Assembly: GCA_036504215.1 (NCBI GenBank)
Contig: DASXVO010000052.1
Coordinates: 1-64,000, forward strand
Direction: 5' to 3'
Length of the DNA: 64,000 nucleotides
DNA from: Vicinamibacterales bacterium
GTDB taxonomy: Bacteria; Acidobacteriota; Vicinamibacteria; Vicinamibacterales; Fen-181
Positions 1 through 64,000 of the stretch are shown here, piece by piece. A program made the position numbers and the translations under genes. The notes below the pieces were generated by a model that made no database searches, had not been told where the DNA came from, and was given only the letters and a program-made list of their open reading frames with translations. How positions within the stretch are numbered: position 1 is the first letter of the stretch; every line of letters starts with the position of its first letter.

Positions 1-30
1 CGACAGGCTCGGGGTGCCCTGAGCTTGTCG
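1..30. repeat. REP-like palindromic repeat at the window edge
   Basis: Bases 1-10 and 21-30 form an imperfect inverted repeat (9 of 10 positions) around a 10-base loop. The sequence resembles a palindromic intergenic repeat I have seen in many bacterial genomes, which is memory and not a search. It lies just outside the tRNA-derived fragment at the left end of the integrated element. Confidence 0.45.
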
Positions 31-34
31 AAGG

Positions 35-141
35 GCAGGACTCGAACCTGCCCGCCTCCGCGCTTCGCGCTGCGGCGTGGTCTCGCCGTAGCTCGCATGG
101 ATCTCCCGGCGAGCGAAGGCGGACGACCTCCTGGTTCGTAG
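35..141 (-). other. attL: duplicated 3' half of tRNA-Arg, split by an insertion
   Basis: Bases 35-51 match the T-arm and bases 124-141 match the segment from the variable region to the anticodon loop of the tRNA at 5627-5703. Between them lie 72 bp (52-123) absent from the intact tRNA. Rejoined, the fragment is identical to the target over at least 34 bp. The five bases gccct at 16-20 would extend the match into the acceptor stem if 21-34 were also an insertion, but that may be chance because they belong to the adjacent palindrome. Confidence 0.75.
52..123. repeat. 72 bp nested palindromic repeat inserted in attL
   Basis: This segment interrupts the tRNA-derived attachment site. It has nested perfect inverted repeats: an outer 6 bp pair at 52-57 and 117-122, and an inner 7 bp pair (CTCGCCG / CGGCGAG) at 82-88 and 107-113. 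The structure fits a small palindromic mobile repeat inserted after the element integrated. No coding potential is visible. Confidence 0.6.
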
Positions 142-162
142 GAATTCGAAAGGAGGCAACCG

Positions 163-186
163 GGGGCAGCGGGAAGCCGCTGCCCC
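163..186. other. Strong GC hairpin inside the element's left end
   Basis: Two perfect 10 bp arms (163-172 and 177-186) enclose a GAAG loop. There is no T-tract after it on either strand, so it is not a clear intrinsic terminator. It may insulate the element end or help fold the attachment region. Confidence 0.5.
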
Positions 187-230
187 AATGTTTACGGGCC
201 TTCTTTCACACCCGAGGCAACCCGAGCATG

Positions 231-267
231 CTTCGAGCCGCCGCGGATTGTCAGTCATTTGTCAGTC
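231..267 (+). repeat. 37 bp direct repeat, left copy (putative integrase arm site)
   Basis: This 37 bp block matches 5576-5612 in the same orientation at 35 of 37 positions. Each copy contains two TTGTCAGTC units about 11 bp apart. Paired short direct repeats near both ends of a tyrosine-recombinase element are typical of arm-type integrase or excisionase binding sites. That role is inferred. Confidence 0.6.
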
Positions 268-334
268 AAAACGGGGGTCCCTGCGACGACCTGGCAACCC
301 GCCAGGAGGTCGCAGCAAGTTCAGTATATAGTTG

Positions 335-363
335 TTGTTCAACAATTATGAACATGTCATAAT
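335..363 (+). promoter_or_regulatory. Sigma70-like promoter with overlapping palindrome for the abiE pair
   Basis: TTGTTC at 335-340 and CATAAT at 358-363 are separated by 17 bp, close to the sigma70 consensus and in an unusually AT-rich patch. The perfect 11 bp palindrome TTGTTCAACAA (335-345) overlaps the -35 element and is a candidate operator for autoregulation by the AbiEi-like winged-helix protein downstream. A start near 370 fits the ATG at 386. Confidence 0.6.
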
Positions 364-385
364 ATCCGAACACCAGAGAACCGCC

Positions 386-1450
386 ATGCCACCCCTCGAG
401 CCGTACTTCGCCCTGCTCGCCACCTGGATACCCGGAGTCGACACCGGTGTCGTCGAGCAACTCCATGCGGGGAGGGGCCGTTTCGATGCCGCGCTCACGT
501 GGAAGGGTCCTCGGGGAACGATTCGCTACCTCCTGGAAGAGAAGCGGCACCTCCCCAACCAGGACGTCCGCGTCGTCGTCGACCAGCTCGAGAGGTGGAG
601 AGCGGAGCTGCCGGCCGCCGAGCGCCGAGCCAAGTTGCTCGTCCTGGCGCCTGCGGTGCGTCCCCACCAGGCCGCTGTCCTGGAGCGCGCGGGCGTCGAC
701 TATCTCGACCTCGCCGGCAACGCACACCTGGCCGGCCCCGGTTTGCTGATTCACGTCGAGGGTCGGAAGTTGGCGGAGACGCCCCTCGCCCGGCGCGGGC
801 GACCGAACAGAGGCTGGGTGAAGGCCGTGCTGACCTGGCTGATTCAGCCAGAGCTCGTCGGCCGTCCGTATCGCGACACCGCGGAGCGGGCCGGCGTGGC
901 CCTCGGCACCGTGGCCGCCTGCGTCCAGGACCTGATCGCACGTGGGCTGCTCGTCGAAGCCAAGCAGGCGCGGCAGATTGCGGACCGCCCACAACTCGTC
1001 GCGCTCTGGGTTCAGACCTATGTCGAGGTCCTCCGGCCGAAGCTGACCGAGCGGCGCTTCCAGGTTCGTGCCGAGACGAAGCCTGAGATCTGGACGCGGC
1101 TCGCAGAGACACTCGCGAAGCGCGGGGTCCCCTGGGCGTTGACTGGGGCGGATGCCGCAGAGCGCCGGACCCATTTCTTCCACGCCGAAGACACCGAGAT
1201 CTACGCGCCGATTGCCGCGTTCGACGATCGCGAACTGCTGAAGCGGCTGGTGGCGCAGCCCACGGCACGCGGAGGGAATCTGCTGGTCATCGAGCCTCCG
1301 GTGCGAGCGGCAATACCGGCGGACCACGACGTTCCCCCGGTGGCGCCAGACCTGCTGACGTATGCCGAATTGCGCTACCGCGGCACAGGACAGGCCCTCG
1401 AGGCGGCGGAGCTGCTGTTACCGGGAGTGATCGGCCATGACGAGCGTTGA
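386..1450 (+). CDS. AbiEi-like antitoxin of a type IV toxin-antitoxin system
   Basis: The 354 aa product begins with a domain resembling a restriction-endonuclease fold, with a FDAALTW strand and an LLEEK motif around residues 35-55. The motif VDYLDLAGNAHL near residues 110-122 is characteristic of the AbiEi_2 family. A winged-helix segment follows (about residues 145-195). AbiEi proteins counter the nucleotidyltransferase toxin and repress their own operon. The ATG at 386 was preferred to in-frame TTG codons further upstream because it follows the promoter at 335-363. The stop overlaps the next gene by 14 bp, the usual coupling of an antitoxin-toxin pair. The family call is firm, and activity against phage is an inference. 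Confidence 0.8.
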   Translation: MPPLEPYFALLATWIPGVDTGVVEQLHAGRGRFDAALTWKGPRGTIRYLLEEKRHLPNQDVRVVVDQLERWRAELPAAERRAKLLVLAPAVRPHQAAVLERAGVDYLDLAGNAHLAGPGLLIHVEGRKLAETPLARRGRPNRGWVKAVLTWLIQPELVGRPYRDTAERAGVALGTVAACVQDLIARGLLVEAKQARQIADRPQLVALWVQTYVEVLRPKLTERRFQVRAETKPEIWTRLAETLAKRGVPWALTGADAAERRTHFFHAEDTEIYAPIAAFDDRELLKRLVAQPTARGGNLLVIEPPVRAAIPADHDVPPVAPDLLTYAELRYRGTGQALEAAELLLPGVIGHDER

Positions 1451-2222
1451 CCCCATCGTCCTCGCCGCTCTCTTGGACCTGGCCCGGGGCCTTCGGGCGC
1501 TGCAGGTCAGGTTCTGCATCATCGGCGCGCTCGTTCCGGAGGTCCTGCTCGGAGCGGCGCCCCGGCGGCGAACGAACGACGCGGACGCCACGATCATCGT
1601 CGGCTCGCTCGAGGACTTCGACCGCCTCAAGCGACAACTCGTGGAGTTCGGGTTCGGCCCTACGCCGCGCCGATACCGTATCGCCCACGGGGCTGGAGGA
1701 TGGGTCGACCTGATTCCCTACAGCGCGACCCTGGCGCCCAATGGCCACCTCGAGTTGGGCGACGAGGTGACTTTCAACCTGGCGGGTTTCGAGTTGGTGG
1801 TGCCGAATGCCGTTGACGTGCCGATCGGTCCCGAACTGGTCGTGCCGATGGTCCCGGTCGCCCTTTACGTGCTCCTGAAGCTCGTCGCGTACGCGGACCG
1901 GAAGGCGCGGAAAGACCTCGCCAGCGTGTTCCATTGCCTGCGACACTACCGTGAGGACGATGACGCCCGCTACGGCCTCGAGCATGGAGGCGAACTCGTC
2001 CCGTTCGAGTTCACGCCGGCGTGCCTGCTTGGCCTCGACACCCGCCCCTTCGTGCCGTCTCTCGCGTTATCCGTTCGTCCATTGCTCGACCGGTTCGATA
2101 GCCCCGATGCGGCAATCGTCGGACTCGTTGCCAGCGAAGATCGTCCCGGCCTGATAGAAGACGCGGACCGTATCGAGGTCTTCGAGCTCTTCCGCTGGTT
2201 CCGCTTGTCAGCCGGTCTTTGA
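1437..2222 (+). CDS. AbiEii-like nucleotidyltransferase toxin
   Basis: The 261 aa product has the DNA polymerase beta-type nucleotidyltransferase core. A glycine-containing helix (IIGALVPEVLL, about residues 26-36) is followed by the metal-binding pair D48-A-D50 in TNDADATI. A further acidic position may be D91 (WVDLIPY), and a conserved VLLKLVAYADRK helix lies near residue 145. AbiEii toxins transfer nucleotides to RNA targets and stop growth unless the antitoxin is present. The gene starts inside the end of the AbiEi-like gene, so the two are co-translated. The canonical GSxxL motif is modified here to GALVPEVL, so this is a divergent member. It is probably defence or stability cargo. Confidence 0.75.
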   Translation: MTSVDPIVLAALLDLARGLRALQVRFCIIGALVPEVLLGAAPRRRTNDADATIIVGSLEDFDRLKRQLVEFGFGPTPRRYRIAHGAGGWVDLIPYSATLAPNGHLELGDEVTFNLAGFELVVPNAVDVPIGPELVVPMVPVALYVLLKLVAYADRKARKDLASVFHCLRHYREDDDARYGLEHGGELVPFEFTPACLLGLDTRPFVPSLALSVRPLLDRFDSPDAAIVGLVASEDRPGLIEDADRIEVFELFRWFRLSAGL

Positions 2223-2354
2223 AACCCGCTGGCACGGCCGGCGTTGCCCCCTCGTCCCTGCGGCCCGGAGCCACTCCCACGCCGCGAGCGACGCCATTCG
2301 AGGCGCCCTCAGGGCCCCTCCCCGCACAACCCGTTCGGTGTCGTGGAGGGACCT

Positions 2355-3311
2355 ATGCACGAGATCGATCCCCGCGATTTCACCTCTCATGACCGTGACG
2401 ATCGACGGCCCGGCCTGAGTCGGGGCGGACATGGCGAGCACGCCGCGCGAGGCCCCGAGAGAGCGACCGACGACCCGCGTGACATTGCCGTCCGCCACGT
2501 CAATCTCCCGAGCGGCCCGCGCCGCGAGCCGGTCCGCGTTCGCGGCCGCGACTACACGCTCAACGGTGATCAGAGCCGGGTGCTGGCCACCGTCGGCGCG
2601 TTCCGGGTGGTGTCGTCACACGACCTCGAGGTGAGCTTCGGACGGGCCGGCGATCACCGCTCCGCCGACCTCCGCCATCTTCGCGAAAATGGCCTCATCG
2701 ACACCGTCGCCCGGCCCGGTCACGGCGACCGGACCGTGACGCTCACTGAGCGAGGACGGGACCTCCTGGAGGCCCAGCGCTGGCCAAATGAAGGCGGCGG
2801 CGGAGCCCGCCAGGCGTTCTACGCGGGCGTGCGGAAGCCGCGGGAACTGGAGCACGACGTCCAGGTGTATCGCGCGTACCGCGAGGCGGCGGACCGCGTG
2901 ACGAGTCGTGGCGGCCGGCTGCACCGGGTCGTCCTCGACTACGAGCTCAAGCGGGAGTACCAGCGCTTCCTGCAGGAGCGGAATCGCGGCCGTGCCGACG
3001 GCGACGGGCGCCCCGATCGGGACGATGACGAGATAGCCGCGTGGGCCGTCGATCACCACCTGCCCTACTTCGACGAACAGGTCCACCTTCCCGACGTGCG
3101 CATCGAGTACGAGGACATCGACGGGCGCTCACGCGAGGAGGATGTGGAGGTGACGACGCCACACTACCGAGGGGCGCATGCGGCTGCGGTTACGCGCTCG
3201 GGATTCTCGAGCTACGGTGGCATGTCCTCGCGGGTATCAGCCGGTCGTGGAAGCGGACGAGGGCGGGGCGGCGGTCGCGATCCGCGCCTTGCCGAGGAGA
3301 TGTTGTCATGA
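2355..3311 (+). CDS. Winged-helix protein of the replication-relaxation type
   Basis: The 318 aa product has a polar, probably disordered N-terminus of about 60 residues. A winged-helix DNA-binding domain follows at roughly 65-135 (VLATVGAFRVVSSHDL, then LRHLRENGLIDTV and TLTERGRDLLEA). The centre has an acidic and basic helical region, and the tail is Gly/Arg/Ser-rich. The order resembles Replic_Relax family proteins of mobile elements, which are linked to plasmid or element DNA processing. The ATG at 2355 was chosen over upstream GTG-type starts because the earlier codons are of low complexity. Its stop overlaps the next ATG (ATGA). The molecular role is unknown. Confidence 0.55.
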   Translation: MHEIDPRDFTSHDRDDRRPGLSRGGHGEHAARGPERATDDPRDIAVRHVNLPSGPRREPVRVRGRDYTLNGDQSRVLATVGAFRVVSSHDLEVSFGRAGDHRSADLRHLRENGLIDTVARPGHGDRTVTLTERGRDLLEAQRWPNEGGGGARQAFYAGVRKPRELEHDVQVYRAYREAADRVTSRGGRLHRVVLDYELKREYQRFLQERNRGRADGDGRPDRDDDEIAAWAVDHHLPYFDEQVHLPDVRIEYEDIDGRSREEDVEVTTPHYRGAHAAAVTRSGFSSYGGMSSRVSAGRGSGRGRGGGRDPRLAEEMLS

Positions 3312-3979
3312 ACGCCAACGAACGGATTCAAGCCGTGGAGCGCTTCGGTTTCACCACGCGCCAGGCCGGGTTCCTGGTGGCCGTGATGACCCACTCCGGC
3401 GTCTGCCTGCCCCGGCAGTACGCGGTCTTTGCAGGCGTGGCCTATGGGCACAAGGTGAACCGGTTCTTCGGACGCCTCGTCGCTCGCGGGTTCGCGTCGG
3501 CGTGCCCGTCGGCGCACAACCGCGCCCTCGTCTACCACGTGCAGCACCGTGGTCTCTACGAGGCGATCGGCGAACCTCATAGCCGGTTCCGGAGGCCGGT
3601 GCCGGCGAACGCCGTGGCGCCGCGGTTGGTCGTTCTCGACGCCGTGATCAGCGCTCCGGAGGTGACCAGGTTGGCGACGGCATCCGCCCGCGCCCGACGT
3701 CTATATCACGCTCGAGCGCCCCGTCGGTGCGCGCTGCCAAGCAGCACACCGCCGGAGCGCTTCACGTCGGACGGCAGCGCGTCGACCACAGGTCCCGTTC
3801 GCTTCCACGTCCGTCGAGCCGGCCGGAAGATGCCGCCCGCAAGACACGCCAGCGACGTCTCCGGCAGCAACCGGCTCGCCACCCGTCATGTTGACCGGCG
3901 CGGCCTCGAATGCCGCGCCCCGGACCGTGGAGGCGACCATGACAGAGACCTCGTATCGCGAGACGGAGACGCTTCGTGA
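3308..3979 (+). CDS. Second mobile-element helical DNA-binding-like protein, C-terminus possibly degraded
   Basis: The 223 aa product starts with a confident domain: FTTRQAGFLVAVMTHSG (residues about 13-29), then a recognition-like region with YGHKVNRFFGRLVARGFA and LYHVQHRGLYEAIGEPHSR. I recognise this N-terminal pattern from element-encoded proteins found beside integrases. After VVLDAVISAP (about residue 119) the sequence becomes Arg/Pro/Ser-rich. This suggests an old frameshift or truncation, with the remaining frame open only because of high GC. It starts on the ATGA overlap with the previous gene and ends 41 bp inside the next. Confidence 0.5.
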   Translation: MNANERIQAVERFGFTTRQAGFLVAVMTHSGVCLPRQYAVFAGVAYGHKVNRFFGRLVARGFASACPSAHNRALVYHVQHRGLYEAIGEPHSRFRRPVPANAVAPRLVVLDAVISAPEVTRLATASARARRLYHARAPRRCALPSSTPPERFTSDGSASTTGPVRFHVRRAGRKMPPARHASDVSGSNRLATRHVDRRGLECRAPDRGGDHDRDLVSRDGDAS

Positions 3980-4202
3980 GCCCTCGGTGAGCGACCGCGC
4001 GAGCACGTCCGACGGCCGGCCAGGCAAGCTCCTGACCGCCTTCGAAGTGGCCGAACTCGTCGGTTGTCACGAGGAGAGCGTGCGCCGCGCGTACCTGTGC
4101 GGCCAGCTCAAGCGACAGCGGTTCGGCGTTCGGAGCTGGCGTTTTCGCCCGGCTGACGTCGAGGACTGGATCGGGCGAGGCGCGCCGACGAGAATCTCGT
4201 AG
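3939..4202 (+). CDS. Excisionase-like helix-turn-helix protein
   Basis: The 87 aa product has a MerR/excisionase-type HTH: LLTAFEVAELVGCHEESVRRAYLCGQL, then a wing with RSWRFRPADVEDWI (about residues 32-80). Such small proteins bend the attachment DNA and favour excision over integration. The ATG at 3939 is preceded by GGAGG with good spacing, which decides the start against the more distal ATG at 3888. It lies 63 bp upstream of the integrase start, the expected place for a recombination directionality factor. Confidence 0.75.
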   Translation: MTETSYRETETLREPSVSDRASTSDGRPGKLLTAFEVAELVGCHEESVRRAYLCGQLKRQRFGVRSWRFRPADVEDWIGRGAPTRIS

Positions 4203-4265
4203 AGGAGCGCCGGCGTGACGGCGGATTGGCCGCCTGCTCTGCCTGACGCAGGAAGGAGAGGAACG

Positions 4266-5537
4266 ATGACCGTGCGAAAGATCTGCAAGCCGAAGGGCTG
4301 CCGGGGCAGCCCGCGATGCGACCACCCCTGGTGGTTCGACGTGATGTGCCAGGGTAAGCGCTGGCGCATGCGCGTCGACGACTTCGCGTCCCTGCGAGGC
4401 GCGAAGGAACCGGTGACCTCCAAGCAGGCAGCCGAGCGTGTGTGGGAGCCGAAGTTCGTTGGCGAGATCATGGCGGGGCGCGATCCGAGAATTGCGCCGG
4501 TGCCGGGGTCGGTCGGCGAGAGCCTAACAGTGGACGACTTCCTCGACCGCTACTTCAAGGAGTACGTCGAGGCCGAGGGCCTCCGGGACGCTGTCACGAT
4601 CAGGAGCCAGCTCACCGCGATCAAGGCGGTGCTGGGCAACCAGGCGGTGACGACGCTCGAGAAGGTGAGCGAGATCCTGCGGTTCAAGGCCGCCTACCGC
4701 GAAGGGCGGTCCGTCGCCACGGTGAACCGGGCGCTCGGCACGCTTCGGGCGGCCATCAACTGGGGCCGCTTCCAGAACCCGCCGTACCTCGCGAACTCGC
4801 CGTTCCACCGGTTCGGCGTGACCATCAGGACGAAGGAGGAAACCAAGCGCGATCGGCGCGTGGGACCTGCCGAAGAGAAGGCGCTGCTCGACGCGGCCCT
4901 GGCGATGAACGCCTGGGAACATCGCTGGGTCGGCTCGTCGATGCACGACCGGATCATCGGGGCCCTCGAAACGTGCTGCCGCCAGGGAGAGATGCTGCGC
5001 ATCCAGAACCGACACGTGGACTGGGACCAGCATCAGATTGCCATCCCGGGCGCGCACGCGAAGGACATGGAGAATCGGCGGATCCCGTTCGACCCGCAGG
5101 GGCGCCTCGCCCCGATTCTCAAGCGACGGAAGGAACTCGGGCCGGCCGCCTACGTCTTCGGCGGCGAGTTGGGCGAGTTCCAGGAGAGCTTCAAGACGGC
5201 CTGGGAGACGGTGCTCATGCTGGCGAACGGCCACGACTCGAAGCGGACCGCGCACGGTGTGCGCGTGGACCGCGAGAAGCTCAGGCAGATCGACCTTCAC
5301 TGGCACGACCTGCGCCATGAAGGCGCCTGCCGACTACTGGCCGACGGCGTCGACATCCGCACGATTCAGCTGATGCTCGGCCACGCCGACATCAAGCAGA
5401 CGCAGCGATACCTCAACATCACGGACGAGGAGCTGCGCAAGTCCATGACGGGCGTCTGGGAGCGCCGCCGCCAACTCCGCCTCGCCGGGCAGTCGAGCCA
5501 CGGTGAGACCACCGCGGAGCAGGCGGTCGGCCAATAG
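4266..5537 (+). CDS. Tyrosine recombinase (phage-type integrase)
   Basis: The 423 aa integrase has a basic N-terminal arm-binding region with four cysteines in residues 1-35, a core-binding domain (about 85-185) and a C-terminal catalytic domain. The catalytic residues are visible: R239 (CCRQGEML), H347-D-L-R350, H373 (LGHAD) and Y382 (TQRYLNI). The ATG at 4266 follows a GGAGAGG Shine-Dalgarno. The gene points toward the tRNA-Arg attachment site 90 bp away and is expected to insert and, with the HTH protein upstream, excise the element. Confidence 0.93.
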   Translation: MTVRKICKPKGCRGSPRCDHPWWFDVMCQGKRWRMRVDDFASLRGAKEPVTSKQAAERVWEPKFVGEIMAGRDPRIAPVPGSVGESLTVDDFLDRYFKEYVEAEGLRDAVTIRSQLTAIKAVLGNQAVTTLEKVSEILRFKAAYREGRSVATVNRALGTLRAAINWGRFQNPPYLANSPFHRFGVTIRTKEETKRDRRVGPAEEKALLDAALAMNAWEHRWVGSSMHDRIIGALETCCRQGEMLRIQNRHVDWDQHQIAIPGAHAKDMENRRIPFDPQGRLAPILKRRKELGPAAYVFGGELGEFQESFKTAWETVLMLANGHDSKRTAHGVRVDREKLRQIDLHWHDLRHEGACRLLADGVDIRTIQLMLGHADIKQTQRYLNITDEELRKSMTGVWERRRQLRLAGQSSHGETTAEQAVGQ

Positions 5538-5575
5538 GTCGCACGGCCAGGACGCAGACACGAGTCCCAGGACCA

Positions 5576-5612
5576 CTTCGAGCCGCCGCAGATTGTCAGT
5601 CGTTTGTCAGTC
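5576..5612 (+). repeat. 37 bp direct repeat, right copy (putative integrase arm site)
   Basis: This copy differs from 231-267 at two positions and lies between the integrase stop and the tRNA. It contains the same pair of TTGTCAGTC units and is a putative arm-type binding site for the recombinase. Confidence 0.6.
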
Positions 5613-5626
5613 GGCCGGTGGGAAAG

Positions 5627-5703
5627 TGGCGCGCCCTGCAGGACTCGAACCTGCGACCTCCTGGTTCGTAGCCAGACGCTCTATCCAACTGAGCTAAGGG
5701 CGC
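5627..5703 (-). tRNA. tRNA-Arg (anticodon ACG), CCA encoded; attachment site
   Basis: Read on the minus strand, the sequence folds into a full cloverleaf. There is a 7 bp acceptor stem (GCGCCCT / AGGGCGC), a D-arm with AGTTGGATA, the anticodon loop CTACGAA, a T-loop TTCGAGT and a genomically encoded CCA. Anticodon ACG reads CGU and, after deamination to inosine, CGC and CGA. The 3' half from the anticodon loop is duplicated at 35-141, so this gene is the integration target of the element and was rebuilt by its right end. Confidence 0.95.
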
Positions 5704-5926
5704 GTCGTGGGCTCCCGGGTCGCGCAGGCGCGCGGCCCGGTCAGGAACTTGAGATCTTAGCACGGGCACGCCGACGGCTCAACTCTGAGCGCCCGTCGAA
5801 TCGCCGCAGCCAGGTGGATAGCCGCGAGCGCGCCCGGCCTCGCCGCGGCCAACCGGCTCAGGCGGGAAATCCGCGGGCTGGGCGCCCACGACGCTCGGAC
5901 AGGGCCCGCGGCCACTCCGACAACGC
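5704..5926. other. Intergenic region with no recognised feature
   Basis: These 223 bp lie between the tRNA 5' end and the stop of the glycosidase gene. The region should contain the tRNA promoter, but no clear -35/-10 pair is visible on the minus strand. No coding frame has family-like sequence. Confidence 0.5.
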
Positions 5927-7762
5927 CTACTTCGCCGGCCGCGCCAGGCCGTGGCCGACGGGGAACAGCCCCGGCATCGCGATCGGGAGCTTGCCGCCAA
6001 TCGCAATCTCGCCCGCCAGCGCGCGCACCGCCGCCGTCTCCATCGCGTCGGAGAACTCGTAGGTCAGAAGCTGCGCCGGGAGCTTCTGCAGGGCCATCGC
6101 GGTGTACGGGTTGCCGAAGATCACGGTCACGAACGGCTTCTGCTGATCGTTCGCCACCGACTCCAGAAGCGACACGGCCTGCTGCGACAGGTCCATCCGC
6201 CCGCTGTAGGACGCGATGCGCACGAACACTGACGCGACGACCGCGTCAGCCTGCTTCGCCAGCACCCGCACCATGTCGAGTTCGGACGCCGTCGTGTGGT
6301 CGGAGATTTCCACGGCGGTGACGTTCGGCCACCGCTGCTTGAGCGCCGGGATGAACGCGCGGCTCGGCACACCCTCGCGCCAGCCGCTCGGGTAGTCCAC
6401 GATCGACAGGTACAGGATCCGCGCGTCCTTCGCGGCCTTGAGCGGCACCTGGCCCCGGTCGTCCTTCACCAGCGTCAGCGCTCGCTCGCAGATCTCCGCG
6501 TTCACGGCCTCGTGCGCGCGACCGCCGACCTTCGTCTCGACGCCCATCGGATCGACGGTCCGCGACTTGTGGAGCCCGATCCGCGCCTTCGCGCGCAGGA
6601 TCCGTTCGACCGACGCGTCCACCTGCGCCCGCCCGATCTCTCCCGACTCCACGGCCGCCTTGATCCCCTTGAACGCCGCATCATCGTCTGGCGAATGGAG
6701 GACGACATCGACGCCCGCCTTCACCGCCATCGCCGCCGCCCTGTCGTTGCCGAAGTTCCTGGAGATGGCCCACATCGACATCGAGTCGGTGTAGATCAGG
6801 CCGTCGAACTTCATCTCGCCGCGCAGCAGGCCGGTGAGGATCGGCCGGCTGAGCGTGGCCGGGATGCCCGGTTCCGGATCGAGCGCCGGCAGGATGATGT
6901 GCGTGGACATGAACGCGTCGATCCCCGCGTCGACGGCCGCCTTGAACGGCAGCAATTCGACCGCGTCGAGGTGCTCGCGCGGATGATCGATCTTCGCGAG
7001 CCCGATATGCGTGTCCACGCTGGTGTCGCCATGGCCCGGGAAGTGCTTCGCGGTGGCCAGCATGCCGCCGGCCTGGATGCCCTGCATGTACGCGACGCCC
7101 ATCTTCGCCACGAAAGCGGGGTCTTCGCCGAACGAACGGATGTTGATGATCGGATTGCGCGGGTTGTTGTTGACGTCGAACACCGGGTAGAAGTCCACGA
7201 GGACGCCCATCGCCCGGCCTTCGATCGCGGTCAACTGCCCGGCCTTGAAGGCGAGTCGAGGATCGCCGGTCGCACCGATCGCCATCGCCCGCGGCAGCCG
7301 CGTCGCGCCGTTCATGATGTAGCCTGCCCCACCCTCGAAATCCGCCGACGTCAGCAGCGGAATGGTCGAGGCCTGCTGGAGCCGGTTGAAGAACGTCGCC
7401 GCGGCGAGCGGTTCCCCCTTCCGGCCCACGCTGCCGCCGGCGTAGTTCGGATTGAGCAGCGCCGCCGGCATCGCCTCCCATCCGGCGAACACGTGAATGG
7501 CTCCCACGTGCAGGTCGCGCACCAGGTGCAGCTTGCGCTCGTAGGTGTCCGTGTCGGTGCTCGTGAACATCGCGTCGATCGACGGCGAGAGCAACTGGCC
7601 CACCTTCTCGTCGAGCGTCATCTTCTTGAGCGTGTCCTGCACCCATTTCTCGGACAGCTTGTCGAGCGGCGGCCTGGGCGGCGCGGCCGCCACGAGCAGG
7701 GCGGCCATGGAGAGGACGATGAGGACCGGTATGAGTGCGACGACGGATCGGCGGTGGTTCAT
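5927..7762 (-). CDS. Exported glycoside hydrolase family 3, NagZ-like beta-N-acetylhexosaminidase
   Basis: The 611 aa protein has a cleavable signal peptide (a basic start, then a hydrophobic stretch to about residue 27). The GH3 catalytic barrel shows DFEGGAGYIMNGATRLPRA and the NagZ-type loop KHFPGHGDTSVDTH, whose histidine assists catalysis. The probable nucleophile Asp is in LIYTDSMSMWAI. A C-terminal GH3 sandwich domain follows from about residue 400. Cytoplasmic NagZ of Gram-negatives is around 340 aa and lacks this extra domain. This is the longer exported form, likely acting on periplasmic peptidoglycan fragments or chitin-like sugars. The ATG at 7762 was chosen because it starts the signal peptide. 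Confidence 0.85.
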   Translation of the reverse strand: MNHRRSVVALIPVLIVLSMAALLVAAAPPRPPLDKLSEKWVQDTLKKMTLDEKVGQLLSPSIDAMFTSTDTDTYERKLHLVRDLHVGAIHVFAGWEAMPAALLNPNYAGGSVGRKGEPLAAATFFNRLQQASTIPLLTSADFEGGAGYIMNGATRLPRAMAIGATGDPRLAFKAGQLTAIEGRAMGVLVDFYPVFDVNNNPRNPIINIRSFGEDPAFVAKMGVAYMQGIQAGGMLATAKHFPGHGDTSVDTHIGLAKIDHPREHLDAVELLPFKAAVDAGIDAFMSTHIILPALDPEPGIPATLSRPILTGLLRGEMKFDGLIYTDSMSMWAISRNFGNDRAAAMAVKAGVDVVLHSPDDDAAFKGIKAAVESGEIGRAQVDASVERILRAKARIGLHKSRTVDPMGVETKVGGRAHEAVNAEICERALTLVKDDRGQVPLKAAKDARILYLSIVDYPSGWREGVPSRAFIPALKQRWPNVTAVEISDHTTASELDMVRVLAKQADAVVASVFVRIASYSGRMDLSQQAVSLLESVANDQQKPFVTVIFGNPYTAMALQKLPAQLLTYEFSDAMETAAVRALAGEIAIGGKLPIAMPGLFPVGHGLARPAK

Positions 7763-7850
7763 GGGCAGCAATCGTAATACCGAGCCGATGCGCGTGGGAA
7801 GTGGAACGTCTCGGACGCCGCCGGCGGGAGCCCCGGGGCGAAGTTCCGGG

Positions 7851-9074
7851 TCACGCGCCGCCGGCCCGCGCGGTGATGCGCGCGCCGTCGCCGAGGCTGT
7901 CGGGTGGATAGACGACGACACGGTCGCCGGGCCGGAGGCCGGAGAGGATCTCGGCCGAGGTCCCGTTCCGCTGGCCCACGGTCACCGACCGGATGCGGGC
8001 GAGCCCGCCGGCATCGACGTACACGGCCCACCCCTCGGCGCGGCGAAACAGGCTGCTCGTCGGCGCAAGCACGACGTCGGGCCGCTCCCACACGACGACG
8101 CGCGCCTCCACCCGGTAGCCGTCTCCGAGCGCCTGCGACGCGGCGCGGGGATCCTCGAGGTCGATCACCACGAGCACGCGCTGCTCCTCCACGCCGAGCG
8201 CCGAGACCTTCACGAAAGCCGAGGGCTCGACGCGCCCCACGATCGCCCGGAGCGGTTCGCTGCCGCCCCACTGGTCGATGAGCGCCGACATCCGCGGCTT
8301 GATCCTCACCGCGTCGGTGGACAGGAAGTCGGCGATCACCTCGATGGCCGCGGTGTCACCCACCTCGACGAGGGGCGCGCCCTGCGCCACCACCGCCTCG
8401 CTCTCCTGCAGCCTCGACAAGACGACGCCGTCGATTGGCGATCGAAGCGTGAGCACCGGCCGGCCGCCGGCGGCAGACCCGCCCGGTCCGCCGGACTCGA
8501 CGAGCACGGCGCGCGCGGCCTCCACCTCGTGCTCGGCCGCCTCGACCCCCGCGTCGGCCGCTTCGAGCGCCCGCTGGCTGGCGGCCGAAGCCGCGTCCAC
8601 GGTCTGCCTCGCCTCGACGGTCATCAGTCCGAACTCGGCGAGACTCTTCGCGCGGTTGCGCTCGACGGCCGCGTGCTCGCTCTGCACACGGGCCTGCTCC
8701 CGCTGCGCACGCGCCTGCTGCAGCACGGCCCCGGCCTCGCTCACCCTCGCCTCGGCCCCGGCCCGGCTTCGTGCGTCGAGCAGCGGGGGCGCGCCGGGCA
8801 GGAACGTGGCGATCACGGTCCGGTTCGCGACGACGCGATCCCCCGGGCGCAACTCGATCCGCCGGACGCGCCCCGCCACTGGCGCCGACACCACGTAGCG
8901 GTCCCGCACGCGGGTCTTGCCCTCGTGGTCCAGCGTCACCGTCAGCCGACCGCGGGTCACCGCCGCGAAGTCCACCGGGACGGCCCGCGGCATCATCGCC
9001 ACCGCGAGCGCGCCCACGATCACCGCGCCGATGACTCCCCAGAACGCCACACGCCGCCTCGTTGCCGTCTTCAT
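7851..9074 (-). CDS. Membrane fusion (periplasmic adaptor) protein of an ABC efflux system
   Basis: The 407 aa HlyD/MacA-type adaptor has one N-terminal membrane anchor (about residues 10-27). A split biotinyl-lipoyl domain has halves SAPVAGRVRRIELRPGD and TLRSPIDGVVLSRLQ, with a long Gln/Ala/Glu-rich coiled coil between them (about 100-200). Beta-barrel and membrane-proximal domains follow. It would link the inner-membrane FtsX-type permease to an outer-membrane channel. It is the last gene of a TetR-ATPase-permease-adaptor operon. No outer-membrane TolC gene is next to it. Confidence 0.85.
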   Translation of the reverse strand: MKTATRRRVAFWGVIGAVIVGALAVAMMPRAVPVDFAAVTRGRLTVTLDHEGKTRVRDRYVVSAPVAGRVRRIELRPGDRVVANRTVIATFLPGAPPLLDARSRAGAEARVSEAGAVLQQARAQREQARVQSEHAAVERNRAKSLAEFGLMTVEARQTVDAASAASQRALEAADAGVEAAEHEVEAARAVLVESGGPGGSAAGGRPVLTLRSPIDGVVLSRLQESEAVVAQGAPLVEVGDTAAIEVIADFLSTDAVRIKPRMSALIDQWGGSEPLRAIVGRVEPSAFVKVSALGVEEQRVLVVIDLEDPRAASQALGDGYRVEARVVVWERPDVVLAPTSSLFRRAEGWAVYVDAGGLARIRSVTVGQRNGTSAEILSGLRPGDRVVVYPPDSLGDGARITARAGGA

Positions 9075-9173
9075 GGGAACCCCGCTCCACGTTCTCCGAT
9101 GCCCGCGCTGCGTTCTCTTCGTTCCGTGCTCAGTTGCGATTCCGCGTGACGGCCGCCGACGTCCGGCGGCGCA

Positions 9174-11578
9174 TCACTCGCGGGTCTTCAGGACCTCGAC
9201 CAGGTCCAACCGGTCGAGTTGCCGGCGTACGACCAGCGCCGAGATCGCGGTCGCCGTCAGGATCGTCGTCCCGGCGAGCGCATAGGTGCCGGGCCCGACG
9301 ACGAGCGGCATGCGCCACATCTCCGTGTCCATCGCCTTCACGAGCGCAGCGGCCATCCCGTACCCCGTGAGCAGCCCCAGCGGCACAGCCGCCAGCGACA
9401 CCAGCGCCAGCTCGCCGAGCAGGATGTACGACACCTCGGCGCGCGTGAACCCGATGACGCGCAGCGTGGCCAGCTCGCGGCTCCGCTCCGACAGCGAGAT
9501 GCGCACCGTGTTGTAGACGACGCCGAAGGCGATGATGCTCGCGAACAGGACGTAGACCACCTGGACCTTGCGCATCATGTCGGCCAGCGTGGCCTGGAAG
9601 CTGTCGATCGCCGCCCGCTTCAGCATCACGCCGGCCACGCGCGGCGTCGCCTTCAGCCGGCGGTAGAGCGCCGCGGCCTCGCGCCGGTCGACCTGCAGGT
9701 ACGCCCCTGACACGGTTCCGTCCTCCCGCATCAGCCGGTGGAGGGCGTCGAGCGACATGTAGGCGTTGGTGCCCATGTATTCCTCGACGAGATCCGTCAC
9801 TGGCACCTGCCGGATGGCACGCGGCCCTTCGAGCAGCTCGATCGCCACGGGGTCACCGCGTGAAACGCCCAGCAACTCGGCGAGCTTCGCCGACAGCACC
9901 AGGCCGTCCGCCGGCAGCTCCGTCGGGCCGCGCGACGCGTCCACGACGCGATTGAGCCGGCCGCCCGACAGCACGCCCAGCACCGCCACGTTGCGCGTCC
10001 GCGGGCCCGACTGCAGGCGCGCCGCCACGGCGCGGAACGGCTCGGCGTCCATGACGCCTGGCAGGCGGCCGAACTCGTCGGTCGCGCCGGCCGACGTGGG
10101 CTCGACGAGCGTCACCATCACGTCGTACCGCTGCGCGACGTCGAACTGCGTCCGCATCATCACGTCCACCGCGTCCATCGAGAAGTTGCCGACGACGAGC
10201 AGCGACCCGGCCAGCGCGATGCCGACCACCGAGGCGGCCACGCGGGCCGGGTGGCGCTGCAGCGTGCGGAGGATGATCCGCGCCGGCTGCGACAGCAGCC
10301 GTTTCGCCCCCGCGCGTTCGGCCCAGCTCTCGGAGAACCGCGCCGGCGGCTCCGGCCGCATCGCCTCGGCCGGAGGCAGGCGGACGGCGCGGCGCACCGC
10401 GGCGACGGCACCCGCCACGGCCGCGACGACGGCGATGACCCCGCCCGCCACCGCGACCTGCGTGTTCAACCGGTAGAGCAACACCGGGAAGTGGAAGAAC
10501 TGCGTGTAGATCCGCGTCAGCGCCGAACCGAGCCACGCGCCCAGGGCGACGCCCCCAATCGCCCCGGCAACGGCCACGACGAGGCTCCACTTCACGTAGT
10601 GCGCGGCGATGGCAGCGTTCCCGTACCCGAGCGCCTTGATGGCCGCAATCTGCGCGCGCTGGACCGCAACGATGCGCGACAGCACGACGTTCAGCAGGAA
10701 GGCGGCGACGCCGAGGAAGATCACCGGCACGAGCGCGCCCGACACCTCGAGCTGGCTCAACTCGTTCGCCAGGTACCAGTGCGAGGGCTGGAGCGACCGC
10801 GGCACGGCGCCGACGCCGCCGTACGACGCGCCAATCAGCCGGTCGATCCGCGCCAAGACCTCGCGCTCCGGCGCGTGGTGCATCAGCTTCAAGACGACGT
10901 TGTTGAACGCGCCCTCCATCTGGAACGCGGACGCGAGGGCGCGCCGCTCCATCCACAGCACGGCGAAGCGCGATTCGTCCGGCAGCAGCTCGCCCGGGCG
11001 GATCGGGTAGATGTACTCCGGCGACAGCACGAGGCCGACGATCCGCAGCTCGCGGCGGCGTCCGTTGATCACCGCACCGATCGAGTCGCCCGGCCCGAGA
11101 TGGTGGGCCCGGGCAAACGACTCGATCGCGAGCACCTCATCCGGTCGGCCGGGCTCCAGGTATCGGCCCGATCGGAGAAAGACGTCGCACACCGCAGGGC
11201 GACGATCGGCCGGGATCGACGTGATGCGTGCCGTGGCGGGTTCCGTCATCCCTGGCACGTCGAGCGTGACGTCCACGACCACGCGCGTTTCCACCTGCGC
11301 GACGCCCGGGATCGCCTCGATCTCGGGGACGAGCGACAGCGGTGCCCGCGACAGCGAGACGAAGACGTCGGCAAACCGGTAGCGGTCGTAGTAGGTGCGG
11401 AGCGAGAGGTCGAGCGAGTCGAAAGTCGAGTACATCGACACGAAGATGGCGATGCCCGCCGAGATGACGAGCGCGATGGCCAGCGCCTGCCCACGCGACC
11501 CCCACACGTCGCGGAGCAGCTTCCGGTCGAGGGCGGTCAGCCCCCTCCGAACCGCCGGCGGACGCTCTCCTGCCCGCC

Positions 11579-11582
<4 letters not shown>
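9174..11582 (-). CDS. FtsX-like ABC transporter permease, MacB/LolC-type
   Basis: The 802 aa protein has one N-terminal transmembrane helix ([20 protein letters not shown], from about residue 33) and a large periplasmic domain. A FtsX core of three helices lies at about 270-390, followed by a second FtsX-type unit in the C-terminal half with the closing helices [20 protein letters not shown] and after. The duplicated FtsX arrangement is that of mechanotransmission exporters. The GTG start overlaps the ATPase stop (GTGA), so translation is coupled. The substrate is unknown; macrolides, lipoproteins and peptides are all possible. Confidence 0.85.
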
Positions 11583-12279
<697 letters not shown>

Positions 12280-12283
<4 letters not shown>

Positions 12284-12924
12284 GGCCGTATCTCCGGCCT
12301 GGTGCCGGACGGTGCCACGATCCGGCGCCAGAGGTCCACGGTGCGCTCGCTGGCGGCCTCGCGCTCGCGCTGGGCGAGCACCTCCCAGTTGGCGAGCAGC
12401 CAGCGGTCGGCCGCCTGGTCGGCCGTCGTCACGACGTCGAGCAGGAGGTCGAGCGAGAGGTCGGTGCGCACGATGCCGAGGGCCTGACCGCGCGCGAGGA
12501 GCGTGCGCGCCCAGGTATGGCCGCGTGCGATCTGTTCGGCGATCGCAGGGTCGATCCCCGTGCCCCGCTCGGGCTGGAGCAGGAGCCTGGCCACGCCGGC
12601 CAGCCACGGCTTCTCGCCGAACTGGGCGTGACTGCGCTGCAGCAGCCGGCGGACGGCCGGCCAGAACGTCTGCTCGTCGAGCGCGGCGACATTTACGTCG
12701 CCGAGGGCGACGGTGGTCTCCCAGATCATCTCGATGACGGCGGCGAACAGGTCGGCCTTCGAGTCGAAGTAGTAGTAGAAGACCCCCTTGTTCAGGCCGA
12801 GGGCTGTGATGATGTGGTTGAGCGAGGCGTGGGAGTAGCCGTGCGCGGCAAACTCCTCGGCGGCGCGCTCGAGGATTTCGAGCTGGCGGTCGGACGGGAG
12901 CTTCGAGAAGCGTGGACGGGGCAT
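12280..12924 (-). CDS. TetR/AcrR-family repressor of the efflux operon
   Basis: The 214 aa product has a TetR HTH at residues about 10-55 ([21 protein letters not shown], then [23 protein letters not shown]). A ligand-binding helical domain follows. It heads the operon and overlaps the ATPase start, so it very likely represses itself and the pump through the perfect palindrome 18 bp upstream of its ATG. The inducer is unknown. Confidence 0.9.
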
Positions 12925-12942
12925 GGGTGATGCCTCAGGACA

Positions 12943-12960
12943 TTAGACCGGCCGGTCTAA
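12943..12960. promoter_or_regulatory. Perfect 18 bp palindromic TetR-type operator
   Basis: TTAGACCGGCCGGTCTAA is fully self-complementary and lies between the TetR gene and the divergent moaB. Its form matches TetR-family operators with TAGACCG half-sites. It sits 18 bp upstream of the repressor ATG, where binding would block the operon promoter. Confidence 0.85.
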
Positions 12961-13101
12961 CCAGATGGTAACCCAGCATCCGGGACCGGTGTCAAGAACG
13001 TTCGCCGGACTGCCCGGCCGCCTGTCTGCCTGTCCGCCTCCCCTCGTCCCGCCCCGGAACGGGTCGACCGGGCTCGCTCGGGACTTCGCAGGGCAAGCTG
13101 G

Positions 13102-13113
13102 TATGATTTCCCT
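13102..13113 (+). promoter_or_regulatory. Extended -10 element giving a nearly leaderless moaB transcript
   Basis: TGG precedes TATGAT (13102-13107), an extended -10 motif. It ends only 6 nt before the moaB ATG, which would put transcription at about the A of the start codon. There is no Shine-Dalgarno sequence here. Confidence 0.5.
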
Positions 13114-13617
13114 ATGGGACATCTCGAGCACAAGGCGCAGTCGCCCGCCGTGGCGAACTGCTACATCCTGACGATCAGCGATACGCGGACGGAGGCGACC
13201 GACGCCAGCGGACGCGCGATCTTCGACCTGTTGTGGGCGGGCGGCCACCAGGTGGCGGGGCGGAAGATCGTACACGACGAGCCGGACCAGGTGCGCGCGG
13301 CGATCGAGGACCAACTCGCCAACCCGGGCGTGCAGGCGGTCATCACGACGGGCGGAACCGGCATCACCTCGCGCGACACGACCTTCGAGGCCATCGACGC
13401 GCTGCTCGAGAAGCGACTCGACGGCTTCGGCGAGTTGTTCCGGATGCTGAGCTTCCAGGAGATCGGATCGGCCGCCATGCTCAGCCGTGCGTGCGCGGGG
13501 CTGGCCAGGAAGAAGGTGATCATCTCGCTGCCCGGCTCCGAGAATGCCGTGCGACTGGCCATGACCAAGCTCGTCCTGCCGGAACTGGGCCACTTGGTGA
13601 GAGAAGCGTCGCGGTGA
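13114..13617 (+). CDS. moaB: Molybdopterin adenylyltransferase-family protein MoaB
   Basis: The 167 aa protein has the MoaB/Mog fold, with ITTGGTGITSRDTTFEAIDALLEK containing the TGGTG loop and conserved Asp. SRACAGLARKKVIISLPGSENAVRLAM near the C-terminus is also family-typical. The enzyme adenylylates molybdopterin before metal insertion. Its stop overlaps the start of moeA (TGATG), so the two sequential steps are translationally coupled. Confidence 0.92.
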   Translation: MGHLEHKAQSPAVANCYILTISDTRTEATDASGRAIFDLLWAGGHQVAGRKIVHDEPDQVRAAIEDQLANPGVQAVITTGGTGITSRDTTFEAIDALLEKRLDGFGELFRMLSFQEIGSAAMLSRACAGLARKKVIISLPGSENAVRLAMTKLVLPELGHLVREASR

Positions 13618-14840
13618 TGTCGAAGACTTCCATGCGACCGATTCGCGAGACGATTCCGCTCGAGGAGGCGCGCGCGCTGATGCGCCAGGCGGCCAGGCCG
13701 ATCACGCGGACCGAGCGCGTCCCGCTCGACGAAGCAGCAGGCCGGGTCGTCGCCCGCGAGATCGTGGCCGGCCAGGACGTGCCGCCGTTCGCCCGAGCGG
13801 CGATGGACGGGTTCGCGGTTCTCGCCGAGGACACCTTCGGCGCGGGGCAGTTCGACGCGAAGGTGCTGCGCGCGGTCGAGAAGGTCTATACGGGCCAGAT
13901 GCCGACGCGTGCCGTCTCGCCCGGCACGTGCATCGAGATCGCCACCGGCGCGCCGATGCCGGAGGGCGCGAACGCCGTCGTGATGGTCGAGGAGACCGAG
14001 AAGGACGAGTCGGGGCAGGTGCGCATCTTCAGCCCGGTCTACCCTGGGCAGAACGTCGGGCGCCAGGGCGCCGACATCCGCGCGGGGCAGACCATCCTCG
14101 CGCCCGGTGAGTACCTCACGTCGAGCCGCGTCGGCGCCATCGCCGCACTGGGCTTCGATTCGGTGGAGGTCTTCGCGCGGCCGCGCGTCGCGATCCTGTC
14201 GACGGGCAACGAGATCGTCCAACCGGGACGCCCGCTCGCGCCGGGCCAGATCTACGACATCAACCGTTTCACGCTCGGCGCCATCATCATCGAGCATGGC
14301 GCGGTGCCGGTGCCCCATCCGACCTCGGCCGACACGCTGGACGATCTCGACCACGCGCTCGACGCGTGTCTCTCCGAAGACCTCATCATCTTCTCCGGCG
14401 GCAGCTCGGTCGGCGAGCGCGACCTCATCCTCGATGCCATCGCGGCGCGGGGCGAGATCGTGTTCCACGGCATCGCGGTGAAACCCGGCAAGCCGACACT
14501 GTTCGGCCTCATCGACGGCACGCCGGTCCTCGGCATGCCCGGCTACCCGACGTCCTGCCTGTCGAACGGCTACATGCTGCTGGTTCCGGTGCTTCGCCGC
14601 CTGGCGCGCCTGCCCGATCAGGCCCCGCGCTCGCTGCGCCTGCCGCTCGGCCAGCGCGTCGTCTCGACGACGGGCCGCCACCAGTTCTATACCGTGCGCA
14701 TCGTGGACGGCCAGGCGATGCCCGCGTTCAAGGCATCGGGCGACATCACCAGCATGTCGCAGGCCGACGGCTACATCGAGATTCCCGCGCAGACGGATAT
14801 CGTAGAAAAGGGCGAGATGGTGGACGTCGTGCTCTTCTGA
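13617..14840 (+). CDS. moeA: Molybdopterin molybdotransferase MoeA
   Basis: The 407 aa product has the four-domain MoeA layout: FARAAMDGFAV near residue 60, the ATGAPMPEGANAVVMVE block, and the MoaB-like domain III with STGNEIVQPG and FSGGSSVGERDLI. GKPTLFG and VLGMPGYPTSCLS follow, then a C-terminal beta domain. It inserts molybdate into adenylylated molybdopterin. The ATG at 13617 overlaps the moaB stop. Confidence 0.94.
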   Translation: MSKTSMRPIRETIPLEEARALMRQAARPITRTERVPLDEAAGRVVAREIVAGQDVPPFARAAMDGFAVLAEDTFGAGQFDAKVLRAVEKVYTGQMPTRAVSPGTCIEIATGAPMPEGANAVVMVEETEKDESGQVRIFSPVYPGQNVGRQGADIRAGQTILAPGEYLTSSRVGAIAALGFDSVEVFARPRVAILSTGNEIVQPGRPLAPGQIYDINRFTLGAIIIEHGAVPVPHPTSADTLDDLDHALDACLSEDLIIFSGGSSVGERDLILDAIAARGEIVFHGIAVKPGKPTLFGLIDGTPVLGMPGYPTSCLSNGYMLLVPVLRRLARLPDQAPRSLRLPLGQRVVSTTGRHQFYTVRIVDGQAMPAFKASGDITSMSQADGYIEIPAQTDIVEKGEMVDVVLF

Positions 14841-14867
14841 ACCGGAAACCGACACGCATCTTCGACC

Positions 14868-15353
14868 ATGCCCCGTCATCCCACTCTCGTGCCCGGCACG
14901 CCCGCACCGCCGTTCTCGCTCCCGTCGCAGCACGGGACGATGAAGACGCTGGCCGACTACTGCATGCTCGGCTCGGTGCTGCTGGCGTTCCACCGGGGCA
15001 CCTGGTGACCGAACTGTCGCCGCCAGTTCGGTGAACTGGCACACCACTCCCTGGAATACCTGTCGCTCGGCGTGCAGGTTGCTGCCGTCGTTGCGCAGCG
15101 ATCCGCCAAGGTGAAGCGGTACATCGAGGACCACGGCCTGCCGTTCGACATCCTGGTGGACGACTCGCGCGACACGGTGAAGGCGTACGGCGTGTGGCAC
15201 CCGGTGGGATTCGATGCGTGGAACATCGCCCGACCGGCCCTCTTCCTGATCGACCGCGAGGGGGTCATCCGTTTCAGTTTCGTGGCGTCGTGGCAGACCG
15301 AATTCCCGACGCATGAGGAGATCGTGGAACAGATCGCGCTGTTGCTCTTGTAG
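14868..15353 (+). CDS. Selenocysteine-containing peroxiredoxin-like protein (in-frame UGA)
   Basis: A 161 aa AhpC/TSA-family thioredoxin-fold protein is encoded if UGA at 15006-15008 is read as selenocysteine, residue 47. Before the UGA the frame gives PAPPFSLPSQHG and LLAFHRGTW. After it the frame gives PNCRRQFGEL, the usual F(Y/H)RGxWCPxC active site with Sec in place of the first Cys. The rest (DDSRDTVKAYGVWH, RPALFLIDREGVIRF) is normal peroxiredoxin sequence. A perfect hairpin with a GG-starting loop follows 21 nt after the UGA. Reading TGA as stop would leave a 46-residue fragment and an orphan C-terminus starting at 15072. The gene starts 27 bp after moeA and precedes superoxide dismutase on the other strand, an antioxidant setting. 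Confidence 0.88.
15023..15039 (+). promoter_or_regulatory. Bacterial SECIS-like hairpin of the peroxiredoxin gene
   Basis: A perfect 7 bp stem (CCAGTTC / GAACTGG) encloses the 3 nt loop GGT. The loop begins 21 nt after the UGA and starts with two guanosines, matching the published pattern for bacterial SECIS elements: a stem of 4-14 bp, a G in the first two loop positions and 16-37 nt spacing. SelB with Sec-tRNA would bind here to recode the stop codon. Confidence 0.8.
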
Positions 15354-15463
15354 CGCGCGGCGAAACCGAAGCCGCAGAATGAGAATCCGGATGGTCTCGG
15401 CGTCCTCTGCGGCCTCGGTGTCTGGTTGTAACCCGCCTTTCCGCCTTCCCGTCTTTCCGTCCT
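15354..15463. repeat. Degenerate CACAGAG-type intergenic repeat
   Basis: Read on the minus strand, this gap contains a run of GACACCGAG, CCGCAGAGG and CGCCGAGAC units. It resembles the repeat inserted in btuD at 18943-19050. A pyrimidine-rich stretch follows and may contribute to convergent termination. Confidence 0.35.
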
Positions 15464-16063
15464 TTACTTGAGGCGGCTGGCCACGATGTCCCAGTTGAGC
15501 ACGTTCCACCAGGCGGCGACATAGTCTGCCCGGCGGTTCTGATACTTCAGGTAGTACGCGTGCTCCCACACGTCGAGGCCGAAGACCGGCCACTTCCCGT
15601 CCATCAGCGGGTTGTCCTGGTTCGCCGTGCTGTCGATCGAGAGCGTCCCGTCGGCCGCCTGGACCAGCCACGCCCAGCCGCTGCCAAAACGGCCCATCGC
15701 CGCCTTCGCAAACTGTTCCTTGAACGTGTCGAGGCTCCCGAACGCGCTGTTGATCCCGCCGAGGAGCGGGCCGCCCAGGCGACCGCCGCCCGGCTTCATG
15801 ATTTCCCAGAACATCGTGTGATTGACGTGGCCGCCGCCATTGTTGCGAACGGCGGTGCGGATGGCCTCAGGGACCGCGTTGAGGTGGCGCAGCAGGTCTT
15901 CGGCCGACTTCTGCTGCAGCTCGGGGTGTTTCTCCAGCGCGGCGTTCAGGTTGGTGACATACGCACCGTGATGCTTGTCGTGATGGATCCGCATCGTCTG
16001 TTCGTCGATGTGCGGTTCGAGCGCGGTATACGCGTACGGGAGTGGGGGCAATTCATGCGCCAC
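15464..16063 (-). CDS. sodA: Superoxide dismutase (Mn/Fe family)
   Basis: The 199 aa enzyme has all metal ligands: H27 (RIHHDKHH), H82 ([10 protein letters not shown]), and Asp and His in [15 protein letters not shown]. The ANQDNPL segment and FGSGWAWLV favour a manganese or cambialistic enzyme over a strict iron one. The protein has no signal peptide, so it is cytoplasmic. The GTG start at 16063 is supported by AAGGAGGA seven bases upstream. It is divergent from the cobalamin riboswitch. Confidence 0.93.
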
Positions 16064-16182
16064 GGGGGTTTCCTCCTTGGAGTGGCTGCGGTTGTGCTGT
16101 TGTGGATGGATCGATGGTACCAAGTGGAGAACGGAAGAGCAAGACATCGTCTCACCCGAGCTTCGAGTCCGGGGCCGCGTGT

Positions 16183-16188
16183 TATACT
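16183..16188 (+). promoter_or_regulatory. Candidate -10 box for the riboswitch-btuB transcript
   Basis: TATACT just upstream of the riboswitch core is a good -10 match. No convincing -35 is seen at 17 bp, so the promoter may be weak or activator dependent. Confidence 0.4.
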
Positions 16189-16189
16189 G

Positions 16190-16372
16190 GCGCCGCAACT
16201 GACGGTTCGCCGGCGTCCAAGCGAAGTGGGTGCAAGTCCCACACGGTCACGCCACTGTAAGCGGGGAGCGAACGCCGCAGAGGATCTCCCGTGAGATCCC
16301 GTCACTGTGCCGCTCACGGCATGGGAAGACGGCAGCGTTCGGCGCGGATCCGCGAGTCAGGAAACCTGGCCG
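16190..16372 (+). ncRNA. Cobalamin (AdoCbl) riboswitch
   Basis: The region has the conserved cobalamin aptamer pieces: GGGTGCAAGTCCCAC near 16228, the B12 box GCCACTGTAA at 16251-16260, and the closing GTCAGGAAACCTGGC at 16356-16370. It lies about 127 nt upstream of a TonB-dependent receptor and the btu transport genes. Binding of adenosylcobalamin should switch off expression of the uptake operon. The expression platform lies between 16373 and 16498. I could not assign it with certainty to a terminator or to sequestration of the start. Confidence 0.93.
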
Positions 16373-16498
16373 CCCGGCACGTCCCAACAATCTCCTCGGC
16401 AGGGTTGCACTGTGTTGTGCCCCTGCAAGTCCGGCCCGATCACCATTCGGGCGTCAGGACGATGGAGATCGGCGCGAAAGACGCCGAAGGACAGCATC

Positions 16499-18892
16499 AT
16501 GCTGAAGGCTCGTGTCTCGATCCGCTCTATCCGCCTGTCTCTTCTCACATTCACCCTCGTCGTCATTACCGTCATTTCAGGTTCCGCGGTAGCGGCCCTC
16601 GCTGCATCGCCCACGCCGGAGCCCCGGGTCCAGAGCCCGGCGGCCAGCACCCAGCATCCAGCGCCCGGGGCGCGAAACCCGGAGCCCGCGATGTCGGCCC
16701 CGGGAGGCGTGCAAGGTGTCGTCACGGATCCGGACGGCAGCCGCGTGCGCGGCGCCCGCGTCATCCTCGTCGGCCATGCGGCGGTCGCCAGCGCGGTGCT
16801 GTCGGACGCGGTCGGCCGGTTCCGGATCGAGCGCGTGCCAGCCGGACAGTACGAGCTTCGCGTGTCGGCGGATGGCTTCCGCGCGGATCCGGTGGCCGTC
16901 GCGGTGGATGCCGGACGCGACGCGGACGTGCCGGTGCGATTGCACGTGAGCGCCGTGTCGGAGTCGGTCGTGGTCTCGGCGGCGCAGGTCGAACTGCCGC
17001 TCGCGCGCGCGGCCGATTCGGTGTCGATCGTGTCCGCCCGCGAGTTGCGTGCGCTGCAGGCCGAAACCGTCGCCGACGCGATGCGCGCGGTTCCGGGCCT
17101 CTCCATCTCGCGCAACGGCGGCCGCGGAGGCGTGACGTCGGTGTTCCCACGCGGCGGCGAATCGGACTTCACGCTCGTGCTCGTGGACGGCATCAAGGCC
17201 AACGCGTTCGGCGGCGGCTACGACTTCTCCGCGCTGTCCGCCGCTGACGTGGAGCGGATCGAGGTCGTGCGCGGGCCGGAGAGCGCGCTGTTCGGTGCGG
17301 ATGCGATGGGCGCGGTGGTGCAGGTCATCACGCGCCGAGGCGGGTCGCCGCGCGTCGAGGGCTCGATCGAATCGGGCTCTCTCAGGACGACGCGGCTGAC
17401 TGCCGGCAGCTGGGGATCGCGCGGCGCCTGGAACTGGGGCGGGTCCGCCGAGCGGCTGTCGAGCGACGGCTTCACCGGGATCGCCCCGGCTACGGGCGAG
17501 ACGGTGTCGAACGACGACTTCCTCATGAAGCACGCGTCGCTCAGTGGCGGCTGGCATGCGCCGGGCGGCTCCGACGTGCGCGGCACCTTCACCGTCACGT
17601 CGGGCGACCGCGGATTCCCGGGGCCCTTCGGATCGAATCCGATCGACGCCTACACCAGCGTGGACCGGATGTCGCGCGGCGCCACGACGACCTGGCAGTA
17701 CGGCGCCAGGTGGCTGCAGCCGATCTCGAGTGGCTCGCGTCACATCCGGCAGACGTCGAGCCTCAACTACCTCGACCTGCACAGCGATTTCGCCAGCAGC
17801 TACGGCCTGTCGGCCTCGACGACGAGCCGGCTGGGTGTGCGGACGCAGACCGACGTGGACCTTTCGGGCGCGCTCGGGCTCTCGGCCGGCGTCGAGCTGC
17901 AGCGCGAGCAGGCGACGAGCACGTTCATCACCGCCGGCAGCACGGGGCCGGTTCCGATTCGTCGACGCGTGATCGGCGGTTTTGCCGAAGCGCGAATTCA
18001 ACCGTCGTCGCGGCTCACGCTGACCGCCGGCGTGCGGGCTGAACAGGTGCAACGCGATCGGCTGGGCAGCAATCCCGATCCGTACGCACCGCGACCTGCC
18101 TTCGACACCGATACCCGCGTGTCGGTGAATCCGCGCATGTCGGCGGCGCTGTTCCTGCCGGGCCTGGCCGGGCCGCGGGGATGGCTGCGCCTGCACGCAG
18201 CGGCCGGTACCGGCATGCGTGCGCCCGACGCGCTCGAGATTGCGTTCACCGACAATCCGGGGCTGAAGCCGGAGCGCAGCCGCAGCGTCGAAGGCGGTGC
18301 GGACCATGCCTTCCTCGGCGAGACGCTCGTCGTCGGCGCCACGGTGTTCTTCAACCGGTACGACGATCTGATTGTGGCGATCGGACCGGCGCTGAAGGAC
18401 GCCAGCCGGTACCGTACCGACAACATCTCCAATGCGCAGTCGCGCGGGGCGGAACTGTCGGCGGCGATGCGGGCGCGGTGGGGTCTGGCGGCAAGGGCCA
18501 GCTACACGTTCCTCGACACGGAGATCCTCGCGGTCGATCGCCTCGGCACGGCGCCTCCGCCCTTCAAGGCTGGCGACCCGCTGTTGCGGCGACCCAGGCA
18601 CCTGGCGTCGTTCGACCTCACTATGACGCGCGGGAAGGCGACGGCGTTCGCCCGCGTGGGCGGCCGCGGCCGCACGCTCGACGTCGAGCCCTCGTACGGC
18701 ACATACGGCGGCCTGTTCGACAATCCTGGCTACACCGTGGTGGACGCGGGTCTGACCTGGCGCGTCGGGCAGGTCGTCGAACTGTTCGGCCGCGTCGGGA
18801 ACCTGCTCGATCGCCGCTACGAGGAGACGTTTGGCTTCCCGGCGCTCGGGCGCAACGCGACAATCGGGGTGAGGGTTGCTGCAGGCCGATAA
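16499..18892 (+). CDS. btuB: TonB-dependent vitamin B12 receptor
   Basis: The 797 aa outer-membrane receptor starts with a signal peptide (to about residue 35) and a Pro/Ala-rich linker. A carboxypeptidase-regulatory beta-sandwich domain follows (GVQGVVTDPDGSRVRGARVIL, about 65-145). The plug domain (ADAMRAVPGLSISRNGGRGG, then VERIEVVRGPESALFGADAMGAVVQVIT) and the 22-strand barrel come next. The cobalamin riboswitch upstream and btuDCF downstream identify the substrate. The ATG at 16499 was chosen because it begins the signal peptide. The C-terminus (VRVAAGR) lacks the usual terminal aromatic residue. The last 17 bp overlap the ATPase gene. Confidence 0.9.
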   Translation: MLKARVSIRSIRLSLLTFTLVVITVISGSAVAALAASPTPEPRVQSPAASTQHPAPGARNPEPAMSAPGGVQGVVTDPDGSRVRGARVILVGHAAVASAVLSDAVGRFRIERVPAGQYELRVSADGFRADPVAVAVDAGRDADVPVRLHVSAVSESVVVSAAQVELPLARAADSVSIVSARELRALQAETVADAMRAVPGLSISRNGGRGGVTSVFPRGGESDFTLVLVDGIKANAFGGGYDFSALSAADVERIEVVRGPESALFGADAMGAVVQVITRRGGSPRVEGSIESGSLRTTRLTAGSWGSRGAWNWGGSAERLSSDGFTGIAPATGETVSNDDFLMKHASLSGGWHAPGGSDVRGTFTVTSGDRGFPGPFGSNPIDAYTSVDRMSRGATTTWQYGARWLQPISSGSRHIRQTSSLNYLDLHSDFASSYGLSASTTSRLGVRTQTDVDLSGALGLSAGVELQREQATSTFITAGSTGPVPIRRRVIGGFAEARIQPSSRLTLTAGVRAEQVQRDRLGSNPDPYAPRPAFDTDTRVSVNPRMSAALFLPGLAGPRGWLRLHAAAGTGMRAPDALEIAFTDNPGLKPERSRSVEGGADHAFLGETLVVGATVFFNRYDDLIVAIGPALKDASRYRTDNISNAQSRGAELSAAMRARWGLAARASYTFLDTEILAVDRLGTAPPPFKAGDPLLRRPRHLASFDLTMTRGKATAFARVGGRGRTLDVEPSYGTYGGLFDNPGYTVVDAGLTWRVGQVVELFGRVGNLLDRRYEETFGFPALGRNATIGVRVAAGR

Positions 18893-19823
18893 CGTCTCCA
18901 TCGTCTACGGCGCAGGTCGCGGGGGAAAAAGCCCCTCACGGAGGATCGACACAGAGCACGCAGAGACCGCAGAGACAAAGACCGGCAGCGGTGGAGACCT
19001 GCGGACCACGACCGCCGTCCCTGCGAACTCCGCATGCTCTGTGTTGAATCACGAGCGACTTGCCGGGCTGCATGAGGTGTCGGTGCAAATCGCACGCGGC
19101 GCGCTCGTGGGGATTCTCGGTCCCAACGGTTCGGGAAAGACCACGCTGCTGCGGGTGCTCGGTGGCATGCTGCGGCCGTCGGCCGGCCGGGTCACCCTCG
19201 ACGGGCGCGACATCTCGACCGTCTCGCGGCGTGCCCTTGCGCGACAGATGGCTGTCGTTCCGCAGGAGACGCGGCTGTCGTTCGACTACACCGTGATCGA
19301 AATCGTCCTGATGGGGCGGTTTCCTCATCTCGGTGCGTTCGAGCTCGAGAGCGACGTCGATCTGGCGATCGCGCGACAGGCGCTGGCCGATACCGGCACG
19401 CGCGCCCTCGAGGATCGGATGTTCGGCACGCTGAGCGGCGGCGAGAAGCAGCGCGTCGTGATTGCCGGCGCGCTGGCGCAAGCCGCCGGCCTGTTGCTGC
19501 TCGACGAACCCACCGCCGCGCTCGACCCCGGCTTCCAGATCGAGATTGCCACGCTCCTCCGCCGCCTGAACACCGAACGCGGCGCGACGATGGTGGTGGC
19601 GACGCACGATCTGAACCTGGCTGCCGGATTGTGCAAGGAACTGGTGCTGCTGCGCGAGGGCCGCGTGCTGGCCGCCGGCCCGACCGGGCAGGTGCTGACG
19701 CGCGACAGCATTCGCGCGCTGTACGACGTCGAGGCCGACGTGCAGTACCATGCCGGTGCCGGCCATCTGACTGTCGTGCCCATCGGGCGCAGCCGCGGAC
19801 ACGAACACCCGCGGTCACGGTGA
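18876..19823 (+). CDS. btuD: ABC transporter ATP-binding protein for vitamin B12, with an in-frame insertion
   Basis: The 315 aa product is a FecE/BtuD-type ATPase with Walker A (GPNGSGKTT), signature (LSGGEKQRVVIAGAL), Walker B (LLLLDEPTAALD) and H-loop (VVATHDLNLA). Between the first beta strand (DNVSIVY) and the second (LAGLHEVSVQI) there are about 40 extra residues, rich in Thr, Ser and Arg. They coincide with a hairpin repeat in the DNA at 18943-19050, so a mobile repeat has entered the gene without breaking the frame. The loop before Walker A may tolerate it. The start is TTG at 18876, the first start after an in-frame stop. The stop overlaps btuC (TGATG). Confidence 0.85.
   Translation: MLQADNVSIVYGAGRGGKSPSRRIDTEHAETAETKTGSGGDLRTTTAVPANSACSVLNHERLAGLHEVSVQIARGALVGILGPNGSGKTTLLRVLGGMLRPSAGRVTLDGRDISTVSRRALARQMAVVPQETRLSFDYTVIEIVLMGRFPHLGAFELESDVDLAIARQALADTGTRALEDRMFGTLSGGEKQRVVIAGALAQAAGLLLLDEPTAALDPGFQIEIATLLRRLNTERGATMVVATHDLNLAAGLCKELVLLREGRVLAAGPTGQVLTRDSIRALYDVEADVQYHAGAGHLTVVPIGRSRGHEHPRSR
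18943..19050. repeat. Hairpin-type repeat inserted inside btuD
   Basis: The ends form a long imperfect inverted repeat. CACAGAGCACGCAGAG at 18950-18965 pairs with the complement of 19028-19043 at 14 of 16 positions, and similarity continues inward for about 11 more bases. The sequence type (CACAGAG, CGCAGAGAC units) resembles degenerate repeats at 15354-15463, about 53010-53040 and 56380-56420. The length is a multiple that keeps the btuD frame open. Confidence 0.65.
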
Positions 19824-20845
19824 TGCCCGCCAATCGAGACCTTGTGACGCTTCGCCGACGAGTCATACTCACCGTGTTGGTGTTCGGCGTGATCGCGGCG
19901 GCAGCCTGCCTGCTGGCGCCGCTTGTCGGCTCGACGCCTGTGTCGCTGCGCCGCGTCTTCGACCGCGGCCTGCCGTTCCACGACAACGCCGACGCGCAGA
20001 TATTCTTCATCGCGCGGCTGCCGAGGACGCTGGCTGCGGCGCTCGTGGGCGCCGCGCTGGCTGCTGCCGGCGTCGTGTTCCAGGCGCTGCTTCGGAACCC
20101 ACTCGCCACGCCGTTCACGCTCGGCGTGTCCGCCGGCGCGGCCCTGGGCGCGATGCTCGCCATCACCTTCCCGGTGGCGCTCGCGTTCGCGGGCGTCACG
20201 ACGGTTCCCATCGCGAGCTTCGCGGGCGCGATTGGCGCGGTCGCCGTCGTCTACTTCCTCGCGACGGCGCGGCGGCAGGGCCTCTCGACGAGCGTGCTGC
20301 TGCTGGCGGGCATCACGCTGAATTCGTTCTTCTCGTCGCTCATTCTCTTCGTCCAGTACCTCGCCGATTTCACGCAGACATTCCGTACCGTCAGGTGGCT
20401 CCTGGGAGATCTCGACGTCGCCGGCTACGGGCCGATCGTGGCGGCGTTGCCCTTCATGGTCATCGCGTTCGGGGCGTTTGCGTGGCTGCCGCGATCGTTG
20501 AACCTGCTGACGCTCGGCGCCGACGCCGCGTCGGCCCGCGGCGTGGACGTCCTCCGCACGCAGCGCCTCGCCTTCTTCAGCGCATCGCTCGCGACGGGCG
20601 CGGCCGTCTCGCTCGGCGGGCCCGTGGGCTTCATCGGCATCATCGTGCCGCACCTGGTCAGGTTGCTCGTCGGGTCCGACCATCGCATCGTGCTGCCGGC
20701 ATCGGCGCTGTTCGGCGCCGCATTCCTGGTGTCGTGCGATGTGGCGGCCCGCACGCTGCTGGCTCCGATGGAGTTGCCGGTCGGGGTGCTCACCGCGATG
20801 ATTGGCGGCCCGTTCTTTCTCTGGCTGCTCATTCGAAAGGCCTAG
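19823..20845 (+). CDS. btuC: Vitamin B12 ABC transporter permease, FecCD family
   Basis: The 340 aa protein has about nine to ten transmembrane helices of the FecCD type, with RLPRTLAAALVGAALAAAGVVFQALLRNPLATP and GFIGIIVPHLVRLLVGSDHR as family landmarks. The latter lies in the loop that contacts the ATPase. The ATG at 19823 overlaps the btuD stop. With BtuD and BtuF it forms the inner-membrane B12 importer. Confidence 0.92.
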   Translation: MPANRDLVTLRRRVILTVLVFGVIAAAACLLAPLVGSTPVSLRRVFDRGLPFHDNADAQIFFIARLPRTLAAALVGAALAAAGVVFQALLRNPLATPFTLGVSAGAALGAMLAITFPVALAFAGVTTVPIASFAGAIGAVAVVYFLATARRQGLSTSVLLLAGITLNSFFSSLILFVQYLADFTQTFRTVRWLLGDLDVAGYGPIVAALPFMVIAFGAFAWLPRSLNLLTLGADAASARGVDVLRTQRLAFFSASLATGAAVSLGGPVGFIGIIVPHLVRLLVGSDHRIVLPASALFGAAFLVSCDVAARTLLAPMELPVGVLTAMIGGPFFLWLLIRKA

Positions 20846-20851
20846 CGGAAC

Positions 20852-21832
20852 ATGTCCCCCTCGACGCACTCCGGCGCCGCATCGTCGCGCACAGTATCGC
20901 CACGCGGTCGCCCACTGGCGGGTCTTCTCTGCTGCGTCCTCGCGTTCGCGCTCGGGCAGGCGGCCTGCTCGCGCGAATCGCCGAGCCACCTCCGGCCACC
21001 ACACTCCGAGACCGGGCACACGCCCCAGCGCATCGTGTCCATCGTGCCCGCCGTCACCGAGATGCTCTTCGCCATCGGCGCCGGTCCGCGCGTCATCGCG
21101 GTCGGCAGCTTCGACAAGTGGCCGCCTGAAGTGGGGAAGCTCACGAAGGTGGGCGCCCTGCTCGATCCCGATGTCGAGCGGATCATCGGCTTGCGGCCGG
21201 ACCTGGTCGTGGTCTACGGCACGCAGTCGGATCTGCAGGCCCAGCTCGACCGCGCCGGCATCCGCACGTTTTCCTACGTCCTGGGTGGCCTCGGCAACGT
21301 GACCGCGACGATCCGGCGTCTCGGGAACGCCGTGGGTGGCCGCGCCCGCGCCGAAGAGGTGGCGACGGCGATTGAATCGCGTCTCGAGGCCATCAGGAGG
21401 GCGGTTGTGGGGAAGGCGCGACCTCGGACGCTCCTCGTGTTCGGCCGGGAGCCGGGCGCCCTGCGAGGCATCGACGCCAGCGGCGGCCCGGGCTTCCTCA
21501 GCGACCTGGTCGAACTCGGCGGCGGCGACAACGTCCTGGCGGACCAGAAGCGCGAATCGCTGCGCGCGAGCACCGAGACGATTCTCGCCGCCTCACCCGA
21601 CCTCATCATCGAGCTGCACTACGGCCAGGGTCTGACACCCGACCAACTCGCCCGCGAACGCCTCGTCTGGAACGAGCTGCCGGCAATCCCCGCCGTTCGC
21701 AGCGGCCGCGTGGTGTTGTTGATGGGCGACCAGTTCGTGATCCCCGGCCCGCGCGTCGTGGACGCCGCCGAGGAAATCGCCAGGGCGATCGCGGCCCCGA
21801 GCGCTACTTCTTCTTCCGGCCGAGGACGTTGA
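20852..21832 (+). CDS. btuF: Cobalamin-binding periplasmic lipoprotein
   Basis: The 326 aa class III solute-binding protein has a basic N-terminus, a hydrophobic segment and a lipobox-like LGQAAC, so it is probably tethered to the membrane. RIVSIVPAVTEMLFAIGAGPRV, then VGALLDPDVERIIGLRPDLVVV and the helical backbone with TIRRLGNAVGG, are typical of BtuF/FecB. It follows btuC by 6 bp. Its last 29 bp overlap a convergent small gene, and the final Ser/Gly/Arg-rich residues may be an extension. Confidence 0.88.
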   Translation: MSPSTHSGAASSRTVSPRGRPLAGLLCCVLAFALGQAACSRESPSHLRPPHSETGHTPQRIVSIVPAVTEMLFAIGAGPRVIAVGSFDKWPPEVGKLTKVGALLDPDVERIIGLRPDLVVVYGTQSDLQAQLDRAGIRTFSYVLGGLGNVTATIRRLGNAVGGRARAEEVATAIESRLEAIRRAVVGKARPRTLLVFGREPGALRGIDASGGPGFLSDLVELGGGDNVLADQKRESLRASTETILAASPDLIIELHYGQGLTPDQLARERLVWNELPAIPAVRSGRVVLLMGDQFVIPGPRVVDAAEEIARAIAAPSATSSSGRGR

Positions 21833-22214
21833 ATCCGCCGTAGGTGCGGAAACCGTAGGGAGTCACGGCGTTGATGATTTCCTGGTGCGTGGGGCTGCCA
21901 TAGGGGACGTCGCCCTTGGTCCGGAGGTCGAAGTTCTTAAAGAAATCGACCGACGGTTCCTTGCCCATGACGTCAACGTGGAAGTCGTATCGAAGCGCCC
22001 CCTTGGGCGCTGTCGCCGGAGACTCCCGGAGCTGCTTGCGGATTCGGCTGAGGGAGACGCCCAGATCGGCGGCGGGTGGTTCGGAGGCCGGCGGCGCCAT
22101 CGACGGCTGCTGCGCGCGCGCATCGGTCGCGGGAGGCGGCTCGTGCGCGGCGACCGGTGTCGCGAGCAACAGCGCGCCGATGAGTGGCATCGCAGCGAAC
22201 GCTCGCATGGTCAT
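21804..22214 (-). CDS. Small exported protein of unknown function
   Basis: The 136 aa product has a clear signal peptide (MTMRAFAAMPLIGALLLATPVAA), a Pro/Ala-rich mature N-terminus and a conserved-looking core (ALRYDFHVDVMGKEPSVDFF, then GSPTHQEIINAVTPYGFRTYGG). It ends in a basic GRKKK tail. I do not recognise the family. It lies 69 bp after iscX on the same strand and overlaps the end of btuF on the other. The ATG at 22214 heads the signal peptide; the second ATG two codons on is equally possible. Confidence 0.65.
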   Translation of the reverse strand: MTMRAFAAMPLIGALLLATPVAAHEPPPATDARAQQPSMAPPASEPPAADLGVSLSRIRKQLRESPATAPKGALRYDFHVDVMGKEPSVDFFKNFDLRTKGDVPYGSPTHQEIINAVTPYGFRTYGGFNVLGRKKK

Positions 22215-22283
22215 CGCCCCATTACGACGCCAGCCCCGGGGGTTTGGCCTTGCCGGCCCCACTCGCGCATCAGAGAACCAGCG

Positions 22284-22490
22284 CTACGGCTGCGCGTCCT
22301 TCCACTCATCGTACCATGCCATCTGAATCGCTTCCAGGCGGCCTTCGGTCGAGCCGGTCTCGTCTTCGTTGAACCCGGGGAGCTGTGTCACCCATTCGCG
22401 CAGCTCGGTGAACCGCACGGACAAAGGGTCCACGGTGGGGTGCAGCTCGGTCAACGCGATCCCGATTTCTTCTGCGTCGGTCCAGGTCAT
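22284..22490 (-). CDS. iscX: Fe-S assembly accessory protein IscX
   Basis: The 68 aa acidic protein matches the whole IscX family: TWTDAEEIGIALTELHPTVDP, then VRFTELREWVTQLPGF and LEAIQMAWYDEW. IscX binds IscS and ferrous iron and tunes cluster assembly speed. It is the last gene of the isc operon, as in enterobacteria. Confidence 0.9.
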   Translation of the reverse strand: MTWTDAEEIGIALTELHPTVDPLSVRFTELREWVTQLPGFNEDETGSTEGRLEAIQMAWYDEWKDAQP

Positions 22491-22553
22491 GAGTCCTCGC
22501 CGCGCGGCCCCGGGCCGGGCGGCCGCCTGAGAACAGAAAGAGCAGCTTCCTGT

Positions 22554-22931
22554 TCAGCGCCTGGCCGCACCGAGGCGGATTCCCCCGCCCTCCTCCACGT
22601 AGTTCCTCGTGTAGGCCGGGATCTCGCACGTCACGTCACCCTTCACCACGGCCTGACACGCCAGCCTGGATGCCGGTGTCAGATCCCACGCCGTGTCGAG
22701 GCGATCCGCCTCGTTGTCGTCCATCTCGCTGAGGTGCTCCATCCCGGACCGGATGATGACGTGACACGTCGTGCACGCGCAGTTGCCGCCGCAGACGTGC
22801 TCGAGGGGCACGCCGACGTTCAGCGCGACATCGAGCAGCGACGCCGGCACTCCGTGGCGCTGGTAGGACAGCGTCGCCAGATCGATGGCGAAGGTCTTCG
22901 GCTCACCGTCCAGGATGAAGGTGACGTTCAC
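22554..22931 (-). CDS. fdx: ISC-type [2Fe-2S] ferredoxin
   Basis: The 125 aa ferredoxin has cluster ligands C47, C53 and C56 (VCGGNCACTTCHV) and the fourth cysteine in LACQAVV. Ligand spacing and the extra C51 match the Fdx of isc operons. It donates electrons during cluster assembly. The C-terminus (YTRNYVEEGGG) has the conserved Tyr-containing tail. Confidence 0.93.
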   Translation of the reverse strand: MNVTFILDGEPKTFAIDLATLSYQRHGVPASLLDVALNVGVPLEHVCGGNCACTTCHVIIRSGMEHLSEMDDNEADRLDTAWDLTPASRLACQAVVKGDVTCEIPAYTRNYVEEGGGIRLGAARR

Positions 22932-22958
22932 GCTGTTCCCGCCTCCCCGCCTACCGGC

Positions 22959-24857
22959 TCAGATCCCGTCCACGCTCTTCCCCGCCAGCGCAGCCTTGAC
23001 GCTTCGGTTCATCATCACCTCGGCCAGGTGACGCGTGACGTCGTTGAGCACCTTGGTCTTCTGCTCGATCGCGGCGCGGTCGTTCGATTCCATCGTTCTG
23101 CGGAGATCGGCCAGCGCCGACTCGATCGCGGCCTGTTCGCCGGGCGCGAGGTCGGTGGCCGCGACGGCGGCCAGATCGGGATTCCGCAGCGACTTCTCCG
23201 TGGCGCGCATCACGGTCTCGGCCTCGTTACGGGTCTCGATCAGGAATCTGGCCTCGACGTCCGCTTTCGCGTGCTCGAACGACTCGATCAGCATCCGCTC
23301 GACTTCCTCGTCGGTCAGACCGTACGACGGCTTCACCTCGATCGTCTGCTCGATGCCCGTGCGCAATTCGCGCGCGCTGACGCTCAGGATGCCGTTGGCG
23401 TCAATCTGGAACCGCACCTGGATCCGTGGCAATCCGGCGGGCATCGGCGGGATGCCGCGGAGCTTGAAACGCGCCAGCGACCGGTTGTCGCTCACCAGTT
23501 CGCGCTCCCCCTGGAGGACATGGATGTCCACGGCCGTCTGGTTGTCCACGAAGGTCGTGAACATCTCGGTGCCGCTCGCCGGAATCGTGGAGTTGCGCAG
23601 GATGATCTTCGACACCGCCCCACCCATCGTCTCGATGCCGAGTGAGAGCGGCGTGACGTCGAGCAGCAGCATGTCGCGGCTGCCGCTGATCATGATGTGG
23701 GCCTGCACGGCCGCGCCGAGCGCGACGACCTCGTCCGGATTCAACTCGGCGTGCGGCAATCGTCCGAACAGGCTCTGCACAGCGCGACGCACGAGCGGAA
23801 TGCGCGTGGATCCGCCCACGAGCACGGCTTCGTCAACTTGCGACGGCTCGAGCCCCGCATCGGCCAGCGCGAGCCGACACGGCTCGACGGTGCGGTCGAT
23901 GACCGGCCCGATGATCGTCTCGAACTCCGCGCGCGTGATGCGGCGCCTGAAGACCTCCTCGCGGGCGCCACCCGGGGCCTGCACGCGAATCTCGGTCTCG
24001 TCGCGCTCCGAGAGGTCCCACTTCGCCTGGATGACCGCCTGTCGGATCGCCTGCAGGAGCGCGGGAGGAAGATCACGCACGGGCGAGGACGCCTGTGCCA
24101 CGCCCGGACCATGGGCATCCCCCCCGTTCATGTCGGCCACCACGAGGCTCACCAGCAGGTTGTCGATGTCGTCGCCGCCCAGGTGTGTGTCGCCGTTGGT
24201 GGAGAGCACCTGGAACACACCGTCCTCGACGCGCAGGATCGAGATGTCGAATGTCCCGCCGCCGAAGTCGTAGACGGCAATCGTGCCCCTCTTGTGCCGA
24301 TCCAGGCCGTACGCGAGCGATGCCGCCGTCGGCTCGTTGATGATCCGCAGCACCTCGAGGCCGGCGATTCGGCCGGCGTCGCGCGTGGCCGTCCGCTGCG
24401 CGTCGTTGAAATAGGCCGGGACGGTGATGACGGCGCGATCCACTTCGAAATCGAATTCTCCCTGCGCCTGGAAGTACTCTTCGGCCCGCCGTTTCAGCTC
24501 GCGGAGGATGAACGCCGAGATCTCCGGCGGCGTGAACAGCCGATCGCCAAGGCCCAGGCGCAACACGCCGCCCGTTTCACCCTGGAACCGGAACGGGAAC
24601 AGCTTCGCCTCGTCCCGCACATCGTCGCTGCCCCGGCCCATGAACCGCTTGACCGAGTAGACCGTGCGGAGCGGGTCGGTCAGGAGACGACGCTGCGCCT
24701 CGCGCCCGACGAAGACGGTCCCGCCGCCATCGACGGAGACGATGGAGGGGAGCAGGCCGTCGCCCGATTCGTCGCGGATGACGATGGGCCCGCCGCGCTC
24801 GACGCAGGCGACGAGGCTGTTGGTGGTGCCGAGATCGATGCCAACGACTCTGGACAT
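22959..24857 (-). CDS. hscA: Fe-S cluster chaperone HscA (Hsp70 family)
   Basis: The 632 aa protein has the Hsp70 ATPase domain ([50 protein letters not shown]-like, [16 protein letters not shown]) and a substrate-binding domain with the HscA-type short lid. It transfers clusters from IscU with its J-protein partner HscB, encoded 50 bp upstream. An insertion of about 15 residues in [20 protein letters not shown] replaces a loop and is unusual but harmless-looking. Confidence 0.93.
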
Positions 24858-24907
24858 AGACGCATGTCGGACGGGCGAGACACCCGTCCCGCTCGGTCAA
24901 TGGTGAC

Positions 24908-25591
24908 CTACAGGTCGGTCACGGTGGCGAGCAGGTTTGCCACGTAGCTGCGCTCCTGCAAGAGCCGGCGAAGCTCCTCGAGTGTCTCGCGCCTGGTCTC
25001 GGGTGTCGCCTGCCCGTCGACCAGACGGTCCCAGCGCTCGAACAACTCCTGCAGTCGCGCCTCCTGGCGCGCGGCGCGCTCGTCGATCGGACGCCGGGCG
25101 ACCTCGACGCGTGCCTGCAACTGCTCGCGCGGCGTGCCTGCCGCCCGCGCAGCCCGAATCTCGTCGAGTTCCTCGTTCAACGCGAAGACGTCTTCCAGCA
25201 CGCCGGCTGGAAGTTCCTTCGCGTCCTGGTGGCGTCCCATCGCGGGCATCCCTTCGATCTTGAGGAGATACTCCGCGCGATCGAGCGGCTGCTTCAGCAC
25301 CCGGTACGCGTCGTTCAGGTACGACGAGCGTTCCAGGCTCGCGAGGCGTTCGGGGGTCGACGCCGTGTAGAAGTAGTCCGGATGGAACTGCCGGCTGAGA
25401 CGACGGAGTCGCTGATCGAGATCGGCCTGGTCGATCGTCAGCCTGCGCGGCAGGCCGAAGAAACTGAAGTAGTCGCCGTGGCGCGCGAGCGTCATGATGC
25501 GGTCGCACTGGGGGCAGAAGTGTGCCTCGGCGGGCGCACCCGCGCCGCAGTGGCGGCACGACTGGAGCGTGAGGGTCCGGTCGTGGGGCAC
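24908..25591 (-). CDS. hscB: J-domain co-chaperone HscB with N-terminal zinc finger
   Basis: The 227 aa protein has two CxxC pairs near the N-terminus (CRHCG and CPQCD, residues about 12-30). A J-domain with the HPD motif in RQFHPDYFY follows, then the three-helix IscU-binding domain (DVFALNEELDEIRAA). The tetracysteine N-terminal module resembles that of mitochondrial HSC20 and is absent from E. coli HscB. It starts with GTG one base after the iscA stop. Confidence 0.9.
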   Translation of the reverse strand: MPHDRTLTLQSCRHCGAGAPAEAHFCPQCDRIMTLARHGDYFSFFGLPRRLTIDQADLDQRLRRLSRQFHPDYFYTASTPERLASLERSSYLNDAYRVLKQPLDRAEYLLKIEGMPAMGRHQDAKELPAGVLEDVFALNEELDEIRAARAAGTPREQLQARVEVARRPIDERAARQEARLQELFERWDRLVDGQATPETRRETLEELRRLLQERSYVANLLATVTDL

Positions 25592-25592
25592 G

Positions 25593-25922
25593 TTACACCG
25601 TGAACGACGTGCCGCACCCGCAGGTGCCCTTCGCGTTCGGGTTCTGGAAGACGAACCCCTTGCTCATCAGGCTCGTGTCGTAGTCGAGCACCGTGTTGTC
25701 GAGATAGAGGAGGCTCTTGGTGTCGACGAAGATCCTGGTGTCGTCCGGCCCCTCGATCACCTGGTCGCCCGTGCGCGCCTGCGTCTCCCACGCGAACGTG
25801 TAGCTGAGGCCGGAGCAGCCTCCGCCCTTCACGCCCACGCGCAGACCGCCTTCGGTCAGCCCCTGCTTGGCCATGAGCATCCGAATCCGCTTTGCCGCCG
25901 TGTCGGTCACCTGGATTGCCAT
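25593..25922 (-). CDS. iscA: Iron-sulfur cluster carrier IscA
   Basis: The 109 aa A-type carrier has the three conserved cysteines in GGGCSG and GTCGCGTSF. The segment DTKSLLYLDNTVLDYDTSLMSKGFVFQNPNAKG is family-typical. It accepts clusters from IscU and passes them to apo-proteins. The ATG at 25922 is the standard start. Confidence 0.93.
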   Translation of the reverse strand: MAIQVTDTAAKRIRMLMAKQGLTEGGLRVGVKGGGCSGLSYTFAWETQARTGDQVIEGPDDTRIFVDTKSLLYLDNTVLDYDTSLMSKGFVFQNPNAKGTCGCGTSFTV

Positions 25923-25954
25923 AACAGAATTCCCGCGGGTCCGAGGGACCCGCG

Positions 25955-26362
25955 CTACAGTGCCTTCTTCCCGTTGTCCTCTGCCTGCTTCCGCTTGTAG
26001 TCGGCAATCGCCGCCTTGATCGCATCCTCGGCGAGCACCGAGCAGTGGATCTTGACCGGCGGCAGGCTCAACTCCTGCACGATGTCGACGTTCTTGATCT
26101 CGAGCGCCTGGTCCAGCGTCTTCCCTTTCAACCACTCGGTGGCCAGGCTCGAGCTCGCAATCGCCGACCCGCACCCGAACGTCTTGAACTTCGCATCGTC
26201 GATGACGCCGGTCTCGGGGTTCACCCTGACCTGCAGCTTCATCACGTCGCCGCACTCCGGCGCGCCGACGAGCCCGGTTCCAACCGTGGCATCGTCTTTC
26301 GACAGCGACCCGACGTTGCGCGGGTTGTTGTAGTGGTCGATGACTTTTTCCGAGTACGACAT
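25955..26362 (-). CDS. iscU: Fe-S cluster scaffold IscU
   Basis: The 135 aa scaffold has three ligand cysteines (APECGD, FGCGSAIASSS, KIHCSVLAE), the conserved Asp next to the first, and the LPPVK motif recognised by HscA. The N-terminal YSEKVIDHYNNPRNVG is standard. It lies between iscS and iscA in the operon. Confidence 0.95.
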   Translation of the reverse strand: MSYSEKVIDHYNNPRNVGSLSKDDATVGTGLVGAPECGDVMKLQVRVNPETGVIDDAKFKTFGCGSAIASSSLATEWLKGKTLDQALEIKNVDIVQELSLPPVKIHCSVLAEDAIKAAIADYKRKQAEDNGKKAL

Positions 26363-26399
26363 ACGTCCCCCTCGTGGGCTCTGGGCTCCAGGCTCTCGG

Positions 26400-27599
26400 C
26401 TACGGTCGAGCGCTGGTATTCTCCTTCGCCAACTCGTAGAGCGGCGACATCTCGCGCAGCCGTTTCACCACCGCTGCCACCTTGTCCGCCACGTAGTCCA
26501 CCTCTTCCTCGGTGTTGAACCGTCCGAGGCCGAACCGAATCGACGAATGCGCCATCTCGTCGCCGATGCCCATCGCCTTCAGGACGTAGGACGGTTCGAG
26601 CGTCGCCGACGTGCACGCCGACCCGGACGAGACGGCGACGTCGTTGGTGCCCATCAGCAGCGACTCGCCCTCGACGTAGGCAAAGCTCATGTTGAGGTTG
26701 CCCGGCAGGCGGTGCTCCATCGAGCCGTTGACGACAATCTCGTCGAGTTCGCGCCTCAGGCCGTCGTACAGCCGGTTGCGCAGCGCAGTCAACCGCGGGC
26801 CTTCGGTCGGCAGTTCCTCGCGGCAGATCGCCGCCGCCTTCCCGAACCCGACAATGCCGGGAACGTTGAGCGTGCCCGACCGCATGCCCCGCTCGTGGCC
26901 GCCACCGTCGATGATTGGCGTCAGCAGCACGCGCGGGTTGCGGCGCCGCACGTAGAGCGCGCCCACGCCCTTCGGCCCGTACATCTTGTGCGCCGAGAGC
27001 GACACCAGGTCGGCCTGCACGGCGTTGACGTCGAACGGCACCTTGCCGGCCGCCTGCACCGCGTCGGTGTGGAACAGGATGCCCCGCTCGCGCGCGATGC
27101 GCCCGATCTCGGCGATCGGCTGCAGCACGCCCACCTCGTTGTTCGCGGCCATCACGCTGATGAGGATCGTACGGCTGGTGATCGCGGCGACGAGTTGATC
27201 CAGATCAACGAGGCCGTCTTTCTTCACCGGCAGGTACGTCACCGCGCAGCCCTCTTTCTCGAGGTGCTTGCAGGTGTCGATGACGGCCTTGTGCTCGGTC
27301 ACCACCGTGATCAGGTGGTCGCCCTTCTCGCGGTACATGTGGGCCGCACCCTTGATCGCGAGGTTGTCGGACTCCGTCGCGCCGCTCGTGAAGACGATTT
27401 CCTTCGCGGTCCCGCCAATCAACTCGGCGATCTGCTTGCGACCCACTTCCACGGCTTCCTCGGCCTGCCAGCCAAAGGAGTGATTCCGGCTGGCCGCGTT
27501 GCCGAAGCGCTCGGTGAAGTACGGCAGCATCGCCTCCAGCACCCGGGGATCGACGGGTGTGGTCGCGTGGTTGTCCATGTAGATCGGGAACTTGAGCAT
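26400..27599 (-). CDS. iscS: Cysteine desulfurase IscS
   Basis: The 399 aa PLP enzyme has [21 protein letters not shown] at the start. The PLP lysine is in [12 protein letters not shown] and the persulfide cysteine in [17 protein letters not shown]. It converts cysteine to alanine and supplies sulfur to IscU, and probably to molybdenum cofactor and tRNA thiolation. It begins 6 bp after the iscR stop. Confidence 0.95.
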
Positions 27600-27605
27600 A
27601 GACCT

Positions 27606-28070
27606 CTACCCGGCGTGGGGAATGACTTCCGTTCGGGAGGCGGGCGCCGTCGCGGAATCCAGAGGGCTTTCGGCGGCCATCTCCGAAACGGTGCACGTCG
27701 CCAGGGCCGTCACGATCCGCTCCCGTATCTTCCAGAGCGGGTCGCGCACGTTGCAGGTGGCGAACTGCCCGCACCGTTCGTTGTGGGCCGAGCAGGCGGT
27801 GACGGTCAGCGGACCGTCGATCGCCTGAATGACGTCGGCGACCGAAATGGTCGCTGACCCACGCGTGAGCTGGTAACCGCCGCGCGTACCCTGCTGCGAC
27901 GAGAGCAGGCCGCGGCGCGCCAGACGCTGGAGCACTTTCGCCATCAACTCGACCGGAATCGAGTACAACTCCGCAATCTCGCGGGCGCTGGAGGAGCCAA
28001 GCCCCTCGCGCAGTGCAAGATGCTTCATGGCGATGAGCGCGTAGTCTGCCTTCTTCGACAACCTGAGCAT
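27606..28070 (-). CDS. iscR: Rrf2-family Fe-S regulator IscR
   Basis: The 154 aa regulator has an N-terminal winged helix (MLRLSKKADYALIAMKHLAL, then REIAELYSIPVELMAKVLQRLARRGLL). Three cysteines (ACSAHNERCGQFATC, spaced C-x6-C-x5-C) would hold a [2Fe-2S] cluster. The first gap is one residue longer than in E. coli. With cluster bound it is expected to repress the isc operon through the inverted repeat at 28083-28107. Confidence 0.92.
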   Translation of the reverse strand: MLRLSKKADYALIAMKHLALREGLGSSSAREIAELYSIPVELMAKVLQRLARRGLLSSQQGTRGGYQLTRGSATISVADVIQAIDGPLTVTACSAHNERCGQFATCNVRDPLWKIRERIVTALATCTVSEMAAESPLDSATAPASRTEVIPHAG

Positions 28071-28082
28071 AGGCTCTGCCTT

Positions 28083-28107
28083 AAATACGACCTCTCAAGT
28101 CGTATTT
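28083..28107. promoter_or_regulatory. Perfect inverted repeat, probable IscR operator
   Basis: AAATACGAC and GTCGTATTT form perfect 9 bp arms around a 7-base centre, 13 bp upstream of the iscR ATG. On the minus strand TAAAAT (28109-28104) is a -10 match overlapping the arm. TTGATT (28133-28128) is a -35 match 18 bp upstream. Binding of an Rrf2 dimer here would block RNA polymerase. Confidence 0.8.
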
Positions 28108-28129
28108 TAGCGGCCTCGGGCGGGAAAAA

Positions 28130-29308
28130 TCAATACCGCACCATCGTCGGTTCCACCCGGTCGGCCCAGGCGGAGATGCCGCCCTCGAGGTTGCGGGCCC
28201 TGAAGCCGGCGCCGCGCAGGAGCTCGACGGCGCGCACGCTCCGGATGCCGTAGTGGCAATAGACAACGAAGTCGCGGGTGTTGTCGAGGTGCCCGAGTTG
28301 GTCGGGCAGGGTGCCGAGCGGCACCAGCACGGCACCGGGGAGGCGGTTGATCTGGAACTCCATTGGCTCGCGCACGTCGAGCAATACCGGCGGAACCTGG
28401 TCGTCGAGCGCCCGCCTCAATTCCTCGGGCGTGATGTCGAACCCCTTCTCGACGACCTGCCCGGTCGAGTGCGCGACACCGCAGAACTGCTCGTAGTCCT
28501 GGAGCTCGCGGATCGACGGCGCGGTGCCGCAGATCGGGCATTCGGGGTCGCGCTGCAGGCGCACCTCACGGAACCGCATCCGCAGTGCATCGAGAATGAG
28601 CAACCGCCCAACCAGCGTCTCACCGGCACCGAGGACGAGCTTCAGCGCTTCGGTCGCCTGGATGGTGCCGATGATGCCCGGCAGGACGCCGAGCACACCG
28701 CCCTCGGCGCACGTCGGCACGAGTCCGGGCGGCGGCGGCTCGGGATAGAGGCAGCGGTAGCACGGGCCGTCCTCGGTGGCAAACACCGACGCCTGTCCCT
28801 CGAACCGGAAAATCGCGCCGTACACATACGGCTTGTGCGTGAGGACACAGGCGTCGTTCACGAGATACCGCGTCGGGAAGTTGTCCGTGCCGTCCACGAC
28901 GAGGTCGTAGCCGGCGAACAACCCGAATGCGTTCGCCGACGACAGCGCGACTTCGTGCGTGTCGATGTGAACGTCGGGATTGATCGCCAGGAGGCGCTCG
29001 CGCGCCGACTCGACCTTCGGGCGCCCGACGTCGCGCGTCATATGGAGGAGCTGGCGCTGGAGGTTGCTGTAGTCCACGACGTCATAGTCGACGATGCCGA
29101 GCGTGCCGACGCCGGCCGCGGCCAGGTACATCGCCACGGGCGAGCCGAGGCCCCCGGCGCCGACACACAGCACGCGCGCCCGCTTCAGCCGGCGCTGCCC
29201 CTCGACGCCAACCTCGGGCAACAGGAGATGCCGACTGTAGCGCCGCACCTCGTCGTGGGAGAGTTCGGGTAGCGGCGCGGCGGCAGACGTCGGAGGCATG
29301 TCGGACAT
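28130..29308 (-). CDS. moeZ: MoeZ-type adenylyltransferase-rhodanese (sulfur-carrier activating)
   Basis: The 392 aa E1-like enzyme has an ATP site (GAGGLGSPVAMYLAAAG), a TDNFPTRYLVNDAC motif and two zinc CxxC pairs (CYRC, CPIC). A C-terminal rhodanese domain has the active-site cysteine in YCHYGIRS. Such MoeBR/MoeZ fusions adenylate and then sulfurate ubiquitin-like carriers for molybdenum cofactor, thiamine or cysteine synthesis. The gene is just upstream of isc, which can supply the sulfur. TGG-TACAAT lies 9 bp before its ATG, a short-leader promoter. Confidence 0.9.
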   Translation of the reverse strand: MSDMPPTSAAAPLPELSHDEVRRYSRHLLLPEVGVEGQRRLKRARVLCVGAGGLGSPVAMYLAAAGVGTLGIVDYDVVDYSNLQRQLLHMTRDVGRPKVESARERLLAINPDVHIDTHEVALSSANAFGLFAGYDLVVDGTDNFPTRYLVNDACVLTHKPYVYGAIFRFEGQASVFATEDGPCYRCLYPEPPPPGLVPTCAEGGVLGVLPGIIGTIQATEALKLVLGAGETLVGRLLILDALRMRFREVRLQRDPECPICGTAPSIRELQDYEQFCGVAHSTGQVVEKGFDITPEELRRALDDQVPPVLLDVREPMEFQINRLPGAVLVPLGTLPDQLGHLDNTRDFVVYCHYGIRSVRAVELLRGAGFRARNLEGGISAWADRVEPTMVRY

Positions 29309-29428
29309 AACAGGGGGATTGTACCAAAGGCGGAACGGCCTTGTCGTACGGCCTGGTAATACGGTGGCTGGTAGTAGAGTTGCCGTCCGGGACAGAATGG
29401 CCCGCCCTTGTCGTCATCAGGAGTGTCC

Positions 29429-32164
29429 ATGTCCTCAGGCGCGTCTCGTCTTCATGTCACTGTCGCGGTCGTCTGTCTCATCGTGCTCTCTGCTTCGCTG
29501 GTGCTCGCCGAGTCGAGCGTGTCTGGAGTCGTCAAGGATTCGTCCGGCGCCGTCGTTGCTCGGGCGAGCGTGTCCCTGGTGACCGCCGAGCAGCGAATTG
29601 TCGCGGCGGGCTCGACCGATGCCGCCGGGCGATTCACGTTCCCGGACATCCGCCCGGGGCGCTACCTGCTCATCGTGTCGTCGCCGGGCTTCGGCGACGT
29701 GCGGCAGGCGGTCGTCGCCGGGGCGGCGGGTCTGCCCGGCCTCGCCATCACCCTGCAACCCCAGCCGGTACGTGAGGATGTCACCGTCACGGCCAGCCGC
29801 GGAACGGTGCAGCAGGCCGCTGCCTCGGTTCAGGCCGTCACGGTCATCGACGCGAACGACATCGCCTCGCGCGCACACTCGGTGGTCGCACAGGCCGTCT
29901 CCGAGGAGTCGGGCGTGAACCTGCTCCGCACGAGCCCGACGATGGCCGGGATCTACGTGCGGGGGCTGACGGGCAACAAGGTGAGCGTGTACGTCGATGG
30001 CGTGCGCTACTCGACATCCGCCGCGCGTGGCGGCGTGAGCACGTTCCTCGACCTGATCGAACCGACCAGTCTCCAGGCGATCGAGATCCTGCGGGGACCG
30101 AACAGCGCGCAGTACGGCAGCGACGCGATCGGCGGCAGCGTGCAGTTCCTCTCGAAGGTCCCGACCTTCGCGACCGCTGATGAGCCGCGTGTTCACGGCG
30201 CGGTCGCCCTGAACGGCGGCACGGCGGATTGGAGCGGCGGCGCCAACGTCTCGGCAGGCTACAGTCGCGGCCAACTCGGTATCTTCGCAAACCTCGCGGC
30301 CCGCCGGATCAACGACATTCGAACCGGGGAGGGGATCGACTCGCATGCGGCCGTGACGCGGTTCCTGGGCATCAGCTCGAATCGCCTCATGGACGCGCAT
30401 CTCCCGGACACGGCGTTCACGCAGTACGGCGGTCTCGTGCGCCTCAACTGGGCGCCCACGCCGGACCAGCAACTGATGGCCTTCTACAGCCGTGCGCAAC
30501 AGGACGATGGGAAGCGGTACGACCAACTGCTGGGCGGGGACGGGAACCTCGTGGCCGACCTCCGCAACCTGATGCTCGACCTGTTCTACGTCAAGTACCA
30601 GCGAACGGGCCTCGGGTGGTTCGATCAGGCCACAATCACCTACTCGTTCAACTCCCAGCGCGAGGAGCGCGTGAACCAGGGCGGGAACGGCAACCCGCGC
30701 GGATCCATCACGCACGAGTTCGAGCGAACCAATGCGCACGGATTCCAGGCGAACGCCACCCGCCGATTGAAGGGGCGCCACGACATCCTGATCGGCGGTG
30801 AGTTCTATCCCGAGCGCATTCACGCCCCGTCCTTCTCGTTCAACCCGGTGACGCAGGCATCCGCCACCCGGCGCGGCCGGGTGCCCGACCACGCGGCGTA
30901 TCGCAGCGACGGGGCATACGTGCAGGACTCGTTCGACGCCATCCCCGGACGGCTGCAGGTCGTTGGAAACCTGCGCTACAGCTACGCGTCGTACGAATCG
31001 CTGGCGGCCGACCGCCCGCTAATCGGCGGCAAGCCGCTCTGGCCGAACGACTCGCTGTCGGTCTCGAACCTGACGTTCCGTGCCGGCGTGGTGGCCAAGC
31101 CGGGTCGCGAGGGCCTCACGCTCACCGCCAGCGTGAGCCGCGGATTCCGCGCGCCGCACGTGACCGACCTCGGCACCCTCGGGCTGACAGGTTCCGGCTT
31201 CCAGGTATCGGCTTCGTCGGTCCAGGGGATGAACGCGACGGTGGGCACCACGGCGGGGTCGACCGCGGTGTCCACTGGGCAACCGGTCGAGCAGCTCGGA
31301 CCCGAAACGAGCCTGAGCTACGACGGCGGGTTGCACCTGCGAACCGGCCGTTTCTCGACCGATCTCTCGGCGTTCATCAACGACGTCTCGGACAACATCG
31401 CCTACCAGGCACTCATCCTGCCGCAAGGCGCCGTCGGGAAATCGCTGGGCGACCAGCCGATCATGTCGCAGAACGCCAACGGTGCGGTCTTCGTTTCAGC
31501 CAGTTCGTCGCCGGTGCTGGTGCGGACCAACGTCGGTGACGCGCGGATCTACGGCGTCGAGCACACGCTCGACTGGCGATTGTCGCGCGCGTTGTCCATC
31601 GGCACCGTCTTCACCTATCTGCACGCGGCCGACCGGTCGACGGGTTTGCCGCCAAACATCGAAGGCGGGACGCCGGCAGCGGACGCCTACGTCAGGGTGC
31701 GGTACATGCAGCCAGGCGGGCGCTGGTTTGTCGAACCCTACCTGCACGCGGCTGCGACGCAGGGCCGGCTGTCGTCGCTCGATCTCGAGGACCGTCGGAC
31801 TGGCGCGACACGGTCGCGTTCGAACATCAAGAACTTCTTCTACAACGGTGCGACGGCGCGGGGATGGGTGGGCACCGGGCCTGACGGAATCGCCGGAACG
31901 GCTGACGATGTCCTCCTCATCACCGGTGAGACGCTCGCGCAGATCCAGGCGCGCGTGCTCGGCGTCGGCGTCGACTCGGCGCCGCTCGTCACGGAGGTGC
32001 CGGGTTATGTCACCGTCGGCGTGCGCGCGGCGCTCACGCTCGCGACGCGCCACGAGGTGACGCTCCAGGTCGAGAACATCGGCGACAGGAACTACCGCGG
32101 CATCGCCTGGGGTATCGACGCACCAGGGATCAATCTCGTCGTCGGGTGGAGGGCGAGATTCTAG
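29429..32164 (+). CDS. TonB-dependent outer-membrane receptor, substrate unknown
   Basis: The 911 aa receptor has a signal peptide (residues about 1-27) and a carboxypeptidase-regulatory domain (SGVVKDSSGAVVARASVSLV). The plug has an RDVTVTA-like transition, GIYVRGLTGNKVSVYVDGVRYS and ILRGPNSAQYGSDAIGGSVQF. The barrel ends in an aromatic residue (VVGWRARF). The ATG at 29429 follows CAGGAGT. The plug resembles haem or siderophore receptors, and no linked transporter or riboswitch shows the ligand. Confidence 0.85.
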   Translation: MSSGASRLHVTVAVVCLIVLSASLVLAESSVSGVVKDSSGAVVARASVSLVTAEQRIVAAGSTDAAGRFTFPDIRPGRYLLIVSSPGFGDVRQAVVAGAAGLPGLAITLQPQPVREDVTVTASRGTVQQAAASVQAVTVIDANDIASRAHSVVAQAVSEESGVNLLRTSPTMAGIYVRGLTGNKVSVYVDGVRYSTSAARGGVSTFLDLIEPTSLQAIEILRGPNSAQYGSDAIGGSVQFLSKVPTFATADEPRVHGAVALNGGTADWSGGANVSAGYSRGQLGIFANLAARRINDIRTGEGIDSHAAVTRFLGISSNRLMDAHLPDTAFTQYGGLVRLNWAPTPDQQLMAFYSRAQQDDGKRYDQLLGGDGNLVADLRNLMLDLFYVKYQRTGLGWFDQATITYSFNSQREERVNQGGNGNPRGSITHEFERTNAHGFQANATRRLKGRHDILIGGEFYPERIHAPSFSFNPVTQASATRRGRVPDHAAYRSDGAYVQDSFDAIPGRLQVVGNLRYSYASYESLAADRPLIGGKPLWPNDSLSVSNLTFRAGVVAKPGREGLTLTASVSRGFRAPHVTDLGTLGLTGSGFQVSASSVQGMNATVGTTAGSTAVSTGQPVEQLGPETSLSYDGGLHLRTGRFSTDLSAFINDVSDNIAYQALILPQGAVGKSLGDQPIMSQNANGAVFVSASSSPVLVRTNVGDARIYGVEHTLDWRLSRALSIGTVFTYLHAADRSTGLPPNIEGGTPAADAYVRVRYMQPGGRWFVEPYLHAAATQGRLSSLDLEDRRTGATRSRSNIKNFFYNGATARGWVGTGPDGIAGTADDVLLITGETLAQIQARVLGVGVDSAPLVTEVPGYVTVGVRAALTLATRHEVTLQVENIGDRNYRGIAWGIDAPGINLVVGWRARF

Positions 32165-32214
32165 AGGGCGGTTGCGGTTACCGGCCGGTGGTCCGCCTTC
32201 CCGGTTTTCTCGGC

Positions 32215-32895
32215 TCAGGTGCGCTGGGTCACGACGATTGTGAGCAGGTCGGCGGGGGACCGTGCCAGCGCGTCGGCCCCGGCGGCCTCGAGATCGCCGG
32301 GCTCGGAGGGTCCCCACAGCGCGCCGATCGTGCGCATGCCGGCCGCGCGACCCGCGGCCATGTCGTGGATGCTGTCGCCGACGTATGCGGTCCGCTCGAC
32401 GGCCAGGTTCGCCTTCTTCGCCGCGAGGAGCAATGGCTCCGGATCGGGCTTGTGCCGGACCGTGTCGTCGTGGAACACGCCGACGCTGAAGAACTCGTCC
32501 ATGCGGTAGCGCTCGTAACACTCGCGGGCGGCCCACTCGACCTTGCTCGTCACCACGCCGAGCGTCAAGCCTCGGCGATGAAACTCCGCCAGCGTCTCGC
32601 GCATCCCGTCATATGACCGGATCTGCCGGTCGAGTTCGCCGCGCTGATAGGTGCGGTACGTGTCCAGCATCGTGCGCGACATCGCCTTCGGGTCGGCCAC
32701 GCCGGCGGCAGCCGCGTAGTCGTAGAGAATCTCGTCGAGCGACCGCCCGAGGTTGCCGATGATCACGCGGCGCCCCGGGTCGAATCCCGGGAGGTGTGTC
32801 GCGAGCGTATACGTGTAGCACGACAGGATCAGCGGGATCGTGTCGACGAGCGTCCCATCGAGATCGAAGAGTACTGCGTCTACGGAAGTCATCAT
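32215..32895 (-). CDS. HAD-superfamily phosphatase, PpaX/Gph-like
   Basis: The 226 aa protein has the four HAD motifs: DLDGTLVDT, VTSKVEW, K in RHKPDPEPLL and YVGDSIHDMAAGRAAG. The cap is helical (subclass I). Members hydrolyse pyrophosphate or 2-phosphoglycolate; the exact substrate cannot be read from sequence. It converges on the TonB receptor and is divergent from the aminotransferase. Confidence 0.85.
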   Translation of the reverse strand: MMTSVDAVLFDLDGTLVDTIPLILSCYTYTLATHLPGFDPGRRVIIGNLGRSLDEILYDYAAAAGVADPKAMSRTMLDTYRTYQRGELDRQIRSYDGMRETLAEFHRRGLTLGVVTSKVEWAARECYERYRMDEFFSVGVFHDDTVRHKPDPEPLLLAAKKANLAVERTAYVGDSIHDMAAGRAAGMRTIGALWGPSEPGDLEAAGADALARSPADLLTIVVTQRT

Positions 32896-32948
32896 GGTCA
32901 GATCTCTTGTACCATAGACTGGTGTCCAGCAGCGAACCGGGAGGGTTC

Positions 32949-34061
32949 ATGCGCATCGACTCCTTCGTGATGGAACGCATGCAGTCGATCTGGGAGAACC
33001 AGGTCGAGATCAATCTGTCCGAGAGCGGCGTGCACCCGCTGACGGTCGGCGAACTGCTCGAGACCGACGCGGACCGCGCGCGGATGCTCGAGGTCGCACT
33101 CGGGTATCCGCAGACCAACGGGACGCTGGCGCTCCGAACCGCCATCGCGGCGATGTACCCGGACGCGACGCCGTCGCACATTCACGTGACCAACGGCGGA
33201 TCCGAGGCGAACTTCTGCAGCACGTGGAGCCTGCTCGAGCCTGGCGACGAAGTCGTCATGATGGCTCCCAACTACATGCAGACGTGGGGTCTCGCGCGCG
33301 CGTTCGCCGGAACGCTGCGCGAGTGGCCGCTCCGCGAACACGATGGGAAGTGGCGGCCCGACGTGGACGAACTCGCCACGCTGCTCACTCCGAAGACGAA
33401 GCTGCTCCTCATCTGCAACCCGAACAACCCGACGGGGGCCAGGTTTGGCGCCGCCGACCTCGACGCAATCTGCCGCGCTGCCAGCCGGCACGGGACGTGG
33501 GTGCTCTCTGACGAAATCTACCGGGGGGCCGAACTCGATGGTGTGGAGACACCGTCCATCTGGGGCCGATACGAACGCGCGTTCGTGACGTGTGGCCTGT
33601 CGAAGGCGTACGGACTGCCCGGGTTGCGCATCGGCTGGATCGTCGGCCCGCCCGCGTTCGTGGAGACGACCTGGGCCTACCACGACTACACGAGCATCGC
33701 ACCCGGCGCCATCAACGATCGCCTCGCGGCCTTCGCCCTCCAGCCCGCGCAGCGGGCGCGGATTCTCGGCCGGACGCGCGGAATCCTGCGCGCGAACTTC
33801 CCGGCGCTGGGCGACTGGCTGTCGGCGCGGCCCGACATGTTCTCGTTCATTCCCCCGGAGGCCGGTGCCATTGTCTACGTCCGCTATCTGCGCGCGGTCA
33901 ACTCGTCGGCGCTGACGAACCGGCTGCGTGAGCAACGGGGCGTGCTGATCGTCCCCGGCGATCAGTTCGGCATGGACGGCTACCTGCGCATCGGCTTCGG
34001 TGGCCCGGCCGCCGCGTTGCAGGAAGGGCTGCGGCGGCTGGAGGGGCTGCTTCGGGCGTAG
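32949..34061 (+). CDS. PLP-dependent class I/II aminotransferase
   Basis: The 370 aa fold-type I aminotransferase has NPNNPTGARF (cofactor binding), SDEIYRGAELDG and the PLP lysine in GLSKAYGLPGLRIGW. The start ATG at 32949 follows GGGAGGG. The early segment LSESGVHPLT is typical of a subgroup that includes capreomycidine-synthase-like and aspartate-type enzymes, and the substrate is unknown. The next gene, 40 bp on, is homoserine-dehydrogenase-like, so an amino-acid role near threonine metabolism is likely. Confidence 0.85.
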   Translation: MRIDSFVMERMQSIWENQVEINLSESGVHPLTVGELLETDADRARMLEVALGYPQTNGTLALRTAIAAMYPDATPSHIHVTNGGSEANFCSTWSLLEPGDEVVMMAPNYMQTWGLARAFAGTLREWPLREHDGKWRPDVDELATLLTPKTKLLLICNPNNPTGARFGAADLDAICRAASRHGTWVLSDEIYRGAELDGVETPSIWGRYERAFVTCGLSKAYGLPGLRIGWIVGPPAFVETTWAYHDYTSIAPGAINDRLAAFALQPAQRARILGRTRGILRANFPALGDWLSARPDMFSFIPPEAGAIVYVRYLRAVNSSALTNRLREQRGVLIVPGDQFGMDGYLRIGFGGPAAALQEGLRRLEGLLRA

Positions 34062-34101
34062 GCGGTCAGGCGGACCATCGTGAACGCCTGGAGGCGGAGT
34101 C

Positions 34102-35235
34102 ATGCTGCTCGATCTCGCACTGGTCGGGTTCGGTAACGTGGGCCGGCGCTTCGTCCGGCTCCTCGACGAGCGTGCCGACGAACTGCGGCGCGACCACGAT
34201 CTCGAGTGCCGCATCGTCGGCATCGCGACCGGGCGGCACGGCGTGGCGCGAGATCTGCGCGGCCTGGATGTGCCTCGCGCGGTTGGCCTCGTCGAGCGTG
34301 GCGAGGCGCTGGGCGCGCTCGACGCACCCTCTTCCTTTCCGGCCGACGTCGGTGCCGAGCCCCGATCGGGAACGGCATTCATCGAACAGGTGGCGGCCGG
34401 CGTCAGGGCGCTCGACGCCTCCCGCGTTCTCGTGGTCGTCGAAACAACCGTGCTGGACATCCACGCGGGACAGCCGGCCATCGATCACGTTCGAGCCGGC
34501 CTAGGCGCGGGCGCACACGTCGTCACCGCCAACAAGGGCCCGGCGGCGTTCGCGTACGCCGAACTCGCGGGGTTGGCGCGCACGTCGAACCGCTCGTTCC
34601 TCTTCGAAGGTGCCGTGATGGACGGCATCCCCATCTTCAATCTCGCCCGCGAGACGCTCCCGACGGTTCACGTCAACGGCTTTCGCGGGGTCGTCAACAG
34701 CACGACCAACTACATCATCACGGCGATGGAGAACGGTCGCGAGTTCGATGAGGCGCTCGCCGAGATGCAATCAGCCGGCATCGCGGAAGCGGATGCGTCG
34801 CTCGACGTGGACGGCTGGGATGCGGCGGCCAAGGCATCGGCGATCGCCAACGTGCTGATGGGCGGGGCGCTGACGCCTCAGCGAGTGGAGCGGACAGGGA
34901 TAGGCGGGCTGACCGGAGCCGACGTGCGGGCGGCGGTCGCGCGCGGGCGCCGTCTCAAGCTCGTGGCCAGCGCCGAGCGGCGTGGCGGCGAGGTCCGTGC
35001 ACGGGTGGCGCCGGAGGAACTGCCCGCAGACGATCTGCTCGCGACGCTGCGCGACCAGCAGAACGCCCTGCTCCTCGACACGGACCTGCTCGGTCGGTTC
35101 GCCATCGTTCAGCTCGGCGGCGGCCTGACGCAGACGGCGTATGCGCTGGTGAGCGATCTGGTTGCCGCGAGGAATCAGGTCGTGGCTTCCAATGCCTCCC
35201 GCAGCTTCCTCTCGTCGAAGCCTCGGACCACGTAG
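34102..35235 (+). CDS. Homoserine dehydrogenase family protein
   Basis: The 377 aa protein has an N-terminal Rossmann motif GFGNVGRRF, the conserved TANKGP lysine block, EGAVMDGIPIFNL and a VVNSTTNYIITAMENG segment ahead of the catalytic region. There is no ACT domain. Such short enzymes reduce aspartate semialdehyde to homoserine or act on related substrates. It follows the aminotransferase closely. Its last 61 bp overlap the convergent glutaredoxin-like gene. Confidence 0.85.
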   Translation: MLLDLALVGFGNVGRRFVRLLDERADELRRDHDLECRIVGIATGRHGVARDLRGLDVPRAVGLVERGEALGALDAPSSFPADVGAEPRSGTAFIEQVAAGVRALDASRVLVVVETTVLDIHAGQPAIDHVRAGLGAGAHVVTANKGPAAFAYAELAGLARTSNRSFLFEGAVMDGIPIFNLARETLPTVHVNGFRGVVNSTTNYIITAMENGREFDEALAEMQSAGIAEADASLDVDGWDAAAKASAIANVLMGGALTPQRVERTGIGGLTGADVRAAVARGRRLKLVASAERRGGEVRARVAPEELPADDLLATLRDQQNALLLDTDLLGRFAIVQLGGGLTQTAYALVSDLVAARNQVVASNASRSFLSSKPRTT

Positions 35236-35408
35236 TCGCCGATGATGGTCACGGGAATCGTCATCAGGCCGAGCGCCGCCATTTCGCTGTAGGCGTCCGG
35301 ATCGGTATCGACGTCCTTGACCGAATAGGTCCTGCCGGCTCGTGAAAGAAACTCCTTCACCTTCTGGCACGACCTTCAATGACTGCCCGAGTACACCGTG
35401 ATGGCCAT
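35175..35408 (-). CDS. Selenocysteine-containing glutaredoxin-like protein (in-frame UGA)
   Basis: A 77 aa thioredoxin-fold protein is encoded if UGA at 35378-35376 is read as selenocysteine, residue 11. The N-terminus MAITVYSGSH is a normal first strand. The active site becomes U-R-S-C followed by QKVKEFLSRAG, in place of CxxC. The rest has the cis-proline loop MTIPVTIIGDYVVRGF and a final helix DERKLREAL. The ATG at 35408 is preceded by AGAGGAG at a spacing of 7. A hairpin with a G-starting loop lies 23 nt after the UGA. Conventional calling would give a truncated protein from an internal GTG at 35360, lacking the first strand and the active site. Confidence 0.87.
35342..35360 (-). promoter_or_regulatory. 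Bacterial SECIS-like hairpin of the glutaredoxin gene
   Basis: On the minus strand GTGAAGGA pairs with TCTTTCAC (8 bp including one G-U pair) around the loop GTT. The loop begins 23 nt after the UGA and starts with G. The geometry matches the bacterial SECIS pattern and the hairpin in the peroxiredoxin-like gene. Confidence 0.75.
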
Positions 35409-35485
35409 TCGTGTGCTCCTCTGTTGTCGTCCGCCGCCCAATTACGGCGGCGTTCGGCGCGTTCTATTGTACGATGCTCAGTGCT

Positions 35486-35914
35486 ATGGAGATCTCAGAC
35501 ATCCGGCGACGGTTCAGGCACGCGCTCGATCAGGCAAGGAAGGCTGGCGCGGAGAAGCGCGCGCGGGCTGAGATGGCATCGACCGCCTACGACGCGTTCC
35601 TTCGCGACGTGGCGACGCCCGTCTTCCGGACGTTCGCGAACGTGGCCAAGGCGGAAGGGCAACCGTTCACCGTCTTCACGCCCGCCGAGGGCGTGCGGCT
35701 GGTGTCCGAACGCCAGGGCGACGACTTCATCGAGGTGTGGCTCGACACCTCGCTCGACCCACCACAGATTGCCACTCGGGTGAACCACACCCGCGGCCGC
35801 AACGTCACGACGAGCGAGGGCCTGCTGCGTCCCGACGCGCCGATCAACAGCGTCACCGACGAGGACGTGCTGTCGTTCCTGCTGGCGCGGGTTGGGGAGT
35901 TGACGGAACGGTAG
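35486..35914 (+). CDS. Conserved-looking cytoplasmic protein of unknown function
   Basis: The 142 aa product has an N-terminal charged helix (SDIRRRFRHALDQARKAGAEKRARAEM), then an alpha/beta region (PFTVFTPAEGVRLVSERQGDDFIEVWLD). It ends in DEDVLSFLLARVGELTER. I do not recognise the family. TACGAT at 35470-35475 is a plausible -10 ten bases before the ATG, and there is no Shine-Dalgarno. Its stop abuts the stop of the convergent PilT-like gene. Confidence 0.65.
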   Translation: MEISDIRRRFRHALDQARKAGAEKRARAEMASTAYDAFLRDVATPVFRTFANVAKAEGQPFTVFTPAEGVRLVSERQGDDFIEVWLDTSLDPPQIATRVNHTRGRNVTTSEGLLRPDAPINSVTDEDVLSFLLARVGELTER

Positions 35915-37903
35915 TCAGGCGAGGCGCTCGACGAAGGAGGTGTCGACGCCTTCGCGGCGCAGAACCGCGAGGAACGCCTGGCGCTCGTAGGCCTTCCGGT
36001 AGGCATCCTTGACGTCCACGATCCCGCTTTGCACGAACGCGGCCAGCGCGTCGTTGAGCGGCACCATGCCGTGCTTGCGTCCGTTGTCGAGTGCCAGCGG
36101 CAACTGGCTGATGCGTCCCTCGGCGATCAGGTTGGAGATCGATGGCGTGTTGATCAGCAACTCGCGCGCTGCGATGCGACCGCCGCTGGTCTTGTGCAGC
36201 AGGACCTGCGAGACGATCCCCCGCAGCCCCTCGGCGAGCATCAACTGCACCTGGTCGCGACGCTCGGGTGGGAACTGATCCAGGATGCGGCCGATGGCGG
36301 TCGTTGCCGTGTGCGCCGCCACGGCGCCAATCACCAGATGCCCGGCTTCCATGGCCTCGAGCGCGAGCGCAATCACTTCGGGGGAACGGAGATCCTCGAT
36401 GACGAGGATGTCCGGGTTCTCGCGCAGCGCCGCGCGAACGACGGTGGCCACCTCCTCGGCATTGCCCCGCACCTCGCGCTGGCTGACAAGGCAGCCGCGG
36501 CTCTCGTGCGCGCACTTGATGAGGCTCTCGATCGTGATGACGTAGTCGTTTCGGGTGCGGTTGATCAAGTCCACGAACGCGGAGATGAGCGTGGACTTGC
36601 CGCTCGAGCGCGGCCCCGCGACGAGCACGAGGCCTTCCGGCTCGGCGCAGAGCGACTGGATCTCACGCGAGAGGCCGAGCTGCTCGGCCGACGTTGGCCG
36701 CGTGGAGATCATTCGGAAGATGCCACCGGGACCGCGGTGGTCGCGGAAGCTCTGGCAGCGGATCCGGCCGACCTCCGGCACCTCCGACATCCACTCGGTG
36801 CCTTCCCCGTTCCGCAGCGCCTCACGATTGCGCTCGGGCGCCAGGTCGAGCAGCAACGATTCGACTTCGGGCGCGGTCAGCACCGCTTCGCCGTCGAGCG
36901 CCGCAATCTCTCCGTCGACGCGAACCGATGGCCGCGCCTGCGCCATCAGGTACAGCGTGTTGGCCCCGCGTGCCGCGGCCAGTCGGAGTAACCGATCCAA
37001 GCCCGCGATTCGCGGTGGGGACAGCGCACGCCCTCCCGCCTCCGCCCGCACCGGGTTGCGTGCCAGCGGCAACACGACCGCCGGCACCTGTTCCGCACCT
37101 GGCGCCGGGGCGGATCGCTGAGGAGCTGGCGCCGGTCGTTTCAATTCCGGCACCGGGCGCTCGGGTGCCGCCGCTCGGGGTTCGTTCGGCGCCGCCTGCC
37201 GGTCCGCTCCTGGCGCGCCCCGCTCGACGTGTCGCTCGATGGCGGCCCTCGGTCGCTCGGCCACCGCCGACGGACGCGCGACAGGCAACTCCGGAGGCAC
37301 GGGCGCAGCCGTCTCCGTGATCGTCTCGGGCAGACGCTCGATCCGCAGCGGCTGCTTCGGGGACGGAGGGGGGGGAATGGGCTCGGCCCGCAGTGGCCTG
37401 ACGGCCGGAGGCACCGCCATGGCGGGCGCAGGAGCGGATGGCCGCCCGGGGGGGCCAAGCAGAGGAAATGCCGGCGAGGCCGACTCGACGACAGGCGCGC
37501 GCGTCACGGCTACCGGGGGTGCGGGAGCGGGTCGCGCGGCCTCGACGTCCAGGACTGGCTCGGCCGGCTTCGCGGGCTCAACGTCGGTCGGGACGTTTCG
37601 GTGCCGGCGAATTTCAATCCAGATGTCGTCGCCGCCACGGGCGGCCACCACCGTGAACCGCTCCCCGTAGGTTTCCGCCGATGTCGACCACGAATGCTCG
37701 ACGGCCCCGAGTTCCTCGAGCGTTCGCCGGCTGTCTGCGGGGAGGAGTTGGCCGAGCATCCCGGCCACGGCCTCGAGCGTGAGCGGTCGCGCCGACAGCT
37801 CAACGGGGCCGGCTGGTGCGACGACGTAGGGGCGCTCCCCGACGTGCATCACCAGCGCGTCGCCGTCCGCTCGCACGATGGCGGTCAACAGTGAGTTGAC
37901 CAA
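35915..37903 (-). CDS. PilT/VirB11-type ATPase with a long Pro-rich N-terminal half and altered acidic motifs
   Basis: The 662 aa protein has a small N-terminal domain (1-130), an approximately 170-residue Pro/Ala/Arg-rich linker, and a PilT-like core from about residue 300. Walker A is intact (GPRSSGKST). The Asp box reads ITIESLI instead of ITIEDPI, the Walker B region reads VIEDLRS instead of the usual GEMRD, and the His box HTATTAIGRILDQFPP is present. PilT retracts type IV pili; the altered acidic residues suggest a changed or weakened motor. The start is TTG at 37903 with GGGGAG upstream. No pilin gene is adjacent. Confidence 0.75.
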   Translation of the reverse strand: MVNSLLTAIVRADGDALVMHVGERPYVVAPAGPVELSARPLTLEAVAGMLGQLLPADSRRTLEELGAVEHSWSTSAETYGERFTVVAARGGDDIWIEIRRHRNVPTDVEPAKPAEPVLDVEAARPAPAPPVAVTRAPVVESASPAFPLLGPPGRPSAPAPAMAVPPAVRPLRAEPIPPPPSPKQPLRIERLPETITETAAPVPPELPVARPSAVAERPRAAIERHVERGAPGADRQAAPNEPRAAAPERPVPELKRPAPAPQRSAPAPGAEQVPAVVLPLARNPVRAEAGGRALSPPRIAGLDRLLRLAAARGANTLYLMAQARPSVRVDGEIAALDGEAVLTAPEVESLLLDLAPERNREALRNGEGTEWMSEVPEVGRIRCQSFRDHRGPGGIFRMISTRPTSAEQLGLSREIQSLCAEPEGLVLVAGPRSSGKSTLISAFVDLINRTRNDYVITIESLIKCAHESRGCLVSQREVRGNAEEVATVVRAALRENPDILVIEDLRSPEVIALALEAMEAGHLVIGAVAAHTATTAIGRILDQFPPERRDQVQLMLAEGLRGIVSQVLLHKTSGGRIAARELLINTPSISNLIAEGRISQLPLALDNGRKHGMVPLNDALAAFVQSGIVDVKDAYRKAYERQAFLAVLRREGVDTSFVERLA

Positions 37904-37993
37904 GGCATTCGCTCCCCTGACACCGGTGACACATAGCCGCGCGTCGAGCTCGGCTGCTCTCTCACTCAGTCTCGGCCGGAGCCGTTGAGCTCA

Positions 37994-38419
37994 TTAGCCC
38001 TCGGAGCGCGACACTTCGTACACCCGCACCATCTCAACCAGCTTGTAACCCCGGGTCTGGTAGGGCGGAATCACGCGTTCCGTCCGGAGGTACTGCAGCA
38101 TGCCGTTGTCGGAGTAGTCGGCGGACCCTACTCCTTCGACCGGCGCAAGCCGCGCCTCGAGGCCGGCCAGCCTCAACCGAGGAACGATCACCCGCCGGGT
38201 GACGGGAATGAGGCCGAAGCGCCAGGCGCGCTCCAGACGAAGGTCCGTCACGAAGGAGACAAATATCTCGTTCGCGAGAAAGGCGTAGCCGGCCCCGGTC
38301 CCGCTGGCGGGGGCATCCTGGAGCCGGAGAAAGGCAATCTCCTCGATGGCCCTCAGCGTCTCGAGCAGACGGATGGTGAAGTCACCGTCGCCCGACCAGG
38401 CTGACGTATCGAGGTCCAT
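37994..38419 (-). CDS. Protein of unknown function
   Basis: The 141 aa product has no signal peptide. Visible features are FTIRLLETLRAIEEIAFLRLQ, a Phe-rich strand (FLANEIFVSFVTDLRLERAWRFG) and GMLQYLRTERVIPPYQTRGY. It follows an Ntn-hydrolase gene on the same strand by 11 bp, so it may be in that operon. No family was recognised. Confidence 0.6.
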   Translation of the reverse strand: MDLDTSAWSGDGDFTIRLLETLRAIEEIAFLRLQDAPASGTGAGYAFLANEIFVSFVTDLRLERAWRFGLIPVTRRVIVPRLRLAGLEARLAPVEGVGSADYSDNGMLQYLRTERVIPPYQTRGYKLVEMVRVYEVSRSEG

Positions 38420-38430
38420 GACGGCCCGAT

Positions 38431-39639
38431 CTACCTGATGCTCTTCAGCAGCGACAGCGCCCGCTCGGCTGCCGCCTTCTCGAGAGCGGCCAGATCGGCC
38501 GGCGACGGGTTCTTCGCCAGGAGTGCCGACGCCTGGCTCATGGTCTCGTCCTCGGCCGCGATGAGCTTCGGCAGCCAGCCGGTTCCGGCCGCGTTGTCGA
38601 GTTTCGACAGGTCCGCGTACTCCTTGCGCTCGCGGGCCTTCAGAGGCCGCAGCCGGTCCTTCAGGCGCAGGCTCTCGGTTGCCAGCGCGGACCGCTCTCC
38701 TTCCCACAGCGCACTCGGTGGCACGCCCGCCGCCACCCACAACGGCACCGCCACGCTGCAGACCGGCTCCCCGAGCGCCACCCACATGGTCGTCCGACGC
38801 GGGTCCTCGCCCTGCTTCACGCCGTGGACGACGACCACGCTCGCCGTGCTCGCCCGGTCGATCGTGTAGTTGCTGTGCACCCACGTGGGGCGGTCAGCCG
38901 GGAGCTTCTTCCAGTCTTCGCGCGCCGGGTGCGACAGGAGGGCGTGCCCCAGGTCGCGCGCGGCCGTCTGCAGGACCCACGCTGGCGTGAAGCCGCCCGG
39001 CTTGGCCGCCTCGAGCAATGTTGTCTCTCGCTCGAATCGCAGGTACCCGGCCCCTTGGTCCGGACTGCCGCTTCGCGAGAAGTTCGTGTTGGCCAGGTAG
39101 TGGGTCGGGGCGGCGGCCGCGTCGATTCTGTTGAAGCCGTGGTTGTGCGTCTCGAAGATCCCGGCGCCGCCCTTGGCGTCCATCGCGAGGAAGTTCGCCC
39201 GGCTGCCCAGATCTGGACCGACGTTGCGTGAGAGATACCGCTCGAAGTCGGCGAGCGTCTCGCACGTTCGGAGGGCGTCGGCCATGATCATGCCCTCGAG
39301 GTCGGCCTGTTCGCCCGGCATCTGCGGCAGGTTGTAGGCGACGGAATTGGCGACGGCAAATCCCGCCGAGTTCACGCCCGCCCACACCATCCTCCCGTCG
39401 GCATCGTCGGCATTCACGAGGCCCAGGTAGGTGTAGGGCTTGTCTTCGACGAAGACGACCTTGTTGGAGAGCCGGTCGGTGTCCCGATTCTTCCAGAGCA
39501 TCGGGCGGCCGTCGGCGGTGGACGTGCCGGCGAAGATCGCGGTTGTGCACTCCTGGGCGCCGGTTCGGCCGGCCAGGACGGCGGTCGCGACGAAGGCCGC
39601 GACGATCAGCAGGACGACGAGCAGTGCCCGGTGTGTCAT
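38431..39639 (-). CDS. Exported Ntn-hydrolase, C45/penicillin-acylase-like
   Basis: The 402 aa protein starts with a signal segment ending near AGRTGAQE. Next comes C31-TTAIFAG, whose cysteine would be the N-terminal nucleophile after processing. ADGRPMLWKNRDTDRLSN is a signature shared by acid ceramidase, choloylglycine hydrolase and C45 acyltransferases. These enzymes cleave linear amides such as N-acyl amino acids or lactones. The substrate is not determinable. The C-terminal third is a helical extension rich in Ala and Leu. Confidence 0.8.
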   Translation of the reverse strand: MTHRALLVVLLIVAAFVATAVLAGRTGAQECTTAIFAGTSTADGRPMLWKNRDTDRLSNKVVFVEDKPYTYLGLVNADDADGRMVWAGVNSAGFAVANSVAYNLPQMPGEQADLEGMIMADALRTCETLADFERYLSRNVGPDLGSRANFLAMDAKGGAGIFETHNHGFNRIDAAAAPTHYLANTNFSRSGSPDQGAGYLRFERETTLLEAAKPGGFTPAWVLQTAARDLGHALLSHPAREDWKKLPADRPTWVHSNYTIDRASTASVVVVHGVKQGEDPRRTTMWVALGEPVCSVAVPLWVAAGVPPSALWEGERSALATESLRLKDRLRPLKARERKEYADLSKLDNAAGTGWLPKLIAAEDETMSQASALLAKNPSPADLAALEKAAAERALSLLKSIR

Positions 39640-39676
39640 GAGAGCGGATTGTGTCCCAAGGCGGCTGTCCGTTCAA

Positions 39677-40336
39677 TCACCCTGCGGCCGTGATGGCCGA
39701 GAGGATCCCGCGCGGGTCGTCCGCGAAGGTCTCGTCTCCGTGGAGCTGGCCGCGGTCGAAGGTAAGCTGGCCGAAGCCGTAGCGTGCAACACAGGCGCGG
39801 GTGCCGGCCGCGTGGGCTGTGCGGACGTCCACCGAGGAATCACCCACCATCAGGGTGGACACCGCGTCGACGCCGGCCGTCCGCACGAGATGCAACAGGC
39901 CGTCGGGATGCGGCTTGCGCCGGAACGGGCTGTCACCGCCGATGACTTCGCGGAACAACGGCGCGAGGTCGAGCAGGTCGAGGAGTTTCTGCGTGGCGGC
40001 CGTCGGCTTGTTGGTGAGGACGGCGAGCGACGCGCGGGCGGACGCCTCGCACAGCATCTCGGGAACGCCCGGATAGGGGCGCGTGACGCCGGGCAGCAGG
40101 CTGTCGTAGATCTCGAGGAACCGCGGGAGCGCGTCCTGCACCGCGACGCCGAGGCCGGCCGCGCTGAGCGCGCGGGAGACCAGCAGGCGGGCGCCTTCGC
40201 CCACCATGCGCGCCACGTCTTCGTCCCGCAGCGGGCGGCCGCCGTACTCCGCGACGAGACGGTTCACGGCAAGCGCCAGATCCCCAATCGAGTCGATCAG
40301 CGTGCCGTCGAGATCGAAGACGACGAGTCGAATCAC
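39677..40336 (-). CDS. gph: Phosphoglycolate phosphatase-like HAD enzyme
   Basis: The 219 aa product has the motifs DLDGTLIDSIGDLA, LTNKPTAATQKLL, K in RRKPHPDGLL and MVGDSSVDVRTAHAAG. The residues after the first motif (SIGDLALAVNRL) are typical of Gph, which removes phosphate from 2-phosphoglycolate made during DNA repair. It follows queD by 3 bp, so the two share a transcript. Confidence 0.85.
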   Translation of the reverse strand: MIRLVVFDLDGTLIDSIGDLALAVNRLVAEYGGRPLRDEDVARMVGEGARLLVSRALSAAGLGVAVQDALPRFLEIYDSLLPGVTRPYPGVPEMLCEASARASLAVLTNKPTAATQKLLDLLDLAPLFREVIGGDSPFRRKPHPDGLLHLVRTAGVDAVSTLMVGDSSVDVRTAHAAGTRACVARYGFGQLTFDRGQLHGDETFADDPRGILSAITAAG

Positions 40337-40339
40337 CGG

Positions 40340-40744
40340 TCAGTCCCCAAGGTACGTGGCGAACGACGTGGGCGTTTCCCACACGCGCACCTTCACGACG
40401 CCAAAGCCCTGGTCCTTGGCATACGTGAAGATCAGCTTGGCAATCAGCTCGACTGTGGGGTTCGTGTCCACGATGAAGACCGGCTCGCCCAGGGATTTGA
40501 GCGGAGCGACGAGGGGATCGTCGTGGCGGAGGATCATCTTGTGATCCAACTCACGGTCGATCCATTCTTTGATGATGCGCTTGATGTCGCTGAAATCGCA
40601 GACCATGTTGCGATTGTCGAGCGTGCTGGTCCGGACCTCGATCTCGGCCAGCGCATTGTGCCCGTGGGGGTGCTTGCACACACCACCGTAGTCGAGCAGC
40701 CGATGGCCATAGCAGAAGTCGATGCGCTTGGTCACGGAGTACAT
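40340..40744 (-). CDS. queD: 6-carboxytetrahydropterin synthase QueD
   Basis: The 134 aa enzyme has the zinc histidines in FCYGHRL and CKHPHGHNA, and the catalytic cysteine in GVCKHPHGH. A MVCDFSDIK motif and the Asp/His pair in DRELDHKMIL are also present. It makes 6-carboxytetrahydropterin, the second step of 7-deazaguanine (preQ0/queuosine) synthesis. It is divergent from queC, the later step, across 50 bp. Confidence 0.93.
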   Translation of the reverse strand: MYSVTKRIDFCYGHRLLDYGGVCKHPHGHNALAEIEVRTSTLDNRNMVCDFSDIKRIIKEWIDRELDHKMILRHDDPLVAPLKSLGEPVFIVDTNPTVELIAKLIFTYAKDQGFGVVKVRVWETPTSFATYLGD

Positions 40745-40794
40745 GTCTCGATTCTACCGCGGCAGAAACGGAAAGTGGTTCCCTGGAGGATCCG

Positions 40795-41463
40795 ATGTGC
40801 CAGGTCGCGGTTCTTCTCTCGGGCGGGCTGGACAGCGCGGTCCTCGTGGCGCACGAGGCCCGGGCGGTCAGGGTGCAGCCGGTCTATGTGAGCGCCGGAC
40901 TGGCGTGGGAGCGCGAGGAGATCGCGCTCGCCGAGCGATTTCTGGCAGCGCCGGCGTGCGCCGGGCGCGTCGCCGCCCTGGCCCGCCTCCGGGTGGATGT
41001 CACCGATCTCTACCCGGAGAGCCACTGGGCGCTGCGGGGAACGCCCCCCGCGTACGACACGCCTGACGAAGATGTCTACCTTCCCGGCCGCAACCTGTTG
41101 CTGCTGTCGAAGGCGGGCGTGCTGTGCGCGCTTCGAGGCATTCCGCGCCTGGTGATCGGACCGCTCGCCGGGAATCCGTTCCCGGACGCGACGCCCGAGT
41201 TCTTCGCGGCCACGGCGCGCGCGCTGTCGCTCGGGCTCGCTCACGACCTGCGCATCGAGGCGCCGTTCGCGGCATTCCACAAGGCGGACGTGATCAAGCT
41301 GGGCTCCTCGCTTGGCGTCCCCTTCGAATTGACGATGTCGTGCATGAAGCCGACAGACGGCCGGCACTGCGGGTCGTGCAGCAAGTGTCGCGAACGTCGG
41401 GACGCGTTTGCCGAAGCGGGAATCCAGGATCCGACGGACTACCGGGCGGCATCGCCGCGATGA
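40795..41463 (+). CDS. queC: 7-cyano-7-deazaguanine synthase QueC
   Basis: The 222 aa enzyme has the ATP pyrophosphatase loop LLSGGLDSAVL. A four-cysteine zinc site (TMSC, then HCGSCSKC) lies near the C-terminus. It converts 7-carboxy-7-deazaguanine to preQ0 with ATP and ammonia. The ATG at 40795 follows GGAGGA. The sequence is divergent in the middle (LVIGPLAGNPFPDATPEF) but retains the family layout. Confidence 0.9.
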   Translation: MCQVAVLLSGGLDSAVLVAHEARAVRVQPVYVSAGLAWEREEIALAERFLAAPACAGRVAALARLRVDVTDLYPESHWALRGTPPAYDTPDEDVYLPGRNLLLLSKAGVLCALRGIPRLVIGPLAGNPFPDATPEFFAATARALSLGLAHDLRIEAPFAAFHKADVIKLGSSLGVPFELTMSCMKPTDGRHCGSCSKCRERRDAFAEAGIQDPTDYRAASPR

Positions 41464-41483
41464 ACGGCGGCCCCACCCATCGG

Positions 41484-42389
41484 CTACAGCCGCTTCACCG
41501 AAATCGATCCGCTTCCGCTCCGCAGGCGGAGCAACTTGCCACCGCCGCCAATCGCGCGCCTGAGTTCCCGGCGGCTCTCCTCGTCCCTCCCGCCGACGGT
41601 CGGGTCGCCGAACCCGTCAACGCGCACGTCGCCGTCGCTGGTGCTGGCATCGAGATTCCCGCTGAAGTGCTCGGGCAACTCCAGGCGCAGGCCACCATCA
41701 CCCGTCCGGATCTCCCAGTCGTCCGCCATGGCGCTGCCGTCCTCCGCCCGCACCTCGACCGATCCATCGCCGGTCTTCAGCCTCACGGACTTCAGCGCGC
41801 CGGAGACGCGCGCACCGCCGTCGCCGCTGTCGAGATCCACCGCACCACTGATGTTGTCGAAGCGCAGCGAGCCGTCGCCCGTGTGAGCCCGCAGTGACCC
41901 GGCCAGGTCCACGCCCTTGATGCTGCCGTCGCCGGTGTTGAGATCGAGCGTGCCCTCGATCCGCTCGATGGCGATCGAACCGTCGCCGCTCCGGGCTACG
42001 ACGTTGCAGCGTTTCGGAACCGAGGCAATGACCCGGGCGCTCGGCGACCGCTTGAAGCCGATCATCTGGCGGCCGACCGGCCTCCGGATCTCGAGCCGGA
42101 TCGTATTCCCTGTCTGTTCCGCAGTGACGACGATGCTGTCGGCCTGGGCCTTGTCCCCAGCGCGCTTCTCGATCTCGAGGAGCACCTCCGGGCGGTCCCA
42201 CGACCGGATCTCGAGCGAACCGTCGAACGTGGCAAGAGACAGATCCGGGGTGCCGTTCACCGTGAAGCGTTTCTCCTCGCGCACTGAATACTGGTCGGCG
42301 CCCACCGTCACCATGCACGCGGAACCGAGAAGGAGCGCAGCTCCGCAGACGGCCGCGGCCCCGAACAGACTGTAGGCATCACGCTTCAT
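41484..42389 (-). CDS. DUF4097-type beta-helix lipoprotein
   Basis: The 301 aa protein has a lipobox (LLLGSAC, cysteine 25). From about residue 130 it has repeated segments of about 18-20 residues, each with a (S/T)GDGS or SGDGG turn, the pattern of a right-handed parallel beta-helix seen in DUF4097 adhesin-like proteins. It is probably anchored in the periplasm or outer membrane. The function is unknown. Confidence 0.8.
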   Translation of the reverse strand: MKRDAYSLFGAAAVCGAALLLGSACMVTVGADQYSVREEKRFTVNGTPDLSLATFDGSLEIRSWDRPEVLLEIEKRAGDKAQADSIVVTAEQTGNTIRLEIRRPVGRQMIGFKRSPSARVIASVPKRCNVVARSGDGSIAIERIEGTLDLNTGDGSIKGVDLAGSLRAHTGDGSLRFDNISGAVDLDSGDGGARVSGALKSVRLKTGDGSVEVRAEDGSAMADDWEIRTGDGGLRLELPEHFSGNLDASTSDGDVRVDGFGDPTVGGRDEESRRELRRAIGGGGKLLRLRSGSGSISVKRL

Positions 42390-42704
42390 AATTCCCCCCT
42401 CGTTGGGTTAATACGGCTCGCCGCCGCCAAAGGTTCGGGCCTCGAATCCGGTGTCCAGCCGCTGAAATCAGCTTAGTCCTTCGATGCACAAATACGGCAA
42501 CGTATTCGTGCCCTCAGGACTCAATCCTTCGATGGACGATCTCAAGTGCCGCGTTGGCACCGCTACGGGCGAGGCGCACCGTTGGCCGGGCGCGACGGCC
42601 TGGAATGCCGGGGGTATTCGACGACGGGACAATGGCGGCAGGCGAGATAGGTCGGCGGTCGAATGTCGCTGGACTTCCATCCCGGGCTGCTAGAATAGGG
42701 CGCA
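42390..42704. other. 315 bp intergenic region with a hairpin
   Basis: Arms at 42487-42496 and 42501-42510 match at 9 of 10 positions around a 4-base loop and include the perfect core AATACG / CGTATT. The 10-mer TCCTTCGATG occurs twice, at 42477-42486 and 42525-42534. Near the right end TGC-TAGAAT (42691-42696) is an extended -10 element 8 bp before the next start codon. No coding frame looks real. Confidence 0.55.
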
Positions 42705-43136
42705 ATGCTGGAAACGCGGATCCTGGTCGGCGTCGGCGTGTTTCTTGTCGTGTGCCTTGGGGTCCTGCTGCTCGTCGTTGCCAGGAAGGGCCGGCCGTTC
42801 ACGTCGGGCGACGTGTTTCGGGCGAGCCGCTGGAGCCGCGGCAACCGGTTGTTCCCCACCCAGGTAATGGTGTCGCCGACGAGCGTCGCCCACTTCACGC
42901 CGCAGTGGGTGGGCAAGCTCGAGCACACGATCCACATCGCGCACGTGGCCTCGGTCCGTATCGACACCAAGTTGCTGTTCTCCGACGTCTTCATCGAGAC
43001 GAGCGGCGGCGTCAGCCCGATCAGCTGCTATGGCCACCACAAGAAGGATGCGATCCGGATCAAGGAACTGATCGAGAAGTATCAGTCGGCCTACTTCCGA
43101 TCCCCGACGACGACGGCCGCGCCGCCACCGCAATAG
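42705..43136 (+). CDS. Membrane-anchored PH-like domain protein
   Basis: The 143 aa product has one N-terminal transmembrane helix (VGVGVFLVVCLGVLLLVVA). A beta-rich domain follows (RLFPTQVMVSPTSVAHFTP, then TIHIAHVASVRIDTKLLFSDVFIET) that resembles a bacterial pleckstrin-homology fold. The tail is short and Pro/Thr-rich. Function unknown. It lies 6 bp upstream of the sigma-54 activator and is probably co-transcribed. The start is supported by a promoter element 8 bp upstream rather than by a Shine-Dalgarno. Confidence 0.65.
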   Translation: MLETRILVGVGVFLVVCLGVLLLVVARKGRPFTSGDVFRASRWSRGNRLFPTQVMVSPTSVAHFTPQWVGKLEHTIHIAHVASVRIDTKLLFSDVFIETSGGVSPISCYGHHKKDAIRIKELIEKYQSAYFRSPTTTAAPPPQ

Positions 43137-43142
43137 ACGACA

Positions 43143-44492
<1,350 letters not shown>

Positions 44493-44548
44493 CAGCCGAA
44501 CCTGTCGCGCTATATGCGCCTATTCGGTGTAATATGGTCCATCATGGC

Positions 44549-44567
44549 GTGTTCTGCATTGGAACAC
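44549..44567. promoter_or_regulatory. Perfect inverted repeat GTGTTC-N7-GAACAC
   Basis: Two perfect 6 bp arms lie in the 236 bp gap between the sigma-54 activator and the c-di-GMP gene. TAATAT at 44530-44535 just before it could be a -10 box. The repeat is a candidate binding site for a dimeric regulator, possibly the Fis-type domain of the neighbouring activator. I see no good -24/-12 sigma-54 promoter next to it. Confidence 0.45.
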
Positions 44568-44728
44568 TGCGCGGAGCGCCCGGAACATCCGAAACCTCAA
44601 CGGGTTAGGCTTACAAATCGCGTTGCCTGTGTCACGACCTGCCACACGGACTACCCCCGGCCGTCCCACGTCCGGACGCTGCGACAGCCGAGTACTGTCG
44701 CGGTAAGTACCATTTCAATCAATTGTTT

Positions 44729-46822
44729 ATGGAGACTGCCCGTCCGTCATTTGACTGGCGGCAGCGCTCTTGCTACACGACGTGTGCAGTGGAACTGAAG
44801 TGGTCTGCCGTCGCCTCGTGGGTCCAGACCGTTCGTCGCGCCTGGCTGTCATCCGGTCGGGGCGTCGGGCGCAGCCTTCTTTTCGCGCCTGCCGTTCTCT
44901 ACCCGCTCGCCATCGCCGCGACCGTCGCCGGCGTGCTCCTGGTCGAACATGGCCGCTCCATCCTCGGCGCAGCCGCCGTGGGGCTGGCGGCCGCCGTCTG
45001 GCACCGGGGCCACCGGCTGGGCTGTCTGCAGGCGGAGTCCGCCCGCCGGGACCGTCGCTTGTCGGATCTGCACCTTGCCACCATCGAGGCCCTCGCCCTG
45101 GCCATCGACGCGAAGGACAAGACCTCGGGCAGTCACATTCGCCGCGTGCAGGCCTATTCACGCGCGCTCGCGCAGGCCGTCGGCATGGGAGCGGACAACA
45201 TCCAGGGTTTGACGACGGCCGCGCTGCTTCACGACATCGGCAAACTGGCGGTGCCCGAGCACATCCTGTCGAAGCCGGGCCGCCTCACCGACGAGGAATT
45301 CCAGAAGATCCAGATCCATCCCCAGGTCGGGTTCGAGATCGTCGAGCACGTCCCCTTCCCGTACCCTGTCGCGCCGCTGGTGCTGTGCCATCACGAGCGC
45401 TGGGACGGCAAGGGATACCCTCTCGGCCTGAAGGCCGAAGACATCCCGCTCGGCGCCCGCATTCTCGCGGTCGCCGACTACTTCGACTCGCTCACCCGCG
45501 ATCGGCCCTACAACAAGAGGATGCCTCGCGACCTGGCGATGCTGAAGCTGCGGCAGGAAGCCGGCAAGGCACTCGACCCGCAGATTGTCTCCGCGTTCCT
45601 GGACCTGCTGCCCTCGCTGCCGGCCGTCGAGGACGCGATGGTGCCGTCGATGCACATCGAGGTCGACGCGCGCGCGGCGGTGTCCACGTCGCGTCGTCTG
45701 CTCGAGCACGGCGAGAAGTCGGCGTTCGAGAACATCGCGCGGGCGCACCAGGAGATTTACGCGCTCTACGACATCGCGCAGGCGATCGGGTCGTGCCTGG
45801 GTGTGGCCGACACGATGGCCCTCGTCGCCAACAAGCTGTCGGCGCTCGTGCCGTTCTCCTGCTGCGCGCTGTTCGTGCGCGACGAGGACGACATCATCCG
45901 CTGCAAGTTCGCGTCGGGCGTGGATGCGGACGACATCAGCCGGATCACGTTGCATCCGGGGCGTGGTCTGGCCGGATGGGTGGCGCGCAACCGCCGCGCG
46001 CTCGTCAACGCGCGACCGGCCGCCGACTTCGAGGCTGGGGATGTCCCACCGGCCGCACCGCGCCTGCAGTCGGCACTCGTCTGCCCGCTGATCTTCAACG
46101 ATCACGTCATCGGCACCCTGTCCGTCTATCACACCGACGCGAACTTCTACAACGACGAGCATCGGCGCCTGCTCGATCGCATCTCCCAGCAGACGGCCGC
46201 CGCGATCTCCAATTCCATCGTCTTCGAGACGACCCGCGAAGCCTCGCTCAGCGACCCGCTGACCGGATTGCCGAACACCCGGTTCATGTTCACGCATCTC
46301 GGCCGCGAGTTGTCGCGCGCCAGGCGGCTGAGCACGCAGGTGTCCATCCTGGTGCTCGACCTGGACGACTTCAAGGAGATCAACGACACCTACGGGCACC
46401 ACATCGGTGACCGCGCGTTGCGCGAGGTTGCACGCGTGTTGCGGGAGACCATCCGCCCGTACGACCTGTGCGTCCGCTACGCCGGTGACGAGTTCATCGT
46501 CGTCCTCTCCGACTGCGGGCCGGAGGAATCCGAGGCGAAGCGCGTCGAGCTGCAGCAGGCGATCGATGCCGTCGTGTTCGAGTCGTCGCCGGGACGCGCC
46601 GTGAATCTCAGCGTGAGTATCGGCGCCGCGGTGTTTCCGACCGACGGCGAGACCTACGAGGCGCTGCTGGCCACGGCCGACGGCCGGATGTATCGGGACA
46701 AGAAGAATCGGAAACAGGGCATCACCCCTGTTCGATCGCGGCGCGTCGATCCGGTGACGCTCGCCGACGAAGTCGAGCGCCAGGCGCTCGCCCACGCCCT
46801 GCCGACCGCACGAATCAACTAG
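44729..46822 (+). CDS. Membrane c-di-GMP protein: HD-GYP + GAF + GGDEF
   Basis: The roughly 697 aa protein has two hydrophobic segments near residues 50-90. An HD-GYP phosphodiesterase domain follows (LLHDIGKLAVPEHIL, then CHHERWDGKGYPLGL), then a GAF domain (about 330-480) and a diguanylate cyclase domain (DPLTGLPNTRFMF, YAGDEFIVVLS). The cyclase signature is AGDEF, an accepted variant, and an RPYD inhibitory site sits five residues before it. One protein could thus make and break c-di-GMP under GAF control. No Shine-Dalgarno supports a start. ATG 44729 is used, but a TTG two codons earlier or a GTG near 44788 is possible. Confidence 0.88.
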   Translation: METARPSFDWRQRSCYTTCAVELKWSAVASWVQTVRRAWLSSGRGVGRSLLFAPAVLYPLAIAATVAGVLLVEHGRSILGAAAVGLAAAVWHRGHRLGCLQAESARRDRRLSDLHLATIEALALAIDAKDKTSGSHIRRVQAYSRALAQAVGMGADNIQGLTTAALLHDIGKLAVPEHILSKPGRLTDEEFQKIQIHPQVGFEIVEHVPFPYPVAPLVLCHHERWDGKGYPLGLKAEDIPLGARILAVADYFDSLTRDRPYNKRMPRDLAMLKLRQEAGKALDPQIVSAFLDLLPSLPAVEDAMVPSMHIEVDARAAVSTSRRLLEHGEKSAFENIARAHQEIYALYDIAQAIGSCLGVADTMALVANKLSALVPFSCCALFVRDEDDIIRCKFASGVDADDISRITLHPGRGLAGWVARNRRALVNARPAADFEAGDVPPAAPRLQSALVCPLIFNDHVIGTLSVYHTDANFYNDEHRRLLDRISQQTAAAISNSIVFETTREASLSDPLTGLPNTRFMFTHLGRELSRARRLSTQVSILVLDLDDFKEINDTYGHHIGDRALREVARVLRETIRPYDLCVRYAGDEFIVVLSDCGPEESEAKRVELQQAIDAVVFESSPGRAVNLSVSIGAAVFPTDGETYEALLATADGRMYRDKKNRKQGITPVRSRRVDPVTLADEVERQALAHALPTARIN

Positions 46823-46900
46823 CGGGTAGAGGGCGACGTTCGCGTGTGGCGTGCGCTCGCCGAATCCCACTGGTGACCGCGGATCCTGTACCCTGGACGG

Positions 46901-47629
46901 GTGCTCCTGACCCTGCCCGTGACGGCCGTTCGCCGCGAGACGCCGCGCAACCGCGTGGTGACGCTTGCCCTCGGCAAGACCGACTTCCCGTTCCAGGCTG
47001 GCCAGTACGTCCTGCTCGGGGACCATGGTCAGCCCGACCGCCGGCCCTACTCGATTGCCTGCGCGCCGCTGGCCTGCGCGGGGCGGCACACGCTCGAGTT
47101 CCTCGTCCAGGTCGACGGCAACGAGAGCCCGGGGCCGCATGTGATGGAGCTTGCCCCCGGTCGCCTGCTCGACGTCGAAGGGCCGGCCGGCTCCTTCGTG
47201 CTTCCGGTTCCGCTTGCCGCGCACCGTGTCCTGTTCGTGGGCGGCGGAACGGGCATCGCGCCGCTCCGGGCGATGCTGTGGCAGGTCGTCATGAGCGATG
47301 CGCGATGTCGGGTGGCCATGCTGCACAGTGCGCGCACGCCGGACGAATTGTCGTTCGGATCGGAATTGCGCCAACTGGCGGACGAGGGGCGAATTCGGCT
47401 GATCGAGACCGTGACGCGGGATGCGCCGGAGGGCTGGCCCGGCGCCAGGGGCCGGATCGACAGCGGGCAACTGGGCTCGTTGATTGAAGGTCCCGGGACG
47501 TTGTGCTTCGTCTGCGGGCCTGATTCGCTCGTGGAGGACGTGCCGCGCCAACTCGAGGCACTCGGCATCGCCCCTCGCCTCATCGGAACGGAGCACTGGG
47601 CCGATCTCCCAAACTCAACCGACGTCTGA
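46901..47629 (+). CDS. Ferredoxin-reductase-type FAD/NAD(P)-binding oxidoreductase
   Basis: The 242 aa flavoprotein has an FAD motif RRPYSIA and an FVGGGTGIAPLRAML nucleotide-binding loop. FVCGPDSLVEDV near the C-terminus is typical of ferredoxin-NADP reductase and phenol-hydroxylase reductase modules. It has no iron-sulfur domain, so it needs a separate electron carrier. The start is GTG at 46901. TACCCT six bases upstream may be the -10 of a leaderless transcript. Confidence 0.85.
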   Translation: MLLTLPVTAVRRETPRNRVVTLALGKTDFPFQAGQYVLLGDHGQPDRRPYSIACAPLACAGRHTLEFLVQVDGNESPGPHVMELAPGRLLDVEGPAGSFVLPVPLAAHRVLFVGGGTGIAPLRAMLWQVVMSDARCRVAMLHSARTPDELSFGSELRQLADEGRIRLIETVTRDAPEGWPGARGRIDSGQLGSLIEGPGTLCFVCGPDSLVEDVPRQLEALGIAPRLIGTEHWADLPNSTDV

Positions 47630-47675
47630 CCCGATCGAGCCGTGAGCTGGGGAATCTCTCGGCGGCGGCCTCCTG

Positions 47676-48449
47676 TCAGATCCCGACTGTGTGGAAGCCG
47701 GCATCCACGTAGAGTATTTCGCCGGTAATAGCCCGGGCGGCCTGCCCGAGCAGGAACACCGCGGCCTCGGCCACCTCCGTCGCATCGATGTTGCGCCGCA
47801 GTGGAGATCGGTCGCGGTAGATCTGCAGAATATCCGAGAAGCCCGAGATGCCGGCCGCCGCGAGCGTCCGGATGGGGCCAGCAGAGATGGCGTTGACGCG
47901 GATGTTCTCGCGCCCCAGGTCGTAGGCGAGGTAGCGAACGGTCGCCTCGAGGGCAGCCTTCGCGACGCCCATCACGTTGTAGTTGGGAAATACCCGCTGG
48001 CTCCCCAGGTAGGTCAGCGTCAGGATGCTGCCGCCGCCCCGTCGAGCCATGAGCGGCTGCGCGCCGCGGGCCATCGCGATGAGCGAGTAGGCGCTCACGT
48101 CGAGCGAGACCCTGAACCCCTCGCGCGTCGTCTGCACGAACGGCGCCGCCAGTTCACCGCGCGGCGCGAAGGCCGCGCCGTGCACGACGAAGTCGAGACC
48201 GCCGAACTCGTGGTCGATCTTCTCGAACAGGCGTCCGAGTTGTTCGTCGCTCGCGACATCGCACGGGAACACGAGCGGGTCGCGGATCGTCGCCGCCAGA
48301 TCCTGCACATTCTGTTCGAGGCGGACGTCCTGGTACGTCAGGGCCAGGCGCGCGCCGGCCTCCGCAGCTGCCTGAGCGATCGACCAGGCAATCGACCGCT
48401 TGTTCGCGACGCCCACGACGACGCCGTGCTTCCCCGCAAGGTCAGTCAT
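47676..48449 (-). CDS. fabI: Enoyl-[acyl-carrier-protein] reductase (NADH)
   Basis: The 257 aa short-chain dehydrogenase has VVGVANKRSIAWSIAQ at the cofactor site. The FabI-type catalytic Y-x6-K is in PNYNVMGVAKAALEATVRYLA, and NAISAGPIRTLAAAGI is the loop that contacts triclosan-type inhibitors in the family. It carries out the last reduction of fatty-acid elongation. Confidence 0.94.
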   Translation of the reverse strand: MTDLAGKHGVVVGVANKRSIAWSIAQAAAEAGARLALTYQDVRLEQNVQDLAATIRDPLVFPCDVASDEQLGRLFEKIDHEFGGLDFVVHGAAFAPRGELAAPFVQTTREGFRVSLDVSAYSLIAMARGAQPLMARRGGGSILTLTYLGSQRVFPNYNVMGVAKAALEATVRYLAYDLGRENIRVNAISAGPIRTLAAAGISGFSDILQIYRDRSPLRRNIDATEVAEAAVFLLGQAARAITGEILYVDAGFHTVGI

Positions 48450-48616
48450 AGCAGTTGAACGCCCGCCGTCGAGCCCGAGATCGAGGTGAGAGGAGTGTCC
48501 CCAGTCCTACAGTTTACCCGACCTTCCGGCGGACATCTCGGGCGTGCCGCGGACACGAGCCCCGATCGCCGGGAACGGATGGCGGAAGCCTGGCGGGAGT
48601 AACAGGGGGGAGGAGG

Positions 48617-49342
48617 CTATTTCGACTGCTTCTTGCCGTGACGCGGTCCGTGGCCACCTCGTGGCGGGCGCATCTCGTTGCGGCCGCCTGGGCGTCCTCC
48701 CTGACTTGGGCGGCTGCCGGCAGCTGGCCGGCTGAAGATCGGCGCGCGGCCGTTGTTGCTGCCCGGTTGGCGTCCCGGCGGGCCGGGTCGCTGGCCCGGG
48801 CCTCGTCCTCCGCCCGGCCGGAACTTGCCCGCGCGGCCGGCTGGCTGACGCATCGTGAATTCGGGCACGGGGCGAACGACCTGCTGATTCTCGGGGCGCG
48901 GCAACGTGGCGCGAATCAGCCTGCGGTGAACGCGTCCCAGGTCCTCCACGCCTCCCTCGGCAACGCCGTCGCCGCCCGGCTCCGGTTCCGCGACGGTCGC
49001 GTGAGGACCCGAATCAGGTGTGGCTGCGTCGGCCGCGAACGGCAGCGAAGGCTCGGGAACCTCGTCGCCCCGGGCCGGCGCGGGCACTGGAGGCGCCGCG
49101 GGCCTGCCCTCGGCGACGACCGTGGCGAGCACTTCTTTGTACGCGGCGGACGTCGAGTCCTTCTTGCGGCGGAGCGTTGGCACCCTCGCCTGCTTGTACT
49201 CGTGCTCGGCGTCGCACGTCGTGCACCGCGTCTGTTTGACGTCTTCGTCGACCATGGCGACGACGGCGTGGTTCGTGACGCGGCGCTCGCGCGGACAATA
49301 GTCGTCTAGGATGTCACCAAGCCGAAGCCGGCGCTGTTGCAT
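48617..49342 (-). CDS. Zinc-ribbon-like protein with a Gly/Arg-rich tail
   Basis: The 241 aa product starts with a short compact part (LRLGDILDDYCPRERRVTNHAVV) and one CxxC pair (CTTCDAEHEYKQ, with an upstream Cys). An acidic and Pro-rich linker follows. The last 70 residues are a highly basic Arg/Gly/Pro-rich region typical of disordered RNA-binding tails. I do not recognise the family. The tail could bind RNA or ribosomes; this is inference. Codon use fits the neighbours. Confidence 0.6.
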   Translation of the reverse strand: MQQRRLRLGDILDDYCPRERRVTNHAVVAMVDEDVKQTRCTTCDAEHEYKQARVPTLRRKKDSTSAAYKEVLATVVAEGRPAAPPVPAPARGDEVPEPSLPFAADAATPDSGPHATVAEPEPGGDGVAEGGVEDLGRVHRRLIRATLPRPENQQVVRPVPEFTMRQPAGRAGKFRPGGGRGPGQRPGPPGRQPGSNNGRAPIFSRPAAGSRPSQGGRPGGRNEMRPPRGGHGPRHGKKQSK

Positions 49343-49511
49343 GAAAGCCCCTCGAGAACTCGCTGGCGGGATTGGAAGAATACGCGCAGGCCACGAGATT
49401 GTAGCAGAGCCATTTGTTGAGCCGCAACTCTCCGACCACTCTCTCTCCCGGCCTACTCCGCCATAGCGGCCGGGTGCGATTCGATCCGATCTGGCCGGTA
49501 CGCGACCAGGT

Positions 49512-50066
49512 TTACCGGGACTTGCGTACGAATCGGATGGCGTCCGCGAACATGTCGCCGCCGCGCGGTTGCGCGGCCATCCAGGACCGGAGTCCGGCGG
49601 TGTCCGCCGTAAGCACGACGTTCGTGCGCCCGTCGAGCGCGGCGCGGAGCTTGGTCAGCCGGCCGCCCTCGGTCTCGTGCAGGAACCAGTCGTAGTCGAA
49701 TCCGGTCACCGTCACGGTGTCGCCGAGCACTTGGAGTCGCACGGCGAGGTGCGCGGGTATGAACAGCGCTGCCGGATCCGTGGGTCGGCCGGGTGACAGG
49801 TCGAACACCCGGCTCTCGCCGAGACGCGAGAGAACCCCGGTCATGACGACCGGGCCGCTCCGCGCGGGATACGTTACTTTATACGATTTCCACTCCCCGC
49901 GATCCACCCGAACGATCGACTTGTCGTCGGGATTCTCCCATGAGCCGAGCAGCGCGTCGTCGAATTCGATCGACGCGTCATCGTAGAAAGGCTGCAGGCT
50001 CGAGACGAGACAGCCTCCCGAAACGATGGCCGCCGACAACAGCACGGCCAGGAGTGCCAGTCGCAT
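49512..50066 (-). CDS. Lipoprotein of unknown function
   Basis: The 184 aa product has a signal peptide and lipobox (VSGGC, cysteine 19). A beta-rich body follows (LLGSWENPDDKSIVRVDRGEWKSYKVTYP, then GVLSRLGESRVFDLSP). It resembles small periplasmic lipocalin-like or DUF proteins, but I cannot name one. It ends in a basic tail. Confidence 0.65.
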   Translation of the reverse strand: MRLALLAVLLSAAIVSGGCLVSSLQPFYDDASIEFDDALLGSWENPDDKSIVRVDRGEWKSYKVTYPARSGPVVMTGVLSRLGESRVFDLSPGRPTDPAALFIPAHLAVRLQVLGDTVTVTGFDYDWFLHETEGGRLTKLRAALDGRTNVVLTADTAGLRSWMAAQPRGGDMFADAIRFVRKSR

Positions 50067-50225
50067 GAGTGGAACGCGTTGGTTCGGACGCCCGACCAGC
50101 CGGCGACCCGCGGATGGCGTGCCGCACGGCCTGATAGAATGGGCCGGCTACTGACCGTCGGTGTCGCAATTCTAGCCGCGCTGCCCGTAGAGCTCAATCG
50201 CTATTTTCGTCAAGGAGTCCGCGTG

Positions 50226-52943
50226 ATGTCTTCCCGTCGCCCATCGTCGACCCGGAATCTCTGCCTGGCGCTCCAGGTCGCGACCGCGCTCGTCATCGGA
50301 ATGGGAACCGCCTCAGCGCAGAGCCAGGGACAGGACGAGGATTTCGCACGCCAGGTGAAGACCTGGACCACCCGGCCGGAGTTCCTGAGCCCGCTCGTGG
50401 ATCACCTGCCGAGAGTGGCCGGTATTCCCTCTCCGAAGGATATTCTCGGCCATCACATCGGCGCGCCGAACGAGCTCAGCTACTACGACGACATCCTTCG
50501 ATACTACCGCGCCCTGGCCGCCGCCAGTCCCCGCGTGAAGGTCATGACCATCGGCCGGACCGATGAGGGGCGCGATTCGGTCGTCGTCGCCATTGCGTCC
50601 GCCGAGACGATCCGCGACCTGGATCGCTACCGCGGATACCTGGGCCAGTTGGCCGATCCGCGTCCGCTCACGGACCGGCAGGCGCGGGACATCATCGCCG
50701 TGGCGAAGCCGATCTACCACGTGATGGGCGGCCTCCACAGCGCCGAGACCGGTCCCCCGGAAATGCTGATGGAACTGGCGTATCGCCTGGCCGTCGAGGA
50801 CTCGTCGATGTTCCGGCAGATCCGCGACAACATCATCGTCACCATCACGCCGGTGGCCGAACCCGACGGCCGCGATCGCTACGTGGACTGGTACTACGCC
50901 TACAAGGTGGACGAAACCGGGGAGAACGACTCCTACGGCGGGCCGCCGTACTGGGGCAAGTACGTCTTCCACGACAACAATCGCGACATCAACTTCTCGC
51001 AGGCGATCTCCAAGTCGCTGCTCGGCTGGTACCTGCAGTGGCACCCCCCGATCGTGCACGACATCCACGAGTCGGTGCCGTTCCTCTACACGTTCAGCGG
51101 CCAGGCGCCGCAGAATCCGACGCTCGATCCGATCGTCTTCGGCGAGATGCCCTGGTTTGCGAACTTCGAGATGGCGCAGGCCATCAAGTACGGCATGCCA
51201 GGCGTCTGGACGCACGCATTCGTGGACATGTGGTCCCCCGGCTACTTCGGGTTCGTCGCGTCGAACCACAACGGCCTGCTGCGCATGTACGAAGTGTTCG
51301 GCAACGGCGGCGCGAACACCATGAAGCGGAAGATCGGCGGCGGGGGCCCGACCGGCAGCCAGACGACGCGCGAATGGTATCGGCCGATGCCGCCCTACGC
51401 CGAGGTGGAGTGGTCGTTACGGAACAACGTGAACTACGGCGAGACGGCCGTACTCTCCGCGCTGCAGCTCACGGCGGGCTTCCCGCAGGTCGTGCTCGAG
51501 AACTTCTACCAGAAGAGCCGCAACGCGGTGGAGGCCGGGAAGAAGGAGGCGCCGTACGCGTTCCTGATTCCGGCGGGCCAGCGTGACATGACGCGCGTCG
51601 CGTTCCTCGTCAACGTGCTGCGCGCGCAAGGCATCGAGGTCGGCCGGACGAAGAGCGAGGTCAAGCTCGCGGACGGCACCTTTCCCGCCGGATCCCTGCT
51701 CATCAGGCGCGACCAGCCGTACGGCCGCCTGGCGAAGATCCTGCTCGAGAAGCAGGACTACCCGGACCCCGGCTTGCGCACCTACGACGACAGCGGTTGG
51801 ACGATGGGATTGATGACGCAGACCGACGTCCGGGGAATTGCCGACAAGACGGTGCTCGACGTGGCCGTCGATCCGATCACCGAGTTCCGCGCCGCGGGCA
51901 GACTCGAGGGCAAGGTGCGCAGCCTCGTCGCCGTCCAGGAAGATGGCTCCACCAACCTCGTCACGCTTCGTTACGAACTGAAAGACCTGAAGGTCCGCGC
52001 GGTCGAGAAGCCGTTCAAGGCCGGTGACAGGGAAATGGCCGCAGGATCCCTCATCATCGAGGTGTCCGCCGATCTGGCGGCACGCGTCGCGGGCGCTGTC
52101 GAGCGGCTCGGTCTGTCGGCCGTCGCGCTCGACGCCGCGCCCGCGGTCCCGATGCACGAGGTCGCGCTGCCGCGCCTGGCCATCTACAGCACGTGGGGCA
52201 GCACGCAGGAAGTCGGCTGGGTACGCCATGCGTTCGACCAGTTCGGTCTTGGGTACGATCTCATCTACAAGGAGCGCGTGCGACGCGGCAGCCTCCGCGA
52301 CGCCTACGACATCATCGTCGTCCCCAGCCAGGGCGGCACCGGCAAGCGCCTGGTGTTCGACGTCGAACCGAAGTCGAAACCGCTTGCCTACAAGAAGAAC
52401 GACCGGTTCAAGTCACTCGGGATGTACGGCGAGTCGGACGACATCACCGGGGGCATGGGCCTGGAGGGCGTGGCGGAGTTCCAGAAGTTCGTCGAGAGCG
52501 GCGGCGTGCTCGTCACGATGGGCGCGGCGAGCTTCTTCCCGCCTGAATTCGGACTGACGCGCCGGGTGGACGCGGCTCGGCCTTCGGCGCAGTTCTATGC
52601 GCCAGGCCCAATCGTACAGGTGGAAATCCTGAAGCCGGAGAGCCCGATCTTCTACGGGTACGACCACAAGACGCTGCCCGTGCGGTGGGCCGGCGGCCCG
52701 CTGCTGCGCGTGCCAGAGCAGGACAAGGCGCAGGTGCTCATGCAATACCCGGGCGGGGATGCCTCGGTGCTCAGCGGGCTGATGAAAGGCGCAGCCGAGA
52801 TTCGCAACCGTCCGGCGGCCATCCAGGTGCCTGTCGGCAAGGGACAGGTCCTGCTGTTCGCGACAAATCCCTGCTACCGCTGGCAGAACCTCGGCGAGTT
52901 CAACATGCTGTTCAACGCGATTCTGCACTGGAAGGCACTGTAG
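50226..52943 (+). CDS. Exported M14-family zinc carboxypeptidase
   Basis: The 905 aa protein has a signal peptide ending near AQSQG. The peptidase domain has the zinc motif GGLHSAETGPPEM (His and Glu near residue 171), NNRDINFSQ for the substrate arginine region and HDIHESVPFLY with a further zinc histidine. A long C-terminal half (from about 450) contains beta-sandwich and amidotransferase-like segments and is typical of the large M14 proteins of environmental bacteria. AAGGAG lies 8 bp before the ATG; GTG one codon earlier is an alternative. Confidence 0.88.
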   Translation: MSSRRPSSTRNLCLALQVATALVIGMGTASAQSQGQDEDFARQVKTWTTRPEFLSPLVDHLPRVAGIPSPKDILGHHIGAPNELSYYDDILRYYRALAAASPRVKVMTIGRTDEGRDSVVVAIASAETIRDLDRYRGYLGQLADPRPLTDRQARDIIAVAKPIYHVMGGLHSAETGPPEMLMELAYRLAVEDSSMFRQIRDNIIVTITPVAEPDGRDRYVDWYYAYKVDETGENDSYGGPPYWGKYVFHDNNRDINFSQAISKSLLGWYLQWHPPIVHDIHESVPFLYTFSGQAPQNPTLDPIVFGEMPWFANFEMAQAIKYGMPGVWTHAFVDMWSPGYFGFVASNHNGLLRMYEVFGNGGANTMKRKIGGGGPTGSQTTREWYRPMPPYAEVEWSLRNNVNYGETAVLSALQLTAGFPQVVLENFYQKSRNAVEAGKKEAPYAFLIPAGQRDMTRVAFLVNVLRAQGIEVGRTKSEVKLADGTFPAGSLLIRRDQPYGRLAKILLEKQDYPDPGLRTYDDSGWTMGLMTQTDVRGIADKTVLDVAVDPITEFRAAGRLEGKVRSLVAVQEDGSTNLVTLRYELKDLKVRAVEKPFKAGDREMAAGSLIIEVSADLAARVAGAVERLGLSAVALDAAPAVPMHEVALPRLAIYSTWGSTQEVGWVRHAFDQFGLGYDLIYKERVRRGSLRDAYDIIVVPSQGGTGKRLVFDVEPKSKPLAYKKNDRFKSLGMYGESDDITGGMGLEGVAEFQKFVESGGVLVTMGAASFFPPEFGLTRRVDAARPSAQFYAPGPIVQVEILKPESPIFYGYDHKTLPVRWAGGPLLRVPEQDKAQVLMQYPGGDASVLSGLMKGAAEIRNRPAAIQVPVGKGQVLLFATNPCYRWQNLGEFNMLFNAILHWKAL

Positions 52944-53040
52944 CGGAGACGGAGTGTCGGGGCTCAGGGGCCAGGGCACGCTACTCGAGTTTCACCGGTG
53001 CCGTGGGTACCTGCGTGCTCGGTGGATTCTGCGTGGATGT

Positions 53041-54162
53041 CTACGCCTTCTCCACCATCGATCCCCGGGCGCTCGCCACCGCGGCGCGCCAGGCCTTCCA
53101 GCGCGACACGCCCTGGTTCTTCAGCAGTGTGACGCCGTACATAAACAGGGTGAACACCGCGAACGCCAGGACCGTGTCGGAGAACGCGAGCTTGCGGTGG
53201 AAACGCTGGGTGAAGACGCCATAGACGAGTTCGACGTGCACCCAGTAGACGAAGAGGGACGAGCGGCCGAACAGCGCCATCGGGCTCGTCTTCCACCCGA
53301 AACGATCGGCCAGCAACTTCGGACGCTGTTCCCAGAAGTACACGGCGGACAGCGTGGCCGTCATCAGGCCGACACGCAGCAGGAAGAACATCGGCGAACT
53401 GGTCCAGAACTGCGAATCGGCGTAGATCGACGGAAGATACGACCCGGCGTAGCACGCCACCGCGAAGAGCAGGCTCGTGAGGCCCGCGACCAGGTGGAAG
53501 CGCCGCTCCGACACCGACTCACGCGGGTAGTCGAGCAGAACGCCAACCATGCCGCCGGCAAACACGAAGCCCGCCCACGGAAAGAGCGTGAAGTTGTTCC
53601 GGCCGGGCGTCGGTCGGAGATACCACTGCATCATGTCGGGGAGCCAGTTCACCCACCCCGCCGTGCGGATGAGCGGCGTGACGAGCGTGACGGCGAGCGC
53701 GGCCCCGCCGAACACCAGCATGCGCCGGCTGTTGCGGCGTGCCACCTGCCACAACGCCGCCGTCGCGACGATCGACGGCCCCATGATGTTGAGGATGTCC
53801 ACCTTCAGCAGGCCGGCCATCATCGCCTTCGGATTGAGGATGTAGGCCTGGAAGCGGAAGAGATATGCCAGCCCGAAGACCTCCCAGCCGCGCCGGCGCA
53901 CGCGGCCCGCGGCCCGCGCCGGATCCCCGAGCTTCCGCTGCCCCGCACTCGCCGCCAGCGCCACGGACACGCCGGCGAGGAAGAGGAACATGGGCGCGGC
54001 ACAGCCCGCCAGGATCGCCGCGCAGCCGAACGCCAGGCTCTGGCGATCGGCGGGCAGGGTCCACGCGTCGGTCACGTGCGCCTCGATCATGATCACGATC
54101 GCCAGGCCGCGCATCCAGTCGATGTAGGCGAGGCGTTTCGAACCCGGTCGTTGGTCACTCAT
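53041..54162 (-). CDS. Membrane acyltransferase, heparan-alpha-glucosaminide N-acetyltransferase-like
   Basis: The 373 aa integral membrane protein has about ten helices. The N-terminal motif RLAYIDWMRGLAIVIMIEAH has the conserved Asp and Arg, with the candidate active-site histidine in the same helix, as in the HGSNAT/DUF1624 family. A related AYLFRFQAYILNPK loop and a second His-containing loop (VYWVHVELVYG) are present. It probably acylates a sugar or lipid. It follows the OsmC gene by 9 bp. Confidence 0.75.
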   Translation of the reverse strand: MSDQRPGSKRLAYIDWMRGLAIVIMIEAHVTDAWTLPADRQSLAFGCAAILAGCAAPMFLFLAGVSVALAASAGQRKLGDPARAAGRVRRRGWEVFGLAYLFRFQAYILNPKAMMAGLLKVDILNIMGPSIVATAALWQVARRNSRRMLVFGGAALAVTLVTPLIRTAGWVNWLPDMMQWYLRPTPGRNNFTLFPWAGFVFAGGMVGVLLDYPRESVSERRFHLVAGLTSLLFAVACYAGSYLPSIYADSQFWTSSPMFFLLRVGLMTATLSAVYFWEQRPKLLADRFGWKTSPMALFGRSSLFVYWVHVELVYGVFTQRFHRKLAFSDTVLAFAVFTLFMYGVTLLKNQGVSRWKAWRAAVASARGSMVEKA

Positions 54163-54171
54163 CGCCGGTCC

Positions 54172-54585
54172 TCAGGACGCGATCGTGAACGCCACATCGA
54201 GGTCGATGTCCTGGCGGAACGTGTTCCACACCGAGCAGTACTTGTCGCGCGACAGCTGGATGGCGCGCTCGACGTGTTCGGGTTGCATCGATCCGGTGAG
54301 CGTGAACTCCAGCCGGATCTTCGTGAAACGCTTCGGGTCGTCGGGGGCGCGCTCGCCGGTGAAGGCCGCCGTCAGCGACGTGGCCGGGTGCCGGCCCCGC
54401 TCGAGGATGTGCACGAGATCGATGGCCATGCAGCCGGCCAGCGAAAGCGCCAGCAGGTGCACGGGCGTCGGCGACGCGTCGGCGTTGCCGTCGATGCTGA
54501 CTTCGTGCTTTCCGACAAAGCCGGTGAATTGCAGCTCTCCATCCCATTCGAGCGTGGCGGTCAGCGGCGGACGTGTCTCGGCCAT
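54172..54585 (-). CDS. OsmC/Ohr-family peroxidase-like protein
   Basis: The 137 aa protein has the two conserved redox cysteines: one in LALSLAGCMAIDLVHIL and one in SRDKYCSVWNTF. The fold is that of OsmC/YhfA. The family reduces organic hydroperoxides with dihydrolipoamide or similar donors, though YhfA-like members are less well characterised. It precedes the acyltransferase gene. Confidence 0.85.
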   Translation of the reverse strand: MAETRPPLTATLEWDGELQFTGFVGKHEVSIDGNADASPTPVHLLALSLAGCMAIDLVHILERGRHPATSLTAAFTGERAPDDPKRFTKIRLEFTLTGSMQPEHVERAIQLSRDKYCSVWNTFRQDIDLDVAFTIAS

Positions 54586-54710
54586 CGAAATGCGCTCCTG
54601 TCGTGCGGGTGGTTCAAGTCCAGGCGAGTTCTCGAGCGGGGAGATTCTACAGGATGTGGGGCGATCGCGGGTGATTCCGAAAAGGACCCCGCCGGTGCTA
54701 CTCTCGATGT

Positions 54711-55604
54711 ATGGGCTTCCGACAGTCTCTGACGCTTCTGGGCGCGCTCGCCCTGGTGGTGGCGCCCCTGCTCGCCGGCGGTCAACAGGGGCCGACCTTC
54801 AAGAGCGGCACGAAGGTCGTGTCACTCTTCGCCACGGTGACCGACGCCGACCGGCGGCTCGTCCCCGGGCTCGCCAAAGAGGACTTCGAGATCCTCGACA
54901 ACGACAAGCCGCAACCGCTGGCGGTCTTCAGCAGCGAAGTGCTGCCGATCACGGTCGTCGTCATGCTCGACACGAGCGGGAGCATGACGGGCAGCATCGG
55001 GATGCTCAAGCAGGGCGCCGAGCAGTTCTTCCTCCGGCTGTTGCCAGGCGACCGCGCGCGGCTCGGCGACTTCAACGACAAGATCCAGATGCTGTCGGAC
55101 CTCACGGGCGACCGTGACGGGCTGATCTCCTCGCTGCGCGACGTGGACTTCGGCTACCCGACGCGGCTCTACGACGCCATCGCCGCAGGCCTCGATGAAC
55201 TGAAGGGAGTGGAAGGGCGTCGTGTCGTGCTCGTCTTCACGGACGGCGACGACACGTCGAGCAAGATCAGGTTCGGTACGGTGCTGGAGCGGGCGCAGAC
55301 CGAAGAGGTGATGATCTACGCGATTGGCCTGCAGAGCGACTACTTCAACGGCGTCCAACACGTCCGCACGCGTCCCGATCGCAGCCTCAAGAAGCTGGCC
55401 GAGGATACGGGCGGAGGGTTCTTCGAACTCGAGAAGACGGACCAGCTGACCTCGACCTTCACAAGGGTGTCAGAGGAGTTGCACAGCCAATATGCACTGG
55501 GGTTCTCAGCCGAGGTGCGCGACGGCAAGACGCACAAGCTGGATGTGCGCGTGAAGAGGCCGGGCATGAAGGCGCGAGCCCGGAAGAGCTACGTAGCTTC
55601 GTAG
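54711..55604 (+). CDS. Exported VWFA-domain protein of the Acidobacteria type
   Basis: The 297 aa product has a signal peptide (to about residue 25). An N-terminal beta segment follows (VSLFATVTDADRRLVPGLAKEDFEILDN), characteristic of the acidobacterial VWFA-related family. The VWA domain has the metal site DTSGSMTG (about residue 88), conserved Thr and Asp in TRLYDAI and FTDGDD. These proteins are abundant in Acidobacteria, with unknown ligands. TGC-TACTCT (54699-54704) ends 6 bp before the ATG, giving a nearly leaderless start. Confidence 0.88.
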   Translation: MGFRQSLTLLGALALVVAPLLAGGQQGPTFKSGTKVVSLFATVTDADRRLVPGLAKEDFEILDNDKPQPLAVFSSEVLPITVVVMLDTSGSMTGSIGMLKQGAEQFFLRLLPGDRARLGDFNDKIQMLSDLTGDRDGLISSLRDVDFGYPTRLYDAIAAGLDELKGVEGRRVVLVFTDGDDTSSKIRFGTVLERAQTEEVMIYAIGLQSDYFNGVQHVRTRPDRSLKKLAEDTGGGFFELEKTDQLTSTFTRVSEELHSQYALGFSAEVRDGKTHKLDVRVKRPGMKARARKSYVAS

Positions 55605-55700
55605 CCCTTCCGCGCACGTCGTACCGGACCGAGACCGTCAAAGAGCGAACGCCCGTGTGGGCCGTCGCATTGGCTGCGGGCCGTCACACGGGCTCGATGG

Positions 55701-55781
55701 TTACACCAGCGCGAGTACCATCGCCACAACGAGCAGAATGCCCACACCCCAGTCCGCCTTGTCGTAGATCTTGCCGAACAT
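55701..55781 (-). CDS. 26-residue single-helix membrane peptide
   Basis: The peptide has a short charged start (MFGKIYDKADWG), then a continuous hydrophobic helix (VGILLVVAMVLALV) to the stop. The start codon is preceded by AAAGGAGAT at ideal spacing, stronger than almost every ribosome site in this window, which argues for real translation. It lies 19 bp after the stop of a Cys-rich membrane protein, so the two are probably one operon. Small single-helix peptides of this size often stabilise membrane complexes. No homologue is recognised. Confidence 0.6.
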   Translation of the reverse strand: MFGKIYDKADWGVGILLVVAMVLALV

Positions 55782-55800
55782 CGTGTATCTCCTTTCCCAC

Positions 55801-56358
55801 TCATATAGACGGTGGGGGGAGGGGATTGGTTCGCGATGACGCCTTCCACGGATTGTCCACCACCAGGTCCGGATGCTCCCTGCGAAAAGTCTCTGCGACA
55901 TAGCAGTCGAAGCAGACCGGACGCTGGGTGGCGAGAACCTCGGGCAGGCGCTCGGCCTGGACCTCGGGCCACGGTCTCGCGATGCCGGCCTCGTCCATCA
56001 GCGCGGGCTTGCGGTCGTACCAGTCGATATCGCCAACCGGCTTGTTGCACACCGCGCAGCGTTTGTCCTGGTACCAGTTGGTCACAATGGTGCGGACCAG
56101 GCAGCCCTCGGGCGACCGCTCGATCTGCGCGAGGCACTCCCGCCCGCACGACTGCTTCTCGGGCCACCTGGAGCACGCCGACAGGGAGAACGGACCGCCG
56201 GCCGCGGCCCGCGCCGCGTTGACAGCGACTGCGGCCGCTTGCTGGCTCTCCGGACACTCGACCAGCCTCGGCCCCCGCAGCGCGACGTACCGTCGCCCGA
56301 ACCACGCCGCAACTCCGACGAGAACAGCGACGACGATCAGCGGCAGAAGCCAGCTCAT
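55801..56358 (-). CDS. Membrane-anchored cysteine-rich protein of unknown function
   Basis: The 185 aa product has one N-terminal transmembrane helix (LLPLIVVAVLVGVAAWFG). A soluble part with at least ten cysteines follows, in pairs such as SACSRWPEKQSCGREC, KRCAVCNKPVG and PVCFDCYVAE. The pattern suggests two or more zinc sites. The family was not recognised. The ATG at 56358 was chosen to start directly at the anchor. Confidence 0.65.
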   Translation of the reverse strand: MSWLLPLIVVAVLVGVAAWFGRRYVALRGPRLVECPESQQAAAVAVNAARAAAGGPFSLSACSRWPEKQSCGRECLAQIERSPEGCLVRTIVTNWYQDKRCAVCNKPVGDIDWYDRKPALMDEAGIARPWPEVQAERLPEVLATQRPVCFDCYVAETFRREHPDLVVDNPWKASSRTNPLPPPSI

Positions 56359-56488
56359 CGGTATGCCTCCCGGGGATTCGAACACAGAGTAGCACAGGGA
56401 CAACAGGGGCAAAGGGTTCGGAGATCAGGGGGCAGGGATCGGGGCCGAGAGCCCGGAGCCCAGATTCAGGATACGATCCGGAGTTGCT

Positions 56489-58153
56489 ATGACTCTTCGT
56501 CATCCGATCGCTCCAGGTGACCGCCCCGCCGGCAATCCGCGCGGCACGCGCTCCGCCGTCATGGCGCGGCACGGAATGATCGCGACGAGCCAGCCGCTGG
56601 CCGCCGCCGCGGGGCTGGTGGTGCTTCGCGACGGCGGCAACGCCGTCGATGCCGCGGTCACCGCCGCAGCCGTCCTCTCGGTCGTCGAACCGACGATGAC
56701 GGGCGTGGGCGGCGACTTGTTCGCGCTCGTGTTCGACGCCCGCACCGGCCGCCTGCGCGGCCTGAACGCAAGCGGTCGCGCGGGCCGAGCGGCGAGTTGC
56801 GCCGCACTGCGCGATCGCGGGTACCAGGCCGTTCCGCTCCGAGGTCCGCTGTCGGTGACGGTGCCTGGCGCGGTCGACGGGTGGGCCGAACTGCTCGCAG
56901 CCCACGGCCGCGTCTCGCTTGCGCGCGCCCTCGCTCCGGCCATCACGTATGCCCGCGAGGGATTCCCGGTCTCGGAGATCGTGGCCGGTCAGTGGCAGGC
57001 GGTCGAGGCCGTGCTCGCGCAAGACGATGTAACGGCCGGAGTCTTCCTGCCGGGCGGCCGCGCGCCGCGCGCCGGCGAGATCTTCACCAACCCGGGGCTC
57101 GCCCGCACGCTCGAGGACATTGCAGACGGCGGCCGCGACGCGTTCTACCGCGGACCGATTGCGGCCACCGTCGTCCGGCACCTGCAGGAACGCGGCGGCC
57201 TGCTGGACGCACTGGATTTCGCGGGGCATCGGGCGACGTGGGTCGACCCGATCCATACGACGTTCCGCGGCTGCGAGATCTTCGAGTTGCCGCCCAACAC
57301 GCAGGGACTCGTCGCGCTCGAGATGCTGAACATCCTCGAGGGCGAGGGGCTTGCCACGCTGGGCCACAACAGTGCCGCGCTGCTCCACGTGATCATCGAG
57401 GCCAAGCGTCTCGCGTTCGCCGATCGCGACGCGTGGCTGGCCGACCCCGACCACCTGCCGCCTGGCCTCGTCGAGAGACTGATCTCCAAGGAGTACGCGG
57501 CCGAGAGACGCCGGCTGATCGATCCGCGTCGCCGCGCGGACGTCTTCGAACCGGGAATCGGCCGCCCGCGCCGCGAAGGGCCGCGAGGGCTCCCGCCATC
57601 AGCGGCGGGCGACACGGTGTACCTCACCGCGGTGGACGGCGACGGCAACGCGGTGTCGCTGATCCAGTCGCTCTTCGAGAGCTTCGGATCGGCGCTCGTC
57701 GCGCCCGGGACGGGTATCGCGCTGCAAAACCGCGGCAGCCTCTTCGTCCTCGAGGACGATCATCCGAACGCGATCGGTCCCGCCAAACGACCGTTGCACA
57801 CGATCATTCCCGCGATGGCCTTTCGTGCGGGCCGACCGTTCCTGTCGTTCGGTGTGATGGGTGGAGACCTCCAGCCGCAGGGGCACGTGCAGGTGCTCAT
57901 CAATCTGCTCGAGTTCGGCATGTCCGTCCAGGAAGCGGGCGAGGCGGCGAGGATCCGCCATTCGGCGGCGGGCGTAGCCGTGGAGTCCGGCATCTCCGCG
58001 GAAGCTCGCGCCGGCCTGGCCGATCGGGGTCACGTCCTGGTGGATACACCCGGTGTGTTCGGCGGCTTCCAGGGGATTCAAGTCGACGCCGACCATGGCA
58101 TCCTGATCGCAGGCTCCGACCCGCGCAAGGATGGCCTGGCAATCGGCTACTGA
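56489..58153 (+). CDS. ggt: Gamma-glutamyltransferase
   Basis: The 554 aa Ntn-hydrolase precursor has GGNAVDAAVTAAAVLSVVEPTMTGVGGDLF near the start and the autoprocessing Thr376 in GDTVYLTAVDGDGNAVSLIQS. The small subunit begins there. No clear signal peptide is seen, so the enzyme may be cytoplasmic. It transfers or hydrolyses gamma-glutamyl groups of glutathione-like compounds. It precedes an ornithine-cyclodeaminase-family gene by 7 bp, so they share a transcript. Confidence 0.9.
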   Translation: MTLRHPIAPGDRPAGNPRGTRSAVMARHGMIATSQPLAAAAGLVVLRDGGNAVDAAVTAAAVLSVVEPTMTGVGGDLFALVFDARTGRLRGLNASGRAGRAASCAALRDRGYQAVPLRGPLSVTVPGAVDGWAELLAAHGRVSLARALAPAITYAREGFPVSEIVAGQWQAVEAVLAQDDVTAGVFLPGGRAPRAGEIFTNPGLARTLEDIADGGRDAFYRGPIAATVVRHLQERGGLLDALDFAGHRATWVDPIHTTFRGCEIFELPPNTQGLVALEMLNILEGEGLATLGHNSAALLHVIIEAKRLAFADRDAWLADPDHLPPGLVERLISKEYAAERRRLIDPRRRADVFEPGIGRPRREGPRGLPPSAAGDTVYLTAVDGDGNAVSLIQSLFESFGSALVAPGTGIALQNRGSLFVLEDDHPNAIGPAKRPLHTIIPAMAFRAGRPFLSFGVMGGDLQPQGHVQVLINLLEFGMSVQEAGEAARIRHSAAGVAVESGISAEARAGLADRGHVLVDTPGVFGGFQGIQVDADHGILIAGSDPRKDGLAIGY

Positions 58154-58160
58154 GGGCACT

Positions 58161-59162
58161 ATGGACTCGATGTCGTTCCGTTTCCTGACAGAGGATGATG
58201 TCCGCCGGGTGTTGCCGGCCTCGGCGTTTCCGGCGCTCGTCGATCTGATGGCCACGACGCTCGTCGACTTCTCGGCTGGCCGCCTGACGCAACCGGTCCG
58301 CACCGCGCTGCCCGTCGGCCCGCCCGGACAGTATCTCGGCGTGATGCCTGCGCTGCTGCCGGCATCCGGCAGCCTCGGCGCCAAGCTCGTCAGCGTCGTG
58401 CCCGACAACGCCGCGCGCAACCTGTCCACTCACATCGGCCTCGTCGTGCTGTTCGAGGTCGAGACCGGCGCCATCCGGGCGGTCATGGATGCCCGCTACA
58501 TCACCGAGGTCCGGACCGCGGCGGTGTCCGCCGTCTCGGTCCGCCACATGGCGCAGGCCGACGCCAGCCGACTGGCCATCATCGGCACCGGCGTGCAGGC
58601 GCGCAGCCATCTCGAGGTGTTTCGTGCGTGCCGCCGATTGAGCGAGGTTCGCGTGTGGGGTCCGGATCGGAACCAGCTCGAAGCGTTCGCGCGAGAGATG
58701 TCGCCCCGCGTGGGCGTCGCCGTGTCGGCCTCGCGTTCCGCAGAGCAGGCCGTGACCGGCGCGGATCTGATCGTGCTGGCGACATCCTCCGATCGGCCGG
58801 TCATTCGAAGCGCGTGGGTGCACGCCGGTGCGCATGTCGTATCAGTGGGCGCCTGCCGCCCGGATCAACGCGAGATCGATCCCGCACTCATCGCCCGCGC
58901 CAGGCTCGTCGTCGACTCGAAGGCTGCGGCGCTCGTGGAGTCCGGCGACATCGTGATGGGAATTGCCGAAGGCCGATTCGACGCCGGACATATCGTCGGC
59001 GAACTGGGAGAAGTCGCGGCCGGCCTGATAGCTGGGCGCGCGGCGACCGGAGAGGTCACCCTGTTCAAGTCCCTGGGGCTGGCCGTCGAAGATGTTGCCG
59101 CCGCGTCGCTGGCCTGTCGGCAGGCCGAGGCGCAGAACCTCGGAACCTCCCTGGCACTGTAG
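58161..59162 (+). CDS. Ornithine cyclodeaminase / mu-crystallin family protein
   Basis: The 333 aa protein has a Rossmann motif (IIGTGVQARSHLEVF) and the family-typical substrate pocket block ALPASGSLGAKLVSVVPDN. MDARYITEVRTAAVSAVSVRHMA holds the conserved Arg and Asp. Members act as ornithine cyclodeaminase, alanine dehydrogenase or imine reductases, so the substrate is uncertain. The ATG at 58161 follows ggt closely. Confidence 0.88.
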   Translation: MDSMSFRFLTEDDVRRVLPASAFPALVDLMATTLVDFSAGRLTQPVRTALPVGPPGQYLGVMPALLPASGSLGAKLVSVVPDNAARNLSTHIGLVVLFEVETGAIRAVMDARYITEVRTAAVSAVSVRHMAQADASRLAIIGTGVQARSHLEVFRACRRLSEVRVWGPDRNQLEAFAREMSPRVGVAVSASRSAEQAVTGADLIVLATSSDRPVIRSAWVHAGAHVVSVGACRPDQREIDPALIARARLVVDSKAAALVESGDIVMGIAEGRFDAGHIVGELGEVAAGLIAGRAATGEVTLFKSLGLAVEDVAAASLACRQAEAQNLGTSLAL

Positions 59163-59172
59163 AATGGGCTCG

Positions 59173-60378
59173 ATGCGGGTACTCAGCACGGCGGCCAGCC
59201 TGGCGCTCGTCCTCACCCTGACGGCGGTGGACCCGGCCTTTGCGGATCAGCGGTCGGAGGCCTTGCGGCGGCAGGGCTACGAGGCCGCCTACAACCTCGA
59301 CCACGATCGCGCGGTCGAGTTGTTCAAACAGGCGATAGCCGCGGACCCCAACGACGCGGCTGCGTACCGCGCGGCCGCCGCGGCTGCCTGGCTGCACGTG
59401 CTGTTCCTGCGCGGCACGGTGACGGTGGACGACTATCTGGGCCACATCTCGTCCACGTCGGACGTGCAGATGCCCAAACCGCCGGCCGACTGGGATGCGA
59501 GCTTCCACCAGTCGGTCGACCGAGCCGTCTCGCTCGGCGAGAAGGAGGTCTTGCAGCACTACCGTAGTGCGTCCTCGCACTACGATCTCGGCGCCGGCCT
59601 TGGGCTGGTGGCGTCCTACACGGGCACGATCGAGGGGCACATCTTCGCCGGACTGCGCGCCGCGCGGCGCGCCTTCAACGAGTCCGAGATGGCGCTCGAA
59701 CTCGACCCGAAGCGAAAGGACGCCGGCCTGGTGGTCGGGACCTACCGCTACATGGTATCCACGCTGCCGCTGCCCGTCCGTGTGATGGCGTACATCGTGG
59801 GCTTCGGCGGCGACCGGGCGCTCGGGCTGAAGTTGATCGAGGAGGCCGCGGCGTATCCGAGTGATATCCAGACGGACGCGCGGTTTGCACTCGTGCTCAT
59901 CTACAACCGTGAACACCGCTACGACGACGCCCTCGTCGTCGTCCGCGCGCTCGAACGATCCTATCCTCGGAACCGTCTACTGTTCCTGGAGGACGGCTCG
60001 ACGGCTCTGCGCGGCGGGCGAACGCAGGAAGCCGAGAGAATCCTGGACGAGGGAATCGCGGGGCTGCAGCAGGACCAGCGACCGAAGATGCCTGGCGAGG
60101 AAGGCCGCTGGCACTACCAGCGCGGCATGGCGCGGCTGCGGCTCGGCAAGCTGCCGGCCGCCGAAGAGGACCTGAAGCTCGCGATGATCCGGTCCGAAGG
60201 GCGCACATGGGTGCAGGCGAGAATCCACGTCGAACTCGGGAAACTGGCCGATCTGCGCGGCGACCGGAAGGCGGCGGTGAAGGCATACGAGCTGGCTTTG
60301 TCGCTCGGCGTGGCGTCGAAGGACTTCAGGGCGGAAACGGAAGCGAGGGCTCTGCTGGGAACTCCGTACAGGCAGTAG
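59173..60378 (+). CDS. Exported TPR-repeat protein
   Basis: The 401 aa product has a signal peptide (MRVLSTAASLALVLTLTAVDPAFA). A tetratricopeptide array follows from about residue 30 (GYEAAYNLDHDRAVELFKQAIAADPNDAAAYRAAA and several later units such as WHYQRGMARLRLGKLPAAEEDLKLA). TPR proteins act as scaffolds; no partner is evident. TAGAAT (59160-59165) ends 7 bp before the ATG, which supports 59173 over an in-frame ATG at 59164. Confidence 0.8.
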   Translation: MRVLSTAASLALVLTLTAVDPAFADQRSEALRRQGYEAAYNLDHDRAVELFKQAIAADPNDAAAYRAAAAAAWLHVLFLRGTVTVDDYLGHISSTSDVQMPKPPADWDASFHQSVDRAVSLGEKEVLQHYRSASSHYDLGAGLGLVASYTGTIEGHIFAGLRAARRAFNESEMALELDPKRKDAGLVVGTYRYMVSTLPLPVRVMAYIVGFGGDRALGLKLIEEAAAYPSDIQTDARFALVLIYNREHRYDDALVVVRALERSYPRNRLLFLEDGSTALRGGRTQEAERILDEGIAGLQQDQRPKMPGEEGRWHYQRGMARLRLGKLPAAEEDLKLAMIRSEGRTWVQARIHVELGKLADLRGDRKAAVKAYELALSLGVASKDFRAETEARALLGTPYRQ

Positions 60379-60578
60379 CACTGCAGCAGGTGCTGCAGGT
60401 GCTGCAGGTGCCGAAGGTGCTGGAGGTGCGAGTGCTGGAGGTGCTGAAGGTGCTGAAGGTGCGAGTGCTGAAGGTGCTGGAGTGCCCAAGGTGCTGCACC
60501 GCACCCGCAGCACCCGTAGCACCCGTAGCACCGCACCTGTAGCACCCGTAGCACCATTGGCACCATCAGCACCTGATT
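60379..60578. repeat. Inverted cluster of GGTGCTG / CAGCACC repeats
   Basis: The left half has about a dozen copies of GGTGCTG or close variants every 9-12 bp. The right half has the complementary CAGCACC / AGCACCCGT units. Together they can fold into a long imperfect hairpin of roughly 190 nt. This array lies directly between the TPR gene stop and the next start codon (60579), so the downstream gene would carry it in its leader. Confidence 0.75.
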
Positions 60579-61082
60579 ATGGCAACCAAAAAGTGGATCC
60601 CGATCGTCGTCGGCATCGTGATCTTCGCCGCGATCGTCGGCGTGGGCGTTGTCGGCGGGCTGATCTATGTCGTCCGCCAGCAAGTCCATGTCCAGACGAT
60701 GTCGGCGGCTGGCGGCGAGGATGACTTCAACAAGGCGGTGGCGCGGTTCGAGGGACAGAAGCCGTTCATCGAACTGCCCGGTGACGACAGCGATGCCGCC
60801 ACCGTCGTCCACCGCGAGATGGAGACGCACGAAACGGGATCGGTCAAGACGATCCAGGTTCGCATCTGGCTGCGCGAGGAGCGAAGACTCGTGCGCCTCG
60901 AGCTGCCCTTCTGGCTGATGAGGCTGGGGGGGAACAAGCCGATGAAGATCAACACGGACGCCTCCGCCACGGGCGCGATCACTCTGAGCGTCACGCCGGA
61001 AGAGGTGGATCGGCGGGGGCCCGGCCTGCTGGTGAGACACGAATCGCGCCGGGGCGAGCGTCTGCTCGTGTGGAGTGAGTGA
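60579..61082 (+). CDS. Membrane-anchored protein of unknown function
   Basis: The 167 aa product has one N-terminal transmembrane helix (IPIVVGIVIFAAIVGVGVVGGLIYVV). A soluble part follows (FNKAVARFEGQKPFIEL, then KTIQVRIWLREERRLVRLELPFWLM). No family recognised. The leader contains the GGTGCTG inverted cluster. It converges on the MscS-type channel gene, 4 bp away. Confidence 0.6.
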   Translation: MATKKWIPIVVGIVIFAAIVGVGVVGGLIYVVRQQVHVQTMSAAGGEDDFNKAVARFEGQKPFIELPGDDSDAATVVHREMETHETGSVKTIQVRIWLREERRLVRLELPFWLMRLGGNKPMKINTDASATGAITLSVTPEEVDRRGPGLLVRHESRRGERLLVWSE

Positions 61083-61086
61083 GAGA

Positions 61087-62535
61087 CTAGGACAGTTTCA
61101 GAAACTCCTTCACCCTCGCGAGGAAGGTGCGAGGCATCTCCTCGACGGCAACGCTGGACGCGCTCTGCTGACGCGTCCGTTCGAGGCCGAGCCGCCGCTC
61201 CGCGACGGCTGTGCCGATGCTCTCCACCACAGCCGGGTGCGCCAGGGCTATCCGGCGGAAATCCTGCGCGCCAATCTCGAGCAGCAGGCAATCCGACACG
61301 GCCGAGACGGTCGCGGTCCGCGGTTCGCCCGTCAGCAATGACATCTCGCCGAAGAAACCACCGGCCGGGATCGTGGCGACCTCGGTCCCGTTCTCACCGA
61401 TCGTCACGCGCACCTGGCCGCCGGCAATCACGAACATCGACTCGCCCGGCTGGTCCTGCCGGACGACGGTCTGGCCCTGGCCGTAGATCCGCTCGCGCGA
61501 CACCGCCGCCAGCTCAGCTCGCTCGGCAGGCGAAAGAGGAGCGAAGATCGGCACGGCGGCCAGGCTGAGCGCACGCTCGTCGAGCGACGTGGCGTCCACC
61601 GCCGCGGGTCTGGCACGGTACTGCACCTGGATCGGGAACGGGATCTCGATGTGGTGCCGCCGGAAGGCGTAATACACGCACGTTCGCACCTGGTCGCGCG
61701 CCCGGTCGTCGGCGGCGAAATCGTCTATCCAGAACTTGATGCGGTAGATGATGGCGGACGCCGCAAAGTCGGCGACGAGCAGCTCGGGCTCGGGCAGCTT
61801 CAGCACGAGCGTCGCATCCGTCAGTGCCGACAGAATGACCGCCTTCACCTCGTTCGGCGGGGTCGAGTAGCTCACGCCGACTTCAATCTGCAGGCGGGTC
61901 GGCGCGGCGGGTTCGGAGTAGTTGGTGATGGCCTCCTTCGAGACGATGCTGTTGGGCACGGTCACCAGGTCGCCGTTCTTCGTTCTCAGCCGCGTCGCCC
62001 GCCACGTGATGGCGGCGACCATGCCTTCGAACTGCCCAACCTTGATCCAGTGCCCCGACCGGAACGGCTTCTCCACCTGAAGGGCAAGGCCCGCAAAAGT
62101 GTTGCCCAGGGTGTCCTGCAAGGCGAAGCCAATCACCACCGCGCCAACGGCCGACGTCGTCAGGAACTTCTCCTGCATCACGCTCGTGCCGACGACGAGG
62201 AAGATCCCGATGATGATGGCGTCCTGGACGATGTTGGGGAAGTGCTCGGGCGTGCGGTCCACGCGCCACGGGTTCACGGTGAGGACGACGGCGAGCGTGA
62301 TCAGGCCGAGGGCCAGCAGCAGGTTCGCAACCGACTGGATGCGAACGATGAGGTCTGGTGCCACCGGCCCGGCGGCAGAGACGACGGCGACGGCGACGTA
62401 GAGGATGAACGTGGCGAGCGACACGCGCAGCTTGCTGCGCACGAGGCGGTTGGCGGTGAACGCCCGAAACGCGAACGTCACCGCCAGCGCCGCGATCCCC
62501 AGAACGAGCGGGTGGGACCAGACCGCGGACGGCAC
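61087..62535 (-). CDS. MscS-family channel with C-terminal cyclic-nucleotide-binding domain
   Basis: The 482 aa protein has about four N-terminal helices. The MscS pore-lining and beta domain follow (TSAVGAVVIGFALQDTLGNTFAGLALQVEKPFRSGHWIKVG), with the pore helix AVGAVVIGFALQD. From about residue 335 a CAP-type cyclic-nucleotide-binding domain has the phosphate-binding cassette FFGEMSLLTGEPRTATV, including the conserved Glu and Arg. It is probably a nucleotide-gated osmotic channel. It starts with GTG overlapping the M48 stop by one base, and the next gene upstream is a class III cyclase. Confidence 0.9.
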   Translation of the reverse strand: MPSAVWSHPLVLGIAALAVTFAFRAFTANRLVRSKLRVSLATFILYVAVAVVSAAGPVAPDLIVRIQSVANLLLALGLITLAVVLTVNPWRVDRTPEHFPNIVQDAIIIGIFLVVGTSVMQEKFLTTSAVGAVVIGFALQDTLGNTFAGLALQVEKPFRSGHWIKVGQFEGMVAAITWRATRLRTKNGDLVTVPNSIVSKEAITNYSEPAAPTRLQIEVGVSYSTPPNEVKAVILSALTDATLVLKLPEPELLVADFAASAIIYRIKFWIDDFAADDRARDQVRTCVYYAFRRHHIEIPFPIQVQYRARPAAVDATSLDERALSLAAVPIFAPLSPAERAELAAVSRERIYGQGQTVVRQDQPGESMFVIAGGQVRVTIGENGTEVATIPAGGFFGEMSLLTGEPRTATVSAVSDCLLLEIGAQDFRRIALAHPAVVESIGTAVAERRLGLERTRQQSASSVAVEEMPRTFLARVKEFLKLS

Positions 62536-63686
62536 TACCGGAGGTTCCCTTCCTTCTTGAAGGCTGCGATGTCGGATGGCTTGAGGCTGACCACGACCAT
62601 CGTCGGCACGGCCCCGCCCCTGGCGTTGCGCTCGGTGTCCACGCCGCGCGACGCGCCCGACCCGGTGACCTCAGCGGACTTCTTCTCCGAACCGGTCGGC
62701 TTCACCAGGTCGCCCAGGCCGAATCCCCTCTTCTTGGGCTGCTCTTCCTTCTTCTTGTCGTCGGCGGACTTGCCGCCCCCGGCCAGGCCCGCGGATCCGG
62801 CCTGCACCGCGGTGATGTCCGTCAGGCCTTTCGTCTTGTAACTGATGAACTTGCGGTACCGATCCTCGAGTGTCGCCGTCGAGGCCAGCTTCTCGGAGCC
62901 GATCTGCTTCGAGAGGCGATCCAGCCGCTCCTGCATCTCGGGATGCGACGCGAACAACCCCTGCTTCTCGCTCGCACTCTTGTTCCGCTCGGTCAGGCGC
63001 GTGAGGAAGGCGCCAAGGCTCGACGGCGAGTAGCCGACGCGGTTGGCGAGGCGGATGCCTTCCTTGTCGGACTCGAGTTCCTCAGCCCGGCCGAAGCCGG
63101 CCATCACCAGGTCGGAGGTGTGGTCGACGAGTTGCTGGAAGACCTTCTTATCGGCCAGCGTCTCGTCGGCTCCCATCTGAACGGCCTTGCTCTTCTGGAC
63201 CGCCTTCACGGTGTGCTTGGCGGTGACGTGAATGATCTCGTGCGCGAGCACGTCGGCCAGTTCGGCCTCACTGTTGAGCAGGCCGAGCGCGCCGCGGGTG
63301 ATGTGGATGTACCCGCCAGGCGCGGCGAAGGCGTTGACACCGTCCGTGTCGAGCACGATGAACTTCCAGGGCAGGCCGGGACGGCTGCTCGCGTCCGCGA
63401 GCACCGCGCCCACGAGTGTCACGTAGCGGTGCACCGCGGCATCCTGCACGACGCCGTAGCGCGCCCGCACCTTCTGGCTGACGCCGTCACCCAGCCTGAT
63501 CTCGTCGTCTTCCGTAATCGTCAGTTCGCGAATCTGCTGGGCGCGTTTCAGGATGTCGCCGAATTGCGGTGAAGCGGCGGCCGAACCCACGGCGGCGTCC
63601 GATCCGGCAGGCCGCGCCGGGCCGGCCGTCGCGGGCGGGACCATGCCCATCGCCAGTCCAACGATCACGGGAAGCAGGCGTTTCAT
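62535..63686 (-). CDS. Exported M48-family zinc metalloprotease
   Basis: The 383 aa protein has a signal peptide (ending near ATAG). A zinc motif ADVLAHEIIHVTAKH and the third ligand Glu in FGRAEELESDKEGIRLAN define the Oma1/BepA-type M48 peptidase. The C-terminal third is a Lys/Gly-rich low-complexity linker, then an unrecognised segment. Related enzymes degrade misassembled outer-membrane proteins. It lies between the cyclase and the channel genes. Confidence 0.88.
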   Translation of the reverse strand: MKRLLPVIVGLAMGMVPPATAGPARPAGSDAAVGSAAASPQFGDILKRAQQIRELTITEDDEIRLGDGVSQKVRARYGVVQDAAVHRYVTLVGAVLADASSRPGLPWKFIVLDTDGVNAFAAPGGYIHITRGALGLLNSEAELADVLAHEIIHVTAKHTVKAVQKSKAVQMGADETLADKKVFQQLVDHTSDLVMAGFGRAEELESDKEGIRLANRVGYSPSSLGAFLTRLTERNKSASEKQGLFASHPEMQERLDRLSKQIGSEKLASTATLEDRYRKFISYKTKGLTDITAVQAGSAGLAGGGKSADDKKKEEQPKKRGFGLGDLVKPTGSEKKSAEVTGSGASRGVDTERNARGGAVPTMVVVSLKPSDIAAFKKEGNLR

Positions 63687-63696
63687 GGCTATCCTC

Positions 63697-64000
63697 TCAA
63701 CGGGACTCCGCGTCTCCAGTCTTCGCTCGGACTTCAAAGATGGCCACCGACTGGGTCTTGCCCTTGACGACCACGTCGCCGAGCCCGCGAATATCATAGC
63801 GCCCTTTCAGACGCTTGCGTGTCGCGTCACTGATGATGATCGACGTGCCGTATTGCTTGTTGAGCGACTCCAGGCGCGACCCGAGATTCACGGCGTCCCC
63901 GATAACCGTGTAACTCATGATCTTCTCGGACCCGATGTTGCCGGCAACCATGTCCCCGGTGTTGACGCCGATGCCAATCTCGAGCGTCGGCCGTCCCGTC
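63697..64000 (-). CDS. Class III adenylate/guanylate cyclase, C-terminal part (continues past the window)
   Basis: Only the last roughly 100 residues are in the window. They contain [18 protein letters not shown] and [19 protein letters not shown]. The latter has the conserved transition-state Asn and Arg of the cyclase catalytic domain, and [13 protein letters not shown] ends the protein. The N-terminus and any sensor or membrane domain are outside. It is the first gene of the operon with the M48 protease and the cNMP-binding channel. Whether it makes cAMP or cGMP cannot be read from this fragment. Confidence 0.85.

Follow-up and report, generated by a model that had tools for sequence, protein, structure and literature searches.

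The Prx-like selenoproteins are the closest described counterparts of the gene studied here, and they were defined by a UXXC motif in place of the TXXU of selenocysteine (Sec)-containing peroxiredoxins (Prx) (PMC1088965). Peroxiredoxins in general have an arginine at the position that thioredoxins fill with their cis-proline (PMC2757866). For the Acidobacteriota, a survey published in 2006 credited the group with four selenoproteins from three families (PMC1794560). In this work, we analysed a window of 64,000 nt (positions 1 to 64,000 of contig DASXVO010000052.1, assembly GCA_036504215.1) from a Vicinamibacterales bacterium of this phylum, in which a short gene with an in-frame TGA had been predicted to encode a peroxiredoxin-like selenoprotein. 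Compared by description, the predicted product shares with the Prx-like UxxC selenoproteins (PF00578; PMC1088965, PMC1794560, PMC13188914) both the AhpC-TSA domain and a thioredoxin-like UxxC site with Sec in the first position, and by the published definition the sequence places it as a member of this known bacterial family. The UxxC motif is also shared with the Redoxin family protein UxxC (PF08534; PMC13188914), a comparison made by motif and Pfam match, and a weak similarity to the SelL-related redox protein (NF040769) was found at 52.9 bits, far under the model cut-off of 120 bits.

Reading frame of the gene

Re-reading of the sequence agreed with the original prediction that a single frame of 162 codons, stop included, is interrupted by TGA only once. 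The frame runs from an ATG at 14868 to a TAG at 15351–15353, and its sole internal stop lies in the context LLAFHRGTW-TGA-PNCRRQF (Table 1). The AhpC-TSA domain (PF00578) spans the TGA, matching residues 9–136 of the read-through protein with an E-value of 8e-28, and the same protein is also matched by the Redoxin domain (1.8e-21). Ordinary annotation would cut this gene in two. A second AhpC/TSA homologue, free of TGA, was observed elsewhere in the same genome (G000:C82:16825-17271).

Table 1. Positions in the window of the predicted selenoprotein gene, its elements and its neighbours
Feature	Position	Strand	Basis or properties
Molybdopterin gene of the mogA/moaB type, at the head of the gene string	13114–13617	+	Neighbourhood comparison
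moeA, ends in TGA, 27 nt upstream of the selenoprotein gene	13608–14840	+	Conserved upstream neighbour
Predicted gene of a Prx-like UxxC selenoprotein of 161 aa, Sec47 in the motif W-U-P-N-C	14868–15353	+	Frame, Pfam, orthologues, AF2 model
Predicted Sec UGA codon, codon 47	15006–15008	+	TGA kept in the order and in phylum- and class-level homologues
Candidate bSECIS hairpin GCCAGUUC-GGU-GAACUGGC	15022–15040	+	Stem of 8 bp, GGU loop, 21 nt 3' of the UGA; −11.0 kcal/mol
Gene for an Fe/Mn superoxide dismutase, convergent with the predicted selenoprotein gene	15464–16198	−	Neighbourhood comparison

Active site and fold

The AF2 model of the read-through protein (pLDDT 88.5) has a predicted peroxiredoxin fold, and its best structural match was Bcp4 (3hjp; VIA Z 24.4 over 156 residues). 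The fold is shared over nearly the whole length with the Bcp/PrxQ and AhpE peroxiredoxins (PDB 3hjp, 2cx3, 1xvw), but this protein has other residues in place of their catalytic Pro, Thr/Ser and Arg. When classical Prx of the same order (L085, L089–L094) were included in the alignment, R43, U47, C50 and P123 stood where these have P, S, C and R, respectively, and profile alignments with PDB Prx chains concurred for U47, C50 and P123. U47 falls in the classical Ser/Thr column and C50, three residues further on, in the peroxidatic Cys column, leaving C50 as the only retained residue of the classical PxxxT/SxxC motif and catalytic Arg. The original prediction had put Sec at the catalytic Cys of peroxiredoxins and expected it to raise the peroxidase rate; neither claim is supported, as it is C50 that occupies the peroxidatic Cys column and the catalytic Arg is Pro here. 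The P123 column holds Pro in 36 of the 38 UxxC rows; Ala was seen there in L059 and L060, both UPYC homologues. By alignment, the site thus has the two marks of a thioredoxin-type site, C/UxxC and Pro at the cis-Pro column, within an AhpC-TSA domain in which UxxC replaces TxxC/TxxU. ResA/TlpA-type thiol-disulfide oxidoreductases (PDB 1st9, 3c71) align their GTWCxxC with GTWUPNC here, whereas the present protein carries Sec, and a larger part of it matches Prx folds. Apparently, with U47 at the Ser/Thr column, C50 at the peroxidatic Cys column and P123 in place of Arg, the protein bears a UxxC site of the thioredoxin type on a Prx fold.

These residues also bear on the alternative that the protein is a true Sec protein working mainly as a peroxidase, in which Sec47 or Cys50 would attack hydroperoxides in the manner of peroxiredoxins. 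Such a role would fit the Prx fold, the position of C50 and the presence of a superoxide dismutase gene just downstream, which recurs in convergent orientation in about half of the relatives (10 of 19 loci of the order). However, the Pro, Thr/Ser and Arg of Prx are all replaced, and the Sec peroxiredoxins described so far are TxxU and not UxxC proteins (PMC1088965), so we consider a mainly peroxidatic function unlikely. The protein is most likely a thiol-disulfide oxidoreductase, and Sec47 may also reduce hydroperoxides directly.

Conservation of the TGA codon

A search of the order covered 162 genomes and found the gene in 20 of them, the window's genome included. Exactly one in-frame TGA was present in every full-length match of the order, always directly 3' of FHRGTW, and TGA occupied the column of codon 47 in all 19 full-length rows (the window gene plus 18) and in one fragment. 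L027 was rejected as a close relative, as its THGC motif is that of an ordinary peroxiredoxin. Of 396 genomes sampled from the phylum, 34 gave matches at 1e-15 or below; among the matches listed, all but one (L095) carry one TGA. We read the aligned codon column in 16 phylum loci and 3 class-level loci; outside the order, 19 of the 20 C/UxxC homologues inspected have TGA at the Sec column, and L095 has TGT. Relatives of L095 (L098–L101, 44–52% identity) have TGA at this column, revealing a Sec/Cys exchange at the same column within this group. It is the single Cys case and lies outside the order; no Cys version was found within the window gene's own clade. The original prediction had regarded TGT or TGC in other strains, together with raw reads showing an assembly error, as evidence against Sec and Cys homologues at the column as evidence for it: the relatives carry TGA, and L095 provides one such Cys homologue. 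Plasmid matches all had less than 60% identity, about 30% among those listed, and the named ones are ordinary redoxins.

In the orthologue pairs tested, dN was below dS on both flanks of the TGA, also past the SECIS region, and the weakest contrast (0.385 versus 0.523) was that of L028–L031 in the upstream flank. With dN below dS downstream of the TGA, the gene does not behave as a pseudogene. A frame broken by a stop codon that is one base away from TGT or TGC could in principle reflect a nonsense mutation, or a sequencing or assembly error, in a Cys gene, but dozens of genomes, each assembled separately, have TGA at this codon, and purifying selection extends downstream of it; the conserved TGA effectively refutes this explanation.

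Selenocysteine machinery of the genome

The original prediction named selA, selB, selC and selD as the genes to look for, and all four are present in the window's genome (5.92 Mb, 90 contigs). We found a tRNA-Sec (selC) with a UCA anticodon, selB (359 bits), selA (526 bits) and, on contig C47, a selD whose CSGUASK motif likewise contains an in-frame TGA. This selD is thus itself a selenoprotein gene, and the structure predicted 3' of its UGA includes a hairpin of 8 bp whose loop is GUU. Of the 20 genomes of the order that carry the gene, 19 have selB above the cut-off, and the remaining genome is 77% complete. Read-through of this frame would also result if TGA coded for an ordinary amino acid, for instance Trp, throughout the genome, but this explanation has a negligible chance of being right, as the adjoining moeA ends in TGA, making TGA a normal stop in this genome, the relatives' overlaps of moeA with the gene read TGATG, the tRNA-Sec occurs together with all sel genes, and L095 has Cys, not Trp, at the column. 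Taken with the comparative evidence, the UGA at codon 47 almost certainly encodes selenocysteine, which would make the gene a selenoprotein gene.

Candidate SECIS element

The published bSECIS model comprises a loop of 3–9 nt with G in the first two positions, a stem of 4–16 bp, a distance of 16–37 nt from the UGA and a minimum free energy of at most −7.5 kcal/mol (PMC13188914). The candidate hairpin in Table 1 conforms to this model and is the best such hairpin in the gene. Taken alone, it was not significant against synonymous-codon shuffles (p = 0.29), and the encoded residues QFGELA probably already favour its palindrome. At the family level, for which we used 15 representatives less than 60% identical, the summed hairpin energy gave a z of −5.7, and none of 500 synonymous-codon shuffles reached so low a value; at a control site placed 40 codons downstream, z was +1.05. 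A model hairpin at or below −7.5 kcal/mol was present in 30 of the 38 UxxC genes; L064 had no model hairpin at all, and that of L060 reached just −2.9 kcal/mol. Three mutually exclusive hairpins are possible in the window gene, and pair counts single out none of them; the stem returned by RNAalifold had only 4 pairs, and these showed almost no covariation. Synonymous-codon conservation was higher after the UGA (0.65, versus about 0.6 elsewhere downstream), an effect so mild that we left it out of the evidence. The 'clean SECIS' of the original prediction therefore stands in part: a hairpin conforming to the model exists, but it has two competitors and the signal is significant for the family, not for this gene alone, so that the SECIS of the window gene is plausible and not uniquely clean. 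Promoter and terminator scans found nothing.

Gene neighbourhood

Among the 19 loci of the order that we examined, counting that of the window, 18 have moeA as the immediate upstream neighbour, and mogA is found beyond moeA in most. We read nine more loci, and in seven of these the stop of moeA overlaps or abuts the start of the gene (TGATG or TAGATG). Tblastn found no homologue of mogA, moeA, the superoxide dismutase or BtuB up to 1.5 kb away from the phylum-level homologues, and the mogA–moeA linkage therefore looks clade-specific. In the literature searched, we found no description of this linkage or of the clade's RGTWUPNC motif. On the far side of the superoxide dismutase gene, a cobalamin riboswitch (RF00174, 68.8 bits) was detected at 16186–16388 (+), ahead of a TonB-dependent receptor ORF (16307–18892); the listed start of this ORF is inside the riboswitch, so the true start is probably further downstream.

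Discussion

Our overall reading, to which we assign a probability of about 0.7 from sequence comparison, is that the gene encodes a selenoprotein with a Prx fold and a UxxC site that acts as a thiol-disulfide oxidoreductase. In the mechanism we propose, SelB and tRNA-Sec would decode the UGA, a recoding suggested by the comparative evidence, and a stem-loop just 3' of it would direct this decoding, yielding a product of 161 residues with a predicted peroxiredoxin fold. From the alignment, Sec47 would be the attacking nucleophile and Cys50 the resolving thiol, with Pro123 at the putative cis-Pro position. As an oxidoreductase, the protein would then most likely pass through a selenenylsulfide/thiol-disulfide cycle, with thioredoxin or a similar donor recycling it.

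The constant mogA–moeA neighbourhood provides a functional lead. One could imagine that the Vicinamibacterales selenoprotein serves molybdenum-cofactor assembly as a dedicated redox partner and that its translation keeps step with that of moeA; we regard this proposal as highly speculative and probably wrong, but if true, it would tie the use of selenium and molybdenum together in one gene string. More broadly, the finding corrects the annotation of a gene which, in many Acidobacteriota genomes, would likely be split by automatic pipelines, and the protein, in which a thioredoxin-type site is set in a peroxiredoxin fold, may be useful for understanding how the two enzyme groups relate.
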